From NCBI RefSeq assembly GCF_016859125.1, contig NZ_CP069338.1, forward strand, positions 10,233,501 through 10,297,500: a stretch of 64,000 bases of DNA. Reading direction: 5' to 3'. The number at the start of each line of letters is the position of its first letter. The stretch's first letter is position 1. Shown piece by piece: positions 1-64,000 of this stretch. This stretch comes from Archangium violaceum (GTDB lineage Bacteria > Myxococcota > Myxococcia > Myxococcales > Myxococcaceae). A model generated the notes under the pieces. That model had not been told where the DNA came from, searched no databases, and saw nothing but the letters and a program-made list of their open reading frames with translations. The position numbers and the translations under genes were made by a program.

Positions 1-767
1 GCCATCGCCACCGACGTGCCCCGGCCCACGTTCAGCACGCGGTACGGCGGTGGCCCCGCGGGTGGCTTGTCCAGCACCCGAACCAGCGCCTCCACGACGT
101 CATCCACGTACGTGAAGTCGCGCCGCATCATCCCCTCGGCGTGCAGCACGATGGGACGGCCCTCCAGCATCAACCGGAGGAACAGCATCGGCGCCATGTC
201 CGGCCGGCCCCATGGGCCGTACACCGTGAACAGCCGCAGCCCCGTCACCGGCAGCCCGTACTGGTGGCTGAAGACGTGCGCCATCATCTCGTCCGCGCGC
301 TTCGTCACCGCGTAGACGCTCAGCGGGCGATCCGCCGCCGCCTGCTCCGAGAAGGGCAACGGCGTCCCCGCGCCGTACACCGAACTCGACGAGGCGAACA
401 CCAGGTGACCCACCCCCACCTGCCGGCTCAGCTCCAACACCTGCAGGAAGCCGGTGATGTTCGTCTCCGCGTAGTCCGTCGCCTCCGAGGCCAACGACCT
501 CACGCCCACCCGTGCCGCCAGGTGCACCACGCGCTCGGGTCGCGCTCCCTCGAAGAGCTCCCGGCAGGACTTCGCGTCACGGATGTCCATCCGGTGGAAG
601 CCGAAGTTCGGCGCCGCCTTCAGCCGCGACAGCCGCGTCGCCTTCAGCGTCACGTCTCCCGACGCGTCCAGGTTGTCCACGCCGATGACCGTGTCCCCGC
701 GCGCGAGCAGCCGCTCACACACGTGGTATCCGATGAAACCCGCTGCGCCCGTGACGAGCACCTTCAT
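1..767 (-). CDS. NAD-dependent epimerase/dehydratase (UDP-glucuronate/glucose epimerase type), cut by the window edge
   Basis: The protein begins MKVLVTGAAGFIG, the glycine-rich nucleotide-binding motif of the extended short-chain dehydrogenase family, and later shows a serine-rich stretch before VYG and the catalytic pair YAVTK (Tyr-x3-Lys). Motifs such as RLFTVYGPWGRPDMA are typical of UDP-glucuronate 4-epimerases and related nucleotide-sugar epimerases. It would act in the cytoplasm on sugar nucleotides feeding polysaccharide or lipopolysaccharide synthesis. About 255 residues are present; the C-terminal part, which fixes substrate choice, lies outside the window. The ATG is at 765-767. 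Family is certain, exact substrate is not. Confidence 0.88.
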   Translation of the reverse strand, partial: MKVLVTGAAGFIGYHVCERLLARGDTVIGVDNLDASGDVTLKATRLSRLKAAPNFGFHRMDIRDAKSCRELFEGARPERVVHLAARVGVRSLASEATDYAETNITGFLQVLELSRQVGVGHLVFASSSSVYGAGTPLPFSEQAAADRPLSVYAVTKRADEMMAHVFSHQYGLPVTGLRLFTVYGPWGRPDMAPMLFLRLMLEGRPIVLHAEGMMRRDFTYVDDVVEALVRVLDKPPAGPPPYRVLNVGRGTSVAM

Positions 768-864
768 GACTCGACTCCCATCGCGGGCGAGGACCCCGGA
801 ACACCCCCCTGGGGATGACCCTCACCCGCTCCCTCTTCTCAGAAGGAGAAGGACATAGCACCAG

Positions 865-1318
865 TCAGTCCTCGATCTGCGTTTCGAGGAAGGGTTTTTG
901 CCGGTCACGCCACTCCCGGGAAGTCGTGCCTTCCGCGATCAGTCTCCCCAACGCCAATCCCGCCGCGCAGGCGTGATGCACGTTGTCATGGACGAACAGT
1001 GCGTTCCGACCCAATGGGTAGAGTCCGCCACCTTACTCGTTGCGTCAGCGCGCGGAAACCCAGGCGCTCGGCCGCCTCGTGCCGCCCCACCCAACCGCAC
1101 AACAGCGGCAGCGGCACCGTCGCCACCACCGACTCCGCCGCCAACTCCCGTCCCGCCACCCCCACGGCCATCACCCTCCCCCGCTCCAGCATCAGGCCCT
1201 CGGCCAGCGCTCCGAAGCCACCCTCCGGGTAGAAGTAGCGTCGCCCCGCCGACGAGCCTCCACGCCCGAGCACCGTCCCCGGGCTGGAGGAGAAGCTGAA
1301 GCGCCTGGGGAATCCCAC
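865..1318 (-). pseudogene. Decayed FAD/NAD(P)-dependent oxidoreductase (protoporphyrinogen oxidase/amine oxidase type), C-terminal remnant
   Basis: Two pieces of one family lie in different frames. The first (about 1318 down to 1050) contains RRYFYPEGGFGALAEGL and ESVVATVPLPLL, the substrate-domain pattern of amine-oxidase-like flavoproteins. The second (about 1045 down to a stop at 865-867) reads GGLYPLGRNALFVHDNVHHA then CAAGLALGRLIAEG, the usual C-terminal end in which the flavin-binding part is followed by the last helix. A frameshift separates them, and the first piece seems shortened, since the PEGGFG motif normally stands further from the SVVATVP segment. No N-terminal dinucleotide-binding domain is found upstream. 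Non-functional remnant. Confidence 0.7.
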
Positions 1319-1411
1319 TCCCTGAGCGCTGGCACAGGCAGCCAGGCCGGTGCTCGACCCAGGAACCGCGAGAAGTCAGGGACTTGGATCGCAATCATGT
1401 TGCAGGTACAA

Positions 1412-1444
1412 CTCCAGGGACGAATCCCCGGTTTCGTCCTGGAG
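1412..1444 (+). promoter_or_regulatory. Hairpin covering the ribosome binding site of the downstream permease
   Basis: Left arm 1412-1424 (ctccagggacgaa) and right arm 1433-1444 (ttcgtcctggag) pair along their whole length apart from one bulged G, with an 8-base loop. The end of the right arm, GGAG at 1441-1444, is the best Shine-Dalgarno for the ATG at 1452. Folding would therefore hide the ribosome binding site. The pairing is seen directly; a role in translational control or as a protein-binding palindrome is inference. Confidence 0.5.
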
Positions 1445-1451
1445 CGAGAGA

Positions 1452-3407
1452 ATGACACCGATGGCGCTTCCCCTGAGTCTGGCGGCGTGGGTGCTGGCTC
1501 CCCTGGTGGGGTGGTGTGTGAGGGGACGACGTCCCGCCACCGCGGCGCTGGAGGGCCTCGTCTTCGTGGCGCTGGGCGGCATGGTGCTGGTGCACATCCT
1601 CCCGCACAGCCTGTCGCTCGCGGGGATGGGAGCGCTGGGGGCGGCCGGAGTGGGGCTCGGGCTGGCCCTCGCGCTGGGACGGAAGCTGCCGTCAGCGGCC
1701 GGGCTGGTGCTGGCGGTGGTGGGGCTGGCGGTGCACGCGGCACTCGAGGGGCGAGCCCTATCGCTGCACGGCGCCGGGAGTGGAACGCTCGCGGTGCTCG
1801 CGGTGGTGTTGCACCGGCTGCCGCTGGGTCTGGGGCTGTGGTGGCTCGTCCGGCCGGTGGTGGGCACCCTGGGCGCCAGTGCGCTGCTGGTGACGGTGGC
1901 GCTCGTCGGGGGCGTGGGTCTGGGCTGGGGCGGCTCCGTTCTCGAGCCCGGCCTGCTCCGGGTGGCCGCCCTCCTCCAGGCCTTCACCGCGGGCGCATTC
2001 CTCCCCGCCCTCTTCCGGGGACGCGCGGGCAATGCAGAGGGGCCCGCACAGAGGCTCGCCGCGGGGCTGGGGGCCGTCGCGGCCATGGCGCTGCTGGTGC
2101 TCGTCTCCCACGCGCACCCCCTCCTGGGCGCACAGCCCGGGGAGCTCGGCGCGGGCACCACCTTCCTCCACCTGTCGCTGGAGACAGCACCCGCCCTGCT
2201 GGCCGCCTATGTCCTCACGGGCCTCTTCCAGGCCCTGCTCGGTGAGGCCTCGCTGGGCTGGCTCGGTCGCGGCTCCTCCCTGTCGCGGGCCTTGCGCGGC
2301 ACCGTGGTGGGCCTGCCGCTGGCGCTGTGCTCGTGTGGGGTGTTGCCCGTGTACCGCGGCCTCATCCGCAAGGGCGTTCCCATCGCAGCCGCGCTGTCCT
2401 TCCTGGTGGCCGCGCCGGAGCTGGGCGTGAGCGCCGTCCTCGTCTCGGTGCCGCTGATTGGCTGGCCCCTCACGCTGGCACGCCTGGGAGGTGCCTTCGT
2501 CGTGGCCGTGCTCTCCGGCGTCCTCGTGAGCCGCCTGGTTCCGGCCTCACGGGCGGTGGCCATGGCCTCCCCGGCAACGGGCCCCACCCCGCCCCTGCGC
2601 CAGCGGCTGGCCCACGGGCTGCGCGAGGGGCTCGTCGAGTCGGTGGACCACACGGCGCCCTGGATTCTCGTGGGGATGGGGATGGCGGCGCTGGTGGAGC
2701 CTCTGCTGGCGGCCGAGTGGCTCTCGCGCCTGCCTCCGGGTCTGGACGTGCCCCTCTTCGCGCTGCTGGGCGTGCCCAGCTTCGTGTGCGCCTCGGGGGC
2801 CACGCCGCTGGTGGCGGTGCTGCTGCACAAGGGCCTGTCGCCGGGTGCCGCGCTGGCCTTCCTCATCACCGGACCCGCCACCAACGTCACCACCTTCGCG
2901 GTGATGTCCCGGCTGCACGGGCGCAAGGTGACGCTGGCCTTCGGTGCGGTGGTGGCGGTCAGCTCCGTCGGACTGGGCCTGGCGCTCAACATGCTGCTCC
3001 CGGCGCAGACGGGCCTCGCCCACCAACCGCAGCACGCGGAACACGAGGGGCTGGTGGAGTGGGTGGGGCTGGTGCTGCTGGGCGCGCTCTTCCTCGCCTC
3101 GCTGCTGCGACAGGGCCCACGGGGCTTCCTCGCGCAGCTGCTGCCTGGTGGAGACCCTGGCGAGAGCACGTTGCCCACCGGCGACAAGCTGTCGGAACTG
3201 CATGTTCACGGGCCGGCATGCGGCCACGACCACGGGCACCACGGTCCCGCGCATGCGCGCCCCCACCACGAGCACGGGCCGGGCTGCACCCATTCACACT
3301 CCAGCTCCGAGGCCCGTGCGCCCCTCATCCTGCTCCCCCAGGCGCACGTCCACGGCCCCGAGTGCCAGAACGGCGCGGCCTGCTCCCACGGCAGGCCGGG
3401 AGCATAG
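1452..3407 (+). CDS. SO_0444/ArsP-type permease, putative metal or metalloid efflux transporter with His-rich tail
   Basis: The 651-residue protein is almost entirely hydrophobic, with a dozen or more membrane segments. It carries the CSCGVLP motif of the permease family PF03773 (ArsP and SO_0444 Cu/Zn efflux types), and a second Cys-containing segment, VPSFVCASGATPL, in the second half, suggesting two related bundles. The last 80 residues are soluble and rich in histidine and cysteine (repeated HVHGPxC and HDHGHH runs), which fits binding of a soft metal such as zinc, copper or arsenic. The start at 1452 was chosen because GGAG lies 7 bases upstream; an earlier in-frame start would add 34 unlikely residues. 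It stands alone and sits behind the SD-masking hairpin at 1412-1444. Substrate not proven. Confidence 0.82.
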   Translation: MTPMALPLSLAAWVLAPLVGWCVRGRRPATAALEGLVFVALGGMVLVHILPHSLSLAGMGALGAAGVGLGLALALGRKLPSAAGLVLAVVGLAVHAALEGRALSLHGAGSGTLAVLAVVLHRLPLGLGLWWLVRPVVGTLGASALLVTVALVGGVGLGWGGSVLEPGLLRVAALLQAFTAGAFLPALFRGRAGNAEGPAQRLAAGLGAVAAMALLVLVSHAHPLLGAQPGELGAGTTFLHLSLETAPALLAAYVLTGLFQALLGEASLGWLGRGSSLSRALRGTVVGLPLALCSCGVLPVYRGLIRKGVPIAAALSFLVAAPELGVSAVLVSVPLIGWPLTLARLGGAFVVAVLSGVLVSRLVPASRAVAMASPATGPTPPLRQRLAHGLREGLVESVDHTAPWILVGMGMAALVEPLLAAEWLSRLPPGLDVPLFALLGVPSFVCASGATPLVAVLLHKGLSPGAALAFLITGPATNVTTFAVMSRLHGRKVTLAFGAVVAVSSVGLGLALNMLLPAQTGLAHQPQHAEHEGLVEWVGLVLLGALFLASLLRQGPRGFLAQLLPGGDPGESTLPTGDKLSELHVHGPACGHDHGHHGPAHARPHHEHGPGCTHSHSSSEARAPLILLPQAHVHGPECQNGAACSHGRPGA

Positions 3408-3473
3408 GCCGGCACCCGGAGGGGGACACGGAGGGCCCGTCGTGGGCCGGGGCGCGCACCTCGTCGTGGTGAT

Positions 3474-3968
3474 TCAGGCTTCGCGGCCGTGCGCCGCCGC
3501 TGTCAGCTGCGAGGTATCGACGCGGACGAAGATCGAATCACCGATCGCGGTCAGCACATCGCCGGCGTAGACCTCGCAGATGACCCGGCTCTTGCGGCCG
3601 ACCTCGCCTTCGACACGCGCGCGAAGGGTGAGCGGCACCCCCATGGGCGTGGGCTTGATGAACTTGACGCCGAGGTTGCCGGTGACGCATTCGATCCGCG
3701 GCAGACTGCCGGGTTCGCGACCCTCGGCCCGGAAGTGGTAGGCCATCGCGGTCCAGTTCGAGTGACAGTCGACCAGCATCGCGATCAGACCGCCGTACAC
3801 GAGATCGGGCCAACCACTGTATTTGGCCTCGGGGGTGTGCCTGGCCATGACGTGGATGCCGTCGTCATGCCAGTAGCTCTTGATGTGCAAGCCATGCGGA
3901 TTGTTGCAGCCACAGCCGTAGCAGATGCCTTCTGGCGCGGCGATTTCTTGCAGAGATGCGGTTTCCAT
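3474..3968 (-). CDS. PaaI-type hotdog-fold thioesterase
   Basis: A 164-residue protein with the N-terminal signature CYGCGCNNPHGL seen in many PaaI-family thioesterases, followed by the hotdog core: a helix region with DLVYGGLIAMLVDCHSNW and the strand VKFIKPTPMG. These enzymes hydrolyse small acyl-CoA thioesters as homotetramers in the cytoplasm. The ATG at 3966-3968 follows GAGGTCCC and matches the family start. Base composition is lower than in the neighbours (two lines counted by hand gave about 58-60% G+C). It converges on the upstream permease and stands back-to-back with the DMT transporter; neither suggests a pathway. Substrate unknown. Confidence 0.8.
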   Translation of the reverse strand: METASLQEIAAPEGICYGCGCNNPHGLHIKSYWHDDGIHVMARHTPEAKYSGWPDLVYGGLIAMLVDCHSNWTAMAYHFRAEGREPGSLPRIECVTGNLGVKFIKPTPMGVPLTLRARVEGEVGRKSRVICEVYAGDVLTAIGDSIFVRVDTSQLTAAAHGREA

Positions 3969-4040
3969 GGATGGGACCTCGTCTGGCACGTAGAGGGAGG
4001 AGACTATCGACCTGGCAGGCAGATTGCGCGGTGATGCTTC

Positions 4041-4931
4041 ATGACACCCGCCTCCGCTTCGACGAGCGCCCGCAGGTGGGCGGCGCGCCTGCAGTTGCTC
4101 GGCTCGGACGTGGCCTTCGCCCTGATGGCGGTGCTGGCGCGACGGCTGTCGCGCCCGGACGCGGGCTTCGACGCGGGGCAGCTCACCGTGGTGCGCTTCG
4201 TGGTGGGCGCGCTGGTGAGCCTCGTCGTCTTCTGGCTGCGGCCCGGCCTCTACCGTCCCGTCAATTACCGGCTGCTCATCACGCGCGGCCTGTCGGGAGG
4301 CGTCGTGGTGGTGCTCTACTTCAGTGCGCTCGAGCGCATCCCCACCGGCGAGGCGAGCCTCCTCTACAATCTCTTCCCCGTCATCGCCACGGTGATGTCC
4401 TTCTTCACCTTCGACGAGCGGCCCACCGCGCACCTGCTGGGAGCGGTGCTGCTGGCCACCGCGGGCGTGGCACTGGTGCTCGGTGGTGGCTCGCTGCGGC
4501 TGGGGGTGGGACTGGGCGAGGCGGCGGCGCTGGGAGCCGCCTTCTTCGCCGCCGCCAGCGCCAATGTCATCCGCGCCATGCGCGCCACCGACAACGCGCC
4601 CACCATCTTCTTCTTCTTCAGCCTGGCGGGGCTACCGGTGGCCGCGCCCTTCGCCCTCGCGCCCTGGCCCGCCCACGTGGGCTTCTGGGGCCTGGCCCTG
4701 CTCATGGGGCTGGTGGCCTTCGTGGCGCAGGTGCTGATGACGGAGGCGTACGGCGAGCTGTCCATCCCCGAGGCCAGTGTCTGGCTGCAACTCACCCCCC
4801 TGGCCAGCTACCTGTTGGCCGCGCTGCTGCTGGGTGAGCCTCTGTCGGCGCTGGGACTCGTGGGCGTGCTCCTGGGCGTGATTGGCGTCGCGTACGGAAC
4901 GGCCTTCGGCCTTCGGCCACGCAAGGGGTAG
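4041..4931 (+). CDS. EamA/DMT-family transporter
   Basis: A 296-residue inner-membrane protein with about ten hydrophobic segments in two similar halves, the arrangement of the drug/metabolite transporter superfamily (EamA, PF00892). Landmarks include FSALERIPTGEASLLYNLFP in the first half and EAYGELSIPEASVWLQLTPL in the second, equivalent positions of the duplicated unit; LGEPLSALGLVGVLLGVIGV is the typical last helix pair. It probably exports a small metabolite or amino acid, but substrates cannot be read from sequence. It is divergent from the thioesterase, with only about 70 bases between the two starts, so both promoters must lie in that interval. Confidence 0.85.
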   Translation: MTPASASTSARRWAARLQLLGSDVAFALMAVLARRLSRPDAGFDAGQLTVVRFVVGALVSLVVFWLRPGLYRPVNYRLLITRGLSGGVVVVLYFSALERIPTGEASLLYNLFPVIATVMSFFTFDERPTAHLLGAVLLATAGVALVLGGGSLRLGVGLGEAAALGAAFFAAASANVIRAMRATDNAPTIFFFFSLAGLPVAAPFALAPWPAHVGFWGLALLMGLVAFVAQVLMTEAYGELSIPEASVWLQLTPLASYLLAALLLGEPLSALGLVGVLLGVIGVAYGTAFGLRPRKG

Positions 4932-5571
4932 CATCCCAACGCGTGGTTGACGCGCCCTAGGAGAGCTGAACGCGCCCGGCCGCCGCGGTGGATTTCACCC
5001 GGCACGCCGCGGTGGACCCGCGAGCCGTCCTCGACGAGGCATTCAACCGCCTCCGCGAGCACTTCACCGAGGCGGAGGTGCCAGAACTGCGCGCGCCTAT
5101 ATCTCCTTCATCAGCGCCGCGCAGCGCTTGATGGCCCTGCTCCAGTTGGCGCCTGTCCGCGACGTGCCCACGGCGCGGACAGGCCTGACAACAGCCATCG
5201 AGAGAGGTGGCTCCAGCAAAAGGTGGCCTCCCTTGAGTTCCCCGCAGACCGTCATCCCGCGCTGTCACCCGCCAACCCGCTTCGTGATAATGTAACAGTC
5301 TTTCAACTCCAAAGCGGAAAGCTCGCACCCATCAAGCAGGTGACGGACGATGACCGCGGCGAATAACAGACTCTCTATATTTTACATGAAAAACCAACCG
5401 AACGTCCCGCGGAATCAGCACCAGACGCCAGGCGAAGAACGGACCCGGATGCATTCACATCCATCGGAAAGCGCCCGTCGCTCCGCCAGAGGTCGCGGAG
5501 CGCATCCAATTCCCGGATTGGGGCAAGGACGCGGTAACAGTATCCGGACCACAGCTCAAGGATAAACACCA
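4932..5571. other. Intergenic debris with probable coding remnants
   Basis: No intact gene is seen. From 4988 a + strand frame reads protein-like sequence (LDEAFNRLREHFTEAEVPEL) up to a stop at 5129-5131. The sense then continues in another frame (AYISFISAAQRLMALLQLAP) to about 5180, as expected of a frameshifted gene. From about 5460 another stretch (APPEVAERIQFPDWGKDAV) looks like a gene tail without a head. The middle, about 5280-5400, is clearly AT-richer than the surroundings (the line at 5341 is about 47% G+C counted by hand). None of these pieces was recognised. Confidence 0.4.
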
Positions 5572-5610
5572 AGGCCGGAAGCGCCCTGACGAATCAGCAA
5601 CTTCCGGCCT
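5572..5610 (-). terminator. Possible terminator of the hybrid kinase gene
   Basis: A perfect 10-bp inverted repeat, aggccggaag at 5572-5581 and cttccggcct at 5601-5610, with a 19-base loop, lies about 70 bases past the stop of the minus-strand kinase gene. On that strand it is followed by a moderately T-rich stretch (ttggtgtttatcc). The loop is long for an intrinsic terminator, so the call is tentative. Confidence 0.35.
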
Positions 5611-5680
5611 CGAAGCCAGACGGTGCTTTCGTGCGGAGGCGTGGTGGTGCTTTCGAACACCCTGGGCTCCGGCGCTCACG

Positions 5681-7663
5681 TCAGAGCCGGCCCGCCAGGG
5701 TCGCGATCATGAGCAGCAGATCATCGGCAGGCACGGGCTTGGCCAGATGCATCTGGAAGCCAGCGAGCAGCGCCTTGCGCCGGTCCTCCGGACGCGCGTG
5801 GGCGGTGATGGCCAGGGCGGGTACCCGCCCGCCACGCTCCACCGGAAGCGCCCGGACGCGCCGCAGGAACGTGTAGCCATCCTCCCCCGGCATGCCGATG
5901 TCCGAGATGAGCACATCCGGCTTGCCCTGCTGCAGGAGCTCCCAGGCCTCGGCGGTGGAGCCGGCGGCCTTCACGTGAAGCCCGCAGCGCTCCAGCATGG
6001 TCACGAGCATCTCGCGCACGTCCGGCTCGTCCTCGACGAGCAGCACCCGCAGGCCCGCGATCCCCTCCGGGCAATCGAAGGTAGACGCCTCGGCCGAGGC
6101 CGGGTTCGCGTTTTGATTCGTCACGCGCAGCGGAGAGATGGGCAAGCACACGACGAACGTCGCCCCCTTGCCCGTCCCCTCGCTCGCAACGGAGACGCTT
6201 CCCCCGTGCAACTCGACCAGGTGGCGCACGATCGACAGCCCCAGCCCCAGCCCTCCATGGCGCCGGGTCGCGCTGGAGTCCGCCTGGCGGAAGCGCTCGA
6301 AGACATAGGGCAGGAACTCCGGGGCAATGCCCTGCCCCGTGTCGCGCACCGTGAGTTCCGCCGAGGAGCTCACCCGGCGCAAGGTGACGTGGACGCGTCC
6401 GCCCTTGGGCGTGAACTTCACCGCGTTCGTGAGGAGGTTCCAGGCGACCTGCTGCAGTCGCTGCGCGTCCCCCATCACCGGGCCCAGGGTGTCGTCCAGC
6501 GCCATCTGGAGGCGGATGTCCTTGGCCTGGGCCGCGGGCGTAACGGACTCCACGGCGGCCCGGACGACGTCCTCGAGCTGGAGGGACGCGATCTCCAGAC
6601 GCAGCTTGCCGGAGATGATGCGGCTGACGTCCAGCAGATCCTCGATGAGCTGCGCCTGCGACTTCGCGTTGCGCTCGATGATCTCCAGCGCCCGGGACTG
6701 TTTCTCGGGGGAGAGCGTGCCGTTGCGCAGCATCTGCACCCAGCCCAGCATGGAGGTCAGGGGCGTCCTCAGCTCGTGCGACGTCACGGAGAGGAACTCG
6801 TCGCGCATCCTGACCGCGGCCTCGAGCTGTTGAAGCAACCCCTCGCGCTCACGCTGCAGCTTCACCTGCCCGGTGGTGTCCTGCAGCACCAGCAGGAAGC
6901 CGCCCGGCCCCGTCGTGTCCTCGGGCAGGGGCGCCAGGGAGGCCTCGAGGAACTGCGGCCCGCTCGGGCCCTCCGACTCGAGCAGCGCCTGGGCCGGGGC
7001 ACCGGTCGCCCGCGCCTTCTCCATGAGCGCCTCGAAGCCCGGCGGCAGCAGCCACACCAACGGCGCCCTCGCGAGCCCCTCCTCGGCCTGCCCCAGGATT
7101 CGCCGCGCCGCCGGGTTGCTCACCAGCACGTGGCCCTCCGCATCGAGCGCCAGGATGCCCAGGGGCGCGAGCTCCAGCAGGCGATCGAGGACGACCGAGG
7201 GCCTCGGCCGGACCGGCTCCACGGCCAGGAGCCGCGAGGAGACGGCCTGGAGCGTACGCTGGTGCTCGCGCCGCAGCCGCGTCTCCTGGACGGCCCGCTG
7301 AAGCTCCCCCGCGAGCTTCGCCACGCCCTCCGCGCCATGCAGCCTCGTGCGTTGACCGAGAAAGGGGGTGTACCTGAAGGTGGCGCGCAGGGATTCGAGC
7401 TGCTCGGGGGCGGCCAGCACCAGGACGCTCACGTCGCGATCCAGCCTCACCACGCGCTGGGCCAGGGGAAGCGGCTGCCGCTCGAGCGGGCCGATCACCA
7501 GCGCGTCGAAGGCCCCCGGGCTGCTCTCGAAGCGCGCCAGGGCCTCGTCCGCCGAGGGCACCTGCTCCAGGGTGACGTCCTGCGCCCCACACCGCTCGCG
7601 GAGCGCACCCGCACTGTTGGTGTCCATCGCGACCAGCAAGGCCCTCGCAGTGCCCACGCTCAT
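5681..7663 (-). CDS. Hybrid sensor histidine kinase/response regulator
   Basis: 660 residues. Residues about 7-120 resemble a receiver domain that has lost its acidic phospho-acceptor (ALVIGPLERQ stands where the Asp strand should be), so probably a pseudo-receiver. A PAS domain follows at about 160-270. The HisKA box SVTSHELRTPLTS puts the phosphorylated His at 296, with ATP-binding boxes NLLTNAVKF (409-417), DTGQGIAP (441-448) and GGLGLGLS (470-477). A C-terminal receiver (about 538-658) has Asp588 in SDIGMPGEDG. No membrane segment is seen, so it should sense a cytoplasmic signal. Its ATG overlaps the stop of the acyl-CoA dehydrogenase gene by 4 bases (ATGA), indicating translational coupling. 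Confidence 0.92.
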   Translation of the reverse strand: MSVGTARALLVAMDTNSAGALRERCGAQDVTLEQVPSADEALARFESSPGAFDALVIGPLERQPLPLAQRVVRLDRDVSVLVLAAPEQLESLRATFRYTPFLGQRTRLHGAEGVAKLAGELQRAVQETRLRREHQRTLQAVSSRLLAVEPVRPRPSVVLDRLLELAPLGILALDAEGHVLVSNPAARRILGQAEEGLARAPLVWLLPPGFEALMEKARATGAPAQALLESEGPSGPQFLEASLAPLPEDTTGPGGFLLVLQDTTGQVKLQREREGLLQQLEAAVRMRDEFLSVTSHELRTPLTSMLGWVQMLRNGTLSPEKQSRALEIIERNAKSQAQLIEDLLDVSRIISGKLRLEIASLQLEDVVRAAVESVTPAAQAKDIRLQMALDDTLGPVMGDAQRLQQVAWNLLTNAVKFTPKGGRVHVTLRRVSSSAELTVRDTGQGIAPEFLPYVFERFRQADSSATRRHGGLGLGLSIVRHLVELHGGSVSVASEGTGKGATFVVCLPISPLRVTNQNANPASAEASTFDCPEGIAGLRVLLVEDEPDVREMLVTMLERCGLHVKAAGSTAEAWELLQQGKPDVLISDIGMPGEDGYTFLRRVRALPVERGGRVPALAITAHARPEDRRKALLAGFQMHLAKPVPADDLLLMIATLAGRL

Positions 7664-8829
7664 TCCCCCAGCAACGGCAGGTCGAGAAGGGCACGTCCCA
7701 CCCAGGTGCGCAGGATGTCGGTGGTGGGCGACATGACGTGGGCCGCGCGCGCGTCACGCAGGTGGCGGAAGAGGGGCGAGCCACTCTCGGAGTAGCCCCG
7801 TCCCCCCACGAGCGTCATCGCCTCGTTCACGACGTGGACGGCGCAGTCGGCGACCTCGGCCTTGGCTGAGCAGAGCGCCGCGAGGGCGGTGGCCTCGCCC
7901 TCGTCTCCCCTCGCGGCGGCGCTGTGGATGAGCAGCCGCGTGCGCTCGACGATGGCCCAGAGCGTTCCCAGCCGGTGCTGGAGCACGGCCTGGCTGGAAG
8001 GAGACGCGCCCCCGTGGGAGTAGTGCCGGCGCTTCAGGTGCGCGGTGGCCTCCTCCAGCGCGCTGCTCGCGATTCCCAGGTACGTCCCCGCCATGGCGAT
8101 GAGGAAGTACGGCGCCACGACGTTGAAGACGTACCAGATCTCATCCCCCTCCTGGCCGAGCAGGTGGGTGGCCGGGACGAAGACGCCCTGGAGCAGCAGC
8201 GTCCGAGCCGAGTTGCCTCGCATGCCGACCCCTTCCCAGGACCCCTCCCACGCCAGGTTCTCCGCCTGGGCGGGAAGGAGGACGCAGGAGAAGTCTCCCG
8301 GCTGGGCGGCCGCGCCCGAGGCCAGGGTCGAGACGACGTAGGAGTCCGCATGCCCGCCATTGGTGACGAAGGACTTCGCGCCCTCGAGCCGGTAGCCCCC
8401 GGGGACGGCGGTGAGCCGCGTCTGGGGCAGGTAGAAGTGAGCCCCGGTGCCCGACTCGCTGAGCGCCAGGGTGGTGAGGTGCTCACCCGCGGCGATGGGC
8501 TCCAGGAACGTCCGTTGCTGAAAGGGGGTCGCCTTGGCGGCGAGGACCGCGGACCCCACGCAGTGCATCCCGAAGCAGATGGCCGTCGAGGCACAGACGC
8601 GGCCGAGCACCTCGCAGGTTCGCGCGAGCGCGACGAGCCCCTGCCCTTGACCACCGAAGGCCGCGGGGACGACCAGACCCCCCAGCCCCGCCGCCTGGAG
8701 GGCACGCAGGCCCGCCTCCGGCCAGCGTCCTTCGCCGTCGACCCGGGTGACTTCGGGGGCAACGACCTCACGCGCCACCTGGTCCGCCACGCCCAGCAAC
8801 TCACTGAGAGCCAACCGCTTCAAGTCCAC
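7660..8829 (-). CDS. Acyl-CoA dehydrogenase family protein
   Basis: About 389 residues with the acyl-CoA dehydrogenase layout: an N-terminal helical domain ending in VPAAFGGQG, a middle beta domain with TLALSESGTGAHF and the flavin-contact pattern YRLEGAKSFVTNGGHAD, and a C-terminal helical domain with HVVNEAMTLVGGRGYSESGS. The family oxidises acyl-CoA esters at C2-C3 using FAD. The usual catalytic-glutamate position in the last domain is not obvious, so the reaction is open; some relatives act on carrier-bound intermediates. The GTG at 8829 was chosen because it falls about where the first helix begins and follows AGG by 6 bases; the frame is open to a GTG at 8931, which would add 34 residues. 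It is the first gene of a two-gene unit with the kinase. Confidence 0.82.
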   Translation of the reverse strand: MDLKRLALSELLGVADQVAREVVAPEVTRVDGEGRWPEAGLRALQAAGLGGLVVPAAFGGQGQGLVALARTCEVLGRVCASTAICFGMHCVGSAVLAAKATPFQQRTFLEPIAAGEHLTTLALSESGTGAHFYLPQTRLTAVPGGYRLEGAKSFVTNGGHADSYVVSTLASGAAAQPGDFSCVLLPAQAENLAWEGSWEGVGMRGNSARTLLLQGVFVPATHLLGQEGDEIWYVFNVVAPYFLIAMAGTYLGIASSALEEATAHLKRRHYSHGGASPSSQAVLQHRLGTLWAIVERTRLLIHSAAARGDEGEATALAALCSAKAEVADCAVHVVNEAMTLVGGRGYSESGSPLFRHLRDARAAHVMSPTTDILRTWVGRALLDLPLLGE

Positions 8830-9083
8830 CTCATACCTGGGTCCTCGTCTCAAGATGCCCGACAAGAACCACTGCTGAAAGCGCCGAAGTTGTGCTCTCA
8901 AATATTGACCAGGACAGGAGATGAGCAGCACTCCCTCGAGCGCCTGTCGGGAACGGGTGGGGCCAAGCGTGCAGGGGTGGAATAAAGGCTCCTCGAAGGG
9001 GCGCCAGGGTGTTCACTGCATGACGCAAGCCCGGCCGGAGGTGCTCTCCGTGACCAGGTACTTGAAGCCGGCCTTGGACACGC

Positions 9084-10595
9084 TCAATCGAACAGGCCCT
9101 GCAGGTAGAAGCGGCCGTCCCGCGCGTCCCGGAACACCCACGCCTGCCCCAGACCCTCGAAGTGCACCCGGTAGTAGTCCCGGCTGTACGGGCGCTCGTC
9201 CCACCAATCGCCGCTCAGCCGCTCCGGGCCCACCAGCGCCGTCACCCGGCGCTTGCGTCCCCCGAGCCTCGCCGCCAGCAACTCCCCCGAGGCCGTCATC
9301 TCCACGTCGATCGTCGTCGGCGACCCCAACATCCGCGAGGGCCGCTCGTGCAGCACCTCGGGCACGGGCTCCGCCGCCTCCACCGACTGGAGCAGCTCGC
9401 CCTCCAATCCCCGGTGCATGACCGGTGGCCGGAAGGCCTTCGCCGCATACGCGTCCTCGGGGCGGTGCGTGTCCTCCAGCGACGCCATGAAGAGCGAGTC
9501 CTCGCCCAGCGCCGTCGCCAGCCGGGAGAGCACCACCTCCAGCGCCGCGTCTCCCTCGGGCGCGTCCCCCAGCGAGAGCTGCTGACCCCGGTCCTCGCAG
9601 TCCTCCTCCACCCGGAGGATCAGCCCCGCCACCGGACCCTCGAGCCGCACGTCCGACAGCCGGTGCCTCGTCAGGTCCAACAGCATCTTCGACTGCGCCG
9701 TCGGCCTCGCCAGCGTGAGCGGCACCACCGCCTGGCCCGACGGATCCAACTTCAACGTGAGGTTCAGCCGTACGGCCGCGCGGCGCCGTCCCCCCAGTCG
9801 CCCACAGAGCCGATCCAACACCGTCTTGAGCGCGAACTGGAGCGGCTCCAACGACTCGGCCGGCCACTCCAGCGTCAGCCGCTCCTCCAGCACCTCCTCC
9901 AACACCTCGGCGATGAAGGGCGTCTCATCCCCGCCCCGGCAGCGCGTGTGCGCCCGCATGCCGGCGGAGCCACCTCGAGCCGTCACCGCCCCCACGGGCA
10001 GCGCCGCCACCTCGCCCAGCGTGGTCAGCCCGAGCGCCGCGAACGCCGTCTGCTCCGGACCCTCCAGGGCACTCAGCGGCAACGGGGCCAGCGCCTGCGC
10101 GCCCTCCCCCTCCGGCACCACGTCCATCCGCCGTGCCCCATACCGGGCCAACGTCCGCGCGGTGAACTTGTCCGAGGCCACCACCACCCGCCCCCGCCAG
10201 CCCAGCTCCGAGCACAGGGCCAGCACCTTCGCGCACAGCCCCTCCTCCCCCTTCACCAGGTGCGCCGCCCCCGCGTCGAACCACAGTCCGTCCGGCGCCG
10301 ACAACTGGAAGCCCGGGGCCAGCGACATCAGCATCTCGCCGATCCCCACCAACGCCCGTCTCTCCTCCTCGGGCCGGTAGGGGAAGTGCCGCAGCGACGG
10401 CTCCAGCGCGTTCGCCGCGGTGAGCGTCATCCCCGGCCGCACGCCGGCCTTCAGCGCGCTCGTGGACGCGCACGCCACCCGCTGCTGGCCGCGCACCTCC
10501 TCCGCCAGCACGAAGGGCTTGCCCGCCAGTTCCGGCAGCTCGATGACCTTGCGCTGCACCGGGAAGCGCGAGAAGTGCAGATACCCCAATCGCAT
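9084..10595 (-). CDS. imuB: ImuB-like Y-family DNA polymerase homologue
   Basis: 503 residues beginning MRLGYLHFSRFPVQRKVIE, with the Y-family segments CASTSALKAGVRPGMTL and LWFDAGAAHLVKGEEGL. In true DinB/UmuC polymerases these positions carry catalytic carboxylates; here, as in described ImuB proteins, the active site looks degenerate. A C-terminal region (YSRDYYRVHFEGLGQAWVF) is the ImuB-specific tail. In other bacteria ImuB bridges the beta clamp, ImuA and the error-prone polymerase DnaE2 in SOS mutagenesis. It follows imuA by about 20 bases on the same strand. No dnaE2 is present in the window, so in this genome it would have to be elsewhere. Confidence 0.85.
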   Translation of the reverse strand: MRLGYLHFSRFPVQRKVIELPELAGKPFVLAEEVRGQQRVACASTSALKAGVRPGMTLTAANALEPSLRHFPYRPEEERRALVGIGEMLMSLAPGFQLSAPDGLWFDAGAAHLVKGEEGLCAKVLALCSELGWRGRVVVASDKFTARTLARYGARRMDVVPEGEGAQALAPLPLSALEGPEQTAFAALGLTTLGEVAALPVGAVTARGGSAGMRAHTRCRGGDETPFIAEVLEEVLEERLTLEWPAESLEPLQFALKTVLDRLCGRLGGRRRAAVRLNLTLKLDPSGQAVVPLTLARPTAQSKMLLDLTRHRLSDVRLEGPVAGLILRVEEDCEDRGQQLSLGDAPEGDAALEVVLSRLATALGEDSLFMASLEDTHRPEDAYAAKAFRPPVMHRGLEGELLQSVEAAEPVPEVLHERPSRMLGSPTTIDVEMTASGELLAARLGGRKRRVTALVGPERLSGDWWDERPYSRDYYRVHFEGLGQAWVFRDARDGRFYLQGLFD

Positions 10596-10616
10596 GTCCG
10601 TTCCCCTCCCCTCGCC

Positions 10617-11471
10617 TCAGTGCAGGGCCGAGCCCGCTTCCAGGCTCGGACGCAGCGACGGCATCGGCGCGTCCCGCCCCGGACGCTGACCCAGGATTCC
10701 CCGGTGCCCCTCGCGCGGGGCCGTCTCCCGCTCGAGTTCCGGCACCGTCACGTCCTCGGTCGGGAGCAGCTCCTGCCCCCACGGAGACTCCGCGTCGGCC
10801 TGCGCCGGATGGAGCGCCCGCCAGGGCACCAGCGCCCGCGAGCCAATCCCCCCCTGCCGGCTGCGCACCACCTCCACCGACAGGCCCGAATCACCGCGCG
10901 CCTCCGTGCGCAGGCGCATCATCCCGTCCCCCGGGGCCTCCGGAGCCGTCAGCAGCAGCAGCAGGCTCCCCCCTCGCCCCGCCGCGTCCATCAGCCGCTT
11001 GCCCTCCGCCGGAGACAGCCTCACGCCCCCCTCGGCCCTCCCCCCCGGACCCCGCGTCAGATCCAACACCACGCACGCGAACGCCCCGCTCCTCACGAGC
11101 TGCACCGCCGACCACGCCAGCTGCTCCGCCGTCTTCGGCCGCACGATCAGCAGCCGGGACGGCTCCACCCCCGCGGCCACCGCCGCCGGCGGGTAGAGCT
11201 CCCCCGGTCCATCCACGTACGCGCACAACCGGCCTTCCCGGTGCGCAGCCGCCACGGCCCTCAGCGCCAGGCTCGTCCGCCCCGAGGCCGCCTCGCCCCA
11301 CAGCTCCACCACCTGTCCCAATGGAAGCCCGCCCCCAGGGAGCAGCGCGTCGAAGGCCTCCACCCCCGTGCGCAGCGCCGCCAGGTACTTGCGCGGCGCC
11401 GCCTGCAACCGGCGGATCTGCTCCCTCAGCGCCTCGACCGTCACCGACAGCTTCTCAGCCGCCCCACTCAT
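10617..11471 (-). CDS. imuA: ImuA-like RecA/SulA-related protein of the mutagenesis cassette
   Basis: 284 residues with a RecA-like core: a Walker A-type loop GEAASGRTS (59-67), YVDGPGELYPPAAVAAGV, and a Walker B-like hydrophobic run ending in VVLDLTRG. N-terminal ALREQIRRLQAAPRKYLA and the proline-rich, non-conserved C-terminal 60 residues fit ImuA relatives encoded next to ImuB. The ATG at 11471 has GAGGGAC at a normal distance; a GTG one codon upstream is possible. It is the first gene of the imuA-imuB unit, and a LexA-like site lies 25-41 bases ahead of the start, so DNA-damage induction is likely. Confidence 0.82.
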   Translation of the reverse strand: MSGAAEKLSVTVEALREQIRRLQAAPRKYLAALRTGVEAFDALLPGGGLPLGQVVELWGEAASGRTSLALRAVAAAHREGRLCAYVDGPGELYPPAAVAAGVEPSRLLIVRPKTAEQLAWSAVQLVRSGAFACVVLDLTRGPGGRAEGGVRLSPAEGKRLMDAAGRGGSLLLLLTAPEAPGDGMMRLRTEARGDSGLSVEVVRSRQGGIGSRALVPWRALHPAQADAESPWGQELLPTEDVTVPELERETAPREGHRGILGQRPGRDAPMPSLRPSLEAGSALH

Positions 11472-11495
11472 CACGTCCCTCGTCAGACACTGGAC

Positions 11496-11512
11496 CTGAA
11501 AACGGGTTCAGT
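11496..11512. promoter_or_regulatory. Candidate LexA operator of imuAB
   Basis: The 17 bases ctgaaaacgggttcagt match 15 of 17 positions of the operator consensus I recall for Myxococcus xanthus LexA (CTRHAMRYBYGTTCAGS); the misses are the tenth and last positions. It is centred about 33 bases upstream of the imuA start, a natural repression position. The match is read from sequence; binding is inference. Confidence 0.6.
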
Positions 11513-11620
11513 ATGCCGAGCGGTCTGACATGCGCCAGGAAATGTTGCTCGATGGGCGGGCGGGCTGCCCTTTTGGACAGTGAACCGGGGTGGGTGCGCA
11601 GGTGGGGCTACATACCCGCA

Positions 11621-11654
11621 CCCCGACCCTCTCCCAGCGGGAGAGGGAGTGGGG
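11621..11654. repeat. REP-like palindrome (copy 1)
   Basis: Core ccctctccc (11627-11635) pairs with gggagaggg (11639-11647) across a 3-base loop, extended by cccc (11621-11624) and gggg (11651-11654). A near-identical element occurs at 49523-49559. It lies immediately past the stop of the minus-strand VWA lipoprotein gene, where it could act as a terminator or as a mobile REP/RIME-type palindrome. Confidence 0.65.
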
Positions 11655-11655
11655 C

Positions 11656-12870
11656 TCAGTTGGCGCAGAGCACCTTCACCTCGATCTTCTTGTCGGTTGG
11701 CCGCCTCTCGCACGAGGACTGGAAGAACAGGCGCGCCGGGAGCTGCTCGGTGGACGGCTCGTACGTCAGATCGCCCCCCGCCACGCTGCACGTCTGCACC
11801 GAGTCGTCCTCCCGCGTCACCTGCACCTGCACCAGCCGGGGATCCGGCAGGTTCATCACCTCGATGCTCTGCGACGTCCTGGCCAGCGTGGCGATGGACA
11901 CCAGGGTGTCCCGGAAGCTCGCCCGGCAGATGGAGTCCAGGTTCTTCAGCCCCGAGTCGAACAGCGACGCCATCTCCCGCTGGCGGAACCCGGGCCCATA
12001 GGAGGTGGGGCAATCCACGTTGCGTACGACCGGCCCGTCTGGCGCCATCGTGTCCAGCACCACCCCGACCTGCTTGTCCGACAGCCCCACGGGACCGATC
12101 GTCGCCCACAGGACCTCGCGCGGCCGTCCCTCCCCATCCCGCAGGTCGCGCAGGATCCGGAAGTACTCCCGCACCGGCGTCAGCTTCTCCGCCTCCTCGC
12201 TGCAGATGTCCCGGGTGGTGTCCGCCGTCAGCCCGACCGGCGGCGGCCGCTGGGTGGAGCTGCAATCCTCCTCGTCCGAGACCACCACCACCACCAACCG
12301 GGCGCCGTCGCGCAGGAAGCCCCCGTTGCCTCCGTCCGCGATGGGCGTCGTGGACAGGGGAGGCGTCACCGCCAACCGCACCGCCTCGAAGGGGGTCTCC
12401 TGGCCGCTCCCCTTGATGTCCTGCCGCACCAGCCGGCGGAATTTCTCCAACAGCTCCGGGTCCCCCTCGTCCAGGTAGCGCTCGACCGTGGGCTGGCCCC
12501 GTGCGTCCTTCACCGGCTGCAACCGCCCGGACTGATCGGGATAGTTGGTCACGTAGTCGTTGTTATCCAGTAACGCGCGCAGGTAGACCGTCGTGGTGAT
12601 GACCCCCACGCGGAAGTCCTGCTCCACGCCGTTCCCCTGGCGGAGTTCGTCCAGGAAGGCGGGGAGCTCCCTGGCGACGGCCTCCTGTTCGTCCTCCATC
12701 GACCCCGAATTGTCGATGACGAAGAGCAGGTCCGTCTTCTGGGCCGAGATCAAGGGCGCCTCGGCCTGGCAACGGCCAGGGAGTGTGGAGCCGGGCTTCT
12801 CTACGGGTGAAGTACACGCCGAGCCCCACAGGGCCAGGGCGAACAGCGCGCTCGAACGAAGGGGATGCAT
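11656..12870 (-). CDS. Lipoprotein with von Willebrand factor A domain
   Basis: 404 residues. A signal peptide ends in a lipobox (LWGSAC, lipidated Cys19). The VWA domain follows directly: FVIDNSGSM supplies the D-x-S-x-S metal site (Asp53, Ser55, Ser57), and VVVVVSDEEDCS is the later core strand. Proteins of this design are common in myxobacteria, sit in the outer or inner membrane facing the periplasm, and probably bind other proteins through the metal site; partners are unknown. The start was set at 12870, where GGAGAC precedes the ATG and the signal peptide begins; the frame stays open further upstream without signal features. Divergent from lon across 266 bases. Confidence 0.85.
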   Translation of the reverse strand: MHPLRSSALFALALWGSACTSPVEKPGSTLPGRCQAEAPLISAQKTDLLFVIDNSGSMEDEQEAVARELPAFLDELRQGNGVEQDFRVGVITTTVYLRALLDNNDYVTNYPDQSGRLQPVKDARGQPTVERYLDEGDPELLEKFRRLVRQDIKGSGQETPFEAVRLAVTPPLSTTPIADGGNGGFLRDGARLVVVVVSDEEDCSSTQRPPPVGLTADTTRDICSEEAEKLTPVREYFRILRDLRDGEGRPREVLWATIGPVGLSDKQVGVVLDTMAPDGPVVRNVDCPTSYGPGFRQREMASLFDSGLKNLDSICRASFRDTLVSIATLARTSQSIEVMNLPDPRLVQVQVTREDDSVQTCSVAGGDLTYEPSTEQLPARLFFQSSCERRPTDKKIEVKVLCAN

Positions 12871-13136
12871 CGAGGGTGTCTCCTGAAGGAACACGGCCGG
12901 CGGAGAGCGCGCCGCGCCGCGACAAAGGGGGGGCCCCCATCTAACACGCCCCACCCCGTAGGATATGCGAGCAACCGTCCGGCAGCCGACTGCCAACACG
13001 AAAAACGCAGGCCGCGTTTGCCATGTCCGTTTTGGTTGCTACGTTGAGTCAACTCCCACAGAAGATCGACAACTGGTACGCAGTTCAACCGGCCCGGCTG
13101 CTGTCCGGCCGGGCTGGAAACCGAGGCACCGACTAC

Positions 13137-15614
<2,478 letters not shown>

Positions 15615-15642
15615 CACGCTGAGGCAACGTGAAGGATGATGG

Positions 15643-15672
15643 CGGGCAGGTTCCCAAGCGGGGACCTGCCCG
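15643..15672 (+). terminator. Terminator after lon
   Basis: cgggcaggttccc (15643-15655) pairs with ggggacctgcccg (15660-15672) over 13 positions with a 4-base loop, one pair being a G-T wobble, followed by the partly T-rich ttgtcattt. It lies about 28 bases past the lon stop and before the amidase gene. Confidence 0.7.
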
Positions 15673-15739
15673 TTGTCATTTCCCCTCCCCCCTCCAGGGC
15701 CTTGGGAACGCCAGGCCGTCGGCCGGGGTCCGAGGACAC

Positions 15740-16663
15740 ATGTCGAAGACGTCCACCTGGCCGCTGCTCCTCCCGCTGATCCTGATCGCCGCCGGATGCG
15801 AGGAGCAGGCCCGGGCGGAGCCCTTCGCTTCCGAGCCCCCTCCCGCCCCCGCCGCCCTCCCCCTCCGCGAACCCACCGTGGTGGCCCCACCCGTCTGGCC
15901 GGCCGCGAGCGCCCCGCTCACGGTGGCGCGGGTGGAGTTCCCCCGAGGCTTCGGGCGCAAGCGCATCTACCTGGACGCGGGGCACGGCGCGCCGGGGAAC
16001 ACGGGGAACACCTCGGCCACCTGCGAGCAGGAGGAGTCCTTCACGCTCCGGGTCGCGGAGGATCTGGCGCGGCGGCTGGAGGCCACGGGGCACTTCCAGG
16101 TGAAGCTGAGCCGGAAGGCGGGGCAACGGACCGCCTACCCGGACCGGCTCGAGGAGGCGAAGCGCTGGCGGGCGGAGCTCTTCCTGAGCCTCCACTCGGA
16201 CGCGCGGGGCGAGACGAGCTGGTGGATGGCGGGGCCGGACCGGTGGTGCCCGCGGAACGACGCGGCCCCCGGGTACAGCGTGCTCTACGCGGACGACATC
16301 GACGAGCCCCTGCTGTCCCGGAGGCTGACACTGGCCCGGGCGCTGGCCCGGCGCATGGGTGAGGCGGGGTTCCTCCCCTACGGAGGCGAGGACTACGTGG
16401 GCCTGTACGCACCCGATTCCGAGCAACCGGGGACGTTCGTGAGCCGGCATCTGCCGGGGCAGCGCATCTTCGTGCTGCGCAAGCCGCCCATGCCCTCGGT
16501 CATCATCGAGACGCACCACGCGCTGGACCACGAGGAGGTGGCGCGCTGGCGCGAGGAACGGACACTGGAGTCCTTCGCGGCGGCGGTGGCGCAAGGAGTG
16601 GTGGACGCGCTGACCCCCGCGCGGGTAAGCGCCATTCCAACCAAAGGAGTGACCACCCGATGA
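15740..16663 (+). CDS. N-acetylmuramoyl-L-alanine amidase (Amidase_3), lipoprotein
   Basis: 307 residues. A signal peptide with lipobox IAAGC is followed by a proline-rich linker and an Amidase_3 domain (PF01520). The zinc-site residues are visible: His in IYLDAGHGAPG, Glu in SATCEQEESFTLRV, His in LFLSLHSDA, and the catalytic Glu in SVIIETHHALDHEE. It should cleave the amide bond between MurNAc and the peptide stem while anchored in the envelope, with roles in cell separation or wall turnover. The ATG at 15740 follows a short AGG-like sequence and starts the signal peptide. Its TGA overlaps the next ATG by 4 bases. Confidence 0.87.
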   Translation: MSKTSTWPLLLPLILIAAGCEEQARAEPFASEPPPAPAALPLREPTVVAPPVWPAASAPLTVARVEFPRGFGRKRIYLDAGHGAPGNTGNTSATCEQEESFTLRVAEDLARRLEATGHFQVKLSRKAGQRTAYPDRLEEAKRWRAELFLSLHSDARGETSWWMAGPDRWCPRNDAAPGYSVLYADDIDEPLLSRRLTLARALARRMGEAGFLPYGGEDYVGLYAPDSEQPGTFVSRHLPGQRIFVLRKPPMPSVIIETHHALDHEEVARWREERTLESFAAAVAQGVVDALTPARVSAIPTKGVTTR

Positions 16664-17640
16664 AATACGCCAACCTGGGCCATACCGGATTGAAGGTGTC
16701 TCGCATCTGCCTGGGGTGCATGAGCTACGGCACCCCCACGTGGCGCCCGTGGGTGCTGGACGAGGAGGCCTCGCAGCCCTTCTTCCGCCGGGCGGTGGAG
16801 GCTGGCATCAACTTCTTCGACACCGCGAACATGTACTCGCTCGGGGTGAGCGAGGAGGTCACCGGCCGCGCGCTGCGCAACTACGCGCGGATGGAGGAGG
16901 TGGTGATCGCCACCAAGGTCTACTTCCCCATGAACGACCGGCCCAACATGGGCGGGCTGTCGCGCAAGAACGTGGTGCAGGCGTGCGAGGCGAGCCTGAG
17001 GCGGCTCGGGGTGGAGACGATCGATCTGTACCAGATCCACCGGATGGATCCGGAGACGCCGATGGAGGAGACGCTGTCCGCGCTGGATCTGCTCGTGCGG
17101 CAGGGAAAGGTCCGCTACATCGGCGCGAGCTCGTCCCAGGCGTGGAAGTTCGCCAGGGCGCTGAGCATCTCCGAGCGCAACGGCTGGGCGCGCTTCGTGT
17201 CGATGCAGAACCACTACAACCTCGTCTACCGCGAGGAGGAGCGGGAGATGATGCCCCTGTGCGAGGCGGAGGGCATCGGCGTGATTCCCTGGTCCCCGCT
17301 GGCACGCGGGCTGCTCGCGGGCACGCGCAAGGCGCTGGATGACAAGCAGTCCACGACGCGAGCCAGCTCGGACGCGTACGCGGCGGCGCTCTACGACAAC
17401 CCACACGACTGGGACGTGGTGGAGGCAGTGAAGAAGGTGGCCTCGGCCAAGGGCCACACCCCCGCCGAGGTGTCCCTGGCGTGGCTGCTGTCCAAGCCGG
17501 CCGTGATGGCCCCCATCATCGGCGCCACGAAGCTGGAGCACCTGGACGCGGCCATCCGCTCGGTGGACGTGACGCTCACCCCGGACGAGGTGAAGGCGCT
17601 CGAGGCGCCCTACCAGCCCCACGCCGTGCGCGGGATGTAG
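16660..17640 (+). CDS. Aldo/keto reductase
   Basis: 326 residues with the (beta/alpha)8 aldo-keto reductase pattern and the complete catalytic tetrad: Asp54 and Tyr59 (FFDTANMYS), Lys86 (VVIATKVYF) and His127 (LYQIHRMD). Cofactor-site sequences PWSPLARGLLAG and PIIGATKLEHLDAAI point to NADPH use. It resembles the subgroup of E. coli YajO more than the detoxifying AKR1 type. Reduction of aldehydes or ketones in the cytoplasm is expected; the substrate is unknown. It overlaps the amidase stop (ATGA), so the two are co-translated, but no functional link is evident. Confidence 0.9.
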   Translation: MKYANLGHTGLKVSRICLGCMSYGTPTWRPWVLDEEASQPFFRRAVEAGINFFDTANMYSLGVSEEVTGRALRNYARMEEVVIATKVYFPMNDRPNMGGLSRKNVVQACEASLRRLGVETIDLYQIHRMDPETPMEETLSALDLLVRQGKVRYIGASSSQAWKFARALSISERNGWARFVSMQNHYNLVYREEEREMMPLCEAEGIGVIPWSPLARGLLAGTRKALDDKQSTTRASSDAYAAALYDNPHDWDVVEAVKKVASAKGHTPAEVSLAWLLSKPAVMAPIIGATKLEHLDAAIRSVDVTLTPDEVKALEAPYQPHAVRGM

Positions 17641-17713
17641 CGTCCTCTCGAGGGGAGCGGGCAGGACGTCCCCGCCGCGCCGCATCCGGGCGGAGCTGGC
17701 TCTGCCCTCGGTC

Positions 17714-18358
17714 TCACTTCGCGGCACCTGCTGCATTCAGCCAGTTCCGCAACGCATCACCTTCGAGCCTGGAAGGGGACTGCTCAGGGCCCAGCGAAAT
17801 CCAGGATGCGCGGATGGAGGCGAGATCCAATGCACCGCTCAGCTCCGTACCGTACAACTGCGCTCCCGTGAGGTTGGCACCCTCAAGACTGGCCCCTTCC
17901 AGTTGAGCACCTCGCAGGCAAGTGGACTCCAGGTTGGCGTTGACGAGAAAAGCGCCACGGAGATCAGCACCGGAAAGGTCCGCGCCTTGGAGATCCGCCT
18001 CGTAGAAGCTCGCCCGTAAGGCATTGGCCTCACGCAGATTGGCTTCCCTCAGAGAGGCATAATCCAGATTGGCCTTGGTCATCTGGACTCCGGAGAGATT
18101 GGCCTGAACGAAGGAGGCCGAGGCGAGATTGGCGCCATGAAGCTTCGCCATGACCAGGTCCCCCCCATCGAAGCGTGTGCCAGGGAGAACGGCCTCCGTG
18201 AGGTTCTCGGCACACAACTCCCGCCCAGAGAGATCTCCATCCTGGAGCAGAAAACGTTCGCCCTGCTTTCCCCGTGACTCAAGCCACAAGGCATGTCGTT
18301 CCAGTTTGTCAGCAAGCTCCGTATCCATGCGCATGTCCTTCTCGCTCGATTCGCTCAC
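17714..18358 (-). CDS. Pentapeptide-repeat protein, candidate immunity protein of the vgrG cassette
   Basis: 214 residues. After an N-terminal helix (DTELADKLERHALWLESRGK), residues about 40-180 are tandem A(D/N)LxX-type pentapeptides (ANLTEAVLPG, ANLSGVQMTK, ADLQGADLSGADLRG), which fold as a right-handed quadrilateral beta helix. Some such proteins mimic DNA and protect DNA-acting enzymes. The gene overlaps the stop of the putative nuclease effector by GTGA (GTG at 18358), the arrangement expected for an effector-immunity pair. Base composition is well below the genome norm (about 57% on a hand-counted line). The pentapeptide fold is certain; immunity is inference from position. Confidence 0.85.
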   Translation of the reverse strand: MSESSEKDMRMDTELADKLERHALWLESRGKQGERFLLQDGDLSGRELCAENLTEAVLPGTRFDGGDLVMAKLHGANLASASFVQANLSGVQMTKANLDYASLREANLREANALRASFYEADLQGADLSGADLRGAFLVNANLESTCLRGAQLEGASLEGANLTGAQLYGTELSGALDLASIRASWISLGPEQSPSRLEGDALRNWLNAAGAAK

Positions 18359-18819
18359 GGGAACCACATGATTCGGGACTTGAGTGCGGGTTCGAGTGCA
18401 TCGACGGCCCCTTTGAGTTCCTGGACGTGCTGCGCACTCAGATTCTCCGAGTTGAGGATGACATTCTCTCCCTTGTCCAGCTCTTTCCTTATCTTCACCA
18501 TGTCACGCTGGAGGGAGAAGCCCCCCTTGCGTGGCGGGTATCGTGAATCGAAGGATTTGATGTCCCATTTCGTCCCATTGCCATCGATGAACTCCGCTCG
18601 GCCGGTTGGGTCACGCGTGATACGGGGAGTCAGCTTGCCGGATTTCTCGAGTTCGAGACCAATCTCTGCCTCACGCTGCGTTTTTTCATCGATCTTGCCA
18701 CCCCGCGCCGGATCCGCGGCAAGCTCATCCAAACGAGCCTGCTCCTCAGCAGCCTTGGCCGTCTTCTGGGTATCCCCGGACAGCATCTGGACCTTGGAAC
18801 CCTTGAGATTGACAGGCAT
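18355..18819 (-). CDS. Small putative nuclease, candidate type VI secretion effector
   Basis: 154 residues, not assigned to a named family. The pattern Glu50/Glu52 ... Asp79 ... Asp86-Ile-Lys88 (EFIDGNGTKWDIKSFDS) is what a PD-(D/E)XK-type nuclease core looks like, and the tail KGENVILNSENLSAQHVQEL resembles the second half of several polymorphic-toxin nuclease domains. The N-terminal 40 residues are charged and helical, with no signal peptide. It starts 6 bases after the vgrG stop and overlaps the pentapeptide gene, so it probably rides on the VgrG spike. G+C is about 50-57% on hand-counted lines. Other toxin activities remain possible. Confidence 0.6.
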   Translation of the reverse strand: MPVNLKGSKVQMLSGDTQKTAKAAEEQARLDELAADPARGGKIDEKTQREAEIGLELEKSGKLTPRITRDPTGRAEFIDGNGTKWDIKSFDSRYPPRKGGFSLQRDMVKIRKELDKGENVILNSENLSAQHVQELKGAVDALEPALKSRIMWFP

Positions 18820-18825
18820 GACTCA

Positions 18826-21015
18826 TTATCCGTCGAGGGTGATGGTCTTGCCGGAAAGCAGGACCCCGCCAGATTTGTCGATACGCAACACCAGCTTGCC
18901 ATTGACAACGATTGAGAACGTGTCGGCCCTTACGTCAAACGACCTGGCCAGCCAGGCTGCTGCCTCTTTGACGTGGAACTGCAGGTTGGCGCCCACATCC
19001 TCCTTGTTGTCCTTCCCGATCGTCAGCGCGACATTCCCCTTGATGCCAGCCTGGAAATTGCGGCCAACCTTCACCTCCTTGTTCTTGGCGATGACTTCCT
19101 GGCGGCTGCCATCGATATCCTCGATGTAGGCGGCACCAATCTGGGTAGATTCGAGGCCGCCTACCGCCTCGTTGAAGGCCAATGCCACATCAATGGCGTA
19201 ACTCCCACCAATCGTGAGTGTCTTGGCTGCCCCCACGGACTCCGAGGCTGTTTGATTGGTGAGGCTTGTGAACGTCTTTGACACGGTGATGGACTGGTTG
19301 CCCTCCACCTCCTCGGAGTGGCTGCCCGCGGTGCTGGTGGTGCGGTCGCCGCGCACCTGAAGAGACTGGTTGCCCTCGACGAGGCTCGTGTCGTCCAGGT
19401 GGACGTTCAGCGTCTGATTCCCCTTGATGACGAGCGAGCGGTCCTTCTTCACCAGGAGGTCTTCGTAACCGAGCACATGCTGGTCCTTGTCGTTTTCGGT
19501 GACGAGATCCTCGTCCTTCTGGGCATGGGTGAAGATCTCCTCCTCACCCGCCGCGTCTTCGATGCGGAACTCGTTGAAGCCGTTGCTGCCCAGGCTGGAG
19601 GCGCTCTTGAGGGTGGACTTCGTCTTGTCGTCCGGCAGCGCGTAGGGCGTGGGGTTGCCCCCGTTGTAGACGGTGCCGGCGATGAGGGGCCGGTCGGGGT
19701 TGCCCTCGAGGAAGCGCACCACCACTTCCTGGCCAATGCGCGGCAGGTACACCGCGCCCCACGCCGGGCCGCCCCACGTCTGGCTCACGCGCACCCAGCA
19801 CGAGGCCTTGTCGTCCCACTGGCCCTCCCTGTCCCAATGGAACTGCACCTTGATACGCCCGTGCTCGTCCGTGTGGATCTCCTCTCCCGAGGGCCCCACC
19901 ACCGTGGCCGTCTGCAAACCCATGAGGTGCGGCACCCGCGTCGTCCGCCTCGGCCGGAAGGGGACGCTGGACGGCATGCACTTGAAGTGGTTGCGGTACA
20001 GGTTGCCTGGCGCCTCGCTGCGTCCGGGGGTCTCCGGCTGCCGGCCCCAGTGCACCACCTCCACCGCCACGTACTCTCCGGCGTGCGTGCCCTCGTCCTC
20101 CACCTCGAAGCGGTAGCCTGCCGTCAGTCGGGGGCACACGCCCTCTCCCTCCAGCGTGCGCGCCGCCTGCACCGCCTCCTCCAGGCGGACCTTCGCCGCG
20201 CCCTTGCCCACCGCGGGCGCCACGTACTCACCCGGGTAGTCGTACACCTCCAGCGCGTCCTGGCCGTTGATGGAATCCTGCGTCCTGCCCGACACGTCCA
20301 GCGCGGGCTTCTCGAAGTCGAAGTCCTTGAGGTGCACCTTGCCCGGCCTCATCCGGTGCACCCGCCGCAGCGAGGACACGTACTCCGCGTCCTCCGCCCG
20401 CCCGTCATTGTCGCGCAGCGGTAGCTTCGCTCCGCCCGGAAGCGCCTCGTGCACGTTGGGCTTGTCGCCCACCACCATCACGTGCCCGCCCTCGGTGTGC
20501 TCGAAGAAGTAGAAGAGGCCTTCCCATTCCATCAACCGGCTGACAAAGGCGAAGTCCGTCTTCCGGTACTGGGTGCAGTACTCGCGTGCTTCGTAGCTGC
20601 CGCTCAGCGACAGCTTCACCTGCACGCCCCCCTCCTCCAGCACCGCTTTGACGATTTGCGGCGCCGTCTTGCCCTGGAAGATGCGGCTGCGCTTCACCTG
20701 GCTCAGCCACCACGCATGGGGAACCACCCACGCCCTGTAGCGCCAGCGCCCTCCCTCCTTGCCCAGGGACTCCAGCGCCCGCACCCGCCCGTGCACGTGG
20801 CGCGTCTTTTCCCCGGGCAACCGCACCGTCAGCAGCGCCTCGGTCCCGAGCAACTCCTTCGCGTCCAGCGGCGCGTCTTCCAGCGGGTGGAAGTCCACCT
20901 GGAACTCGAAGAGGCTGCTCAGCCCCTCCCGTCCCGTGAAGCCACTGACGACCAGGACCTCCGGCTCCTGCGAGCCGATTCGAAGCAAAAAGGCAGGTTG
21001 TGTGGGCGCTCCCAT
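18826..21015 (-). CDS. vgrG: Type VI secretion tip protein VgrG
   Basis: 729 residues. The N-terminal gp27-like part opens with GFTGREGLSSLFEFQVDFHP and contains FVSRLMEWEGLFYFFEH. The gp5-like OB fold follows (GRIKVQFHWDREGQWDDKAS, WVRVSQTWGGPAWGAVYLPR), then a beta-helical needle with DUF2345-type repeats from about residue 500 to the end (SFDVRADTFSIVVNGKLVLR). No extra enzymatic domain is fused, so cargo is likely supplied by the small gene 6 bases downstream. The ATG at 21015 follows GGGGGG; a TTG 15 bases upstream is less likely. The 3' quarter (below about 19300) is lower in G+C than the rest. No other type VI genes are in the window, so this is an orphan vgrG island. Confidence 0.93.
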   Translation of the reverse strand: MGAPTQPAFLLRIGSQEPEVLVVSGFTGREGLSSLFEFQVDFHPLEDAPLDAKELLGTEALLTVRLPGEKTRHVHGRVRALESLGKEGGRWRYRAWVVPHAWWLSQVKRSRIFQGKTAPQIVKAVLEEGGVQVKLSLSGSYEAREYCTQYRKTDFAFVSRLMEWEGLFYFFEHTEGGHVMVVGDKPNVHEALPGGAKLPLRDNDGRAEDAEYVSSLRRVHRMRPGKVHLKDFDFEKPALDVSGRTQDSINGQDALEVYDYPGEYVAPAVGKGAAKVRLEEAVQAARTLEGEGVCPRLTAGYRFEVEDEGTHAGEYVAVEVVHWGRQPETPGRSEAPGNLYRNHFKCMPSSVPFRPRRTTRVPHLMGLQTATVVGPSGEEIHTDEHGRIKVQFHWDREGQWDDKASCWVRVSQTWGGPAWGAVYLPRIGQEVVVRFLEGNPDRPLIAGTVYNGGNPTPYALPDDKTKSTLKSASSLGSNGFNEFRIEDAAGEEEIFTHAQKDEDLVTENDKDQHVLGYEDLLVKKDRSLVIKGNQTLNVHLDDTSLVEGNQSLQVRGDRTTSTAGSHSEEVEGNQSITVSKTFTSLTNQTASESVGAAKTLTIGGSYAIDVALAFNEAVGGLESTQIGAAYIEDIDGSRQEVIAKNKEVKVGRNFQAGIKGNVALTIGKDNKEDVGANLQFHVKEAAAWLARSFDVRADTFSIVVNGKLVLRIDKSGGVLLSGKTITLDG

Positions 21016-21110
21016 TGCTGCCCCCCTCAATCAGTCAGCGCAATCCGAGGAGGATACCAGACTCGGCGGCCTCCCACAGACACCAACGAGACCTTCTTAG
21101 GAGCTCTCCT

Positions 21111-22082
21111 TCAGGACTTCTCTTTCGCGAGCGCGTCCACGTCCTCCTGGAGCTCCTTCGTTTCCTCGAAGAAGGCATCCACCGACTTCACGGGCGCCAC
21201 CCGGAACGCCGGTGGCAGCAGCGTGCGATCGAACTCCAGCGAGGTCGAGAAGTCCTCCTCGCCCAGCAGCGAGTCCGCCTGCGTCAGGGCCCCAAGGCAC
21301 ACCAGGCTTACCGCCAGCAACGTCGCAAGCCGCCTCGGCTCCGCGCGCGTCACGTAGCGCAGGTGCCAGAAGAGCACGAACCCCATCCACCCCAGGAACC
21401 CCAGCAGGCTCAGCCACCGCATCCACGACCCCAGCCCCAGGCTGTACTTCACCAGACCCAGCAGCAGCGGCAGCGTCAACAACCCCAACAGCCCGAGGCT
21501 CCCGATGGTGCCGTGCGCCCCGAAGTGGAACTGCCGCCGCGCCACCTTGTTGGCCACGGACCAGAGCCCCGCCCAGAGGAAGGTCGCGAACACCGGCGCC
21601 ACCACCGCCAGCGCCAACATGCCCCAGTCCGTCTTCTGGTAGTTCGTCTGGTACTCGTAGAAGAGGAAGGTCCCCACCGACACCGCCAACATCGCCGGAA
21701 AGGCGAAGGGCCGCTCGAAGAGGCGGCGCCGGGGCGCCATCTGCATCGACGTGACGAGCGTGTCCTCCACCTTGTACGCCCGGCTACGGAAACGCAGCAC
21801 CGTGTCGCCCACCGCCACCCTTGCGTCGTCCGAGAGCTCCAGCTCCGCCAGCCGCGCCCACGGCTCCACCCGGAACGTGCCATTCTGGCTGCCCACGTCC
21901 CGCAGCACCAGCTTCCCCTCCTCGGTGCGCTCGATGCGCAGGTGCGCGGCCGACACCTTCGGATCATCCAGGATGACATCGTTGGTGTACCCGCGCCCCA
22001 CCGTCACCGGGAAGCGCTCCAACCGGTGCCGGGCGTGCACCCCGTCCCCATCCAGCACCTCCAGGAAGATCACTTCGTCCAC
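21111..22082 (-). CDS. FHA-domain membrane protein
   Basis: 323 residues. An N-terminal forkhead-associated domain (residues about 5-100) shows the usual marks: the turn VTVGRGYTNDVIL, SAAHLRI, and GSQNGTF. It should bind phosphothreonine on a partner. The middle, about 130-275, has five or six hydrophobic segments (for example FPAMLAVSVGTFLFYEY and LLGLLTLPLLLGLV), so the FHA domain faces the cytoplasm from the inner membrane; a short helical tail follows. The first GTG (22082) has GAGG 7 bases upstream; another GTG at 22073 overlaps the protease stop as GTGA. It is translationally coupled to the protease gene upstream. Partner kinase unknown. Confidence 0.83.
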   Translation of the reverse strand: MDEVIFLEVLDGDGVHARHRLERFPVTVGRGYTNDVILDDPKVSAAHLRIERTEEGKLVLRDVGSQNGTFRVEPWARLAELELSDDARVAVGDTVLRFRSRAYKVEDTLVTSMQMAPRRRLFERPFAFPAMLAVSVGTFLFYEYQTNYQKTDWGMLALAVVAPVFATFLWAGLWSVANKVARRQFHFGAHGTIGSLGLLGLLTLPLLLGLVKYSLGLGSWMRWLSLLGFLGWMGFVLFWHLRYVTRAEPRRLATLLAVSLVCLGALTQADSLLGEEDFSTSLEFDRTLLPPAFRVAPVKSVDAFFEETKELQEDVDALAKEKS

Positions 22083-23395
22083 GCGAGCGCCTCCAGGTAG
22101 CGGCGCGCGATGGCGCGTGCGTTGTCCGCGGAGAACCCCGCCAGGTCCAGGGCCGTCTGCACTCCCGAGGTGCTCGCGTTGAGCGTCGCCGCCCGGAGCG
22201 ACAGATCATAGAGCCCGGGGAACTTCTTGTAGGCCCTCAGGCACAGCGCCGCCTTCACCGGCATGCCGCCCACCTTCACGAAATCCTCGCGGCAGCGGAA
22301 GTTCGTCACGTCCTCCTTCGCCGCGTCCATGCCGCTCGGCTCGTTACCGAAGGTGGCCGAGTAGAGCGCGGAGAAGCGCAGCGCCCCGAGCTGATCGCTC
22401 GACACGTAGGCATGGTCATAGGCCACCACGCCCGTGCGGTGATCCATGCTCAGGTAGAGATCCTCCTCGGACGAGCACTGGTGGCTGGTGATGGTGTACG
22501 GGTTCTCCGGCTCGTGCGGGGTGTCACCCCAGCACTTGAGGAACGGCATCCACCGGCCGGGCACCTGGTAGTCCCCGAGCCGCTGGGTCGGCAGGGGCGC
22601 CGCCAGCAGGCGCTCGGTGATGCGCTGCTGGTTGTCCAGCAACTGCGCGCCCACCATCGCCAGGAGCGCCGGAGGACCGCCGGCCTTCGCCTCGCGCGCC
22701 CGCTCCAGCAACGCGCGGGCATGTGCCACCGGCACCAGGAAGCCGAGCTGGTTGCCCATCGTGGCCACGTTGACGCCCACCACCCGGCCCTCGCCCGTCA
22801 CCGCGGGACCACCGCTCATGCCGGGGTTGATGGCGCCGCTGAAGTGCACCTTGTCGTAGAGCGCGTCCTGGACGAGCCCGTTGTACGTGCCCTCGACGAT
22901 GGTGGTGCCCAGGTCATGCGGATTGCCCATGGCGAACAGCCGCGTGCCCTGCGGAGGCTCCTTCGCCGCCAGCTCGAACCAGTCCTTCGCCGGCACGTCC
23001 TGCTGGATGACGGCCAGATCGTGCACCACGTCCACATCCACTACCCGGACCGGCACCGCCTCCTGTTCCTTCCCGTCCCGCACCAGCTCGGCCGAGTAGT
23101 CCTCCGGGTGGTGAACGATGCTGGAGATGACGTGGTAGTTGGTGATGGCGTGTCCCTCGGCGCTCACGAAGAACGCCGAGCCGATGGACGACCGGGTGCC
23201 ACTGCGCCGCTCGATGATGCGCACCTGGGCCACGCGCCCCTTGATGCGCTCGAAGAGCTCGTGGGTGGCCGGGGGCAGCGTGGCCACCGGCAGCGGAGGA
23301 ACGACGTCCGCCGTGCCCGCGTCCGGAACCTCCTCCTCTTCTTCGGGGAGGTCCGGGAGCTGCGCCAGCGCGGCGATGAGGAGAAGCGTCACCAT
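22070..23395 (-). CDS. Exported trypsin-like serine protease
   Basis: 441 residues. A hydrophobic N terminus (MVTLLLIAALAQL) is followed by an acidic, proline-rich linker. The chymotrypsin-fold domain has a complete triad: His88 (ITNYHVIS), Asp126 (VHDLAVIQ) and Ser194 (NPGMSGGPA), as in DegP/HtrA proteases, but no PDZ domain follows. The C-terminal 220 residues, with several cysteines (FLKCWG, SHQCSSEEDL, FRCREDF), match no domain I recognise and may be a substrate or ligand module. Location should be periplasmic or envelope-bound. The start at 23395 was chosen for the signal peptide. Coupled to the FHA protein gene by a 13-base overlap. Confidence 0.85.
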   Translation of the reverse strand: MVTLLLIAALAQLPDLPEEEEEVPDAGTADVVPPLPVATLPPATHELFERIKGRVAQVRIIERRSGTRSSIGSAFFVSAEGHAITNYHVISSIVHHPEDYSAELVRDGKEQEAVPVRVVDVDVVHDLAVIQQDVPAKDWFELAAKEPPQGTRLFAMGNPHDLGTTIVEGTYNGLVQDALYDKVHFSGAINPGMSGGPAVTGEGRVVGVNVATMGNQLGFLVPVAHARALLERAREAKAGGPPALLAMVGAQLLDNQQRITERLLAAPLPTQRLGDYQVPGRWMPFLKCWGDTPHEPENPYTITSHQCSSEEDLYLSMDHRTGVVAYDHAYVSSDQLGALRFSALYSATFGNEPSGMDAAKEDVTNFRCREDFVKVGGMPVKAALCLRAYKKFPGLYDLSLRAATLNASTSGVQTALDLAGFSADNARAIARRYLEALAWTK

Positions 23396-23442
23396 ACGGG
23401 CACACACTAGCGGAACCGCCGCGCATTGCCCGCGCAACCTGA

Positions 23443-23471
23443 GGGGCGGCCGTGAAGTGTCCGACCGCCCC
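23443..23471 (-). terminator. Weak hairpin after the beta-propeller gene
   Basis: ggggcgg (23443-23449) pairs with ccgcccc (23465-23471) across 15 bases, about 20 bases past the stop of the minus-strand gene ending at 23492. No T-run follows, so it is only a possible terminator. Confidence 0.3.
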
Positions 23472-23491
23472 TCCGCTACCCTCGGTGAAGC

Positions 23492-24868
23492 CTACCGGCC
23501 GAGCTTCGCCAGGTAGACGTCGTCCAGGCCCTGGCTCAGGAACAGCTCGCCCCCGAACCAGCCGTACCCGGCGTAGCCGCCCGAGAGCAGCACGTCACCC
23601 CGCCCATCCAGCCCGAGGTTCGCGCCGAACGACTCCCCCTCGTTGACGAAGGCCTGGCTCCACAGGAAGGCGCCCGCGGCGTCGAACTTCGCCACGTAGA
23701 CCTTGTAATCGCCCTCGTTCTCCAGGGGGCCGGCGCCGAAGTCCACGTAGCCGACGTAGCTGCCCGTGGTGACGATGTTGCCCGCCGCGTCCGTGGCGAC
23801 CTGGAGGCCCTTCTGGCCGAGCTCGTCACCGAAGCGCTGGCTCCACAGGTGGCTCCCCGTGCCCGTCAGCTTCGCGAGGAAGATGTCGGTGGGACCCACG
23901 CTCGCCAGCGTGGCGCCGCCGAAGCCCACCCTGCCGCCGAAGCCGCCGGTGAGGACGACGTTGCCCGCGCCGTCCGTGCTGACGCTGGTGGCGAACTGAT
24001 CGCCCGCGTCGCCGAACCGCTTGCTCCACAGGTGCTGACCCGAGCCGCTCAGCTTCGCCACGAAGATGTCCCGCTGCCCCGAGCTCGTCAGCCACGCGCC
24101 ACCGAAGTTCACGTCCTCCCCGAAGGCGCCCGCCAGCACCACGTTGCCCGAGCCATCCACCGCCACGTCCACCGACATCTGGCCGCTGCCCTCGACGAAG
24201 GCCCGGCTCCACACGTGCCGCAGCGCGCCATCGAACTTCACCACGAACAGATCGTACTGCCCGCTGCTCGAGAGCGTGCCACCGCCCAGGTCCACCGAGC
24301 CGTTGAAGCGCCCGGCCACCACCACGTTGCCCGCGCCGTCCACCGCCACCTGGGGCTCCTCCACGAAGAGGTGCCCATCGAAGCTCCGGCTGGTCAGGCA
24401 GCGGCCCGCCGCGTCCAGCTTCGCCACGAACAGATCGCCATACCCCGTCATCGGCCCACAGCCGAGGTCCAACGTGCCCGCGAAGTTGCCCGCGAGGACG
24501 AGGTTGCCCGCCGCGTCGAAGGCGACCGCACGGCCGGGCAGGTACATGCCCATGTCGTCCTCGTTCACGCCGCCAAAGCTCCGGCTCCACACCGCCTTGC
24601 CGGACGCGTCGAACCTCACCACGAAGGCCCGGTCGTAATACCCGGCCGACGGCAGCGCGCCGGCCCCGAAGTCCACCGAACCCAGGTAATCACCCACCAC
24701 CACCGAGCCGCCCGCCCCCTCCACCGCGAAGGCCCGCACCGTCTGCCGCGTGCCGTTGCCGAAGGTGTGGCTCCACAGGTGCTCGCCCGGCGCCGCCTCT
24801 CCCGTCCCCGCCGCCAGACCCACCACCAGTGCCGCCACCGCTCCAAGACCCCTTGCCTGCATCTTCAT
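23492..24868 (-). CDS. Exported SBBP-type beta-propeller repeat protein
   Basis: 458 residues. A signal peptide (GAVAALVVGLAAGTGEA) is followed by about seven tandem repeats of roughly 55-60 residues with a shared pattern: HLWSxxFG, a variable stretch, then DxAGNVVxxGxFxGxVDFG and DxFVAK. This is the layout of SBBP or FG-GAP-like blades, predicted to close into a beta propeller. Such proteins are numerous in myxobacteria and are secreted or surface-exposed, probably binding ligands or polymers; none has a clear enzymatic role. No cell-wall or membrane anchor follows the repeats. It seems to be transcribed alone. Confidence 0.85.
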   Translation of the reverse strand: MKMQARGLGAVAALVVGLAAGTGEAAPGEHLWSHTFGNGTRQTVRAFAVEGAGGSVVVGDYLGSVDFGAGALPSAGYYDRAFVVRFDASGKAVWSRSFGGVNEDDMGMYLPGRAVAFDAAGNLVLAGNFAGTLDLGCGPMTGYGDLFVAKLDAAGRCLTSRSFDGHLFVEEPQVAVDGAGNVVVAGRFNGSVDLGGGTLSSSGQYDLFVVKFDGALRHVWSRAFVEGSGQMSVDVAVDGSGNVVLAGAFGEDVNFGGAWLTSSGQRDIFVAKLSGSGQHLWSKRFGDAGDQFATSVSTDGAGNVVLTGGFGGRVGFGGATLASVGPTDIFLAKLTGTGSHLWSQRFGDELGQKGLQVATDAAGNIVTTGSYVGYVDFGAGPLENEGDYKVYVAKFDAAGAFLWSQAFVNEGESFGANLGLDGRGDVLLSGGYAGYGWFGGELFLSQGLDDVYLAKLGR

Positions 24869-25100
24869 CCCTCTGGATGTCCGAACTCGTTGTCACCGGG
24901 GCGCGCCCACACCGGACACACCCCACCCTCGCCACCGCCCCCCCGATTCCTCCCAGAGCGGGCAGGCAGCTAGCACGGAAAAACATGGAAGGGATGTAAC
25001 ATCTGATCTCCGGCGGGCAGGCAGCCAGGGGCCCTTCCCGAGCAGGCCGCCGTAGTCCCCGGATGACATCCGCGCCCCGCACGGTAACCTTGCGACCGAG

Positions 25101-25580
25101 ATGAAACCCGAAGCCCGCGCCGAAATGGTCGCCCATGCCGAACGCGCCCTGCGCCGCGGAGAGCTGAGCGAGGCCTTGAGCCTCTACGAAACGCTCTGTC
25201 GGGCCTTCCCCGAGGACTCCTCCCTGGCCCTCAAACTGGCCAACCTGCGCGAGATGCTCCAACCCGAGGAACTCCAGGCGCTCCGGACCAGCGACCCGCC
25301 CGCCGAGCCCATCCCCCTGGGCCCCTCCTCCCCCGCCGCCGAGGGAGAGCGGCTCTTCGCCCTGGGAGACTACGTCGGCGCCGCCGCCGCCTACCGCCGT
25401 GCCCTCCACGAGCGCCCCGACAACGAGCTCTTCCGCGAGCGGCTCGAGGAGCTGTACCGGCTCGCGCGCTCCCTCCCGGTCCACTCGCCCACGGACCGCA
25501 AGCTGCCCCGGCAGGCCGAGCCGCTCCTGCACGCCCTGTTGGACCGGCTCGCCGCGCGACGTCGCATCAAGCGCGACTGA
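25101..25580 (+). CDS. Small TPR-like protein
   Basis: 159 residues, all helical, with two tetratricopeptide-like units: residues about 8-50 (AERALRRGELSEALSLYETL) and 79-112 (GERLFALGDYVGAAAAYRRA), separated by a proline-rich linker. No signal peptide or membrane segment is visible, so it should be a cytoplasmic adaptor. It precedes the Ser/Thr kinase gene on the same strand by 88 bases and may be its partner, since TPR proteins and kinases are often encoded together in myxobacteria. Specific function unknown. Confidence 0.75.
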   Translation: MKPEARAEMVAHAERALRRGELSEALSLYETLCRAFPEDSSLALKLANLREMLQPEELQALRTSDPPAEPIPLGPSSPAAEGERLFALGDYVGAAAAYRRALHERPDNELFRERLEELYRLARSLPVHSPTDRKLPRQAEPLLHALLDRLAARRRIKRD

Positions 25581-25668
25581 CGCGTTGCGCCCCATGGGGT
25601 CGGAACCTAGAATCCAACCCCGACGTCGCTGTCATACCCGAGATCCCCACCCTGACACTCGCGCCATC

Positions 25669-27515
<1,847 letters not shown>

Positions 27516-27519
<4 letters not shown>

Positions 27520-28496
27520 GCCCCCGCCTGCTCCTGCTCCTGCTGGGACTCCTCACCCCCATGACCGTGCTCGCCGACGAGCTGGCGGACGTGGAGGTGA
27601 ACGCCCTGCGCTCCAGCTACGAGTACGGCCGTTACGCCGAGGTGCTGGAGCGCGCGGGGACCCGCATCGACCGGGGCAGTCTCTCCGACAAGGATCTGGC
27701 GGAGCTGCACAAGCTGGCCGGGCTGAGCGCCTTCCACCTCAACCGCATGGACGACGCCGTGCGCCACTTCCGCGCGCTGCTGCGGTTGGAGCCGGATTTC
27801 AACCTGGATCCCTTCGCGACGCCGCCGCCCGTGGTGACGTACCTGGACGACATCCGCCTGCAGATGTCGGCGGAGTTGGAGCTGGTGCGCCAGGAGCGGC
27901 GGCTGCGCATGGAGCGGGAGCGCACGGCGGCCGAGCGGCGCGAGCGCGAGCGCCTGGCCGCCGAGGAGCAGCGCCGCCGCGTGGAGACGCTGTCCCGGCA
28001 GGTGACGGTGCGGGAGGTGGAGTCGCGCAGCTTCCTGGTGAACTTCGTCCCCTTCGGCGCGGGCCAGTTCCAGCAGGGCCGCACCGGCCTGGGCACCCTC
28101 TTCGCTGCCTCCGAGGGCGCGCTCGCCGTCACCAGCATCATCTCCTTCTTCGCCTACGACTCCCTCGTCAAGACGAGGAAGGTGACCGTGGACGACATCA
28201 ACGGCGGCACCCTGGACGTCCCCGTGCGCTACATCCCCACCGGCGACCGGCGGCAGGCCGACAACTGGACGGCGCTCAAGTGGGGCTCGGCCGCGGGCTT
28301 CTACATCGTGTACGCGGTGGGCGTGCTCGACTCCCTGCTGCACCACCAGGACCGGGTGGTGCGGACGCACATCGAGACCCTTCCCGCCCCGCCCACGCTC
28401 CAGGAGTCCACGCCGGACCCCGCCGCGCCCCGGGCCAGTCTCCACCTCTTCCCCACCTCCGGCGGAGCCGGCGCCGGCTTCTCCCTCGCCTTCTAG
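27516..28496 (+). CDS. Exported TPR-like membrane protein of the kinase cluster
   Basis: 326 residues. A signal peptide (LLLLLLGLLTPMTVLA) precedes a tetratricopeptide-like segment (LHKLAGLSAFHLNRMDDAVR). A strongly charged coiled coil follows at about 118-165 (repeated RxERERxAAExRxRE), then a glycine-rich hydrophobic segment (GAGQFQQGRTGLGTLFAASE) and one or two further hydrophobic stretches. The layout recalls periplasmic or membrane-bound proteins found beside myxobacterial kinases. The start overlaps the kinase stop by 4 bases, so production is tied to the kinase and interaction with its periplasmic domain is plausible. No enzymatic motif is seen. Confidence 0.75.
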
Positions 28497-28508
28497 GAAC
28501 GCGTCGAC

Positions 28509-30404
<1,896 letters not shown>

Positions 30405-30523
30405 CCATCCCCCGTGTGCCTGCTCCACGGGCGACCTCGAAATGTCACCCGCCGCCTCACGCGCTTGGCGGTGTCGTGACATGCTGCCCCTAGATTCCCT
30501 CGCGCGTAGCGACGGGAGGACTC

Positions 30524-31606
30524 TTGAGGGTCACGGCGAGCGATTCATCCACCCCCCCACCTGGTGCGAACATCACCCCACGAGCCATGGCGCTCTACGG
30601 GGTGGGACTGCTCACCGCCGGAGTGTGCCTGTTCTGGACCTTCCGCACGGTCGACCTGAAGCATGCGTGGGAGGCGGTGGCCCTGCTCGGCCCGTGGCTG
30701 CCGCTCACCTTCCTCCCCTTCCTCTTCTCCCTGGGCTTCGACGGCCTGGGCTGGAGCCGCATCCTCTCCGCGCTCGGACGCCGGGTGGAGCCGCTGCGCC
30801 TCGCCGCCATCCGCGTCTCCGTCGAGGCCCTGTGCATCAGCCTCCCTGGGGGCGCCCTCTTCGCCGAGACGCTCAAGCCCGTCCTGCTCAAGAACCGCCA
30901 CCACGTGCCGCTCGACGAGGGCGTGAGCGTCATCGCCGCCCGGAAGTGCTTCATCATCCTGGCCCACGGGCTGTACCTGGGCCTCGGCGCGCTGTTCGGC
31001 TGGCGGTTCCTCGCCGACGGCTCCCAGCGCGTGCTCGGCGTCTCCGGGCTCCCGCTGCTCCTGGCCGGCGCCTCCGTGGCCCTGCTCTCCATCGCCCTGG
31101 TGTCGAGGTGGCTCATCCGCGGCGGACTGGCCGGCTGGCTCGGGCGCCTGCTGGGGCGCTTCCCCCTCCGTGCCGTCCAGCGCTGGGTGGAGGAGCGCCG
31201 GACGGCCTTCGAGCAGGCGGACGGTCACCTCGGACGTGCCCTGGCGCCCCGCCAGCTCGCGCTCCCCGCGCTGCTCTACGTCGGCATGTGGTTGTGCGAG
31301 GCCACCGAGACCTTCCTGCTGCTGCGCCTGTTCGGCTTCGACGTGGCCTGGAGCGACGCGCTCGCCATCGAGTCCGTCATGTCCGTGCTCAAGGTGCTCG
31401 CCTTCTTCGTCCCCGCCGGGCTCGGCGTGCAGGACGCGGGCTATGCCGCCTTCATCGCCGGCATGTCCGGCTCCCAGGCGCTCCACCTCGCCGCCGCCTT
31501 CGCCCTGGTCAAGCGCGCTCGGGAGCTGTTCTTCCTGGGACTCGGCTACGCGTTGCTGATGCTGCGCACCCGCCGGGTTCCGCGCCAGAGCCCCGCGGCG
31601 GCCTGA
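30524..31606 (+). CDS. Flippase-like integral membrane protein (lysylphosphatidylglycerol synthase TM family)
   Basis: 360 residues with about eight membrane segments and the family pattern of PF03706: an early segment ending in SLGFDGLGWSRILSALGRR, the conserved EALCISLPGGALFAETLKP in the middle, and VLAFFVPAGLGVQDAGYAAF near the end. Relatives act as lipid or glycolipid flippases or as the membrane half of MprF. No aminoacyl-transferase domain is attached here, so lipid translocation is the likelier role. The TTG at 30524 is preceded by GGGAGGA, the best ribosome site nearby; an ATG at 30587 is the alternative. Converges with the metallophosphoesterase gene. Confidence 0.82.
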   Translation: MRVTASDSSTPPPGANITPRAMALYGVGLLTAGVCLFWTFRTVDLKHAWEAVALLGPWLPLTFLPFLFSLGFDGLGWSRILSALGRRVEPLRLAAIRVSVEALCISLPGGALFAETLKPVLLKNRHHVPLDEGVSVIAARKCFIILAHGLYLGLGALFGWRFLADGSQRVLGVSGLPLLLAGASVALLSIALVSRWLIRGGLAGWLGRLLGRFPLRAVQRWVEERRTAFEQADGHLGRALAPRQLALPALLYVGMWLCEATETFLLLRLFGFDVAWSDALAIESVMSVLKVLAFFVPAGLGVQDAGYAAFIAGMSGSQALHLAAAFALVKRARELFFLGLGYALLMLRTRRVPRQSPAAA

Positions 31607-31628
31607 GCCGGGCGGGAGCTGGCGCACT

Positions 31629-32336
31629 TCACCACGAGGCGTGGTGCGCGTACTCGCCGGCCTTTGTGTCCAGGCTCAGGAACGAGAACCGCCCCTGCGA
31701 GCACGTGCCGCTGTTGAGGAAGAGCCGGTTCCCGTGCGGCACCCGCATGCCCAGGTGCGTGTGCCCCGTCACCACGATGTCCGCCGCGCTCTCGTGGGCC
31801 CGCCCCAGCGCCCACCGCTGGAAGGTGCACCGCGAGGGATCCTCCGCCGCGCCCCTCATCCGCTGATCCAACGCGTCGAAGGCCCGGAACACCGCGCCCA
31901 GGCTCCAGCGCCGCAGCCACGCCCCGGCCCACACCGCCGCCTCCGACAGCCAGCGCGCCCGGCGGATCATCCAGTCGTGGTGGTGGCCGTGCGTGAAGAG
32001 CATCCGCACCCCATCCGCCTCCAACATCAGGTGCTCCGGTGCCGCCAGCACCCGCCCGGCGATCAGATCGTGGTTGCCGTGCACGTAGTGGTACTGGGGC
32101 AGCTCGAAGCGGCGCACCAGCTCCGGATGCGCCTCGCGCGCCGCCCTCAACTCGGCCGCCTGCCTGCTGGGCATCCGGGACGTCAGCGTTTCGTAGATGT
32201 CCCCCAGCAGGACGATCCGCTCGAAGTTTCCCTCGAGGAAGCGCAGGAAGCGCAGGAACGCCGTGTCCTCGTGACCGAAGTGGTCCACCACATCCCGCTG
32301 GCCCAGGTGGAGATCCGAAATCACCGCGATGCGCAT
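31629..32336 (-). CDS. Calcineurin-like metallophosphoesterase
   Basis: 235 residues with all five metallophosphoesterase blocks: ISDLHLG (D-x-H), LLGDIYE (GD), HGNHD (GNHD), THGHHHDW and VVTGHTHLG (GHTH). These bind two metal ions and hydrolyse phosphoesters. The short helical insertion between blocks 4 and 5 (ARWLSEAAVWAGAWLRRW) may touch the membrane, as in UDP-2,3-diacylglucosamine hydrolase-like enzymes, but the sequence is not close enough to name it LpxH. No signal peptide, so cytoplasmic. Substrate unknown. A 6-bp inverted repeat (32345-32350/32357-32362) stands just ahead of its start. Confidence 0.87.
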   Translation of the reverse strand: MRIAVISDLHLGQRDVVDHFGHEDTAFLRFLRFLEGNFERIVLLGDIYETLTSRMPSRQAAELRAAREAHPELVRRFELPQYHYVHGNHDLIAGRVLAAPEHLMLEADGVRMLFTHGHHHDWMIRRARWLSEAAVWAGAWLRRWSLGAVFRAFDALDQRMRGAAEDPSRCTFQRWALGRAHESAADIVVTGHTHLGMRVPHGNRLFLNSGTCSQGRFSFLSLDTKAGEYAHHASW

Positions 32337-32475
32337 ACCGCCTCCTGTCCTGACATGGACAGTAGAGGCCCCACGTGTCGGCCCGGTGCAGCCGAGGTGG
32401 AATCAACGTGACAGGTCTGTCGCGGTTCCCTGCGCTCCGGAGCTATGGCACCCTCGTCAAACCTCTGTTCCGACG

Positions 32476-33096
32476 ATGAAATCCGCTCTCCGCCGACTGG
32501 CCAGTGAATTGCTATCGAGCCCCCTCATGAAATGGCTGGGGCTTGGACTCACCGTAGGAGCGCTGGGGGGCTGCCTCATCCCCCAGGACGAGGAATACCT
32601 CAGCGAGCTCCCCGTACGGCTCAACCACCCCCTGCGGATCGTGGAGCAACATGCGAAGCCCTCCAATCGCATCATCCGCGGCTTCGGGACACCCGAGCTG
32701 TGCGAGCTGGAGTTCTCGGTCCCCGTCGAGGATCTCGACCTGGCGGACACGCTCGTCGCGTACTGGTTCGTGGACTACGACCCCAACCAACCGCGCGGCG
32801 CGGACAGCGTGGTCAACATCCTGCCCGACAAGGGCGCCATCGACGCGGTGCGCGACGAGTTCGCCGTGTTCCGCGCGAGATACAACTCGGCCGATATCGG
32901 CCGCCTGAACACCCCGGGAGACCACGTGGTCGAGGTGGTCGTCACCGACACCGCCCTGCTCGCGGGACGGGAGCCACAGGGGAAGAGCAGCATCAACCTG
33001 GAGGACGGCACCGTCTACGAGGACCGGGGCTACACCGCGAGCTACGCGTGGTTCGTGAAGACCGAGGCAGGAGGAACAGGAGTCAATTGCCAATGA
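32476..33096 (+). CDS. Lipoprotein of unknown function
   Basis: 206 residues. An N-terminal signal peptide ends in a lipobox (GALGGC). The remainder has no recognised domain; it contains several acidic strands (SVPVEDLDLADTLVAYWFVD, HVVEVVVTDTALLAG) that could form a beta sandwich. The frame allows a start at 32476 or 32527, both giving a complete signal sequence; neither has a strong ribosome site. The stop overlaps the next start as ATGA, so the two lipoproteins are made together and probably act together in the envelope. Confidence 0.7.
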   Translation: MKSALRRLASELLSSPLMKWLGLGLTVGALGGCLIPQDEEYLSELPVRLNHPLRIVEQHAKPSNRIIRGFGTPELCELEFSVPVEDLDLADTLVAYWFVDYDPNQPRGADSVVNILPDKGAIDAVRDEFAVFRARYNSADIGRLNTPGDHVVEVVVTDTALLAGREPQGKSSINLEDGTVYEDRGYTASYAWFVKTEAGGTGVNCQ

Positions 33097-34712
33097 GACA
33101 GAGCCCCTCCAGGTTCACCACGTCCGTGCTGCTGGCGGCGCTCGTCACGGGCTGCGCCGGGGGTTACGACAACGACACCTTCATCGGCTGCCGGAGCGAC
33201 AGCGAGTGCGACGAGGATGAGGTGTGCTTCATCGACGGGTGCGGAAACCCCGGCAAGGACATCGTCGTGGAGGTGGTCCCCAATCCCAAGGCGGGCCAAC
33301 ACGCCCAGGACTTCCGGGTGGACGACCTGCGGAGCCAGCAGAACATCGAACTGCTCGATCCAGCCTCGCTCCAGGGCCAGGTGCTCGTGCAGGGGACCTC
33401 CTCCACCAGTGGCTATCCGGCCTCCGTCACCCTGCGCATGACGGGCGAGAGCCTGCTCATCCCCGGCGTGATGCGCTACCACGAGAGCACCTTCGTGCCC
33501 CAGAACGGCGGCTACTCGCTGCCGGTGGCCTCGGGGCGCTACAGCGTGACCCTGCTCGCCACCAACTCCGAGCAGCCGCCCCTCACCAGCACCCGTGACG
33601 TACAGCCGGGCCGCGCGGTGTCGCTGGACTTCCTCCTGCCCGACACCTCCCGGCTCGTCCGGCTCTCCGGGAAGGTGGTGGACCAGAAGGGGAATCCCAT
33701 GGACGTCGACATGGAGGTGCAGGCCCTGGACGACCAGCTGCGCCCCCTGTCCCAGCGCGTCCTGGCGACACGCCTCGCGGGGATGTTCACCCTGGCGCTC
33801 CCGCCCGCGGCCGCGCTGCGGGACACGGTCATCCTCCAGGTGCTGCCCACCTCCGCGGCGTCCCTGGTGCCGCAGAAGCTGTTCACCGTGAGCCCCCGCC
33901 CGGACCTCCAGCAGACGCTGTCGATGGGGGACTACGGCGAGCCGGTGCGATTCCAGGGCCGCGTGCTGGACCGGGCCGGACAGCCCGTCCCGCAGGCCAC
34001 GGTGTACCTGGCGGGCGGAGTGGGAGGCGGCGGCCAGTACCGCTCCCAGACGGTGCTCACCGACGACAAGGGCGACTTCGAGCTCCTCACCCTCCCGAGC
34101 GGCTCCAGCTCCTCGATGACCCTCTCCGTCATCCCGCCGTCGGGCTCGAGCGCCGGCTACACGCAGAGGTACGTCAGCGTGCCCCGCGTCAGCGTGACCC
34201 AGACGCCGGACGTGGTGTGCCAGGAGCGGATGAAGGTGCGCGGCTCCCTCCTGAAGCCCAGTGATTCACGGCCGGCCGCCGGCGTGAGGGTGGTGGCCGA
34301 GCCGATCGAGGCGCTGCCCGGCTGGCCCCGGCCCGCCGTCAGCGTCGAGGCCCCTCGCCCCACGGATGAAAACGGCAACTTCGAGCTCGCGCTGGATCCG
34401 GGCCGGTACCGCTTCGACTTCATCCCCACCGAGGATCTCCCGATCGTCAGCCGCATCGTGCTGGTGCGCCCCGAGGAGGACGCCCTCTCCACCGGGACGC
34501 TGGAGCTCACCCCCTTCACCCTCTCCAAGGGCCGCCGCGTCACCGGGCGGATCAGCTTCAACGGCGAGAGGCTGGCGCGCTCGTCCGCGCCCTACGCGTC
34601 CATCCGCTTCTTCCGTGTGGTGGAGGTGGAGGGCAAGCCGTCCCCCCTGCTGCTCGCGCAGACGCTGACGGACCAGAACGGCAACTACTCCACCACCCTG
34701 CCCGCGCGCTGA
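33093..34712 (+). CDS. Lipoprotein with carboxypeptidase-regulatory-like repeats
   Basis: 539 residues. A signal peptide with lipobox LVTGC is followed by a short Cys-rich segment (CRSDSECDEDEVCFIDGC), then three or four beta-sandwich units of the carboxypeptidase regulatory-like type. Each unit shows the tell-tale G-x-V-x-D-x-x-G-x-P start (LSGKVVDQKGNPMD, FQGRVLDRAGQPVPQATVYL) and a later TDxxGxF element (TDDKGDFELLTLPSG, TDENGNFELALDPGRY). These modules usually serve as structural or binding units on the cell surface. No catalytic domain is present. It overlaps the preceding lipoprotein gene by 4 bases. Confidence 0.83.
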   Translation: MRQSPSRFTTSVLLAALVTGCAGGYDNDTFIGCRSDSECDEDEVCFIDGCGNPGKDIVVEVVPNPKAGQHAQDFRVDDLRSQQNIELLDPASLQGQVLVQGTSSTSGYPASVTLRMTGESLLIPGVMRYHESTFVPQNGGYSLPVASGRYSVTLLATNSEQPPLTSTRDVQPGRAVSLDFLLPDTSRLVRLSGKVVDQKGNPMDVDMEVQALDDQLRPLSQRVLATRLAGMFTLALPPAAALRDTVILQVLPTSAASLVPQKLFTVSPRPDLQQTLSMGDYGEPVRFQGRVLDRAGQPVPQATVYLAGGVGGGGQYRSQTVLTDDKGDFELLTLPSGSSSSMTLSVIPPSGSSAGYTQRYVSVPRVSVTQTPDVVCQERMKVRGSLLKPSDSRPAAGVRVVAEPIEALPGWPRPAVSVEAPRPTDENGNFELALDPGRYRFDFIPTEDLPIVSRIVLVRPEEDALSTGTLELTPFTLSKGRRVTGRISFNGERLARSSAPYASIRFFRVVEVEGKPSPLLLAQTLTDQNGNYSTTLPAR

Positions 34713-34763
34713 GGCGCGCTCGCGGTGTGGCCTCGCTCCCGCCCCTCCCTCCGGAGGCGGCGG

Positions 34764-34810
34764 GAATATACATTTGTCGCTTGCTTGTATGCAGGGTAGC
34801 GAATATTCAT
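34764..34810. promoter_or_regulatory. Candidate ArgR operator region of the arginine operon
   Basis: Upstream of argC an AT-rich island in GC-rich DNA holds gaatatacat (34764-34773) and gaatattcat (34801-34810), 37 bases apart; each resembles an ARG-box half or full site (consensus around TGAAT/ATTCA). argR itself is the third gene of the operon, so autoregulation is likely. Spacing differs from the classic adjacent ARG boxes, so assignment is tentative. Confidence 0.45.
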
Positions 34811-34818
34811 GCACCCCC

Positions 34819-35880
34819 ATGCATAAGACGGCGATCGGCATCATTGGCGCGTCCGGGTACTCCGGCATCGAGGCGACCCACATCCTGGCGGCCCACGAGA
34901 AGGTGGAGCTGCGGCTGGTGACCAGCGACAGGTGGCAGGGCGAGGCCGTGGGCCGCCGTCTGGGCATCGCGGGAGCCACCGGGCAGCTGCGCTACGCGCC
35001 GTTGGACAAGAGCGCCGAGCTGGCCCGCGAGTGCGCGGCCGTCTTCCTGGCCACGCCGGCCGAGTCCTCCCTGCACCTGGTGCCCGGGCTGCTGGAGGCG
35101 GGCGTGCGGGTGATCGATCTGTCGGGAGCGTTCCGGCTGCGGGACACGGCCAGCTACCCGGCCTTCTACAACTTCACCCACTCGGCGCCCGGGCTGCTGG
35201 AGCAGGCCGCCTATGGCCTGCCGGAGCTCTTCCGCGAGCGGATTCCCAGCGCGCGGCTCGTGGCCAACCCGGGCTGCTACGCCACCGCCTGCGCGCTGTC
35301 CGTGGCGCCGCTGCTGCGGGCCGGACTGCTGGACGAGGGCTCGGTCATCTTCGACGCCGCCTCGGGCACCACGGGCGCCGGCCGCAAGGGCTCGGAGGAC
35401 ATGAGCTTCAGCGAGGTGGACGAGGACTTCCGCGCCTACCGCGTGCTGCGCCACCAGCACACGCCGGAGATCGCCCAGACGCTCGCGGGCGTGGCCGGCC
35501 GCACCGTGCCCCTCACCTTCACCGCGCACCTGCTGCCGCTCAAGCGCGGCATCCTCGTCACCGCCTACGCGCGCCTTCGCCCGGGTGCCACCGCCGCCGA
35601 GGCCCGCGCCGCCCTGGAGCAGGCCTATGGCTCCAGCCCCTTCGTGACGGTGGAGTCCTCGCCGGACGCGGTGAACCTCAAGAGCGTGGTGGGCACCAAC
35701 CGCTGCTCGGTCGCCCTGGCCGCCGACACCTCCGGCTTCGATCCGGGCCGCGTGGTGGTGACGGCCGCCATCGACAACCTCGTGAAGGGGGCGGCCGGTC
35801 AGGCCGTCCAGAACCTCAACCTCATGATGGGTTGGGAGGAGACGCTCGGCCTCTCCACCTTGAGGGCGTTCTCTCCGTGA
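34819..35880 (+). CDS. argC: N-acetyl-gamma-glutamyl-phosphate reductase
   Basis: 353 residues. The N-terminal NADPH fold begins IGIIGASGYSGIEATHIL; the catalytic Cys153 lies in the signature ANPGCYATAC, and the GAFRLRD and SGTTGAGRKG segments are typical of ArgC. It reduces N-acetylglutamyl-5-phosphate to the semialdehyde, the third step of arginine synthesis. The ATG at 34819 was chosen because it starts the fold; an earlier frame start would run through the operator-like region. Its TGA overlaps the argJB GTG (GTGA at 35877-35880), starting a chain of coupled genes. Confidence 0.95.
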   Translation: MHKTAIGIIGASGYSGIEATHILAAHEKVELRLVTSDRWQGEAVGRRLGIAGATGQLRYAPLDKSAELARECAAVFLATPAESSLHLVPGLLEAGVRVIDLSGAFRLRDTASYPAFYNFTHSAPGLLEQAAYGLPELFRERIPSARLVANPGCYATACALSVAPLLRAGLLDEGSVIFDAASGTTGAGRKGSEDMSFSEVDEDFRAYRVLRHQHTPEIAQTLAGVAGRTVPLTFTAHLLPLKRGILVTAYARLRPGATAAEARAALEQAYGSSPFVTVESSPDAVNLKSVVGTNRCSVALAADTSGFDPGRVVVTAAIDNLVKGAAGQAVQNLNLMMGWEETLGLSTLRAFSP

Positions 35881-37952
35881 AGGTTCCGCTCGGCTTCTCG
35901 TTCGCCGGCATCCACGCTGGCATCAAGCCCCAACGCAAGGACGTGGCGCTCGTCTACAGCGATACGCCCTGCTCGGCCGCGGGCTGCTTCACGGCCAACA
36001 AGGCCCGCGCCGCTCCGGTCCAGGACGCCCAGGACCGCCTGCCCGCCTCGGGCATCCAGGCCGTCGTCGTCAACTCGGGCAACGCCAACGCCCTCACCGG
36101 CCCCGCCGGACTGGAAGCCGTGCGCACCGTGCGGGAGGAGATGGGCCGCGTCCTCTCCATTCCCCCGTCCGCCGTGCTCGCCGCCTCCACGGGGGTGATC
36201 GGCCACCCGCTGCCCGTGCCCAAGGTGCTGGCCGTGCTCGGACCGCTCAAGGACGCCCTGCGCCCCACGCCCGATGCCGCCGCCGAGGCCATCATGACCA
36301 CCGACACGCGCCCCAAGCAGGCATGGCGCTCGGTGAGCATCGGCGGCCGGGACGTGACGGTCTCCGCCATCTACAAGGGCTCGGGGATGATGCACCCGTC
36401 GCTGGCCACGGTGATCGCCGTCATCACCACGGACTGCGCCATCCAGCCGGGAGCGCTCGCGGTCGCCCTGCGCGAGGCGGTGTCCACCACCTTCAACAGC
36501 CTGACGGTGGATGGGGACATGAGCCCCAACGACACCGTCTACGCGCTGGCCAACGGCCGGGCCGGCAACCCGCTCATCACGGATCCGGGGCCGGAGCTGC
36601 GCGTGCTCACCACCACGCTGTCGGACCTGTGCCTGGAGATGGCGCGGGAGATCGCCTCCGACGGCGAGGGCGCCACCAAGCTGCTGGAGGTGGAGGTGAC
36701 GGGTGCGCCCGACACGGCCATCGCCCAGGACCTGGCGCGCGCCGTGGCGGGCTCCACCCTGGTGAAGGCCGCCGTCTTCGGGGCCGATCCCAACTGGGGC
36801 CGCGTGCTCGCCACCGTGGGCGCGCGCGCCGGTACCCAGGGCTACGACATCGATCCGTACTCGGCCCACGTGCGCATCCAGGGGACCTCCGTCTACCAGG
36901 GCGCGCCGCGTCCGTATGATCCCGTCCTGCTCAAGGCGCGCATGCGCGAGCCCGAGGTCCGCGTGGAGGTGCACCTCAACAGCGGCGAGGGCGCGTCCGT
37001 GGCCTGGGGGTGCGATCTCTCGTACGACTACGTGAAGATCAACGCGGACTACACCTCGCTCATCGTGCCGAGGCCGGACGGCGGCGTGGGCAAGGACGAT
37101 CGGCTGGCCAACTACAGCCCCGCGTTCAAGACGACGCTGCTCGTCGAGGCGCTCTCGTACATCTCCCGCTTCCGAGGCCGGCGCTGTGTCATCCGCTACG
37201 GCGGCGCGGCCATGGTGAAGGAGTCCCTCAAGCAGGCCTTCTGCCGAGACATCGAGCTGCTGCGCTCGGCGGGCCTCCAGCCCATCATCGTCCACGGCGG
37301 CGGGCCGGAGCTCACCCGCACGCTGGACAAGCTCGGCCTGCGCCAGGAGGGCGCGCTCATCACCGACGACTCCGGTCTCCGGGTGGTGGAAATGGTCATC
37401 TCCGGCTCCGTCAACTCGGAGCTCGTCACCCTCCTCAACAACATGGGAGACCGGGCGGTGGGCCTGTCCGGCAAGGACGGAGCGCTGCTGCGGGCCCGGC
37501 GGATTCCGGGCGACGACGGCCGCTCCAGGGAGCACGTCGGCGAGGTGACGCGCGTCAACCACGAGTTCCTGGAGATGCTGCTGGCCCAGGGCTACGTGCC
37601 GGTCATCTCCCCCATGGGACTGGGCGAGGACGGACAGACGTACGACCTCGGCTCGGACGCGGTGGCCGCGGAGATCGCCAACGCCCTCAAGGCGCACAAG
37701 CTCATCTTCCTGCACGACGCGCCGGGCATCCTCCGGGGCGAGGAGTTCTTCAACGAGCTCACGTCCGCGGAGCTGGAGCGTCACCTCGCGGAGGGCGCGT
37801 TCAGCGGCAGCATGCGGACGCGCGCGACGATGGCGCTCAAGGCGCTGGGCGGCGGCGTCGAGCGCGTCCACGTCATCGATGGGCGCGTGCCGCACAGCCT
37901 CATCGCCGAGCTCTTCACCGACAAGGGCGTCGGGACGCTCGTCACCCGCTGA
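35877..37952 (+). CDS. argJB: Fused ArgJ-ArgB: glutamate N-acetyltransferase joined to an acetylglutamate kinase-like domain
   Basis: 691 residues in one uninterrupted frame. Residues 1-393 are ArgJ: the self-cleavage and catalytic region is KGSGMMHPSLATV with nucleophile Thr178, and the family end DYVKINADYTS is present. After a linker of about 20 residues, 415-691 are an amino-acid-kinase domain of the ArgB type: YGGAAMVKESLKQAF, PIIVHGGGPEL and IDGRVPHSLIAELFTDKGVGT. The lysine normally found in the K-x-GG motif is Arg440, the lysine of the GGMxxK motif near the nucleotide site is Arg649, and the substrate Asn region reads YDLGSD. ArgJ recycles or makes acetylglutamate; ArgB phosphorylates it. 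The fusion is clear; full kinase activity is uncertain. Confidence 0.88.
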   Translation: MKVPLGFSFAGIHAGIKPQRKDVALVYSDTPCSAAGCFTANKARAAPVQDAQDRLPASGIQAVVVNSGNANALTGPAGLEAVRTVREEMGRVLSIPPSAVLAASTGVIGHPLPVPKVLAVLGPLKDALRPTPDAAAEAIMTTDTRPKQAWRSVSIGGRDVTVSAIYKGSGMMHPSLATVIAVITTDCAIQPGALAVALREAVSTTFNSLTVDGDMSPNDTVYALANGRAGNPLITDPGPELRVLTTTLSDLCLEMAREIASDGEGATKLLEVEVTGAPDTAIAQDLARAVAGSTLVKAAVFGADPNWGRVLATVGARAGTQGYDIDPYSAHVRIQGTSVYQGAPRPYDPVLLKARMREPEVRVEVHLNSGEGASVAWGCDLSYDYVKINADYTSLIVPRPDGGVGKDDRLANYSPAFKTTLLVEALSYISRFRGRRCVIRYGGAAMVKESLKQAFCRDIELLRSAGLQPIIVHGGGPELTRTLDKLGLRQEGALITDDSGLRVVEMVISGSVNSELVTLLNNMGDRAVGLSGKDGALLRARRIPGDDGRSREHVGEVTRVNHEFLEMLLAQGYVPVISPMGLGEDGQTYDLGSDAVAAEIANALKAHKLIFLHDAPGILRGEEFFNELTSAELERHLAEGAFSGSMRTRATMALKALGGGVERVHVIDGRVPHSLIAELFTDKGVGTLVTR

Positions 37953-37979
37953 GACCCGCCCTGAGTGGGAGCACTGAAC

Positions 37980-38465
37980 GTGAGTCCGTATCGAAGCAAT
38001 GGAGACAAGGCGGCGCGCCAGGAGGCCATCCGCCGCATCATCCGCGCGCACGCGGTGTCCACGCAGGAGGAGCTGGGACAGCTCCTGGCCCGCGAGGGCT
38101 TCGACGTCACCCAGGCCACGCTCTCGAGGGACCTGGCCCAGCTCGGCGCCATGCGCGTGTCGCTGCCCGAGGGCGGCACCGTGTACGGGCTGGAGGATGC
38201 CCCACCCCCCACGGGAGAGGACCGGCTGCGCGAGCTGGGGGAGATGATCCTCTCGGTGGATGACAACGAGATGTTGGTGGTGGTCCGTACCCGCCCGGGC
38301 TCCGCGCCCCTGGTGGCATCGGCCATCGATCACGCCCGGCTTCTGGAGAGCATGGGGACCATCGCCGGAGATGACACCATCTTCGCCGCCCCGGCCCGAG
38401 GGAAGTCGGCCCGTACGCTGTCCAGGAAGTTGAAAGCCCTCTTCGGAAAGGAAGAAACCCCGTGA
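37980..38465 (+). CDS. argR: Arginine repressor
   Basis: 161 residues. The N-terminal winged helix (about 10-70) carries the ArgR recognition-helix pattern VTQATLSRDLAQL, and the C-terminal domain has GTIAGDDTIF, the arginine-binding and hexamer signature. It should repress this operon, and probably other arginine genes, when arginine is plentiful. The GTG at 37980 is favoured because GGGAG stands 8 bases ahead; the frame also opens at 37965. Its stop overlaps argH by GTGA. Placing the regulator inside the biosynthetic operon gives simple feedback. Confidence 0.92.
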   Translation: MSPYRSNGDKAARQEAIRRIIRAHAVSTQEELGQLLAREGFDVTQATLSRDLAQLGAMRVSLPEGGTVYGLEDAPPPTGEDRLRELGEMILSVDDNEMLVVVRTRPGSAPLVASAIDHARLLESMGTIAGDDTIFAAPARGKSARTLSRKLKALFGKEETP

Positions 38466-39907
38466 CGATTGCCAAGACGGCCGCCTCCGGCGGGCCCGGC
38501 CTGCACCCGGAGGTGCTGGCGTTCACGAGCTCGCTGGCGCTCGACAAGGCCCTCTTGAAGGAGGACCTGGTGGGCAGCCTCGCCCACCTCACCATGCTGT
38601 CGCGCACCCGCCTCATCCCCTCGGAGGACGCGCGCGCCATCCGCGAGCAGCTCGTGGCCATCTGGAAGGGCTCGCGGGCCGGTACGCTCGTGCTCGCCGA
38701 CGAGGAGGACGTGCACATGGCCGTGGAGGCGGAGATCACCCGCGTCCTCGGGGAGCGCGCGGGCCTCCTGCACACCGCTCGTTCGCGCAACGACCAGGTC
38801 GCGTTGGATCTGCGCCTGCACGTGCGTGAGAAGGTGGCCGAGGCCCTGGGCGAGCTGGCGAAGCTGCTGGAGGGCCTGGCCGCCCGGGCCGAGGCGGAGC
38901 GCGGCACCCTGCTGCCCTCGTACACGCACCGTCAGCGGGCGCAGCCCATCTCCCTGGCGTACCTGCTGTGCGGCTACGGGGCCATGTTCACCCGGGACGT
39001 GGACGCGCTCGGCTTCGTGCTGGAGCAGGTGGCCGCGCTGCCCCTGGGCGTGGGCGCCATCGGCGGCACGTCGCTGCCCATCGACCGCGAGGTGACGCGC
39101 GAGCTGCTGCGCTTCCCGCGCCTGACGATGAACGGGCTGGACACGGTGGGCGATCGCGACTTCGCCATGGACTTCGCCTACGCGGCCATGCGCTCGCTGC
39201 TGCACGCCAGCCGGGTGGCCACGGACTTCTACGACTTCGCCTCGCCCGAGTTCGGCTTCGTGAAACTGGACGGGGAGATCGCCTGCGGCTCGAGCATGAT
39301 GCCGCAGAAGCGCAACCCGGACGTCTTCGAGCTCATCCGCGGCAAGTCCGGACGGGCGGTGGGCAACCTCAACACCCTGGCGGTGCTCGTGAAGGGCCTG
39401 CCGGGCGGGTACAGCCGGGATCTGCAGGAGGACCGGCAGGTGCTGCTGGAGACGGGGCCGCTGCTGACGAGCGTGCTGTCCATGCTGCACCTGGCGCTGG
39501 GCAAGGTGCACTTCGACCGGGAGCGGTGCTTCGCGGCGGTGGAGTCGGACTACATGCAGGCCACGGACGTGGCCGAGGCACTGGCGATGAAGGGCATCCC
39601 CTTCCGCACTGCCTACAAGGCGACAGGAGCGCTGGTGCGGGCATGCCAGGAGCGTGGCCTGCCGCTGGCCAAGGTGACGCTGGAGCTGGCACAGTCAGTG
39701 GATCCCCGCTTCGACGCCGAGGTGCTGAAGAGCGCGGATCCGCGACGCGCGGTGGAGCGCAAGGCCAACGCCGGAGGCACCGGACCGGCGTCGGTGGAGA
39801 AGCAGATTTCCGAGCTGAAGTCCCACGCGGCCCGGGCCCGGACGATGGCGGATGCCGTCCCCCGGCTCGCGGCCCTCTTCGATTCGTTGCAGGAGGCAGC
39901 ACTGTGA
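38462..39907 (+). CDS. argH: Argininosuccinate lyase
   Basis: 481 residues of the fumarase/aspartase superfamily. Landmarks are LLHTARSRNDQVALDLRL, SYTHRQRAQPISLAYLL (catalytic His region) and the superfamily signature GSSMMPQKRNPD, whose Ser is the catalytic base. It splits argininosuccinate into arginine and fumarate, the last step of the pathway. The GTG at 38462 overlaps the argR stop, and its own stop overlaps argF by GTGA. The N-terminal 20 residues are shorter and less conserved than in E. coli ArgH. argG, which makes its substrate, is not in the operon. Confidence 0.94.
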   Translation: MTIAKTAASGGPGLHPEVLAFTSSLALDKALLKEDLVGSLAHLTMLSRTRLIPSEDARAIREQLVAIWKGSRAGTLVLADEEDVHMAVEAEITRVLGERAGLLHTARSRNDQVALDLRLHVREKVAEALGELAKLLEGLAARAEAERGTLLPSYTHRQRAQPISLAYLLCGYGAMFTRDVDALGFVLEQVAALPLGVGAIGGTSLPIDREVTRELLRFPRLTMNGLDTVGDRDFAMDFAYAAMRSLLHASRVATDFYDFASPEFGFVKLDGEIACGSSMMPQKRNPDVFELIRGKSGRAVGNLNTLAVLVKGLPGGYSRDLQEDRQVLLETGPLLTSVLSMLHLALGKVHFDRERCFAAVESDYMQATDVAEALAMKGIPFRTAYKATGALVRACQERGLPLAKVTLELAQSVDPRFDAEVLKSADPRRAVERKANAGGTGPASVEKQISELKSHAARARTMADAVPRLAALFDSLQEAAL

Positions 39908-40809
39908 AGCGCGATTTCCTCACCCTGGCGGACCGCACCGAGGCCGAGTACCGGGCCCTCTTCGACCGGGCGCACGCGCTCAAGGCGAGCCGCAAGCGCA
40001 AGGAAGTGGTGACGACGCTGGCCGGGCGGCACCTGGTGCTGGTGTTCGAGAAGTCCTCGACGCGCACGCACCTGTCGTTCGAGGCGGCCATGTACCAGCT
40101 GGGCGGCACGGTGACGACGATCACCGCGGGCAGCAGCCAGATCGCGCGCGGCGAGACGATCGAGGACACGGCGCGGGTCATCTCCGGCTACGCGGACTGC
40201 ATCATGTTCCGCACCTTCGGAGACGAGCGGCTGACGGCGTTCGCCAAGGCGTCGCGGGTGCCGGTGATCAACGGCCTGTCCGAGGGCGGGCACCCCGTGC
40301 AGGTGCTGACGGACCTGTTCACGGTGGAGGAGCGGCTGGGGAGCGTGAAGGGCAAGACGGTCGCCTTCGTGGGCGACTGCGCGAGCAACATGGGCCTGTC
40401 CTTCGTGGAGGCCACGAAGTACTTCGGGTTCAGCCTGCGGCTGGGGTGCCCCGAGGGCTACCGGCCGGCCGCGTCGGCACTGGCTGACGCCGGGGCGCGC
40501 GTGCTCGTGACGGCGGACGCCACCGAGGCGGTGCGCGGGGCGGACGTGGTGGTGACGGACGTGTGGACGAGCATGGGCCAGGAGGCCGAGTCGGCGAAGC
40601 GCAAGAAGGACCTGCACGACTACCAGCTCAACGAGGCGCTGCTGGCCAAGGCGAACCCGGGAGCCATCGTGCTGCACTGCCTGCCGGCGCACCGCGGCGA
40701 GGAGATCACCGACGGCGTCGTCGACGGCGCGCAGTCGGCGGTCTGGGACGAGGCGGAGAACCGCATGCACGTCCAGAAGGCCCTGCTGGAGCAGCTCATC
40801 CTGGGCTGA
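39904..40809 (+). CDS. argF: Ornithine carbamoyltransferase
   Basis: 301 residues with the carbamoyl-phosphate site FEKSSTRTHLSFE (STRT), MFRTFGD, the ornithine-site motif LHCLPAHRGEEI, and DVWTSMGQE. It joins carbamoyl phosphate to ornithine to make citrulline, in the cytoplasm, as a trimer. GTG start at 39904, overlapping the argH stop. It is the last gene of the operon. Carbamoyl phosphate would come from the synthase whose large subunit is encoded at 49565-52792. Confidence 0.95.
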   Translation: MKRDFLTLADRTEAEYRALFDRAHALKASRKRKEVVTTLAGRHLVLVFEKSSTRTHLSFEAAMYQLGGTVTTITAGSSQIARGETIEDTARVISGYADCIMFRTFGDERLTAFAKASRVPVINGLSEGGHPVQVLTDLFTVEERLGSVKGKTVAFVGDCASNMGLSFVEATKYFGFSLRLGCPEGYRPAASALADAGARVLVTADATEAVRGADVVVTDVWTSMGQEAESAKRKKDLHDYQLNEALLAKANPGAIVLHCLPAHRGEEITDGVVDGAQSAVWDEAENRMHVQKALLEQLILG

Positions 40810-40850
40810 TGTCAATTTCCAGGGATCTGATTAAAACCCGCAATAATTGA

Positions 40851-40930
40851 AAGACGAGGTGTGCTTCTGCATCATGCCGGGAGTCGTCCCCCCCTCCCGG
40901 AGAGCCGTCCGTGAAAGCACACCTCGTCTT
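40851..40930 (+). promoter_or_regulatory. 16-bp perfect inverted repeat around the start codon of the beta-helix gene
   Basis: aagacgaggtgtgctt (40851-40866) and aagcacacctcgtctt (40915-40930) are exact reverse complements, 48 bases apart. Between them ccgggag (40877-40883) pairs with ctcccgg (40894-40900). In mRNA the GGAG ribosome site (40899-40902) and the GTG start (40911-40913) would be enclosed by nested stems, and the right arm covers codons 2-7, including a TTA leucine codon, very rare in this DNA. The pairing is certain; translational control, or use as a DNA operator, is inferred. Confidence 0.6.
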
Positions 40931-42743
40931 ACGTCTCGTTCTTCCGCTCTCCGCGCTCGGAGTCCTGGGCGCCTGCGGCCCACAGCTCGGCCCCGATGAC
41001 GCCGACGGAACCGCGGGGCCGGAGAGCACCCTCTCCCTCGCCCTGACCTCGGTGACGCTCACCTCGCCGCCCGCGAATGCTCGCGTGCAGGGCACGGTGA
41101 CGCTCCAGGCTCGGGCCGAGGGGCCCATCCAGAACATCGAGTTCTTCCGTGGGACGCCCCCGGGGACCTTCATCGGCCGAGCCACCCTGCTCAATGGGGT
41201 GGGCACGTACCACTGGAACACCGACGGCCTGCCGCGAGGTGCCATCGATGTCTTCGCCAAGGCCTGGGACGCTCCCGCGGGCCAGCCGGCCAACGAGTGG
41301 CGCTCGGCCTCGGTGCGGATCAACCTCGTCGACGATACGGGGTGGTCCCCGCTCAGCGTGATGACGGTGGTGGACCCGATGAACCACGGCGCGGCGGGCA
41401 ACGGAACCACCGATGACCTGAATGCCCTGAAGGCCGCCGTCAACGCGCTCCCCACCAAGGGAGGCATCGTCTACCTGCCCCCGGGCAGGTCCTTCCGCAA
41501 GACGAACCTCCTCGTCGTCACCAAGAGCCACGTGAAGTTCTGGGCGCCCAACCGCCAGGCGGACATCAACGCCACGGTGAGCGGCACCCCCCGGCGCCAG
41601 TCCATCCTCTGCCGCAACAACACCGGCTGCGGTTTCTTCGGCCTGAAGTTCCGCTCGGATGCGGCGGCGCGCTTCAGCGCCCTCGAGGACCACCAGATCA
41701 GCATCGACCACGGCAGTGACGTGGAGGTGGTGGGCGTCGAGGTGACCAACTCGGCCGCCACCGGCGTCTTCTTGTATGGCTCCCAGCGCAGCTACATCGA
41801 GGGCAACTACATCCACCACACCTGGGCGGATCACATCCACCACACGGACGGCGCGAGCCAGTCGTGGGTCTGGGACAACTTCATCTTCAACGAGGCGCCC
41901 AGCAAGGGTGATGACGGGGTTGCCTGCGTCACCTACGGGCCCGACTCTCCTCGCTGCGGCGACATGGAGTGGTGGAACAACACCCTGCTGGGCTCGGGAG
42001 GGGGACGCGGCTATGCGGTCATCGGCGGCAATGACATCGACATCCACCACAACTGGGGCATCGGGGTGGCGGGAGCGGGTGTCATCGTGGCTTCCGAGTT
42101 CGGCCGCAACGGCGAATACAACACCGCCTCCAGCCAGAACATCACCATCCACGACAACTGGATTACCCGCAGCGCGCACTCCATCGGGCATCCGGGCATC
42201 CTCGTGAGCGGAAAGAACCCGAACGCCGAGCCGCTCACGCACCTGCGCCTGACGAACAATGTCTCCGCGAACAATGTGAGCGGCCAGAACTACCGCGCGG
42301 AGGGCTCCTATACAGACGTGGTGAGCACCGGGCTGTCCCAGGACGTCAACGCCCTCCCCTCGCCCATGCCGACGCTGGCGAGCGTCAAGCTGCGTGACAC
42401 GTCCATTCTCAAGACGCGCGATGTGTCCTTCGTGGCCTCGACCTACCAGCGAGGCCTCTACCGGATTCACGTCCGGCGCAACCCCTCGGGCTCGGGCTTC
42501 CAGCAGCGCTTCGAGTACGTGGTGAAGGGCAGCGCTTCGGACGTGCAGTCCTTCCTCTCGGCGCGACAGGCGGCCGGGGATACCGTGGTGGGCAGCCGCC
42601 TGGTGGGCACGACCTCCTACGCCGTCCTGCTCTCGCCGTCACCTCAGACCGTCCCCTCGGCGCTCAGCGGCGTCTCCTTCCAGACCCTGCGGGCCGGAGA
42701 TAACGATGGATCGCTCAGCTGGCTCTGGGCACTCCTCATGTGA
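40911..42743 (+). CDS. Parallel beta-helix (pectate-lyase-like) lipoprotein with N-terminal Ig-like domain
   Basis: 610 residues. A signal peptide ends in lipobox LGAC. Residues about 40-135 look like a bacterial Ig-like unit (VTLTSPPANARVQGTVTLQA). The next section, about 145-450, is a right-handed parallel beta helix of the pectate-lyase superfamily: GAAGNGTTDDLNALKAAVNA and GGIVYLPPGRSF begin it, and repeated short strands with Asn and His ladders follow (YIEGNYIHHTWADHIHHTDG, ITIHDNWITRS). A SPOR-like or similar tail (FVASTYQRGLYRIHVRR) closes the protein. Probable extracellular polysaccharide lyase or hydrolase, or a binding protein. GTG start with a leader structure over it. Confidence 0.78.
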   Translation: MKAHLVLRLVLPLSALGVLGACGPQLGPDDADGTAGPESTLSLALTSVTLTSPPANARVQGTVTLQARAEGPIQNIEFFRGTPPGTFIGRATLLNGVGTYHWNTDGLPRGAIDVFAKAWDAPAGQPANEWRSASVRINLVDDTGWSPLSVMTVVDPMNHGAAGNGTTDDLNALKAAVNALPTKGGIVYLPPGRSFRKTNLLVVTKSHVKFWAPNRQADINATVSGTPRRQSILCRNNTGCGFFGLKFRSDAAARFSALEDHQISIDHGSDVEVVGVEVTNSAATGVFLYGSQRSYIEGNYIHHTWADHIHHTDGASQSWVWDNFIFNEAPSKGDDGVACVTYGPDSPRCGDMEWWNNTLLGSGGGRGYAVIGGNDIDIHHNWGIGVAGAGVIVASEFGRNGEYNTASSQNITIHDNWITRSAHSIGHPGILVSGKNPNAEPLTHLRLTNNVSANNVSGQNYRAEGSYTDVVSTGLSQDVNALPSPMPTLASVKLRDTSILKTRDVSFVASTYQRGLYRIHVRRNPSGSGFQQRFEYVVKGSASDVQSFLSARQAAGDTVVGSRLVGTTSYAVLLSPSPQTVPSALSGVSFQTLRAGDNDGSLSWLWALLM

Positions 42744-42788
42744 CTGACGCTAGGATGGCGTGCGTCACACCCAACCAAGGAGCCGGAC

Positions 42789-43091
42789 ATGAAGAACGCG
42801 TGGCTGAGCGCGGTGGTTCTCGCGGTGGCAGTGGCAGTGAGCGCCTGCGGTGGTACGGAAGAGATGCCGCTGGAGCAGGGCAACGTCGAGCAGCAGCTGC
42901 CGCAATGTGACGAGAATGGCGAGTGCCCGCTCGGCTTCTATTGTGTGGGTGGTCCGTTCGGGACGTGCCGCCCGGGCGCCGTGGAGGCGATGCCGTATCA
43001 GTGCACCACCGAGGGCCTGTGCCCGAAGGGTTACTACTGCGACGGTGGGCCGGGCGGTATCTGCCGCAAGGGAGTCGTGCTCCCTGAGTAG
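42789..43091 (+). CDS. Small cysteine-rich lipoprotein
   Basis: 100 residues: a signal peptide with lipobox VSAC, a short acidic linker, then two similar Cys-rich units, CDENGECPLGFYCVGGPFGT and CTTEGLCPKGYYCDGGPGGI, each with four cysteines in the same spacing (counting the CR that closes each unit). The units look like small disulfide-bonded knots (EB or Dickkopf-like modules are common on myxobacterial surface proteins). ATG with AAGGAGC upstream. No function can be assigned. Confidence 0.75.
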   Translation: MKNAWLSAVVLAVAVAVSACGGTEEMPLEQGNVEQQLPQCDENGECPLGFYCVGGPFGTCRPGAVEAMPYQCTTEGLCPKGYYCDGGPGGICRKGVVLPE

Positions 43092-43133
43092 ACCCGCTGA
43101 CCTCGAGACGTGAGTCCAACGTCCAGGTCCACG

Positions 43134-43159
43134 GCTCCTGGCGATTCTTCGCCAGGAGC
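43134..43159. terminator. Bidirectional terminator between convergent genes
   Basis: gctcctggcga (43134-43144) and tcgccaggagc (43149-43159) form a perfect 11-bp stem with loop ttct. It lies between the Cys-rich lipoprotein (+) and the pirin gene (-), which converge. No strong T-run on either side, but the stem is compact. Confidence 0.55.
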
Positions 43160-43204
43160 GTAGCCATCTGGCTCACCGGGCCGTGTCCGGGAGCCAGGCG
43201 AGGC

Positions 43205-44230
43205 TCAGCGAGACGGCCGCTCGATGCGACCGTCCGCGTGCCGCGCGAACCTGCCCTCCTCGCGCCCGTGCACCGGATCGTCCCGCTTGTAGGGCCAGCC
43301 ACCGAAGCGCGTGCGCTGGTAGTCGTTGATCGCCTGCTGGATTTCCGCGCGGGTGTTCATCACGAAGGGGCCGTACTGCACGACGGGCTGCCCGATGGGG
43401 CGCCCCTGCAGCATCAGCACCTCGACCGCGCCACCCGTGGCCTCGAGCCGCAACGCGACATCGCTCCGCACGGCCATGATCTGGTGCTCACGGAAGGCAT
43501 GGTCCGCGACCTTCAGGGCGTCGCCCTCGAAGAAGTAGAGCGTGCGGTTGGCCTGGGGGTTCTTCGCCGGAGGCAGCGTCCACGTCGCGCCGGGCTCCAG
43601 GCGGACGGTCCAGATGGCCACGTCGGTGTCGGGACGCGAGGCCCACGAGCGGGGCGGAGGCGGCGGCGCGCGCCGGCCCTCGAGCTCACCTGCGGCGACC
43701 GTCACCTCGGTGCGCCGGCCCGCCGCGTCGGTGAACGTGAGGCGCGGGATGTCCTGGCTCCAGAGCATGGAGAAGTGCGGCGGCGCGTGCTTGTCCTCGG
43801 CCGGGAGGTTCAGCCAGATCTGGAACAGCTCGGTCGGGTTGGGCTCCCCCTTCTTCACGAGCGGGAACATCTCCGAGTGCACGATGCCCGTGCCCGCGGT
43901 CAGCCACTGCACGTCGCCGTGGCCGAAGCGCGCGGTGGCGCCGAGCGAGTCCGAATGATCGATGAGCCCATTGCGCACCAACGTCACCGTCTCGAAGCCG
44001 CGGTGCGGGTGGCCCGGGAAGCCCGGCACCTGCTCACCGTGGTACATGCTCCAGCCGTCCTTGCCCCCGAAGTCCTGGCCGATGTTCCGGCCGTCCAGCG
44101 AGGCCTCCGGCCCCATGTGGTCGTTGCCGGCCGGGTACTTGTCGTCGTGGTGGACGCAAAACAGGAAAGGGTCCGCCGTCACCCAAGGGGGCGAGCCGAG
44201 CGGCAGGGTCTGGAGGATGGGGCTCTTCAT
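43205..44230 (-). CDS. Pirin family protein
   Basis: 341 residues of the bicupin pirin family. The metal site of the first cupin is visible: HPHRGFETVT gives the first two His, with a further His and Glu in GTGIVHSEMFP. The opening PPWVTADPFLFCVHHDDKYP and the second-cupin segment LYFFEGDALKVADH fit the larger bacterial pirins. Members act as quercetinases or as redox-sensing regulators, which cannot be told apart here. The ATG at 44230 is preceded by AGGAAC; upstream frame is noise. Proline-rich APPPPPRSW insertion between the two cupins. Confidence 0.87.
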   Translation of the reverse strand: MKSPILQTLPLGSPPWVTADPFLFCVHHDDKYPAGNDHMGPEASLDGRNIGQDFGGKDGWSMYHGEQVPGFPGHPHRGFETVTLVRNGLIDHSDSLGATARFGHGDVQWLTAGTGIVHSEMFPLVKKGEPNPTELFQIWLNLPAEDKHAPPHFSMLWSQDIPRLTFTDAAGRRTEVTVAAGELEGRRAPPPPPRSWASRPDTDVAIWTVRLEPGATWTLPPAKNPQANRTLYFFEGDALKVADHAFREHQIMAVRSDVALRLEATGGAVEVLMLQGRPIGQPVVQYGPFVMNTRAEIQQAINDYQRTRFGGWPYKRDDPVHGREEGRFARHADGRIERPSR

Positions 44231-44384
44231 GGCGGTTCCTGGTGTAACGATATTCGTAGGATGCGGCACGACCCGTGTGGTCGCGGGCACGAACGTCAGG
44301 CACCGGATGCGAATGGCAGGCAAGTATCGCGCATGAATGCGTTTAGCGACTCTAATCCACCCCATCACCGCTCTGGGAGGTCCC

Positions 44385-44738
44385 ATGCGTCCCGCCGTCC
44401 AGGTTCTCTCGCTGCTCATGCTGCTCGTCGTCTCCGCTTCGTGCACCGCGTCGGCGGCGCTCGACCCCACCCAGCCCCCGCCCCCGAAGACGACGGTGCA
44501 GGTGTGGAATCAAAACCCCATCGACATGACGCTCTATGTGACGAACAGGACGAATCGCATCCGATTGGGCCTGGTGCCCGGCTCGAGCACCCGCACCTTC
44601 GTCATCCCCCCACACCTGCTCCTCTCGACGAGCCTGCTCGGCTTCCAGGCCGATCCCATCGGCGGGCAGGGGCTGTCGGTCAGCGAGGAGATCCAGGTGC
44701 AACCGGGAGAGCAGGTCGGTCTCAAGCTCGGGCGCTGA
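44385..44738 (+). CDS. Small lipoprotein of unknown function
   Basis: 117 residues with a signal peptide and lipobox VSASC. The mature part, TVQVWNQNPIDMTLYVTNRT onward, looks like one small beta sandwich, a pattern seen in exported proteins that sit under the outer membrane. The start at 44385 follows GGGAGG. It converges on the carboxypeptidase gene, whose stop immediately follows. Not recognised further. Confidence 0.65.
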   Translation: MRPAVQVLSLLMLLVVSASCTASAALDPTQPPPPKTTVQVWNQNPIDMTLYVTNRTNRIRLGLVPGSSTRTFVIPPHLLLSTSLLGFQADPIGGQGLSVSEEIQVQPGEQVGLKLGR

Positions 44739-46244
44739 TCAACGCAGGGGGAGCGACACCATCGCCTCGGCGAAGCGCTCGAACACCTGGCTGGCCGTGA
44801 GCGCGGGTTGCTCGTCGATGTTGCCCAGCATCAGCGCGAAGACGACGCGCGGGTGCTCCGGATCATTGGGGCGCTCGGCGATGCCCACGTACGCCTTCTG
44901 CCCCGAGAGCGTTCCCGTCTTGGCCCGGATGAGCCCCCGCGTCCCATTGGAGAGTCCGGTTCTCGCGAGCGTGCCGTCCACTCCCGCGATGGGCAGGCTC
45001 TCCAGCAACGCGTGGGCGTACGGCTCCTTCAGGCTGGTGTAGATGACCTCCGCCAGCCCGCGCGCGGAGGCCACGTTGTAGCGGGACAGTCCGCTGCCAT
45101 CCACCGGCCGCAGCAGACGGGTGGAGATGCCCCGGCGGGTGAGCTCCTGCGCCATCGCGTCACGCAGCGCGGAGTAGCTCTCCGTGCCCGTGCGCTCGCG
45201 GGTGAAGCGCAGGCCCAGCCGCTCGGCGTAGAGGTTGAGAGACTCCTTGTTCGTCACCTTCACCAGCTCGGCGAGCGAGGGGCTGACGAACTCCAGGAGC
45301 GGCTCGCTCGTGGTGGCCGCGGGCACGGCGGCCAGATGCGGCGGAACCGGCACGCGCCAGATGCCACGCGCGGCCAGGGCGTCCTCCACGCACGCGGAGA
45401 ACAGCGCCTGGGGCTCGTCGATCGCGACGCGCATCGACGCCTTGCGCGGGCACTGCTCCGCCGTCGAGCGCCAGACGCAGCGCATGCGCCCGGTGCCCCG
45501 CTCGCGCACGCAGCCAAGCCCCGCCCGCTGGGCGTTCGCCTCGAGGTACACGACGGTGGGGAGCTCGTTGAAGGACGGGGTGTAGCGCACCGTGATGGGC
45601 CGCCGCGGCTGGGACACACAGTCCTGTCCCTCAGGGCGCTCCAGCGACAGGTCCACCACGTTCTCGCGGAAGACGAAGGGAGTTGGGGCGGCGCTGTACG
45701 CGTAGGCCGCGTCATCCCATGCCCAGCCGGGACCGAACAGGCCATGGGGCCCCTCGTCGGCGTTGCTCACCCGCACCGCCCCGAGCCACTGCCGGATGCC
45801 GCGGGCCTGGATCGCCTCGGCGAGCTGCTCGCAAGCCAGGGTGGTCTCGGGGAAGCGCCACGAGCCCAGCGACGGATCTCCCGACGCCTCCACCACGAGA
45901 TCTCCGAGGAAGAGGTTGCCCAGCTGCGAGCCCTCGAGCCGCACCGGGGTGTGGAAGCGGAAGTCCGGGCCGAAGGCGGAGAGCGCCGCGGAGGTGGACA
46001 CCACCTTCATCGTCGACGCGGGCAGCAGGCGCACGTGCTCGTGACGTGCGTAGAGCGGCGCGCCCGTCGTCGCGTCCACCAGGAAGACGCTCGCGAGCGT
46101 GCCCTCGTCCTCGACGGACTCGAAGAGCGCATCCGCCACCGAGGCCACCGTCGGGGGTGACGGCGGGCGGGTCGTCGCACGGGGGAGGCAGGCCGGCAGC
46201 ACGAGGGCCGCCAGCAGGAGCGTCGCGAACGGGGAACGTCGCAT
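44739..46244 (-). CDS. dacB: D-alanyl-D-alanine carboxypeptidase/endopeptidase (PBP4/DacB type), lipoprotein
   Basis: 501 residues with a lipobox (VLPAC). The class C penicillin-binding protein motifs are complete: SxxK as PASTMK (Ser77, Lys80), SxN in KESLNLYAERL, and KTG in RAKTGTLSGQKA. A large insertion between the first two motifs (about 110-330) is the PBP4-type domain, including SLERPEGQDCVSQPRRPITV. It trims or cleaves peptidoglycan peptides in the periplasm. The start at 46244 begins the signal peptide; upstream frame sequence has no signal features. The lipid anchor differs from soluble E. coli PBP4. Confidence 0.9.
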   Translation of the reverse strand: MRRSPFATLLLAALVLPACLPRATTRPPSPPTVASVADALFESVEDEGTLASVFLVDATTGAPLYARHEHVRLLPASTMKVVSTSAALSAFGPDFRFHTPVRLEGSQLGNLFLGDLVVEASGDPSLGSWRFPETTLACEQLAEAIQARGIRQWLGAVRVSNADEGPHGLFGPGWAWDDAAYAYSAAPTPFVFRENVVDLSLERPEGQDCVSQPRRPITVRYTPSFNELPTVVYLEANAQRAGLGCVRERGTGRMRCVWRSTAEQCPRKASMRVAIDEPQALFSACVEDALAARGIWRVPVPPHLAAVPAATTSEPLLEFVSPSLAELVKVTNKESLNLYAERLGLRFTRERTGTESYSALRDAMAQELTRRGISTRLLRPVDGSGLSRYNVASARGLAEVIYTSLKEPYAHALLESLPIAGVDGTLARTGLSNGTRGLIRAKTGTLSGQKAYVGIAERPNDPEHPRVVFALMLGNIDEQPALTASQVFERFAEAMVSLPLR

Positions 46245-46458
46245 GGGCCGGAAGGTACCGTCCCCACTCCGGGGTGTCGACGCTCGGGTGATGCACGGCG
46301 GAGGCCGTGCAGGCAATGAACAGACAGAGGCCTGTCGGGCTGTCCGCCCCCCGGCCTGCCGGGAATAAACAGACACCTTGCCCATGAATAACGCCCACGC
46401 GAGAGCGGCATCTGGTGTCGAATGGACAACGTTTCACCCCAAGCCGAGGGCCAGAACG

Positions 46459-48132
46459 ATGCCTGCTCGATGCCACCCTCTTTCCAGATGTCTCCGGGGC
46501 CTGTCGGTCATGGCCTTGGTGGCTCTCCTGGCGCCCACGGGCTGTCAGGAGCAACCCGCCCAGGGCCCCTCTGGAGGGCCGACCACGGCTCCATCGTTCC
46601 AGCCCGCGCCCGTCTCCCCGCGCATCCTGCTGGGCTGGCAGTACCGCAACGCCATCTCGGAGCTGCTGGGCAACGAGGCTGCCCAGGCAGTGCAGCCCCC
46701 ACCGGACACCGCGCTCAACGGCTTCGACGGAATCGGCGCATCGCAGCTCGCCCTGTCCTCCAGCGCCATTGCCCGGTACGAGAGCTCGGCCTGGCTCGCG
46801 GCCCAGGCGGCTCTCGCCAACACCTCGGCTCGAGGCGCACTGCTCGGGTGTACGCCCCGCTCCACCATGGATGAGGAGTGCCTGCGCGGCTTCCTCAGCC
46901 GCTTCGGTGCTCGCGCGTGGCGCCGGCCCCTGACGGATGCCGAGCTGACCTCGTGGACCGCGCTCGGCATGTCCGCGGCGGCCGCCGCCGGTGACTTCTA
47001 CTCGGGGGTGGAGGTGCTCATCGCCGGTCTGCTCCAGTCCCCCCACTTCCTCTACATGGTGGAGGTGGGCGTGCCGGATCCCTCCCAACCCGGGCGCCTC
47101 GCGCTCACCGGCCATGAGATGGCGACACGGCTCGCCTTCTTCCTCGCCGGCACTTCACCTGACGAAACGTTGCTCGCGGCCGCCGCCCGCGGCGAGCTGG
47201 ACACCGCGGAGGGCGTGCGCACCCAGGCCCGGAGGTTGCTCGCGCTCCCCACGGCACGCACGGCGCTGGCCCACTTCTTCGACGAGCTGCTCCAGCTGCG
47301 CGAGCTCTCCACCCTGAGCAAGGACGCCACCACCTTCCCCTTCTTCACCCCTTCGCTGGCGGCGTCGATGCGCGAGGAGACGCAGCGGTTGCTCGAGGAC
47401 ATCGTCTGGGAGCGGGAGGGCGACTTCCGCGACGCCTTCGACTCGGGCTACACCTTCGTGGACAAGCAGCTCGCCGCGCTCTACGGAATCTCCGGCGCAC
47501 CCGCCACCGGCTTCGCCCGCGTCACGCTGCCAGCGGAGGAGGGACGCGGCGGCCTGCTCGGCCACGCCAGCTTCCTGTCGCTGCTGGCCCACACCACCAC
47601 CACCTCGCCCACGCTGCGAGGCCGGTTCATCCGCGAGCGACTGCTCTGCGAGCCCATCGCCGCGCCGCCCACCAATATCCCTCCCCTGCCCGCCCAGAAT
47701 CCCGGCGAGCCGCCCAGGACGATGAGGCAGCGGCTCCAGCAGCACGTCTCCAACCCGAGCTGCGCCGGTTGCCACGACAAGATGGATCCGCTGGGCCTGG
47801 GCCTGGAGAACTTCGACGCGGTGGGCCGCTACCGCACCAACGACAATGACGCCCCCATCGATCCGGTGAGCACCTTCGATCGCTCCGGCACCTTCAGTGG
47901 CCCGCGACAACTCGGCGGCCTGCTGCGCGCGGATGATCGGGTCCTGCGCTGCCTGGTGCGCAACCTGTTCCGCATGGCGAGCGGCCACGTGGACGAGGCG
48001 GGAGAGCAGGTCTCGCTGAACCAGCTCGACGAGGCCTTCGCCACATCCGGTTACCGCATGAAGGAGCTGCTGGTGGAGCTCGTCGCCAGCGATGCCTTCC
48101 GTTACGCCCGTTCCCAGGAGGTCCAGCCGTGA
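46459..48132 (+). CDS. DUF1592-family lipoprotein (DUF1587/1592/1588/1585 domains)
   Basis: 557 residues. A signal peptide with lipobox APTGC leads into the known domain string: QYRNAISELLG (DUF1587), RFGARAWRRPLTDAE and GVEVLIAGLLQSPHFLYMVE, LTGHEMATRLAFFLAGTSPD (DUF1592), GLLGHASFLSLLAHTTTTSP and SCAGCHDKMDPLGLGLENFD (DUF1588, containing a CxxCH), and a last DUF1585 domain. Such proteins are abundant in planctomycetes and myxobacteria, usually paired with a DUF1552 protein; function is unknown. The CxxCH could bind heme c. The next gene starts on its stop (GTGA). Confidence 0.85.
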   Translation: MPARCHPLSRCLRGLSVMALVALLAPTGCQEQPAQGPSGGPTTAPSFQPAPVSPRILLGWQYRNAISELLGNEAAQAVQPPPDTALNGFDGIGASQLALSSSAIARYESSAWLAAQAALANTSARGALLGCTPRSTMDEECLRGFLSRFGARAWRRPLTDAELTSWTALGMSAAAAAGDFYSGVEVLIAGLLQSPHFLYMVEVGVPDPSQPGRLALTGHEMATRLAFFLAGTSPDETLLAAAARGELDTAEGVRTQARRLLALPTARTALAHFFDELLQLRELSTLSKDATTFPFFTPSLAASMREETQRLLEDIVWEREGDFRDAFDSGYTFVDKQLAALYGISGAPATGFARVTLPAEEGRGGLLGHASFLSLLAHTTTTSPTLRGRFIRERLLCEPIAAPPTNIPPLPAQNPGEPPRTMRQRLQQHVSNPSCAGCHDKMDPLGLGLENFDAVGRYRTNDNDAPIDPVSTFDRSGTFSGPRQLGGLLRADDRVLRCLVRNLFRMASGHVDEAGEQVSLNQLDEAFATSGYRMKELLVELVASDAFRYARSQEVQP

Positions 48133-49484
48133 AGCCCTTCCGTCTTTCCCGCAGGACCCTGCTGCGGGGCGTGGGCGCCGCCGTGGCGCTGCCCACCCTC
48201 GAGGCGATGCTGGACTCGCGAGGAACCGCCCTGGCCGCGGGAAAACCACTGCCCAGGCGCTTCGCCACGTTCTTCTTCGGCGACGGGGTCATCCTCGGCA
48301 AATGGAACCCCACCAGCACCGGTGCCAACTGGCAGCTCAGCCCGGCGCTGGCGCCGCTGGTCAACGTGAAGAGCTACGTCAATGTGGTGTCGGGTCACCA
48401 GGTGAAGACGCCGGACAGGCGCGGCCACCACACGGGCCAGTCCGCCATCCTCTCCGGGTACCCCTTCATCGAGCTGTACGCCCCCAACGCCAACTACGCC
48501 TCGAAGTTCGGTGGGCCCTCCATCGATCAGGTCGCGGCCCAGCACATCGGCCAGGGCACCGCCTTCCGCTCGCTGGAGCTGGGCGTCTCCAAGCGCATCG
48601 TCACCGGGGAGGGGCCCACGCTCCAGTACATCTCCCACAAGGGGCCGGACCAGCCGCTGCAGCCGGAGTACAACCCGGCGGCCCTCTTCACTCGGCTCTT
48701 CAGCGGCTTCTCGCCGGCTCCCGAGCCCCAGGTGGATCCGCGCGCCGCCCTGCGCGCCAGTGTGCTGGACGCGGTGCGCGAGGACGCGAAACGGCTCCAG
48801 GTCAGGCTGGGCAGCACGGACCGCGCCCGCCTGGACGCGCACCTCACCTCCATCAGCGAGCTCAGACAGCAGATCCTCGCCCTGCCTCCGCAATACACCC
48901 AGGCCTGCACCCAGCCCCAGCCCGTTACCCAGACGAATCGGGACTCGGGCGGGAAGGAGCCACTGGAGCAGGTGTCCAAGACCATGTCGGATCTGCTCGT
49001 CCTGGCCTGGGCGTGCGATCTCACCCGCGTGGCCAGTTACATGTTCTCCGGCGGAGTCTGCGCCACGGTGTTCCACATGCTGGGCCAGAGCCGGGGGAAC
49101 CACGACCTCACCCACGACCCGGACCCCAGCGCCCAGGACCAGGTGCATGCTTCGGTGGTGTGGGTGGTGAAGCAGTTCGCCTATCTGTTGGAGCGACTGA
49201 AGGCGACCCCGGAGGCCGGGGGCAACCTGCTCGACAACAGCTGTCTGCTCCTCACCTCGGACGTGGCCGAGGGTTACGCCCACTCCACCACCGACTATCC
49301 CATCCTGGTGGCCGGACGCGCCGGCGGGTACCTGAAGTCCCCCGGCGTCCACGTGCGCTCCACCAGCAAGGAGAACACCAGCAACGTCCTGCTCACCTGC
49401 CTCAAGGCCGTGGGCACCGGTGTGGCCTCGGTGGGCGGTGACTCGGGATACAGCGACACCGAGTGCACCGCCATCAAGGCCTGA
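48129..49484 (+). CDS. DUF1552 protein with Tat-type signal
   Basis: 451 residues. The N terminus FRLSRRTLLRGVGAAVALPT is a twin-arginine signal, so the protein is folded, perhaps with a cofactor, before export. The rest is DUF1552 (PF07586): RFATFFFGDGVILGKWNP, HQVKTPDRRGHHTGQSAILS, and SGGVCATVFHMLGQSRGNHD, which resemble DUF1501/sulfatase-like folds. It starts by GTGA on the stop of the DUF1592 gene, so the pair is made in fixed ratio. Reaction unknown. Confidence 0.86.
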   Translation: MKPFRLSRRTLLRGVGAAVALPTLEAMLDSRGTALAAGKPLPRRFATFFFGDGVILGKWNPTSTGANWQLSPALAPLVNVKSYVNVVSGHQVKTPDRRGHHTGQSAILSGYPFIELYAPNANYASKFGGPSIDQVAAQHIGQGTAFRSLELGVSKRIVTGEGPTLQYISHKGPDQPLQPEYNPAALFTRLFSGFSPAPEPQVDPRAALRASVLDAVREDAKRLQVRLGSTDRARLDAHLTSISELRQQILALPPQYTQACTQPQPVTQTNRDSGGKEPLEQVSKTMSDLLVLAWACDLTRVASYMFSGGVCATVFHMLGQSRGNHDLTHDPDPSAQDQVHASVVWVVKQFAYLLERLKATPEAGGNLLDNSCLLLTSDVAEGYAHSTTDYPILVAGRAGGYLKSPGVHVRSTSKENTSNVLLTCLKAVGTGVASVGGDSGYSDTECTAIKA

Positions 49485-49522
49485 GCTGCCTGTTGGGGCA
49501 GCCCGGGGTCCGCATACCCTCA

Positions 49523-49559
49523 CCCCGACCCTCTCCCAGGGGGAGAGGGAGGGATGGGG
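49523..49559. repeat. REP-like palindrome (copy 2), between convergent genes
   Basis: ccctctccc (49529-49537) pairs with gggagaggg (49541-49549) with a 3-base loop, in the flanking context cacccc ... gggatggggg. It shares the core and flanks with the element at 11621-11654. It lies between the convergent DUF1552 and carB genes, where it can end both transcripts. Confidence 0.65.
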
Positions 49560-49564
49560 GGTTC

Positions 49565-52792
<3,228 letters not shown>

Positions 52793-52947
52793 CAAGGGGG
52801 GCCCAATAGCAACGTTCGCCCCCGCTTGCACCAACCGTGTGAAAACGGTAGCCGGAGAGGCGGAAATGGAGCCTGCCCGGCGGGAGGGGGTATCGGCCCC
52901 GGGCGCCGGGTCCTCTGCTAGTCTGGGCTCTGTTTTCCGGAGGTTTC

Positions 52948-53640
52948 ATGCGTCGCTGGTCTCTGGTCCTGCTGCTCGCCACCGCGTCTCCCGTCCTCGC
53001 CCAGGAGGCCCAGGAAGCCCCCGCCGCTCCAGCGGCCGAGCCGGCTCCCGCTCCGGCTGCTCCGGCCGCCGAGCAGGCTCCCGCCGCCGCCGAAGGGACG
53101 CCCGCGGCGCAGAAGCCGTCCCGCCGCCGCCGCGCGAAGCAGGAGGCCGCGGCCGAGGCACCCGCCCCGGCACCCGAAGCCCCGGCGCCCGCGCCCACCG
53201 CCGCGGCGCCTGGCCCGGCTCCAGCCCCCTCCGCCCCGGCTGCGGCCCCCCAGCCCGGCAGCATCGAGGAGGTGGTGCGTGACGAGGCGCGCTACCTGCT
53301 CAGCTATCTGCTCACGGGTGACGTGCGCAGCACGGTGCCCATGCTCACGTTCCCCTTCCAGCTCGAGGAGCGCAGGTTCGACGCGCCCGAGCCCCTGGTG
53401 GTGAGCTGGGTGAAACAGCTCCGTAACAAGCGGACGGACCTCGTCACCCTCTACGACATCGAGGTCCTCCCCTACGCGGAGCTGGAGAAGAGGTACGGCA
53501 AGCCGCCGGCCCGGCTCGGCGCCATCGTCCCGCGCGGAACCGACGTGTACGCCGCCGTGGCCAACCTCTCGGGGCATGCGGCGGTCCTCCTCTACCGGCT
53601 GACCGGAGAGGGCTGGAAGGCGTTCGCTTATACGGATTGA
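52948..53640 (+). CDS. Ala/Pro-rich exported protein
   Basis: 230 residues. A signal peptide (SLVLLLATASPVLA) is followed by 90 residues of low-complexity alanine-proline-glutamate sequence broken by a basic run (KPSRRRRAKQ), then a globular domain of about 125 residues (SIEEVVRDEARYLLSYLLTG to the end) that I do not recognise. The linker would span part of the envelope and the basic run could bind polyanions. ATG follows GGAGG at an ideal distance. Divergent from carB. Confidence 0.75.
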   Translation: MRRWSLVLLLATASPVLAQEAQEAPAAPAAEPAPAPAAPAAEQAPAAAEGTPAAQKPSRRRRAKQEAAAEAPAPAPEAPAPAPTAAAPGPAPAPSAPAAAPQPGSIEEVVRDEARYLLSYLLTGDVRSTVPMLTFPFQLEERRFDAPEPLVVSWVKQLRNKRTDLVTLYDIEVLPYAELEKRYGKPPARLGAIVPRGTDVYAAVANLSGHAAVLLYRLTGEGWKAFAYTD

Positions 53641-53667
53641 GGCTTGATGGACAAGGTGAGGTGAGCC

Positions 53668-54188
53668 GTGGCGCATCCCAGCCTCGATGAATTGACGGCG
53701 ATGTTCCATGCGGCCCGGAAGGCGGGGGGAGCCCGACAAGAACAATCCCGAGATGGCCCGGAAAGGTGGCCGAGGGCCGCGAGCTCACAACACGCGCTCG
53801 CGCCATCGACGTGGCACCCACCCTGCTGGATCTCCTGGGGGTCGAGGCCCCAGAGCGCTTCCAGGGCCGCTCCCTGGCCTCCCTGTTGACCCCAGGGGCC
53901 ACCATGGACCCATTGCCCGCGCTCATCGAGACGGATCTCTTCCCCTATCCCTGGCTCTACGAAATCGTGACCGTGGACCGGGACACGGGAGACATCGCGC
54001 TCGAGCCCGAGTGGGAGGACGAGGTGCAACGGGCCAAGCACCGCGGCCTCTACTTCGGACGCTGGAAGCTGCTCGAGCTGCCCACGCTCCAGGGCCTGCG
54101 CGTGGAGGAGGTATCCGCCGCGCACCCCGACGTCGTGGCGGACCTGCGTGCCCTCCTCCAGAGGGAGCGCTCCTGGGCCGCGCCGTGA
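53668..54188 (+). pseudogene. Fragments: orphan N terminus followed by the C-terminal end of a sulfatase
   Basis: From 53766 the frame reads EGRELTTRARAIDVAPTLLD LLGV, then the RFQGRSLA element, which is the standard end of arylsulfatase/phosphonate-hydrolase-type enzymes. The last 90 residues (HRGLYFGRWKLLELPTLQG) fit the C-terminal subdomain. The 300 or more residues with the active site (C/S-x-P-x-R) are missing, so it cannot be an active sulfatase. Just before it, 53668-53760, a GTG-started stretch (AHPSLDELTAMFHAARKAGG) looks like the beginning of an unrelated gene. The two pieces suggest a deletion junction near 53760. Confidence 0.65.
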
Positions 54189-54203
54189 GTCGTCCGTGCG
54201 TCT

Positions 54204-55394
54204 TCAGCGCACGGAGGTCGTGAACTCCCGGAGGCGCTCCAGCCCCTTGCGCAGCTGCTCGCGCGAGGTCGCGAAGCTCAGGCGGATGTGTCCCTCCGCG
54301 CCGAAGGGAGCGCCCGGCACCGCGGCGATCCGGAAGTCGTTCAGGAGGATCTCCGACATCTGGATCGAGCCCGTCACCGGCGTGCCCTTGTACGAGCGCC
54401 CGAAGAGGCCGCTCACGTTGGGCAACACGTAGAAGGCGCCCTCGGGGCTGCGGCAGCGCACGCCCTCCATCGAGTTCAGCGCGTCCACGACCATGTCCCG
54501 CCGCACCCGGTACTCCTCCACCATGGGTACGAAGATGTCCGGTGGGCCCTTGAGCGCCGCCGTCGCCGCCTTCTGCGCGAAGGACGCCGCGTTCGACGTG
54601 GACTGGTCCTGGATCATCTGCATGCCCGAGATGAGCCACTTGGGTCCCGCCACGTACCCCATGCGCCAACCCGTCATGGAGAAGGCCTTGCTCATTCCGT
54701 TGATGACCACCAGCCGCGGCAGCAGGTCCGGTGCCACGTTGCCGATGTTGAGGAACTCGCCCTGATACAGCAGCTTCTCGTAGATGTCGTCGCTCAGCAC
54801 CAGGCAGTCGTGCCCCCGCACCGCCTGGGCAATGCCCTCCAGCGTGGCGCGCGAGAACACCGCGCCCGAGGGGTTGCTCGGGCTGTTGAGAATCAGCGCC
54901 TTGGTGCGCGGCGAGAGCGCCCGGCGGATGGCCTCCGGATCCGGCGCGAAGCCGTCCTCCTCGCGCGTCTCCACGATGACCGGCTTGCCGCCCGCCAGCT
55001 GCACCATGTCCGGGTAGCTCACCCAGTACGGCGCGATGATGATGACCTCGTCACCCTCGTTCAGCAGCGCCTGGAAGGTGTTGTAGATGGCCTGCTTGGC
55101 TCCCACCGACACCAGCACCTGATCCGGCGCGAAGGTGAGGTGGTTGTCCCGCTCGAACTTCGCGCAGATGGCCTCGCGCAGCTCCGGGATGCCCGAGGTG
55201 GGCGTGTACTTGGTGAAGCCCTGCTTCAGGGCATCGATGGCCGCCTGCTTGATGAAGTCCGGCGTATCGAAGTCGGGCTCGCCCGCCGCGAAACTCACCA
55301 CGTCCATACCCTGGGCCACCAGTGCCTTCGCCTTCGCGCTGAGCGAGAGCGTGGGTGACGGCTTGATGGCACTGAGTCGATTCGCAAGTTTCAT
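54204..55394 (-). CDS. Class I aminotransferase (aspartate aminotransferase type)
   Basis: 396 residues of the bacterial Ib aspartate aminotransferase group. Key parts: FAAGEPDFDTP near the N terminus, NSPSNPSGAVFSR, the PLP lysine in NGMSKAFSMTGWRMGY, and the substrate-carboxylate Arg in IRLSFATSREQL. It would transfer amino groups between aspartate or similar amino acids and 2-oxoglutarate. Thermophile-type enzymes of this group may also act on prephenate. The ATG at 55394 starts MKLANRLSAIKPS, as in relatives; an upstream in-frame start would add 12 unlikely residues. Confidence 0.93.
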   Translation of the reverse strand: MKLANRLSAIKPSPTLSLSAKAKALVAQGMDVVSFAAGEPDFDTPDFIKQAAIDALKQGFTKYTPTSGIPELREAICAKFERDNHLTFAPDQVLVSVGAKQAIYNTFQALLNEGDEVIIIAPYWVSYPDMVQLAGGKPVIVETREEDGFAPDPEAIRRALSPRTKALILNSPSNPSGAVFSRATLEGIAQAVRGHDCLVLSDDIYEKLLYQGEFLNIGNVAPDLLPRLVVINGMSKAFSMTGWRMGYVAGPKWLISGMQMIQDQSTSNAASFAQKAATAALKGPPDIFVPMVEEYRVRRDMVVDALNSMEGVRCRSPEGAFYVLPNVSGLFGRSYKGTPVTGSIQMSEILLNDFRIAAVPGAPFGAEGHIRLSFATSREQLRKGLERLREFTTSVR

Positions 55395-55533
55395 GGTCGG
55401 TACCCTGTAGTGCGCCCTTTGGACGAACAAGAAGTCCGAAGCCGGGAGTGAACGGACGCGGACACTCCCGGGAACGGTACGGCGCTCGCTTCACTCTCTC
55501 ACTGCACCAACGGACAGCCTTCACGCAGGGGGA

Positions 55534-56016
55534 TCAGCCCTGCTTTCCGTACCTGGCGCGCAGCACCTTCAACACGTTGGGAGGAACGAGCCCCTCCACG
55601 TTGCCGCCGAACGAGGCCACCTCCCGGACGAGGTTCGACGAGACGTAGAAGTAGTCCTCGCCCGTCATCATGAAGACGGTCTCGATCCCCGGGGCCAGCT
55701 TGCGGTTCATGTTCGCGAGCTGGAACTCGTACTCGAAGTCCGACACCGCCCGCAGGCCACGCAGCAGCACGTTCACGCCCCGCCGGTTCGCGTACTCCAC
55801 CAGCAGACCGTGGAAGGCATCCACCTCCATCCGGGGATCCGGACAGGCCTCGCGGATGAACTCCTTGCGCTCCTCCTCGGAGAAGAGCGGCACCTTCTTC
55901 GGGTTCACGGCCACCGCGACGATCACGCGATCGAACATCTGGAGCGCGCGCTGGATGATGCTGAGGTGCCCGTTGGTGAGCGGATCGAACGAGCCCGGGT
56001 AGATGGCAGTGCGCAT
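55534..56016 (-). CDS. coaD: Phosphopantetheine adenylyltransferase
   Basis: 160 residues, the family length. The nucleotidyl-transferase motif (T/H)xGH appears as [15 protein letters not shown], and the C-terminal nucleotide-binding ISSxxVRE appears as [20 protein letters not shown]. It adds AMP to 4'-phosphopantetheine, the fourth step of coenzyme A synthesis. The ATG at 56016 follows GGGAG. It lies downstream of rsmD on the same strand, the common coaD-rsmD neighbourhood. Confidence 0.96.
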
Positions 56017-56049
56017 ACACTCCCAGTCTCGACGCACCACGGCATGTGG

Positions 56050-56607
56050 TCAAGCAATGCGGAAGAGACTCACCAGGGTGTCCCCGAACCGGCGCTGATC
56101 CACCCGCGCGAAGCCCTCATGGGTGTCGGGGGCCGCCTCCCGCTTGTCGTGCTCGATGACCACCGTCCCGCCGGGCGCCAGCACCCCGTGCCGCGCCAGC
56201 CCCTCCAGCACCGTCTCCACCACCCGGGCCGCGTAGGGAGGATCCGCGAAGATGAGCTCGAACCGGTCCCCCCGGCGTCCGAGCGTCTCCAGCGCCCGCT
56301 CGACCGGCTGCGAGAGGATCTCCACCCTCGAGCCGAAGCCCAGCGCGTCCGTGTTCGCCCGGCAGAGGGACAGCGCCTCGCGATCCGAGTCCACCAGCAC
56401 CGCCCTCGAGGCCCCTCGGGAGACGGACTCCAGGCCCAGGGCCCCCGTTCCCGCGTAGAGGTCCAACACCTTCTGCCCCTCCAGCCACTGGCCGAGCACG
56501 TTGAAGATCGTCTCCCGCACCCGGTCCGCCGTGGGGCGGATGTGCTTCGACGTCGTCTTGGGGCCCGCCAGGGCCCGGCCTCTCGCACTGCCCGCCACGA
56601 TGCGCAT
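56050..56607 (-). CDS. rsmD: 16S rRNA (guanine-966-N2)-methyltransferase
   Basis: 185 residues. MRIVAGSARGR is the RsmD start; the SAM-binding strand is VLDLYAGTGALGLESVSRG, and the N6/N2-methyltransferase motif is FADPPY. It methylates G966 of 16S rRNA during 30S assembly. The ATG overlaps the stop of the gene upstream by 4 bases (ATGA at 56607). coaD follows on the same strand 33 bases on. Confidence 0.95.
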   Translation of the reverse strand: MRIVAGSARGRALAGPKTTSKHIRPTADRVRETIFNVLGQWLEGQKVLDLYAGTGALGLESVSRGASRAVLVDSDREALSLCRANTDALGFGSRVEILSQPVERALETLGRRGDRFELIFADPPYAARVVETVLEGLARHGVLAPGGTVVIEHDKREAAPDTHEGFARVDQRRFGDTLVSLFRIA

Positions 56608-57644
56608 CAGTCGCCCCGGTTCTCCGCCAGGAAGAGCATCGACTTCCACCCCGTCCGCGACGCGCCCAGCGCCGCCAGGACCTCGGAGGCCTCGGCGAAC
56701 GTCAGCGCCTCCAGCCGCGACGCATCCTGGGCCTCCAGCGCAGCGAGCTGCTCGCCCACGACGCCCAGCAATTCTCCCGCGCCCAGCCCCGCCTTCTCCG
56801 CCTTCTGCTCCAGGCTCTCACGCACCGTGTCCGGGTACGAGGCCAGCGCCAGGCGCTCGAAGGGCGCCACGCACTCCACCTTCTTCACCCCCGCCGCCAC
56901 ATACGTCGGCAGCACCCGCGCCGAGCGCCGTCCCGCCTCTCCCACCGACACGCCCGCCCCATGCTGCCCCGCCAGCTCCACCAGGCTCCGGAGGAACTGC
57001 ACGTCCTGATCCTCCTCGCCCAGGAGGGCCGCGGAGATCCGCAGGAAGCGCACGCCCAGGCCCTGCCGCTGGAGCCCCTCCAACAACGCGCGGCCCCCTT
57101 CCAGCTCGTCGCCCTCGGCGCCCGCGGGCAACGACACCTCCAGCGACAGCTCGCGCTCCACCACCGGCCCGGAGAGCCTCCGCACCGCGTCCACCGCCGC
57201 GTCCACGGGCAGCCGGGTCACGTCCAGCGACACCAGGGAGAAGCCCGCGTCCACCAGGCGGAAGAGGCCCTCCTGGAGCAGCCCCAGCGCCTCCGGCTCC
57301 GCCTTCGACACGCGCACCGGCCCCGCCTGCAGGAAGAGGGGTCGCGTGTGACCATCCGCCTCCGCTACCTGTTGCACCGCGGTGACGAAGCGATCCGCCG
57401 CGCCCCGGTCCGCGAGCGGATGCGGGCACACCAGCCCCATCACCGCGTCCTCGCCCCGTGCCGCCGCCAGCAGCCCCGGCAACATCGGCCGGACCGGCAC
57501 CGGCAGGCACGGCAGCGCCGTCGGCACCTTGTCGAGCGCTCTCACCAGCTCGCGGGGATTGAGCACGGGGAGCCGTGAGGCGGTCCCCAGCCGAGCCACC
57601 ACGCTCGTTGGCCTCAGCGTCAGCACCTTGTCGAGCACGTTCAT
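56607..57644 (-). CDS. Unrecognised cytoplasmic protein, possible TIM-barrel
   Basis: 345 residues. No signal peptide, membrane segment or familiar motif. The rhythm of hydrophobic strands and helices (AVMGLVCPHPLAD, LFLQAGPVRV, SLVSLDVTRLP, LSLEVSLPAG, VRFLRISAALLG, GAGVSVGEAG, VKKVECVAPF) resembles an alpha/beta barrel of the class II aldolase/KbaZ type, but the metal-binding histidines of active class II aldolases are not evident. Coupled to rsmD by ATGA, so a role beside rRNA or CoA metabolism cannot be excluded. Confidence 0.6.
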   Translation of the reverse strand: MNVLDKVLTLRPTSVVARLGTASRLPVLNPRELVRALDKVPTALPCLPVPVRPMLPGLLAAARGEDAVMGLVCPHPLADRGAADRFVTAVQQVAEADGHTRPLFLQAGPVRVSKAEPEALGLLQEGLFRLVDAGFSLVSLDVTRLPVDAAVDAVRRLSGPVVERELSLEVSLPAGAEGDELEGGRALLEGLQRQGLGVRFLRISAALLGEEDQDVQFLRSLVELAGQHGAGVSVGEAGRRSARVLPTYVAAGVKKVECVAPFERLALASYPDTVRESLEQKAEKAGLGAGELLGVVGEQLAALEAQDASRLEALTFAEASEVLAALGASRTGWKSMLFLAENRGD

Positions 57645-57730
57645 CCGGAGCCGAGGATCATCCGCTCCACAGAGGGCCGCAAGCTGGATGTGGGGATTTC
57701 GTTCACTTGCCAGGGAAGCCCGGGGCGCGG

Positions 57731-59674
<1,944 letters not shown>

Positions 59675-59684
59675 AGCGGAGCCC

Positions 59685-60686
59685 TCAGTGCACCTCGCCC
59701 AGGTGGGCGTAGGTCTCGCTCTCGATCTGGATCGTCGTGTGGTCGATGCCGAACCGATCGAAGAGCTCGTGCTTCACGGCGGAGAGAATCTCGTCGTTGT
59801 TGCAGACCATCGGATCCGCCACCACCAGGTGGGCCGAGAGCGCGTACATCCCGCTCGCGATGGTCCACACGTGCAGGTCGTGCACGTCGCGCACCCCCTG
59901 CACCTTCAGCAGCAGCTCCTTCACCACCGACATGTCCACGTGCGACGGCACCGCCTCCAGCAGCACGTCCACGGCGTCGCGCACCAGCCTCAGCGCCCCC
60001 ACCACGATCACCACCGAGATGACCACCGAGATGATGGGATCGATCACGTACCAGCCCGTCAGCCACATCACCGCGGCGCCCACCAACACGCCCACGCTGG
60101 AGAGCGCGTCACCCAGCACGTGCAGGAAGGCCCCGCGCACGTTCATCGAATGCGTCTGGTGCAGGAAGCCCAGCGCACCCAGGTTCGCCAACAGGCCGAT
60201 CGTCGCCACCACGGCCATGGGCCCCAGACGCACCTCGGCCGGCGCGCGGAAGCGCTCCCAGGCCTCCACCACGATCACCCCGGTGATGCCCAGCAGCAGC
60301 ACGCCGTTGAGCAGCGCGCTGAGGATCTCCATGCGGTAGTAGCCGTACGTCTTCTTCAGATCCGCCGGCTTTCCCGCGAACCAGAGCGCCAGCAGGCTCA
60401 GCCCCAGCGCGCTGATGTCCGTGAGCATGTGGCCCGCGTCGGACATGAGGGCCAGGGAGTTGGTGATGTACCCCCCCACCGCCTCCGCCACGGCGATGGT
60501 GCCCGTCAGCGCCAGCGCGAAGAGCAGGCGCGTGCGGTCCTTCCTCCGCTCCTCCTTCAAGGAAGAAGACGAGCGCCGTACGGGCTTACCGTGACCGTGC
60601 ACGTGCCCATGCCCCCCGCACGCATCCTCGTGCGCGTGGTCATGGTCATGGTCGGACTCGCGATGCATGTGGGGAGATGTGGTCAC
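59685..60686 (-). CDS. Cation diffusion facilitator (zinc transporter)
   Basis: About 333 residues. A His-rich N-terminal tail (HDHDHAHED, HGHVHGHG) precedes six membrane segments. The metal site of the CDF family appears twice, as SDAGHMLTD (segment II) and HVLGDALSS (segment V), and the cytoplasmic ferredoxin-like domain (DVHDLHVWTIASGMYALSAH) follows. It exchanges cytoplasmic zinc or a similar divalent cation for protons. The start is not certain: GTG at 60686, ATG at 60668 or a TTG further upstream would all work. It ends 10 bases from the recQ stop (convergent). Confidence 0.92.
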   Translation of the reverse strand: MTTSPHMHRESDHDHDHAHEDACGGHGHVHGHGKPVRRSSSSLKEERRKDRTRLLFALALTGTIAVAEAVGGYITNSLALMSDAGHMLTDISALGLSLLALWFAGKPADLKKTYGYYRMEILSALLNGVLLLGITGVIVVEAWERFRAPAEVRLGPMAVVATIGLLANLGALGFLHQTHSMNVRGAFLHVLGDALSSVGVLVGAAVMWLTGWYVIDPIISVVISVVIVVGALRLVRDAVDVLLEAVPSHVDMSVVKELLLKVQGVRDVHDLHVWTIASGMYALSAHLVVADPMVCNNDEILSAVKHELFDRFGIDHTTIQIESETYAHLGEVH

Positions 60687-60741
60687 AAAAAGTTCAGGTG
60701 AGAACGCTCCTCCACGGAGGCGTGCCAAGAAGCTAGAGTCC

Positions 60742-60767
60742 AAAAACCTCGTAGGTTCAAGGTTTTT
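60742..60767. promoter_or_regulatory. A/T-ended palindrome between the CDF and sigma-54 activator genes
   Basis: aaaaacct (60742-60749) pairs with aggttttt (60760-60767); inside, acct and aggt (60746-60749, 60753-60756) can pair alternatively. On the + strand it is followed by ccc, and it lies 33 bases before the activator start, so it may be an operator or a leader attenuator rather than a terminator. Confidence 0.4.
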
Positions 60768-60799
60768 CCCCCCTGTTGATCATCCCCAAGGCACGGCAG

Positions 60800-62380
<1,581 letters not shown>

Positions 62381-62384
62381 GCGC

Positions 62385-63326
62385 ATGAGCCACTATTTCC
62401 GGCAGGACTACCTCACCGTCCCCGATGGGGCGGCGCTGTACTACCAGGTGCAGGGCGAGGGCGAGCCGGGGATGGTGTTGTGCGACGGCCTGGGCTGCGA
62501 CGGCTTCGTCTGGAAGTACCTGGCGCCCTATCTGGAGCAGCGCTACCGCGTGCTGCGCTGGCACTACCGGGGCCATGGCCGCTCGGGCCTTCCCCGGGAT
62601 CGCGAGCGCATCGGAATGCTCTACACCTGCGACGATCTCAACCGGGTGATGGACGCCGCGGGCATCGACCAGGCCGTGCTCTTCGCCCACTCCATGGGCG
62701 TGCAGGTGGCGCTCGAGTTCCACCGCCGCTACGCCCACCGCGTGAAGGGGCTCGTCCTCATCTGCGGCAGCTACGGCAACCCGCTCGACACCTTCCACGA
62801 CGCCAACTGGCTCAAGCGGCTCTTCCCCCTCATCCGCCTCACCGTGGAGCGCTTTCCCCAGCCCGTCGCCCGGCTCACCCGCGCCCTGCTGAGCACCGAG
62901 CTGGCCATGCAGGTGGCCCTCTCCGTGGAGCTCAACCGCTCGCTGCTCTCCAAGAGCGACCTCGTCCCCTACTTCACCCACCTGGCCAACATGGATCCGG
63001 TGGTCTTCGTGCGGACCCTGGAGTCCGCCTCCACCCACAGTGCGTGGGATCACCTGCCCCACGTGGACGTCCCCACCCTCATCATCGCGGGCGAGCGCGA
63101 CAAGTTCACCCCGGCGTGGCTCTCGCGGCGCATGGCCGCCCACATCCCCGACGCCGAGTTCATGATGGTGCCCCAGGGCACCCACGCCGCCCCCCTCGAG
63201 CACCGCGACCTGGTGGAGCTCCGGGTGGAGCGCTTCCTGCGCGAGCACCTGCCCGCCTCCCCTCCGGCCCCCTACCGGGAGGACAGGCTCGGCGTGCCGG
63301 ATGTCGTCTCTCCGCCCACCCGGTAG
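62385..63326 (+). CDS. Alpha/beta hydrolase
   Basis: 313 residues with the alpha/beta-hydrolase fold: VLCDGLGCDGFVWKYLAPYL (oxyanion strand), RWHYRGHGRSGLP, nucleophile elbow in LFAHSMGVQVAL, catalytic acid in GERDKFTPAW and His in GTHAAPLEH. The lid region (about 140-215) is helical. It could be an esterase, lipase or haloperoxidase-like enzyme; there is no signal peptide. The ATG at 62385 is 5 bases after the activator stop; a start at 62361 would overlap it. Probably in one transcript with the activator. Confidence 0.88.
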   Translation: MSHYFRQDYLTVPDGAALYYQVQGEGEPGMVLCDGLGCDGFVWKYLAPYLEQRYRVLRWHYRGHGRSGLPRDRERIGMLYTCDDLNRVMDAAGIDQAVLFAHSMGVQVALEFHRRYAHRVKGLVLICGSYGNPLDTFHDANWLKRLFPLIRLTVERFPQPVARLTRALLSTELAMQVALSVELNRSLLSKSDLVPYFTHLANMDPVVFVRTLESASTHSAWDHLPHVDVPTLIIAGERDKFTPAWLSRRMAAHIPDAEFMMVPQGTHAAPLEHRDLVELRVERFLREHLPASPPAPYREDRLGVPDVVSPPTR

Positions 63327-63435
63327 GCGGGGAAACAGGGCCTCGCCCCTTTCTGTGCCCGCAACGAAGGCGTGAATTCCGGGGAGCCGCCCGAGGCGTT
63401 GGGCCGGCCGCCCGTGCACCTTTCTTCCAGCCACG

Positions 63436-63464
63436 TTGCAGGTGGAAGACCCACGGCATATAAG
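63436..63464 (+). promoter_or_regulatory. Housekeeping-type promoter of typA
   Basis: TTGCAG (63436-63441) and TATAAG (63459-63464) are separated by exactly 17 bases, close to the consensus of vegetative sigma factors, inside GC-rich DNA where such a match is unlikely by chance. It predicts a leader of about 105 bases before the typA ATG at 63579. Confidence 0.65.
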
Positions 63465-63578
63465 CGCCCGCCCTCCGCGTTCCTGTGAGGTTCACACAGG
63501 GTCCCCTACGCGGGGCCTGGGCGCCTTTGCCCCCTTCACGATTTTCATCGCCGGTTCAAGCCCGGCACGCCTCGCCTA

Positions 63579-64000
63579 ATGATTGCTCGAGAGAACATCC
63601 GCAACGTCGCCATCGTCGCTCACGTCGACCACGGCAAGACCACCCTCGTCGACCACATGCTCCGCCAGGCGGGCATCTTCCGCACCAATGAAGCCGTCAC
63701 CGAGCGGGTGATGGACTCGAACGACCTCGAGCGCGAGAAGGGCATCACCATTCTCGCGAAGAACACCGCCGTCACCTACAAGGGCAAGCAGATCAACATC
63801 ATCGACACCCCGGGCCACGCGGACTTCGGCGGTGAGGTGGAGCGCGGTCTGCGCCTGGTGGACGGAGTCATCCTCCTGGTCGACGCGGCCGAAGGTCCCC
63901 TGCCCCAGACGCGCTTCGTGCTCAGCAAGGCGCTGGGCATGGGCCTGAAGACGGTGCTCGTCATCAACAAGATCGACCGCCAGGACGCCCGCCCCAAGGA
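63579..64000 (+). CDS. typA: Translational GTPase TypA/BipA, cut by the window edge
   Basis: The first 140 residues are present. G1 is AHVDHGKTT, the switch I region runs through [19 protein letters not shown]3 is [16 protein letters not shown] and G4 is VINKID. The combination [19 protein letters not shown] is specific to TypA/BipA rather than EF-G or LepA. It binds ribosomes and helps 50S assembly or stress translation. The ATG at 63579 begins [19 protein letters not shown]. Confidence 0.95.

Follow-up and report, generated by a model that had tools for sequence, protein, structure and literature searches.

The GTG start codon of a beta-helix gene located directly behind argF is enclosed by a perfect inverted repeat of 16 bp, which is a real and unusual feature known from a single genome. 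Regulation by this repeat is plausible. Our favoured reading, a tentative one, is that the repeat acts as a fold-back insulator against read-through from argF, in a manner similar to that of IS10; a functionless scar of a past rearrangement stands level with it, and both come ahead of a pair of DNA operators.

The inverted repeat and its genomic setting

We refer to the whole stretch of DNA analysed as the window; it is 64,000 nucleotides long and corresponds to positions 10233501-10297500 of the source genome, which is a single contig of 12,677,854 bases. The left arm (AAGACGAGGTGTGCTT, 40851-40866) and the right arm (AAGCACACCTCGTCTT, 40915-40930), both on the forward strand, are complementary at 16 of 16 positions (100%) and separated by 48 nt, which reproduces the coordinates and the full complementarity given in the first-pass annotation. 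The loop contains the GTG (40911-40913), and a single base separates this codon from the right arm. The right arm starts at the second base of codon 2 and ends at the second base of codon 7 (TTA, 40929-40931); its reported reach into codons 2-7 is correct. An inner 7-bp stem (40877-40883 paired with 40894-40900, forward strand), which has a 10-nt loop and is present in the computed folds, had been proposed to cover part of the ribosome site, and two of its bases do fall within the Shine-Dalgarno-like GGAGAG (40899-40904, forward strand) that can be read off the sequence. Within the early coding region, GCTCTCCG (40946-40953, forward strand) is complementary to CGGAGAGC (40898-40905) and is a possible anti-SD.

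The gene (40911-42743, forward strand) encodes a protein of 610 amino acids with Ig-like and right-handed beta-helix domains (PF13229, PF05048, and PF17957, all above the cut-off) and an N-terminus that, judged by eye, is lipoprotein-like. Upstream of it are the arginine repressor gene (37965-38465, 3 kb away), argH, and argF, which encodes ornithine carbamoyltransferase (39904-40809, forward strand; PF00185 and PF02729) and whose stop codon is 101 nt upstream of the GTG.

When window positions 39001-45000 were compared with the DNA of five congeners, all of which possess argF, homology stopped no more than two bases from the argF stop codon in every case. In two of them (G003 and G005), it returns about 100 nt later at the end of a PBP4-like gene, which stops at 44739 in the window. 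Positions from about 40810 to 44738 thus form an accessory segment. The content behind argF is unlike that of the window in all five congeners, with the PBP4-like gene following at once in G003 and G005 and other ORFs in G002 and G004. Accessory genes may have a hot spot in the region 40810-44738.

A simple scan of 40700-41100 for terminator-like sites (a GC-rich short-loop hairpin and a T run) found none, and the sequence 40807-40850 folds no better than its shuffles (z 0.00). Each of the four congener sequences that were folded has a GC-rich hairpin beginning no more than about 20 nt from the argF stop codon (five were seen, that of G001 being viewed and left out of the folding). Directly behind argF, four congeners (L016, L018, L019, and L020) have a hairpin of the CCCTCTCCC...GGGAGAGGG type, shorter in L020, and this type of hairpin is missing from the window genome.

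Chance expectation and conservation of the arms

A repeat of this length is unlikely to have arisen by chance in the leader. In 1500 dinucleotide shuffles of positions 40810-40960 (56% GC), the longest perfect repeat measured 5 to 10 bp and never more, with 10 bp being reached in four of them, and an extrapolation at a factor of about 4 per base would place 16 bp near 1e-6. Moreover, 8 of the 16 bases of the arm are G or C within DNA of 68% GC, where random pairs would be mostly GC. In contrast, one repeat of such length somewhere in the 12.7 Mb genome is not surprising. Our genome sample, 2.064 Mb at 68.4% GC, is made up of the window and 100 stretches of 20 kb each. It contains three perfect repeats with arms of at least 16 bp and loops of 31-100 nt, namely the one studied here, one of 20 bp, and one of 24 bp. 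For this class, Markov models of order 3 and order 5 give 0.5 and 0.08 repeats, respectively, per 2.064 Mb (12 replicates each), and these controls extrapolate to roughly 0.5-3 such repeats per genome; arms of 14-16 bp with the same range of loops are not over-represented in the sample (1 observed vs 3.6 and 3.0 expected). A chance match is a very improbable explanation of the repeat.

An order-wide search, in which at most eight first-look candidates were scored per genome, gave matches to the gene at E ≤1e-6 in 4 of 145 genomes: the source with its own gene, G106 (84% identity), G023 (about 50%), and G041 (weak and partial). A search of 195 genomes of the phylum with a three-row alignment returned three matches at E ≤1e-50, which were the source, G106, and G023, and a protein search of genome_contigs found no relative. 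The first-pass annotation had looked to close strains for conservation of the arms. The leader of G106, the one close homologue found, does not contain the arm pair, the left arm having no counterpart there. A closer genome with the gene did not turn up in the searches, and the gene has no match in any of the five congeners (with as many as 22 candidates per genome scored). No reliable homology was found upstream of the gene between the window and the G106 leader: a strict local alignment was equalled by 170 of 500 shuffles, and a lenient one (5 of 500 shuffles as good) was not used because it fell in the wrong register, about 145-190 nt upstream of the ATG of G106. A different 10-bp repeat (GGATTTCACG/CGTGAAATCC) is present in the G106 leader, about 54-81 nt upstream of the ATG. 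The G106 homologue is also flanked by genes other than those in the window, and its lack of the repeat in that setting would be expected if the need for insulation were local.

Within the source genome, the arm pair occurs at one place and has no second copy, and the exact pair with loops of 33-63 nt was not found in genome_contigs or viral_contigs, collections from which the source genome may be missing. An 81% match in G034 (E 0.004, one of 59 genomes) was discarded, as it covers loop positions alone and such arms were not seen around it. The end of a mobile element was also rejected, given that there is no second genomic copy and that no direct repeat was seen at the borders on reading, and so was IS10 or any other insertion sequence, since the gene has beta-helix domains rather than a transposase and the arm pair has a single genomic location.

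It had further been suggested that the pairing forces a nearly unused TTA codon and seems to be under selection. The rarity of TTA stands (1 of 258 leucine codons in seven neighbourhood ORFs), but selection is not shown: the arm contains the TT alone, and the G106 protein, which starts with MRLALPLSALA, aligns its first residue with residue 7 of the window protein, encoded by this TTA. As TTA stands where G106 has its start codon, no conserved codon is overridden by it, and because its rarity falls in an extension that is absent from the relative, it is no evidence of selection on the pairing. The right arm encodes part of this extension, whose six extra residues (VKAHLV) are specified at and just before the arm and are missing from G106; the proposed selection on the pairing is not supported.

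The BLAST match to G106 opens at 40922, inside the right arm, has a gap near the start codon, and is gap-free from about 40931-40932, a weak hint that the right arm may be the older of the two. This bears on the possibility, as tentative as insulation, that the repeat is a functionless scar: one arm would have been copied as a reverse complement, into leader DNA that tolerates it, by a template switch during replication or during the arrival of the gene next to argF. Such an origin would give perfect pairing in one step, would fit the weak hint of an older right arm, and is consistent with the single genomic location of the repeat, its absence from the G106 leader, its position close to the edge of the accessory segment, and the existence of the 20-bp and 24-bp long-loop repeats in the sampled genome. 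Excerpts of PMC8794818 describe template switching as a source of perfect hairpins, which resemble the present case in being perfect reverse-complement repeats that are so far confined to one lineage, and differ from it in that here there is no ancestral sequence showing the event. It is harder to reconcile a scar with the fact that the repeat spans exactly the promoter-like site, the ribosome site, and the start codon; furthermore, no sequence with a single arm was seen that would reveal the event. If the repeat is a scar, it would illustrate how a gene start can acquire a perfect hairpin that selection did not favour.

Predicted promoter, folding of the leader, and possible insulation from argF

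The leader contains a single predicted sigma-70-like promoter, TTGAAA-17 nt-CATCAT (40847-40875, forward strand, 9/12 match), from which transcription would start near 40882. Sites matching at 9/12 are scarce: scanning both strands of the window yields 3, and the sampled genome yields 49 over 4000 strand-kb, so that about 0.001 would be expected per 100-nt leader, or more if AT-rich leaders are enriched in them. The scan covers sigma-70-like promoters, and when relaxed to 8/12 it found nothing in the 300 nt upstream of the G106 gene, which indicates that it may miss or misplace promoters here. A start near 40882 would leave the left arm, with 40853-40866 in the predicted promoter spacer, outside the gene's own mRNA, so that both arms would be found only in RNA reading through from argF. 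A transcript starting after 40866 had been named in the first-pass annotation as the observation that would count against its reading, and the predicted start does fall beyond that position.

According to the insulation reading, the gene, which starts 101 nt after the end of argF and is separated from it by no terminator-like structure that the scan could find, would receive transcripts leaking in from the arginine genes. These leaked-in transcripts would carry both arms and form a 16-bp stem occupying codons 2-7 beside the start codon, and the folded read-through RNA would be poorly translated. A 16-bp stem starting two bases past the GTG would sit under the initiating ribosome, within its footprint. 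Transcripts from the gene's own promoter would begin inside the loop, near 40882, and, lacking the left arm, would escape the block. The start site, the read-through from argF, the translational block, and any selection are all elements that we infer.

The perfect 16-bp arms argue for insulation, as does the sole sigma-70-like site of the leader, whose spacer contains the left arm, together with the lack of a terminator-like site or structure behind argF, unlike in the folded congeners. The computed pairing of the arms in RNA from argF and the accessory nature of the gene also count in its favour. On the other side, a second -10-like hexamer, AATAAT at 40842, which has no -35 partner under the rules of the scan, would, if used as the -10, place the start inside the left arm. 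Rho-dependent termination may also act after argF, and the feature comes from one genome, without support from conservation or covariation.

The folding calculations give the insulation reading no clear support. The RNA fold of 40820-40960 reaches -46.7 kcal/mol (z -2.28; 2 of 200 shuffles as good), the single-strand DNA fold of 40841-40940 has a z of -6.56, and the computed pairing of the arms in RNA from argF has a mean probability of 0.97 at 37 C. However, the calculated unpaired fraction of the SD is 0.52 in read-through RNA and 0.00 in RNA from 40882, in which the SD can pair with 40946-40953. The short RNA from 40882 folds no better than its shuffles (z 0.04).

The stable fold of the RNA and of the single-strand DNA, with the SD and the start codon inside the hairpin, agrees in part with the RNA switch proposed in the first-pass annotation, be it a riboswitch, a thermometer, or an sRNA target in the gene's own mRNA. 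We regard such a switch as unlikely, since the predicted promoter, with its start after 40866, would exclude the left arm from that mRNA, the arms are not present in the homologue, and the Rfam covariance models gave no matches up to E 1 in 40300-41500. A thermometer in particular is unlikely, as the calculated arm pairing is nearly flat, going from 0.98 to 0.96 between 20 and 42 C.

Returning to insulation, a more specific and more doubtful scenario is that an ordinary chromosomal gene, newly located behind argF, gained a promoter-spanning repeat that silences leaked-in transcripts and spares its own, perhaps through a single template switch. If this were true, a transposon-style fold-back insulation would be used by a cellular gene, and there would be a simple, possibly one-step route for a new gene to become independent of its neighbour. 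If insulation of this type occurs outside transposons, a genome-wide search for arms flanking transcription starts would be feasible.

Comparison with operators and transposon systems

The first-pass annotation had also mentioned a DNA operator, and a regulator could occupy the left arm within the promoter spacer as well as the right arm downstream of the start site. With 64 bp, or about six turns of the helix, between the centres of the arms, looping is possible. In the loops formed by GalR-type repressors, paired operators are located around the promoter; the present case is similar in that two sites flank the promoter with near-integral helical spacing, and it differs in that no repressor has been identified here and the arms are weakly palindromic (4 of 8 pairs in each arm). 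The location of the left arm within the predicted spacer, the identity of the two 16-bp sites, and the arginine repressor encoded 3 kb upstream are in favour of operators, which we nevertheless consider less probable than insulation or a scar. The arms are unlike what we take to be the ArgR box, the G106 leader has no such site, and Pfam found no regulator family in the four genes downstream (42789-46385), two of which have no family above the cut-off. No other site with 0-1 mismatches exists in the genome. There are 10 sites with two mismatches, compared to 4 for a backwards control pattern, and all 10 overlap an ORF of at least 80 aa, a weak argument given that ORFs are everywhere in GC-rich DNA; three of them lie in one repeated gene region. 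A regulon of the 16-mer was rejected on these counts.

Fold-back inhibition of the IS10/Tn10 transposase was reportedly described by Davis, Simons and Kleckner in 1985. The likeness to the insulation reading is that one arm would lie outside the gene's own transcript and the other at the gene start, so that the start would be masked only in RNA from outside promoters. The differences are that the gene studied here does not encode a transposase, its arms do not correspond to known ends of an element and occur in one copy, and the mechanism is one that we infer. According to its title, work by Beuzon et al. in 1999 is said to deal with the repression of IS200 transposase synthesis by RNA secondary structures. 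PMC2965389 cites the 1985 study by Davis, Simons and Kleckner, and it refers to the IS200 work in connection with 5' structures by which expression driven from outside promoters is limited, which is the point of likeness with the insulation reading; IS200, however, is a transposable element, and PMC2965389 describes 5' terminators, whereas no terminator-like site was found here. Excerpts of two papers on IS10/Tn5 (PMC5006887 and PMC4265352) contain no description of the fold-back mechanism. PMC13155455 reports that perfect inverted repeats in bacteria are enriched in two places, ahead of transcription starts and behind stop codons. A published account of the present repeat was not found in the open-licence literature, which is no proof of absence.

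All three known leaders of the gene family contain a heptamer, either TTTCACG or the complementary CGTGAAA (40910-40916 in the window, L021:2373-2400, and the L022 leader), and in G106 the two forms make an inverted pair. This shared heptamer is possibly a regulator site and possibly a coincidence.

The two other long-loop repeats of the sampled genome each occur at one genomic place. The 20-bp perfect repeat (L064:4207-4323; G000:C1:11104207-11104323) has an interior of 77 nt and is flanked on both sides by the direct repeat CCGTCAC, judged by eye, and it could be a small insertion with a target-site duplication. The 24-bp perfect repeat (L134:8809-8894; G000:C1:2908809-2908894) has a loop of 38 nt, with more complementary pieces outside the arms (GGCTCTC/GAGAGCC, offset by one base).
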